Source: Flavobacteriaceae bacterium (GTDB taxonomy: Bacteria > Bacteroidota > Bacteroidia > Flavobacteriales > Flavobacteriaceae). Taken from it: DNA of 11,195 bases. The DNA is taken from contig JAHRWC010000428.1 in the NCBI GenBank assembly GCA_019090365.1, positions 1 through 11,195 on the forward strand, read 5' to 3'. The translations under genes and the position numbers were made by a program. The notes under the pieces are model-generated. The model had not been told where the DNA came from. It ran no database searches and saw only the letters and a program-made list of their open reading frames with translations. This document shows, one piece after another, positions 1 through 11,195 of the stretch (position 1 is the first letter of the stretch; each line of letters opens with the position of its first letter).

Positions 1-1
1 A

Positions 2-892
2 AGTAAAAAGGAAGTCGAAAAATTAGCATTAGAGTTTGAAACAGAAAAAAAGAATAAAGCTATTGAATTATTAAATGTTGAAAAAAACCTGAATGAAATA
101 CAATTAAAGAAAAGTAAGCAGCTTCAATTCGCTTTTTTATTAGCAGCTGTATTAATATTAATGATTTTATTTTTATTGAGAGCAAGGCATAAAAATAAGG
201 TTAAAACAGACAAGCTTTTAAAAGAATCGATGGAACGAAGTTTTCAAATGAAATTAGCAGATTCAGAAATGCAAGCATTACGAGCACAAATGAACCCTCA
301 TTTTTTATTTAATTGTCTAAACTCAATAAATAGTTTTATTATTAAAAATGAACAAGAACAGGCTACTGAATACTTATCAAAATTTTCAAAATTAATAAGA
401 AGAGTATTAAATAATTCAAAAGAACCAAAAGTTACCCTAGGTAATGAAATTGAAACTCTTAAATTGTATATCGAATTAGAAGCATTACGCTTTAATAATA
501 AGTTTGATTATTCAATTGACATACAACCCAACGTCGAAATAGATTATTTAGAGATTCCTCCATTAATTATTCAGCCCTATGTTGAAAATAGTATTTGGCA
601 CGGCTTAATGCATAAAAAAGAGGGTGACGGTAAGTTGAATATTAATATAACTCAAGAAGAAGATCATATTGAGGTAACTATAGAAGATAATGGAATAGGC
701 AGAGATGCTGCTTCACAATTAAAAAGTAAAAGTGCAGAAAAGAGAAAATCGTATGGAATGAATATTACAAGTGAACGTTTAAAAAATTCAATAAATTCTA
801 CAAATGAAACTTCTCATGTTGAAGTAATAGATTTAATAGATTCAAATAATAATAGTTTAGGAACAAAAGTGATTATAAAAATAGGGATATGA
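2..892 (+). CDS. LytS/YehU-type sensor histidine kinase, 3' part (5' end outside window)
   Basis: Membrane sensor kinase expected to phosphorylate the overlapping LytTR regulator. The frame is open back to the window edge, so the Met codon at 161 lies inside the transmembrane helix and is not the start; the true start is upstream. The visible 296 residues hold a charged coiled-coil-like stretch (1-42), one hydrophobic membrane segment (about 43-60), a second charged linker, and a His_kinase domain of the PF06580 type with the phospho-acceptor motif MNPHFLFN (His at visible residue 100, bases 299-301). A HATPase_c domain follows, with an N-box (PPLIIQPYVEN then SIWHG), the G1 motif EDNGIGR, and a late SYGMNITSERL segment. 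In Bacteroidota such kinases usually carry N-terminal TPR repeats; that is inferred, because this part is not in the window. The stop overlaps the next start (ATGA), so the two are co-transcribed and probably translationally coupled. Confidence 0.93.
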   Translation, partial: SKKEVEKLALEFETEKKNKAIELLNVEKNLNEIQLKKSKQLQFAFLLAAVLILMILFLLRARHKNKVKTDKLLKESMERSFQMKLADSEMQALRAQMNPHFLFNCLNSINSFIIKNEQEQATEYLSKFSKLIRRVLNNSKEPKVTLGNEIETLKLYIELEALRFNNKFDYSIDIQPNVEIDYLEIPPLIIQPYVENSIWHGLMHKKEGDGKLNINITQEEDHIEVTIEDNGIGRDAASQLKSKSAEKRKSYGMNITSERLKNSINSTNETSHVEVIDLIDSNNNSLGTKVIIKIGI

Positions 893-1635
893 AAATTAGA
901 AGTGTCATATTAGATGATGAACAACATTGTATAGATACATTGAAATGGCAGCTAGAAAAATATTGCATTGAAGTAGATGTTGTAGCTTCTTTTAATTCTC
1001 CAAATTTGGCATTAGAGTATGTTAAAACAAATAAAATTGATTTAGTTTTTTTAGATATTGAAATGCCTGAAATGAATGGTTTCGAGTTTCTTAAAAATAT
1101 TCAAAATATTAGTCTTGAAGTGATTTTCACAACTGCTTATGATGAGTTTGCTCTTAAAGCTTTTCAGGCAAGTGCAATCGATTATTTATTGAAGCCAATA
1201 GATAAAGAAGGTTTGGTTTCAGCAGTAAAAAAGATGCAAGAGAAAAAGAAACCAAATTTACTTCCTGAGCAAATGGAAATATTATATGATTCTCTAAATA
1301 CTAAAAAGCATATAAAAGAACGTATTGCTGTACCTACACAAGAGGGCTTGTATTTTGTAAAGATTAAAGAAATAATGTATTGCATTTCAGATAGTAACTA
1401 TACTAATATTCATCTAATTAATAATAAAAAATTACTGGTGAGTAGAACTTTAAAAGAAATTGAATTGATGTTGGAAGGTTCAGGGTTCTTACGCATTCAT
1501 CATTCGTATTTAATTAATCTTCAAAAAATTGAAAAATATATTCGTGGTGATGGCGGGTATGTAGTAATGGACGATAAAAAATCATTAAGTGTAAGTAGAA
1601 GTAGAAAAGAAGCACTTCTTACAATTTTTGAATAA
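889..1635 (+). CDS. LytTR-family response regulator
   Basis: DNA-binding response regulator, cognate partner of the upstream kinase. The receiver domain (about 1-120) has acidic residues D9 and D10, phospho-acceptor D56 in FLDIEMPEMNG, T81/T82 and K102 in the LLKP motif, so all the usual phosphotransfer residues are present. A LytTR DNA-binding domain follows (about 145-246), recognised by IAVPTQEGLYFVKI, the ISDSNYTNIHL segment, the FLRIHHSYLIN motif and the SVSRSRKEAL ending. The length (248 residues) is normal for the family. The 4-bp ATGA overlap with the kinase fixes the start. LytTR domains typically bind pairs of short direct repeats, and one such pair lies just after this gene, ahead of the fibre gene. 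That target is inference. Confidence 0.95.
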   Translation: MKIRSVILDDEQHCIDTLKWQLEKYCIEVDVVASFNSPNLALEYVKTNKIDLVFLDIEMPEMNGFEFLKNIQNISLEVIFTTAYDEFALKAFQASAIDYLLKPIDKEGLVSAVKKMQEKKKPNLLPEQMEILYDSLNTKKHIKERIAVPTQEGLYFVKIKEIMYCISDSNYTNIHLINNKKLLVSRTLKEIELMLEGSGFLRIHHSYLINLQKIEKYIRGDGGYVVMDDKKSLSVSRSRKEALLTIFE

Positions 1636-1649
1636 TATTCTAAAATGTT

Positions 1650-1684
1650 AACTACTCATTCAGAATAGGTAACAACTCCTCATT
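1650..1684 (+). promoter_or_regulatory. Direct repeat upstream of fibre gene, candidate LytTR operator
   Basis: Two 11-bp copies, AACTACTCATT (1650-1660) and AACTCCTCATT (1674-1684), differ at one base and repeat with a 24-bp period, about 75-110 bp before the fibre start codon. LytTR regulators generally bind two imperfect direct repeats on one face of the helix, usually about 21-22 bp apart, so 24 bp is slightly long. I see no convincing TAnnTTTG promoter in this 124-bp gap; the closest is TAGTTTTA at 1730-1737. That would fit an activator-dependent promoter. An AT-only dyad (1733-1739 with 1745-1751) lies in the presumed leader. Confidence 0.4.
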
Positions 1685-1759
1685 TCTTCTTTGTAATAGT
1701 TCGCATAAAAAAAACCTGATATGAAACCTTAGTTTTAATTCACTATTAAAATTAAGATC

Positions 1760-4700
1760 ATGAAAACATTCAACGTATCCCTATTCGTTATTTTTATAAT
1801 GATTCCTTTTTTTGCCCTTTCTCAGGTGGGTATTGGCACAGTAACTCCCAATGCCCAACTAGAGATTAAATCTACCAATCAAAGCACGCCCTCAAATACA
1901 GATGGTATTATAATACCTAAAATCGATGAATTTCCAAGCACAAATCCAACCGCTGCACAAGATGGTATGATGGTCTATGTAACTGGAGATGGTACTGAGG
2001 CAAAAGGTTTTTATTATTGGGACGAAAGTACTACAGCATGGATTGTATTCTCTGGTGTAAAAGACCATGATTTTTATAAAATAGGTACATCAAATCCATC
2101 TACAAGTATTAATGATGACCTCTATACAATGGGTAAAGTAGCTATTGGTAAAAACACAGCTTCATATACACTCGATATTGAAAGTAATTCTGGTGAAAGA
2201 GGGCTAAATATAGATCTAAATGTATTAGATGATGATCCTAAGTATGGAAATTATATCAGTCTAAACAATTCTGGTAATGGAATACATTATGCTCAATATA
2301 ATGATATGTCGAGTAATGGTTTGGCACATCATTATGGAGTGTATACTGAAATGTCTGGTGTTGGAGTAGGTGCTCAATTTGCTACCTATAATTTAATTTC
2401 AAATATTAGAAATAATAGTCATTATGGGGTATATAATAAACTTACAGGTACTGGCTTTGGGCAAAGATACGGTACTCATAATGAAATTATTGGTACTATG
2501 ACAGGTTCTGGAATTCACTATGGTGTTCGTAATTGGGTAGACTCAAATAGTGAAGGGTACAAATACGGAGTTCATAGTAGAATTAGTGGTAGTGGATCTG
2601 GAGAACATACTGGAAGCTATAATTTATTGAGTGGTGCAGGTACTGGAATTCAAAGAGGATTTTATACAAATATTTCGAATACCAGTGATGCTGAAAAATA
2701 TGGGGTGCACAGTCGTGTCACAGGAGATGGTGATGGTTTGGTTTATGGAAACTTCAATTATCTTAATAGTTATGGAACAGGAAATCAGTATAACGTATAT
2801 AATGAAAATGTAGCGAGTGGTTCAGGGGAACATCATGGTGTTTTTAATGCTATTAATGGTCTAGGAACAGGTAATAGATATGGAATTTCCAACTCTATAT
2901 CTACTAGTAATGTTGGTTTAGCTTATGGAATTGAAAATACGGTAACTACATATGCTTCAGGAGAGGCTTATGGAGTTAAAAACATTGTAGGAACTGCAAA
3001 TTCAGGGATGATATATGGAACATATAATTTTATGGTTGGCGCTGGAGATGGAGATAATTATGCTAATTATAATTTAGTTGGAAATGGTGCAGGAGCAGGT
3101 ACAGGAACTGGAGATAAATATGCTAATTACAATAAAATTTATGACAATGCTGGAGGAACTCATTACGGATTATATTCTGAAGTGTTAAAAGCTGGTAATA
3201 ATTATGCTGGTTATTTTTTAGGAAAAGTATCTATTGGTACTACTGCCGCAAATAGTTATATTTTACCTAGTAGTCGAGGTACATTGAATCAAGTATTACA
3301 AACCAATGGGTCTGGGAATTTAAGTTGGGTAGATAATACTTCAATGGGAACTGATAATCAAAACATATCAGGTTCAAGTCTTTCAGGAACAACATTAACT
3401 ATTGGTATAGAAGGAGGAACTAATGAAACTGTAGATTTATCGACATTACAAGATGGAGGTGCTCAAGAAATAAACGATTTAAACGATGGTAAAACAGATG
3501 CCACTTCGCTCTTTTTAGGAACAAGCTCTGGAACATTAGATGACGGTACGGCTAATTCTAATGTGGGAGTCGGACATAACTCTTTAGGGGGAGTAACGAG
3601 TGGTTACCGAAATACGGCTATTGGCTATGTAAGTATGTTGTCTAACAATACAGGATTTGCTAATACTGCAATAGGTTACTATAGTTTAGGTCTAGTTACA
3701 AGTGGGTATGGAAATGTAGCTGTGGGTCATTGGGCAGCACGTGATGCAGTTGGCAGTAGAAATACAGTTGTTGGTACAACTGCTTTTGCAGATAATGTAT
3801 CTGGTGATAACAATACAATTTTAGGCGAATCTGCCGCTAGAAATTTAACAGGAAGTAATAATACAATGCTTGGCCGACAAACAGGAATAGGAAGCGGGCC
3901 TTATACTATGAATGGTAGTGTGTTTATTGGTAATAACGTGGGTGCCAACGAATCGAATTCATATAGATTGTATATTGATAATTCAAATACTGCAACACCT
4001 TTAATCTATGGAGAATTTGATAATGATATTTTAAGAGTAAATGGAACATTACAAGTTGGAAATCCATCTGGAACTGGATACATTTTTCCAACTAATAGAG
4101 GTGCAGCAAACCAAGTTCTGAAAACAAACGCTTCAGGTAACGTGAGTTGGGTGAACGTTACTTCTTTTGGTTCAGAAAAAATAGATGATCTTACCGATGG
4201 TAAAACTAATACAGCTAGCAATTCTATCTACATAGGTGTTAATGCTGGTACAGCTACATCAGACACAAATACAGGAAATATCAGTATGGGAAGAAACACA
4301 TTATCGTTACTCACAACAGGTAGTAATAATGTGGCCATTGGAGATTTAGCTTTAGAGGATATAACAAGTGGTTCTTCAAATGTAGCATTAGGTAATTATG
4401 CAATGACTAATAGAACCTCTGGAAGCAATAATGTAGCTATAGGTAGTCATTCACAATTTTTTAATTATACTGGAACTGAAAATAGTTCATTAGGACTGCG
4501 TGCTCTTTATGGAAATAGTGGAAATAATAATACGGCAATTGGTGCTCACGCAGGTCATTCTTCAGGTTCTGGAAGTAATAATGTTTTTATAGGTTATAAC
4601 TCAGGTTATAATGAATCTGGGAATAATAAACTCTATATAGAAAACTCTAATGCTAATGCTAATAATGCACTTGTCTATGGTGAATTTGATACAAATATTT

Positions 4701-5566
4701 TTAGAATAAATGGTTCATTTCAAGTAAGTAATCCCGTTGGAACAGGTACTAATCATTTTGAAGTTAGAGATACTGGAAGTACTTATTTTGGAGGAGCTAC
4801 CTATTGGAAGCAAAATAGTACAATAGGAACAACTGTCGCAGGTTTATTTAATATTGGGGATGATGGTGCTTTTACTGTAAATAATGGAGGAAATGCTCAA
4901 CACTTTATTTATGGGGCGGGAACAACTGCTTTTAATGTGTTACAATTAGATACAGATTTTCAAATTAGTGGAGATAACAGTTCAAATCTGTTTTATGTAG
5001 ATGCCAGTACAGATCGAATTGGTATTGGTACTGCGACGCCTAATACCACATTACATATAGCTGAAGGAGTTGATGCGAGTTTAGCTACCAATTCTGGTTA
5101 TATAGTTGTTGGGGATTTAGCGGGGCAAAATATGGTGATTGATCAAAATGAAATTATTACTAGATTCAATGGCGCTAATTCTACCTTGTTTTTAAATCAA
5201 ACAGGAGGCGATGTTTGGGCAGGAGGCGCTTTAGTACATAGTAGTGATAGACGCTTAAAACGTAATATTGAAGATTTAGACTACGGTTTAAAAGAAGTGC
5301 TTCAGTTACAGCCAAAACAATATTTCTGGAAAAATAGAGACAATCAAAAACAAGAATCATTAGGCTTTATAGCACAAGATGTACAAGGTATTATTGAAAA
5401 TATTGTACATGTAAATGATGATGAACAAAAAACACTAAGTATAAGTTATACCGAATTAATTCCTGTGCTAGTGAATGCGATACAAGAACAGCAAAAACAA
5501 ATAGAATCACTAAAAACAGAAATTATTTCATTAAAAGAAAGTACATACAGTAAAATCAATAAATAG
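1760..5566 (+). CDS. Secreted tail-fibre-like repeat protein with C-terminal Peptidase_S74 chaperone
   Basis: Large (1268 residues) exported protein, predicted to form a self-processing, probably trimeric fibre. The signal peptide (about 1-22) ends FALSQ. Next comes a Bacteroidota tail-fibre N-terminal module with VGIGTVTPNAQLEI (23-36) and a GMMVYVT...GFYYWDESTTAW segment. A 15-residue repeat array (175-481) follows, then two copies of a module with YadA-head-like NTAIG repeats (from 489 and from 763), a beta-rich stretch, a second GIGTATPNTTLHI motif, and the S74 intramolecular chaperone (from 1162) with a C-terminal coiled coil. The chaperone has the SDRRLK motif, so Ser1162 and Lys1167 match the known self-cleavage dyad. 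There is no obvious T9SS C-terminal sorting domain and no phage gene nearby. Its position after a kinase/regulator pair suggests dedicated control. Function (adhesion, surface structure, contractile-system fibre) cannot be settled from sequence. Confidence 0.88.
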   Translation: MKTFNVSLFVIFIMIPFFALSQVGIGTVTPNAQLEIKSTNQSTPSNTDGIIIPKIDEFPSTNPTAAQDGMMVYVTGDGTEAKGFYYWDESTTAWIVFSGVKDHDFYKIGTSNPSTSINDDLYTMGKVAIGKNTASYTLDIESNSGERGLNIDLNVLDDDPKYGNYISLNNSGNGIHYAQYNDMSSNGLAHHYGVYTEMSGVGVGAQFATYNLISNIRNNSHYGVYNKLTGTGFGQRYGTHNEIIGTMTGSGIHYGVRNWVDSNSEGYKYGVHSRISGSGSGEHTGSYNLLSGAGTGIQRGFYTNISNTSDAEKYGVHSRVTGDGDGLVYGNFNYLNSYGTGNQYNVYNENVASGSGEHHGVFNAINGLGTGNRYGISNSISTSNVGLAYGIENTVTTYASGEAYGVKNIVGTANSGMIYGTYNFMVGAGDGDNYANYNLVGNGAGAGTGTGDKYANYNKIYDNAGGTHYGLYSEVLKAGNNYAGYFLGKVSIGTTAANSYILPSSRGTLNQVLQTNGSGNLSWVDNTSMGTDNQNISGSSLSGTTLTIGIEGGTNETVDLSTLQDGGAQEINDLNDGKTDATSLFLGTSSGTLDDGTANSNVGVGHNSLGGVTSGYRNTAIGYVSMLSNNTGFANTAIGYYSLGLVTSGYGNVAVGHWAARDAVGSRNTVVGTTAFADNVSGDNNTILGESAARNLTGSNNTMLGRQTGIGSGPYTMNGSVFIGNNVGANESNSYRLYIDNSNTATPLIYGEFDNDILRVNGTLQVGNPSGTGYIFPTNRGAANQVLKTNASGNVSWVNVTSFGSEKIDDLTDGKTNTASNSIYIGVNAGTATSDTNTGNISMGRNTLSLLTTGSNNVAIGDLALEDITSGSSNVALGNYAMTNRTSGSNNVAIGSHSQFFNYTGTENSSLGLRALYGNSGNNNTAIGAHAGHSSGSGSNNVFIGYNSGYNESGNNKLYIENSNANANNALVYGEFDTNIFRINGSFQVSNPVGTGTNHFEVRDTGSTYFGGATYWKQNSTIGTTVAGLFNIGDDGAFTVNNGGNAQHFIYGAGTTAFNVLQLDTDFQISGDNSSNLFYVDASTDRIGIGTATPNTTLHIAEGVDASLATNSGYIVVGDLAGQNMVIDQNEIITRFNGANSTLFLNQTGGDVWAGGALVHSSDRRLKRNIEDLDYGLKEVLQLQPKQYFWKNRDNQKQESLGFIAQDVQGIIENIVHVNDDEQKTLSISYTELIPVLVNAIQEQQKQIESLKTEIISLKESTYSKINK
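2282..3202 (+). repeat. Array of about 20 15-residue YG-x-YN protein repeats inside the fibre gene
   Basis: Residues 175-481 of the fibre divide without gaps into 20 units. Eighteen are exactly 15 residues; one is 17 (QRYGTHNEI...) and one is 20 (DNYANYNLV...). The consensus is x-x-Y-G-V-Y-N-x-I-x-G-x-G-x-G. Representative units are SHYGVYNKLTGTGFG, EHHGVFNAINGLGTG and MIYGTYNFMVGAGDG. Positions 3 (Tyr), 4 (Gly), 7 (Asn or Ser), 9 (aliphatic) and 15 (Gly) are the most constant. The 45-bp DNA units have diverged strongly, so this is an old array kept by selection on protein structure, not a recent tandem expansion. A regular 15-residue period with alternating aromatic/aliphatic and Gly/Asn turns suggests a beta-roll or triple beta-helix. 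Confidence 0.85.
3224..4717 (+). repeat. Duplicated fibre module with YadA-head-like NTAIG repeats
   Basis: Copy A starts near residue 489 (GKVSIGTTAANSYILP) and copy B near 763 (GTLQVGNPSGTGYIFP). A third linker-only copy (GSFQVSNPVGTGTNHF) starts near 985. Each full copy runs: linker; a NQVLQTNGSGNLSWV or NQVLKTNASGNVSWV segment; an acidic NDLNDGKT or DDLTDGKT turn; a run of 16-17-residue NTAIG/NVAIG repeats (bases 3557-3931 in A and 4223-4594 in B); then a RLYIDNSN or KLYIENSN segment and a YGEFDNDILRVNG or YGEFDTNIFRING end. The repeats resemble the collagen-free beta-roll of YadA/trimeric autotransporter heads. The copies are clearly homologous but well diverged. Copy B is about 50 residues shorter. 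Confidence 0.82.
5243..5563 (+). other. Peptidase_S74 self-cleaving chaperone domain of the fibre
   Basis: The C-terminal 107 residues begin SDRRLKRNIEDLDYGLKEV and contain the typical YFWKNR and LGFIAQDVQ segments. In endosialidase-type tail spikes this domain drives trimer folding and then cuts itself off just before the motif's Ser, using Ser plus a Lys five residues on. Here Ser1162 and Lys1167 keep that spacing, so cleavage between Ser1161 and Ser1162 is predicted. The last 40 or so residues (ELIPVLVNAIQEQQKQIESL and on) look like a coiled coil. Confidence 0.85.
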
Positions 5567-5602
5567 TTTTTATAACACTCCCCGATTAATTTATAGTAAA
5601 AA

Positions 5603-5625
5603 TCAAAGTGGATCGACCACTTTGA
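5603..5625 (+). terminator. Hairpin between fibre gene and small downstream gene
   Basis: A perfect 9-bp inverted repeat, TCAAAGTGG (5603-5611) and CCACTTTGA (5617-5625), has a 5-nt loop ATCGA. It lies in the 81-bp gap after the fibre stop codon. A short T run (5630-5634) follows after 4 bases. This could be a weak intrinsic terminator or attenuator that reduces read-through into the next gene, an mRNA 3'-end stabiliser, or a protein-binding dyad. No separate TAnnTTTG promoter is visible for the downstream gene, which favours partial read-through. Confidence 0.5.
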
Positions 5626-5647
5626 AGAATTTTTAAAATTATAAATT

Positions 5648-6118
5648 ATGGCAGAATTATTTAGATTTTGGAGTCATGGGGTTTCCTTGGTTCCACAGTT
5701 CACACAAGTATTTACAAACACCAACAATGGATTAAGAATGGAATGTGCAGATTGGGGGACAAAAGTCAGTCAAAATGCAGGGACTGATAATTGGTTTCAC
5801 TTCCCATTGACCTCAGCAACTTCCTTAGATGGAGACGGGGCCGTCATTAACAGTGCTTTCTTTTTGGCAGACATCAATAATGATGCGACAATAAGTGGAA
5901 TTCATCTTACAATGATAGACCAATCACCAGCAACTAAAGATCCAATATTGCTTATAAATCAAAATTTAAACATTACGGGTCAAAACGATCGTTTTGATTT
6001 TAATTTTAGGCAAAGAATAGTTGGTGGAGCTCTTGTTTTGTCTATTAAGGTTAGGTTTGATAGAGATAATGGCTCTGTGATTTTTAAATCAGCTGGAGCT
6101 AATACATTTGAAATTTAA
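5648..6118 (+). CDS. Small protein of unknown function, tentatively DUF6623-like
   Basis: A 156-residue protein with no signal peptide or membrane segment, rich in predicted beta strands and short polar turns, so probably a compact soluble all-beta domain. The pattern FWSHG near the N-terminus (residues 7-11), then an aromatic/Gly WGTKV segment, then NWFHFPL, recalls a domain family I know as DUF6623. This is recognition from memory and is uncertain, and that family has no established function to my knowledge. It follows the fibre gene on the same strand, separated by an 81-bp gap with a hairpin, and ends at a strong terminator, so it probably belongs to the same transcription unit. Its first two thirds look richer in G+C (about 40% in sampled stretches) than the kinase and regulator genes. 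The start was chosen as the first Met with coding sense; there is no Shine-Dalgarno, as usual in this phylum. Confidence 0.7.
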   Translation: MAELFRFWSHGVSLVPQFTQVFTNTNNGLRMECADWGTKVSQNAGTDNWFHFPLTSATSLDGDGAVINSAFFLADINNDATISGIHLTMIDQSPATKDPILLINQNLNITGQNDRFDFNFRQRIVGGALVLSIKVRFDRDNGSVIFKSAGANTFEI

Positions 6119-6142
6119 TAAATGTGAATCTATATTAACTGT

Positions 6143-6170
6143 AAAACCCGCCTTTTTAAAGGCGGGTTTT
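6143..6170. terminator. Strong bidirectional intrinsic terminator
   Basis: A perfect inverted repeat has arms AAAACCCGCCTTT (6143-6155) and AAAGGCGGGTTTT (6158-6170). The practical structure is a GC core CCCGCC/GGCGGG flanked by A and T runs. It lies 24 bp after the small gene's stop and ends that rightward unit. Because the A/T tails are symmetric, it can also stop leftward transcripts from the PLP-enzyme gene, whose stop codon is about 70 bp to the right. The remaining bases up to 6237 hold nothing else I can support. Confidence 0.93.
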
Positions 6171-6237
6171 ATTATTAATTTGACTTTAATCAAAAGTAAA
6201 GCGAATCTATAATTTTAGAAGTTTTTTTTTAAACTAA

Positions 6238-7458
6238 CTATACAGTTACTGTTTCTTTTTCTAATATGTTTAATTTTTGCATGCAAGCGACCATTACTTG
6301 AAAAGTACGCTCAATATCGTTATCTAAACCAATTGAAAAACGAATTAACCCATCAGTAAGTCCCATTTCTTCTTGTTCATCTTCAGGAATCTCACTAGAA
6401 GTTGAAGTTCCTGGTGCTGAAAATAATGTTTTGTAAAAGCCTAAACTTACCGCTAAGTAGCCTAAGTTTTCATGTTGCATAAGCTCCATTAATTCATTTG
6501 CTTTGTCTAATGATCCAACATCAATAGTTAGCATTCCTCCAAAACCATATTCTTCATTCATCATGCTTTTAAAAATTTCATGACTTGGATGAGAAACTAA
6601 TCCAGGATATACCGTTTTTAAGCCTAGATTTTCAAATCTTTCAGCTAAATAAGTAGCATTTTTACTGTGTTGTTTCATGCGTATATGAAGCGTTCGCATA
6701 TTCTTTAAAATTGAAGCCGCACGCATACTGTCCATAGCTGGACCTAAAAGCATTGCAGAACCATCAATTACACTTCGCATAGAATTAATTAATTCTTGAG
6801 AACCACAAACTACACCTCCCATGGTATCATTAGTTCCATTGATAAACTTTGTTAAACTGTGTAACACAACATCTGCACCTAATTCAATAGGAGAAATTGA
6901 CATCGGTGAAAAAGTATTGTCAACCAATAACTTTATACCATGTTTTTTAGCAAGTTTAGCTAGTTCTTTTATGTCTGCAACTTCTAAAAGAGGATTACTT
7001 ACTGATTCACAATAAATAACCTTTGTGTTTTCATTAATTGCTGCTTCTACAAGATCTAATTTAGTAATATCAACAAAATCTGTATTTACATTAAATCTTG
7101 GTGTGAAATTTTTTAGGAAAGCATAGGTTCCACCATAAATAGTTCTACTTGAAACAATATGATCTCCAGCTCCACAAAAATGTAAAAGTGTAGCGGTAAT
7201 TGCTCCCATTCCTGAACCAGCAACATGAGCAGTTTCTGTACCTTCCATAGCTGCCAACGCTTCTCCTAAATAAAGATTACTTGGCGATGTATGTCTTGAA
7301 TATAAATAACAGCCTTCTGCATGACCTTCAAAAGTGTCAAGCATCGTTTTAGCCGATAAAAATGTGTATGTTGCAGAGTCTGAAATTGAAGGGTTTACGC
7401 CTCCAAATTCTCCAAAATATTGTAAGTCTTGTATTCTATTTGCTGGTTTAAATTTCAT
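6238..7458 (-). CDS. Cys/Met-metabolism PLP enzyme, methionine gamma-lyase-like
   Basis: A 406-residue cytosolic PLP-dependent enzyme of the trans-sulfuration (Cys_Met_Meta_PP) family. Lys204 in HSLTKFINGTNDTMGG forms the Schiff base, Asp180 in LLVDNTFSPM contacts the pyridine nitrogen, Tyr53/Arg55 in YLYSRHTSPS are the phosphate-binding pair from the neighbouring subunit, Tyr108 is the stacking Tyr, and the C-terminal GLIRFSIGLDN carries the carboxylate-binding Arg. The YGGTYAFL loop resembles methionine gamma-lyase (YGCTFAFL), but the Cys that assists gamma-elimination there is Gly, as in cystathionine lyases and synthases. The usual NPT after Tyr-x-Arg reads SPS. The likely reaction is gamma-elimination from methionine, homocysteine or cystathionine; the substrate is not settled. 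It is divergent from an Lrp-type regulator, as mdeA is from mdeR in Pseudomonas putida, so control by that regulator is likely. Confidence 0.88.
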   Translation of the reverse strand: MKFKPANRIQDLQYFGEFGGVNPSISDSATYTFLSAKTMLDTFEGHAEGCYLYSRHTSPSNLYLGEALAAMEGTETAHVAGSGMGAITATLLHFCGAGDHIVSSRTIYGGTYAFLKNFTPRFNVNTDFVDITKLDLVEAAINENTKVIYCESVSNPLLEVADIKELAKLAKKHGIKLLVDNTFSPMSISPIELGADVVLHSLTKFINGTNDTMGGVVCGSQELINSMRSVIDGSAMLLGPAMDSMRAASILKNMRTLHIRMKQHSKNATYLAERFENLGLKTVYPGLVSHPSHEIFKSMMNEEYGFGGMLTIDVGSLDKANELMELMQHENLGYLAVSLGFYKTLFSAPGTSTSSEIPEDEQEEMGLTDGLIRFSIGLDNDIERTFQVMVACMQKLNILEKETVTV

Positions 7459-7483
7459 GATATTGTGTTTTTTAAGGATACAT

Positions 7484-7514
7484 CAAAATTAGTTATAAGT
7501 AGAATAAAAATCAA
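7484..7514 (-). promoter_or_regulatory. Promoter of the PLP-enzyme gene
   Basis: On the minus strand, a TTG (complement of 7512-7514) is followed after 20 bp by TAATTTTG (complement of 7484-7491). This is an exact match to the Bacteroidota primary-sigma -7 consensus TAnnTTTG with a suitable -33 TTG. Transcription should begin about 15-20 nt before the ATG at 7458. The inverted repeat attributed to the divergent regulator starts just upstream of the -33 element. Confidence 0.7.
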
Positions 7515-7517
7515 CAG

Positions 7518-7581
7518 ATATATAGTAATATAGAAAATAAAACTATAATTATTGATAAATGTAATTTAATATACTATATAT
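7518..7581. promoter_or_regulatory. Inverted repeat in divergent gap, candidate Lrp-family binding region
   Basis: ATATATAGTA (7518-7527) recurs as its exact complement TACTATATAT (7572-7581), centred between the divergent PLP-enzyme and Lrp genes. The arms are 54 bp apart start to start, close to five helical turns. Lrp/AsnC regulators bind AT-rich imperfect dyads at several phased sites and wrap DNA, so this is a plausible autoregulatory and divergent operator. The region is very A+T rich, so a chance match is possible. Confidence 0.4.
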
Positions 7582-7618
7582 TGCTGCTTAATAAAATTCA
7601 TTTAGAAAATTTTTCAAT

Positions 7619-8080
7619 ATGACTTTAGATGGGATTGATAAAAAACTGTTAGGCTATCTTCAAGAGGATAGTAAACAAACTAATAAAGAGCTTTCTTTAA
7701 AATTGAATTTATCAGTTACTGCTGTATATGAACGTATAAAAAAACTAGAACGATTAAAGGTTATTGAGAAGAATGTTTGCTTATTAGATAAAACGAAAGT
7801 CAATTTAAGTTTTGTTGCTTTTTGTCATATAAAATTGATGCAACACTCAAAAGATTATGTAATTAAATTTGAAAAAGAAGTAACTCAATTAAATGAAGTT
7901 CTAGAGTGTTATCATATTAGTGGTGATTACGACTACCTATTAAAAGTAATAGTAAAAGACATGGAAGCATTCCGAGAATTTATGGTAAAAAAATTGACTA
8001 CAATCAGTCACATTGGAAGTACGCATAGTACTTTTATGATTAGTGAAGTAAAACATACAACCGCCTTATCTTTAGTATAA
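7619..8080 (+). CDS. Lrp/AsnC-family transcriptional regulator
   Basis: A 153-residue amino-acid-responsive regulator. It has an N-terminal AsnC-type winged helix-turn-helix (about 4-62; IDKKLLGYLQEDSKQTNKEL then LSVTAVYERIKKLE) and a C-terminal ligand-sensing/oligomerisation (RAM) domain (about 65-143) with the typical SGDYDYLLKV motif (G102-D103-Y104-D105). The length is normal for the family. It is transcribed away from the methionine-gamma-lyase-like gene, and Lrp proteins commonly regulate a divergent amino-acid catabolic gene. The effector is therefore probably methionine or a related sulfur amino acid, by inference from context. Its stop codon overlaps the next start by one base (TAATG), so the membrane protein behind it is likely translationally coupled. 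I see no clear TAnnTTTG promoter for it. Confidence 0.94.
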   Translation: MTLDGIDKKLLGYLQEDSKQTNKELSLKLNLSVTAVYERIKKLERLKVIEKNVCLLDKTKVNLSFVAFCHIKLMQHSKDYVIKFEKEVTQLNEVLECYHISGDYDYLLKVIVKDMEAFREFMVKKLTTISHIGSTHSTFMISEVKHTTALSLV

Positions 8081-8718
8081 TGAAAAGTAAATATTATTTA
8101 GCAACCGAACTTTTATTGCTTTTTGTTTTAATGCCAATAAGTTTGGTGTTAACCTATCCTATTGCTATAAAAGCATCTTTAGTATTTATTGGGTTTATTT
8201 ATATTTCAATAATTCTTTTAAGAGTAGAAAAAATATCATTTAAAGTTAAAAGTAGTATTGATTGGAAAGCTTTCTGGAAACGTATTCTCTTATTGTTTCT
8301 TGGTGTAATTTTAATTACAACTGCTTACGTTTTTGTAATGGATTCAAATAAATTATTCTGCGTTGTTATTAATAAACCATTAATGTGGATTGCAATACTT
8401 GGGGTATATACATTGCTTTCAGTTTGGCCTCAGGAGATAATTTACCGCACCTTCTTTTTTGCTCGTTATGAGTCACTTTTTCAGAATAAAAAACTTTTTA
8501 TATTTATTAATGCAATCTTATTTTCCTTAGCGCATTTATTTTTCAGAAATACATTAGTGCTTGTGTTAACATTTATTGGAGGGTTATTGTTTGCATATAC
8601 GTATTATAAAACGAAATCGACATTTTTAGCAAGTATTGAACATGCCTTATATGGAAATTGGTTATTTACTGTTGGAATGGGTGAAATGCTAGCTTTTCCA
8701 GGTATGGAAAGTTGCTAA
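8080..8718 (+). CDS. CPBP-family (Abi/CaaX protease-like) membrane protein with altered motif 1
   Basis: A 212-residue polytopic inner-membrane protein with about six or seven hydrophobic segments (near 8-28, 33-48, 68-87, 100-117, 138-155, 158-175, and a weaker one at 190-206). It fits the CPBP intramembrane glutamic endopeptidase family related to Rce1. Motif 1, normally EExxxR, reads QEIIYR (Gln118-Glu119...Arg123). Motif 2, FxxxH, is FSLAH (His152). Motif 3 is IEHALYGNW (His188, Asn193), with one extra residue between His and Asn compared with HxxxN. The first Glu of motif 1 is the proposed catalytic residue, so its replacement by Gln raises doubt about protease activity unless Glu119 substitutes. 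The role is unknown; family members act in prenyl-protein processing, peptide maturation or self-immunity. It is the second gene of the Lrp operon and ends flush against the convergent FAD gene. Confidence 0.82.
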   Translation: MKSKYYLATELLLLFVLMPISLVLTYPIAIKASLVFIGFIYISIILLRVEKISFKVKSSIDWKAFWKRILLLFLGVILITTAYVFVMDSNKLFCVVINKPLMWIAILGVYTLLSVWPQEIIYRTFFFARYESLFQNKKLFIFINAILFSLAHLFFRNTLVLVLTFIGGLLFAYTYYKTKSTFLASIEHALYGNWLFTVGMGEMLAFPGMESC

Positions 8719-10275
8719 TTATAAACCTACTATTGCAGATTCTGCGCATCGTTCGCCATCCATCGCTGCTGAAACAATTCCTCCTGCATAACCTCCTCCT
8801 TCACCACAAGGAAAAAGCCCTTCAATTTGAGGATGTTCTAAATTTTCTTTCCTCGGAATACTAACTGGCGATGAAGTACGAGATTCTACGCCAACAATAT
8901 TAGCTTCTTCCGTATAATAACCTTTCATTTTTTTTCCAAATTCTGAAAACCCTGTGCGTAATCTTCCGCCGATAAATTTAGGTAATAAAGAATGTAATGG
9001 AGCCGATTTTAACCCAGGCTGATAAGAACAATCATTCAACGTATTTGAAAGTTTTCCTTCAACGAAATCGGTTAATCGTTGCGCAGGAGCAGTTTGAGTT
9101 CTACCTCCAGCAGTAAAAGCTAATTTCTCTAAATTTTTCTGATATTCAAGCCCTTTTAAGACTCCAAATTTTTCGTATTTTCTAAGGTCTTGATCTACAT
9201 TTATTTCAACTACAATCCCAGAATTTGCATATAAATTATTCCTTTTAGATGGAGACATTCCATTTACAACAATCTCTCCATTTGCTGTTGCCGCAGGAAC
9301 TATAAATCCGCCAGGACACATGCAGAATGAATACACGCCTCGGCCTTTTACTTGCTGTACCAAACTATAAGCAGCTGCAGGTAATAACTCGTCTCTTTTT
9401 CCTTTGCAATGGTATTGGATCGAATCAATAATATGTTGCGGATGTTCTACACGAACTCCCATTGCAAATGATTTTGCTTCTAAAGCGATTTCTTTTTTAT
9501 GTAATAAATAATAGATGTCTCTTGCCGAATGTCCTGTTGCTAAAATAACTCTATCCGCAGGCATTTCGGTTTCATCTTTTAATCGAATAGCATTTAGTTT
9601 ATTATTTTTTACAACAAAATCGGTTACGCGACTTTCAAAATGAATTTCACCACCATGTTTTAAAATCGTTTCACGAATATTCTGAACCACTTTCGGAAGT
9701 TTATTAGTTCCAATATGAGGATGTGCATCAATAAGAATTTGTTCGGTAGCACCATGATACACAAGGTTTTCAAAAATTCGACGAACATCACCTCGCTTTA
9801 AACTTCGGGTGTATAACTTTCCGTCAGAATAGGTCCCAGCACCGCCTTCACCAAAACAATAATTAGAATCTTCATTCACAAAATGATCCTGATTAATTGC
9901 TTTTAAATCACGACGTCTATCTTGTACATTTTTACCTCGTTCTAAAACTATGGGTTTAAATCCGAGTTCAATACAACGTAAAGCTGCATACATTCCTGCT
10001 GGACCAAAACCGATAATATGTACAGCTTTAGCTTTTGAAACATCTTTGTATTTAAAAGAATACGTTGAGGTTTCAGGCATTTTTTCTTTGATATAAACAG
10101 CTACTTTATAATTAAAAATAATCTTAGCCTTACGAGCATCGATAGACTTCCGAAGCACTTTTACTCCAGTGATAGTTTTAGGCTCAACCCGAAGTACACG
10201 CGCAGCTTTTTTTAGTAAAATGCCTTCGTGTTTTTCTTCAGAAATGGGTACTCTTAGCTGAATCTCTTTAATCAT
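8719..10275 (-). CDS. COG2509-type FAD-dependent dehydrogenase
   Basis: A 518-residue soluble flavoprotein of the uncharacterised FAD-dependent dehydrogenase group I recognise as COG2509. An N-terminal domain of about 80 residues (RVPISEEKHEGILLKKAARV...) precedes the Rossmann FAD-binding motif IIGFGPAGMYAA (Gly89, Gly91, Gly94), with Glu112 at the end of the second strand for the ribose. Other family signs are GEGGAGTYSDGKL (142-154), the ATGHSA turn (246-251), a CxC pair in FCMCPGGF (Cys318, Cys320) and the C-terminal FAD motif GEGGGYAGGIVSAAMDG. The substrate and electron acceptor are not known to me. Its stop codon abuts that of the convergent CPBP gene with no intervening base. A promoter-like element ends only 4 bp before the ATG, so the mRNA may be leaderless. 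The start fits the MIKEI opening I associate with Bacteroidota members. Confidence 0.88.
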   Translation of the reverse strand: MIKEIQLRVPISEEKHEGILLKKAARVLRVEPKTITGVKVLRKSIDARKAKIIFNYKVAVYIKEKMPETSTYSFKYKDVSKAKAVHIIGFGPAGMYAALRCIELGFKPIVLERGKNVQDRRRDLKAINQDHFVNEDSNYCFGEGGAGTYSDGKLYTRSLKRGDVRRIFENLVYHGATEQILIDAHPHIGTNKLPKVVQNIRETILKHGGEIHFESRVTDFVVKNNKLNAIRLKDETEMPADRVILATGHSARDIYYLLHKKEIALEAKSFAMGVRVEHPQHIIDSIQYHCKGKRDELLPAAAYSLVQQVKGRGVYSFCMCPGGFIVPAATANGEIVVNGMSPSKRNNLYANSGIVVEINVDQDLRKYEKFGVLKGLEYQKNLEKLAFTAGGRTQTAPAQRLTDFVEGKLSNTLNDCSYQPGLKSAPLHSLLPKFIGGRLRTGFSEFGKKMKGYYTEEANIVGVESRTSSPVSIPRKENLEHPQIEGLFPCGEGGGYAGGIVSAAMDGERCAESAIVGL

Positions 10276-10279
10276 ACCG

Positions 10280-10311
10280 CAAAACTAGGTAAATTAATAT
10301 GAAACTTTCAA
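10280..10311 (-). promoter_or_regulatory. Promoter of the FAD-dehydrogenase gene
   Basis: On the minus strand, TTG (complement of 10309-10311) is followed after 21 bp by TAGTTTTG (complement of 10280-10287), an exact TAnnTTTG match. Only 4 bp separate the -7 element from the ATG, so transcription would start at or within a few bases of the start codon. Confidence 0.55.
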
Positions 10312-10355
10312 TTAAAAATTACGACTCTTATAATCTAATAAATTGAGCATTTAAT

Positions 10356-10363
10356 TACATTTG
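10356..10363 (+). promoter_or_regulatory. -7 promoter element of the dihydrolipoyl dehydrogenase gene
   Basis: TACATTTG matches the Bacteroidota -7 consensus TAnnTTTG exactly, 24 bp before the ATG at 10388. No TTG is found at the expected -33 distance; the nearest (10343-10345) is only 10 bp upstream, so the -33 element is weak or absent. The predicted leader is roughly 15-20 nt with no Shine-Dalgarno. Confidence 0.55.
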
Positions 10364-10387
10364 CATTCGCAAAACAAAACACACATT

Positions 10388-11195
10388 ATGAATTCATACG
10401 ATGTTGCCGTTATTGGCTCAGGACCTGGAGGATATGTTGCCGCAATTCGTTGCGCACAATTAGGAATGAAAACTGCTTTAATTGAAAAGTACAATACATT
10501 GGGTGGAACTTGCCTAAATGTAGGTTGTATTCCAAGTAAAGCATTATTAGATTCTTCTCATCATTACGATGATGCTGTAAAGCATTTTGAAGAACATGGT
10601 ATTGAAATCCCTGGTGATATAAAAGTGAATCTTGAAAAGATGATTGCTCGAAAAGATAAAGTAGTTGAGCAAACGACAGGAGGAATCGATTTCTTAATGA
10701 AAAAGAATAAAATTGATGTATATCATGGTTTGGGCTCATTTAAAGATGCAACACATATTGATATCGATTTAACTGAAGGAGATTCAGAAACTATTGAAGC
10801 AAAGAATACAATTATAGCTACGGGAAGTAAGCCTTCAACTTTACCTTTTATCAGTTTAGATAAAGAGCGAGTAATCACTTCAACTGAAGCATTAAAACTG
10901 AAGGAAATTCCTAAGCACCTATTAGTGATTGGTGGAGGAGTTATTGGTTTAGAATTAGGTCAAGTATATAAAAGATTAGGGGCTGAAGTTTCTGTGATTG
11001 AATATATGGATCGAATTATTCCTACGATGGATAAAGCACAAAGTAAAGAACTTACAAAGGTGTTAAAGAAACAAGGCGTGAAATTTTTACTTTCTCATAA
11101 GGTTTCAAATGTTTCAAGAAATGGAGATGAAGTTACCGTAACTGCAACCAACAAAAAAGATCAGGAAGTAACTATTTCTGGAGATTATTGTTTAG
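10388..11195 (+). CDS. lpdA: Dihydrolipoyl dehydrogenase (E3), 5' part
   Basis: The N-terminal 269 residues of lipoamide dehydrogenase, the FAD/NAD enzyme that reoxidises dihydrolipoyl groups of the pyruvate and 2-oxo-acid dehydrogenase complexes and the glycine cleavage system. The frame is open from the ATG to the window end; normal length is about 460-475, so a little over half is present. It shows the FAD motif VIGSGPGGYVAA (8-19), the redox disulfide GGTCLNVGCIPSKALL (Cys42, Cys47), the ATGSKP turn (144-149) and the NAD motif VIGGGVIGLELG (180-191) with Glu205 at the end of the following strand. No E1, E2 or lipoyl-domain gene is visible next to it, so which complex it serves is unknown. 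It diverges from the FAD-dehydrogenase gene across a 112-bp gap holding promoter elements for both. Confidence 0.96.
   Translation, partial: MNSYDVAVIGSGPGGYVAAIRCAQLGMKTALIEKYNTLGGTCLNVGCIPSKALLDSSHHYDDAVKHFEEHGIEIPGDIKVNLEKMIARKDKVVEQTTGGIDFLMKKNKIDVYHGLGSFKDATHIDIDLTEGDSETIEAKNTIIATGSKPSTLPFISLDKERVITSTEALKLKEIPKHLLVIGGGVIGLELGQVYKRLGAEVSVIEYMDRIIPTMDKAQSKELTKVLKKQGVKFLLSHKVSNVSRNGDEVTVTATNKKDQEVTISGDYCL

Follow-up and report, generated by a model that had tools for sequence, protein, structure and literature searches.

The array encoded at positions 2282–3202 of the window (that is, the whole 11,195-nucleotide stretch of Flavobacteriaceae DNA analysed here) consists of 15-residue units built around the motif Y-G-x-Y-N, and comparison of two orthologous loci shows that this YG array is an exchangeable head module. 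In the searches made here, the array is undescribed as a repeat family. The explanation that we favour, with reasonable confidence, is that an exported Bacteroidota protein, probably located at the cell surface, carries the array as its exchangeable head, in which each unit would form one coil of a parallel beta-solenoid. Such a module would be ordinary in its role; its pattern of two types of layer is unusual, and the proposed fold is testable.

The window protein and its array

The array occupies residues 175–481 of a 1268-residue open reading frame (1760–5566, plus strand; Table 1). As originally predicted, these residues divide into 20 units, of which 18 have exactly 15 residues if the last one is cut at residue 481, the other two having 17 and 20. 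When the unit that precedes them is included, residues 160–481 contain 21 units, 19 of exactly 15 residues with the same cut. The autocorrelation of BLOSUM scores peaks at lags 15, 30, 45 and 60 (z of 12.1, 11.5, 10.2 and 6.5, respectively), the largest z in 500 shuffles being 4.6. Over the 20 units, the column counts are Y3 16, G4 15, V5 8, Y6 11, N7 15, [ILMV]9 19, G11 8, G13 11 and G15 15. In the consensus first proposed, x-x-Y-G-V-Y-N-x-I-x-G-x-G-x-G, V5, I9 and G11 are minority residues by these counts. The window array is more degenerate than those of its regular relatives, and the two-type pattern described below is visible in it only in part.

The divergence between units at the DNA level, which had also been noted, is confirmed by average identities of 47% for DNA and 28% for protein among the 21 units. 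Tandem Repeats Finder reported no array in the DNA of the unit region and, where units share a V, T, A, G or P residue, the codon is the same in 166 of 419 cases (0.40), compared with 0.32–0.38 per residue expected by chance from the codon usage of the gene. As codon sharing is this close to chance, synonymous sites are near saturation and, together with the lack of an array at the DNA level, this indicates that the units are old and have been held at the protein level.

Table 1. Features of the window around the repeat-protein gene
Feature	Position	Strand	Basis or remark
Histidine kinase PF06580, 5′ end cut off by the window edge	2..892	+	conserved neighbour
LytTR response regulator	889..1635	+	68% identical orthologue ahead of the related gene in two congeners
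Repeat-protein gene, 1268 aa, no cysteine, S74 domain towards the C-terminus	1760..5566	+	ORF, Pfam scan
N-terminal domain behind a signal-like stretch, residues ~20–98, probably PF26696	1817..2053	+	PF26696 placement inferred
Extra first 15-residue unit, residues 160–174, absent from the earlier call	2237..2281	+	sequence reading
20-unit array, residues 175–481, x-[HQ]-Y-G-x-Y-N-x-[LI]-S-[GN]-x-G-x-G (consensus of the family)	2282..3202	+	
Conserved C-terminal cap, residues 465–488, GGTHYGLYSEVLKAGNNYAGYFLG in this protein	3152..3223	+	pattern match
Linker, residues 489–525	3224..3334	+	profile from residues 484–545
First 17-residue array, N-[TV]-A-[IV]-G, residues 590–715	3527..3904	+	lag 17, z 6.1
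Second 17-residue array, residues 830–965	4247..4654	+	lag 17, z 8.3
Peptidase_S74 chaperone domain, SDRRLK at residues 1162–1167	5243..5407	+	Pfam match
Terminator-like hairpin 3′ of the repeat-protein gene	5603..5625	+	consensus match only

The protein is rich in Gly (19%) and Asn (13%) and, judging by the look of residues 1–21, it would be secreted. Peptidase_S74 is its only Pfam match at E ≤ 1 and scores 61.2 bits, above the cut-off of 22; the region also aligns with the long tail fibre distal subunit 6f45 (E 9.6e-7). We take the Ser and Lys of the SDRRLK motif to be the catalytic pair. At the same threshold (E ≤ 1), scans of the whole protein gave no match for a C-terminal beta-barrel translocator of the autotransporter kind (Pfam) or for a T9SS C-terminal sorting domain (Pfam and NCBIfam). 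A YadA-like type had been proposed to occur later in the protein; repeat arrays are indeed found there, but their period is 17 and YadA_head does not match the window protein at E ≤ 1.

The genes around the repeat gene are bacterial, with metabolic and regulatory functions. The adjoining LytTR system may control the repeat-protein gene, and the 124-bp gap and the terminator-like hairpin suggest that this gene has a separate transcript. On its 3′ side there is a 156-residue open reading frame (5648–6118, plus strand) with no Pfam match at E ≤ 0.001; the congener G010 has just about 100 bp at that place.

A family of capped YG arrays

A protein search with residues 140–500 found 243 proteins among 7,996 scored candidates. 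In the best 120 of these 243, which include the window protein, an iterated position matrix located 2,931 units, compared with 5 in shuffled versions, and the spacing between units is exactly 15 residues in 2,310 of 2,811 cases. Hundreds of predicted proteins carry the array, as a second search, in which a regular relative was the query, scored 7,988 candidates and returned 577 proteins at E ≤ 0.001. The 168 proteins listed from both searches contain 4,086 units, 14–40 each, with 6 matches in the shuffled proteins and a spacing of exactly 15 in 3,233 of 3,918 cases. The consensus of the family is x-[HQ]-Y-G-x-Y-N-x-[LI]-S-[GN]-[ST]-G-[ST]-G. As a rule, a fixed cap such as GGTHYGVYSEVLKAGSYAGYFLG (GGTHYG..AGYF) terminates the array; a pattern written for the cap matches 96 of the best 120 proteins, window included, and a profile grown from linker residues 484–545 matches 83 of these 120.

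On the N-terminal side, a profile of residues 20–110 matches all 97 proteins that are flagged as PF26696 in a precomputed Pfam column, and 3 of the 23 unflagged ones, among the best 120. PF26696, which is unnamed in the literature searched, is also given for the window protein in that column and had been suspected from it to be the repeat itself; the idea was dropped because the flag follows the N-terminal domain. The same column gives S74 for 58 of the 120 proteins (window included) and lacks it for 62, which means that the array can occur without S74. The current names of the relatives include “tail fiber domain-containing protein” and “beta strand repeat-containing protein”.

A second architecture is seen in P0010, P0016, P0021 and P0024, for which the precomputed column is empty: an NYKA-type N-terminus is followed by the YG array, the cap and a C-terminal DMKAYIYG or DMKAFIYG (or a variant). 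In P0010, 32 exact units follow one another; this protein has no Pfam match at E ≤ 0.01 and none in the newer precomputed Pfam column.

Exchange of the head at orthologous loci

A search for the LytTR regulator in 19 genomes gave two matches at 68% identity, all others being at or below 44%, and orthologues could thus be compared in two congeners only. Six loci were fetched, of which those of G010 (L120) and G013 (L119) are orthologous. G010 keeps the gene order of the window, with a kinase (65% identity), the LytTR regulator (68%), the repeat protein (75% over residues 4–98, the N-terminus), a Cys/Met enzyme (88%), an AsnC regulator (74%) and a CAAX-type protease (68%). In its repeat protein (L120 6541–9327), the N-terminal domain runs straight into 17-residue NTAxG repeats, with no YG array between them; YG arrays occur on other contigs of that genome. 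In the assembly at hand, a single in-frame stop breaks this reading frame, through either an assembly error or decay.

In G013 (L119 6462–10292), the kinase (65%), the regulator (68%) and the N-terminus (70%) are followed by a YadA_head array above the Pfam cut-off; the downstream genes of the window are missing from the stretch that was fetched. No YG array is found at E ≤ 0.001 in this genome, which is about 92% complete. Directly downstream lies a second S74 protein (L119 3426–6149) with another N-terminus, of the NINYKALIKDG type. Thus, the head varies between relatives at a fixed gene position, and nothing else argues as strongly for a functional equivalence of YG and YadA-type arrays; this module exchange was seen at two loci, a small sample. 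The position amounts to a natural experiment, with three different head repeats at one orthologous place.

The family is scattered among Bacteroidota. A genome scan marked 97 places, and the best 80 of these 97 fall into 76 loci, all from Bacteroidota judging by the record titles, with two of the organism names looked up. Open reading frames with at least 6 units are present at 74 of the 76 loci, with 6–49 units, and the proteins for which an organism is given among the matches listed are also from Bacteroidota. Occurrence is patchy, with 11 of 59 relative genomes and 10 of 296 genomes of the phylum carrying the array, the window's own genome being counted in both. That genome holds two more YG-array genes, on contigs C422 and C67. 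The sole plasmid match, to a Klebsiella plasmid, was weak (22% identity) and was set aside.

These data bear on the possibility that the gene is a phage tail fibre or a prophage remnant, which is hinted at by the S74 domain and by PHROG tail and virion matches of later parts of the protein. However, phage records contained no relative of the YG array, none was confirmed in two viral-contig scans, and the metabolic and regulatory neighbours keep their order in G010. A phage origin is accordingly extremely improbable. The original prediction had placed the array in an S74 fibre, a term that suggests a phage part; against this stand the absence of relatives from the phage and viral collections, at the sensitivity of these searches, and the bacterial gene order conserved in one congener. 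S74 itself is recorded for only about half of the best 120 proteins.

Covariation and two types of unit

Mean-field DCA was applied to three-unit windows from the best 120 proteins and the genome-scan loci (3,035 distinct ones, with an effective number of 2,125), and these statistics rest on units that are more regular than those of the window. Among pairs at least 3 positions apart, the top one is 2-11 within the unit, followed by 3-6 and same-position pairs with the following unit. When windows of two units are used, offset 15 gives a mean z of 2.32, compared with about 0 for offsets 14 and 16; the 17-residue repeats likewise have their coupling peak at offset 17 (1.63; 382 windows). Local duplication of units can inflate same-position couplings. 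Shuffling the order of the units abolishes the between-unit couplings 5-5, 7-7 and 3-6; the 4-4 coupling persists (z 5.2) and is hence discounted.

Within the unit, 2-11 and 4-9 lie on one antidiagonal (i+j=13), as would be expected of two strands that face each other. Their partners on this antidiagonal, 3-10 (0.3) and 5-8 (0.9), are weak, which could be read after the fact as an alternation of inward and outward residues, and a single pair on i+j=26, 11-15, scores 2.06. A coupling at +15 would also be expected between the chains of an interdigitated trimer, so that only 2-11 and 4-9 discriminate between the two arrangements. The trimer in question would be a triple-stranded beta-helix, in which three chains wind round one axis with strands of different chains alternating and S74 serves as the folding chaperone; the two within-unit pairs fit strands that face each other inside one coil better. 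As judged from the alignments, covariation speaks in favour of a parallel beta-solenoid in which every unit forms one coil and consecutive units are stacked in register. It had been suggested that the array may be an undescribed beta-roll or triple-helix building block; a beta-roll or solenoid block agrees with the covariation, and on the choice between triple helix and solenoid the two AlphaFold2 models described below disagree.

Position 2 is informative about positions 9, 11, 13, 14 and 15, and little about the others. Units with H2 (1,707) have G11 in 76% and L9 in 63% of cases, and units with Q2 (1,071) have N11 in 64% and I9 in 61%. Adjacent units of the second type are rarer than chance: N11 units are neighbours 25 times, compared with 116 in shuffled order, and Q2 units 33 times, compared with 127. 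Many arrays recur every second or third unit. Units 3 and 6 apart are more alike than units 1, 2, 4 and 5 apart in 78 of 105 proteins, and the difference in identity exceeds 0.05 in 35 of them, P0021 being the clearest.

The Gly and Asn content of the protein and the modest pLDDT of the structure models would also suit a low-complexity, disordered spacer with no repeating fold. The strict 15-residue spacing, the residues conserved at near-saturated synonymous sites and the register-specific couplings speak against such a spacer, which we hold to be very improbable.

Comparison with known repeats and folds

No Pfam or NCBIfam family matches the window array at E ≤ 1, and the comparison with PHROGs gave one family of unknown function at E 0.64. 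Among the related arrays (46 slices and 39 regular rows), there is no Pfam or NCBIfam match above the cut-off save for the adjoining S74, which is found in 5 of the 46 slices and which we take to be the neighbouring domain, as the slices extend 75 residues beyond the cap. PsbW in 2 slices (best E 0.038) was taken as chance, as were three isolated NCBIfam matches (E 0.015–0.041). Five further families appear in one regular row each (best E 0.0062).

The nearest profile is PF21300, the grass antifreeze beta roll, touched by 3 of the 39 regular rows at E ≤ 0.1 (best E 9.3e-5); its best score of 22.9 bits lies under the curated cut-off of 30, neither the window nor its own genome gives a match at E ≤ 1, and 7 of the 14 control genomes likewise contain below-cut-off matches. 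It is therefore a lead on the type of fold and not a sign of membership. The claim that no named repeat family fits is thus upheld in the sense that no Pfam or NCBIfam model exceeds its cut-off in the window or in the relatives, and it is qualified by these PF21300 matches. A PDB sequence search found no match to the array; PDB profile matches to HPr, antibody light chains and one transporter domain (E 0.13–1) were taken as chance. We found no account of a 15-residue YG repeat in the literature searched, which consisted of titles and abstract openings, with subscription journals thinly covered.

PF21300 lends some weight to a divergent left-handed beta-roll akin to either the YadA/UspA1 heads or the grass antifreeze protein. 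The grass antifreeze roll has a short coil, similar in length to the YG unit, and is the only beta-roll profile touched by the arrays, below its cut-off and with low specificity in the control genomes. YadA-type heads (PF05658; YadA, BpaC, UspA1) are also long arrays of short repeats of similar period in an exported protein, and in G013 a YadA_head array fills the slot of the YG array, with the same N-terminal domain before it and S74 after it. Additionally, BpaC shows a three-layer super-repeat and a polar core (PMC9543794), which resembles the super-period of 45 residues seen in some YG arrays. By contrast, the YG unit has 15 residues instead of 14 (UspA1, with mostly 15-residue layers, is the published exception; PMC9543794), its layers are of two types, and Y-G-x-Y-N stands in place of an N-x-A-[IV]-G-like core with a conserved Gly at position 8. 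YadA_head matched 0 of the 46 slices and 0 of the 39 rows at E ≤ 0.1. Moreover, the PDB profile search gave nothing beyond the chance matches above, and a trimeric autotransporter head is absent from the 50 listed matches of the regular-array model. The 17-residue NTAxG repeats share proteins with the YG array, occupy its slot in G010 and have their coupling at exactly one period, but period and motif differ and the two profiles show no similarity (hhalign 0.1%, with 0.1–0.3% for five column-shuffled controls). Considering all of this, we regard a left-handed roll as unlikely.

Monomer predictions by AlphaFold2 disagree on the fold. In the model of the window's own sequence (pLDDT 68.5), the array contains no strands paired within the chain, and that of a regular array is a solenoid (pLDDT 64). 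As alignments of the same family were used, the AlphaFold2 models do not test the DCA independently. Neither model has a Foldseek match at E ≤ 0.001, and the viral structure library gave none at that threshold. A phage protein in BFVD, A0A8S5MQ87 (DUF7666), has a TM score of 0.80 to the regular-array model, with E 0.55. The leading matches of the window-array model are triple-stranded beta-helix enzymes, and phage hyaluronidases and the T4 gp5 spike, like which the array might fold as a trimer, share the link to S74-type chaperones. All of these matches have, however, Z below 8, the warning level of the tool, and Foldseek E of 6.6–9.8; S74 is missing from the precomputed column for over half of the 120 listed proteins, and the within-unit couplings favour a coil of one chain. 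The gp5 motif is the eight-residue VxGxxxxx (PMC4576200), compared with 15 residues in the YG unit. A triple-stranded beta-helix is thus, in our assessment, quite unlikely. From autotransporters with right-handed beta-helix passengers, such as TibA, the window protein differs in that no autotransporter barrel is among its Pfam matches; for the solenoid model (pLDDT 64), the Foldseek E is 0.31.

Proposed fold, role and implications

In the parallel beta-solenoid that we favour, the protein would be exported by a Sec signal, and strand 1 (about residues 2–6 of each unit) would face strand 2 (about 8–11) over a narrow core. There, the large/small pairs H2-G11 and G4-L9 would alternate with layers of the type Q2-N11/I9, residues such as Y3, Y6 and N7 would stack coil upon coil, and the fixed C-terminal cap, GGTHYG..AGYF, would close the stack. 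In BpaC, the rise per layer is about 4.8 Å (PMC9543794); at this value per coil, 21 units would make a rod of about 10 nm, the stacked Tyr residues being a likely contact face. Since the N-terminal domain and S74 (the latter in about half of the listed proteins) are common to proteins with YadA-type heads, the same job is the most likely one. By this analogy, the module would most likely be a rigid rod of variable length with an adhesive or spacing function, adhesion and location both being conjectural.

A more specific proposal, which we put forward tentatively, is that the arrays constitute a new family of two-sheet beta-solenoids with a 15-residue coil and with His/Gly and Gln/Asn layers, the latter seldom adjacent, that is swapped with unrelated YadA-type rolls at one chromosomal position. 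The weak match to the PF21300 beta-roll profile lowers its standing. If it were true, two unrelated repeat folds would serve as interchangeable heads of one exported protein. The defined repeat, its cap and the two types of layer provide a family model for annotation and a concrete proposal for the fold, and the regular arrays, in which as many as 32 exact units follow one another, are possible rod modules for protein engineering.

Some relatives (P0030, P0098, P0154 and P0160) combine YG arrays with F5/8 type C (galactose-binding-like) domains, which hints at carbohydrate binding. For one of the arrays with a below-cut-off PF21300 match (L092 5188–5817), an ice- or surface-binding role is conceivable.
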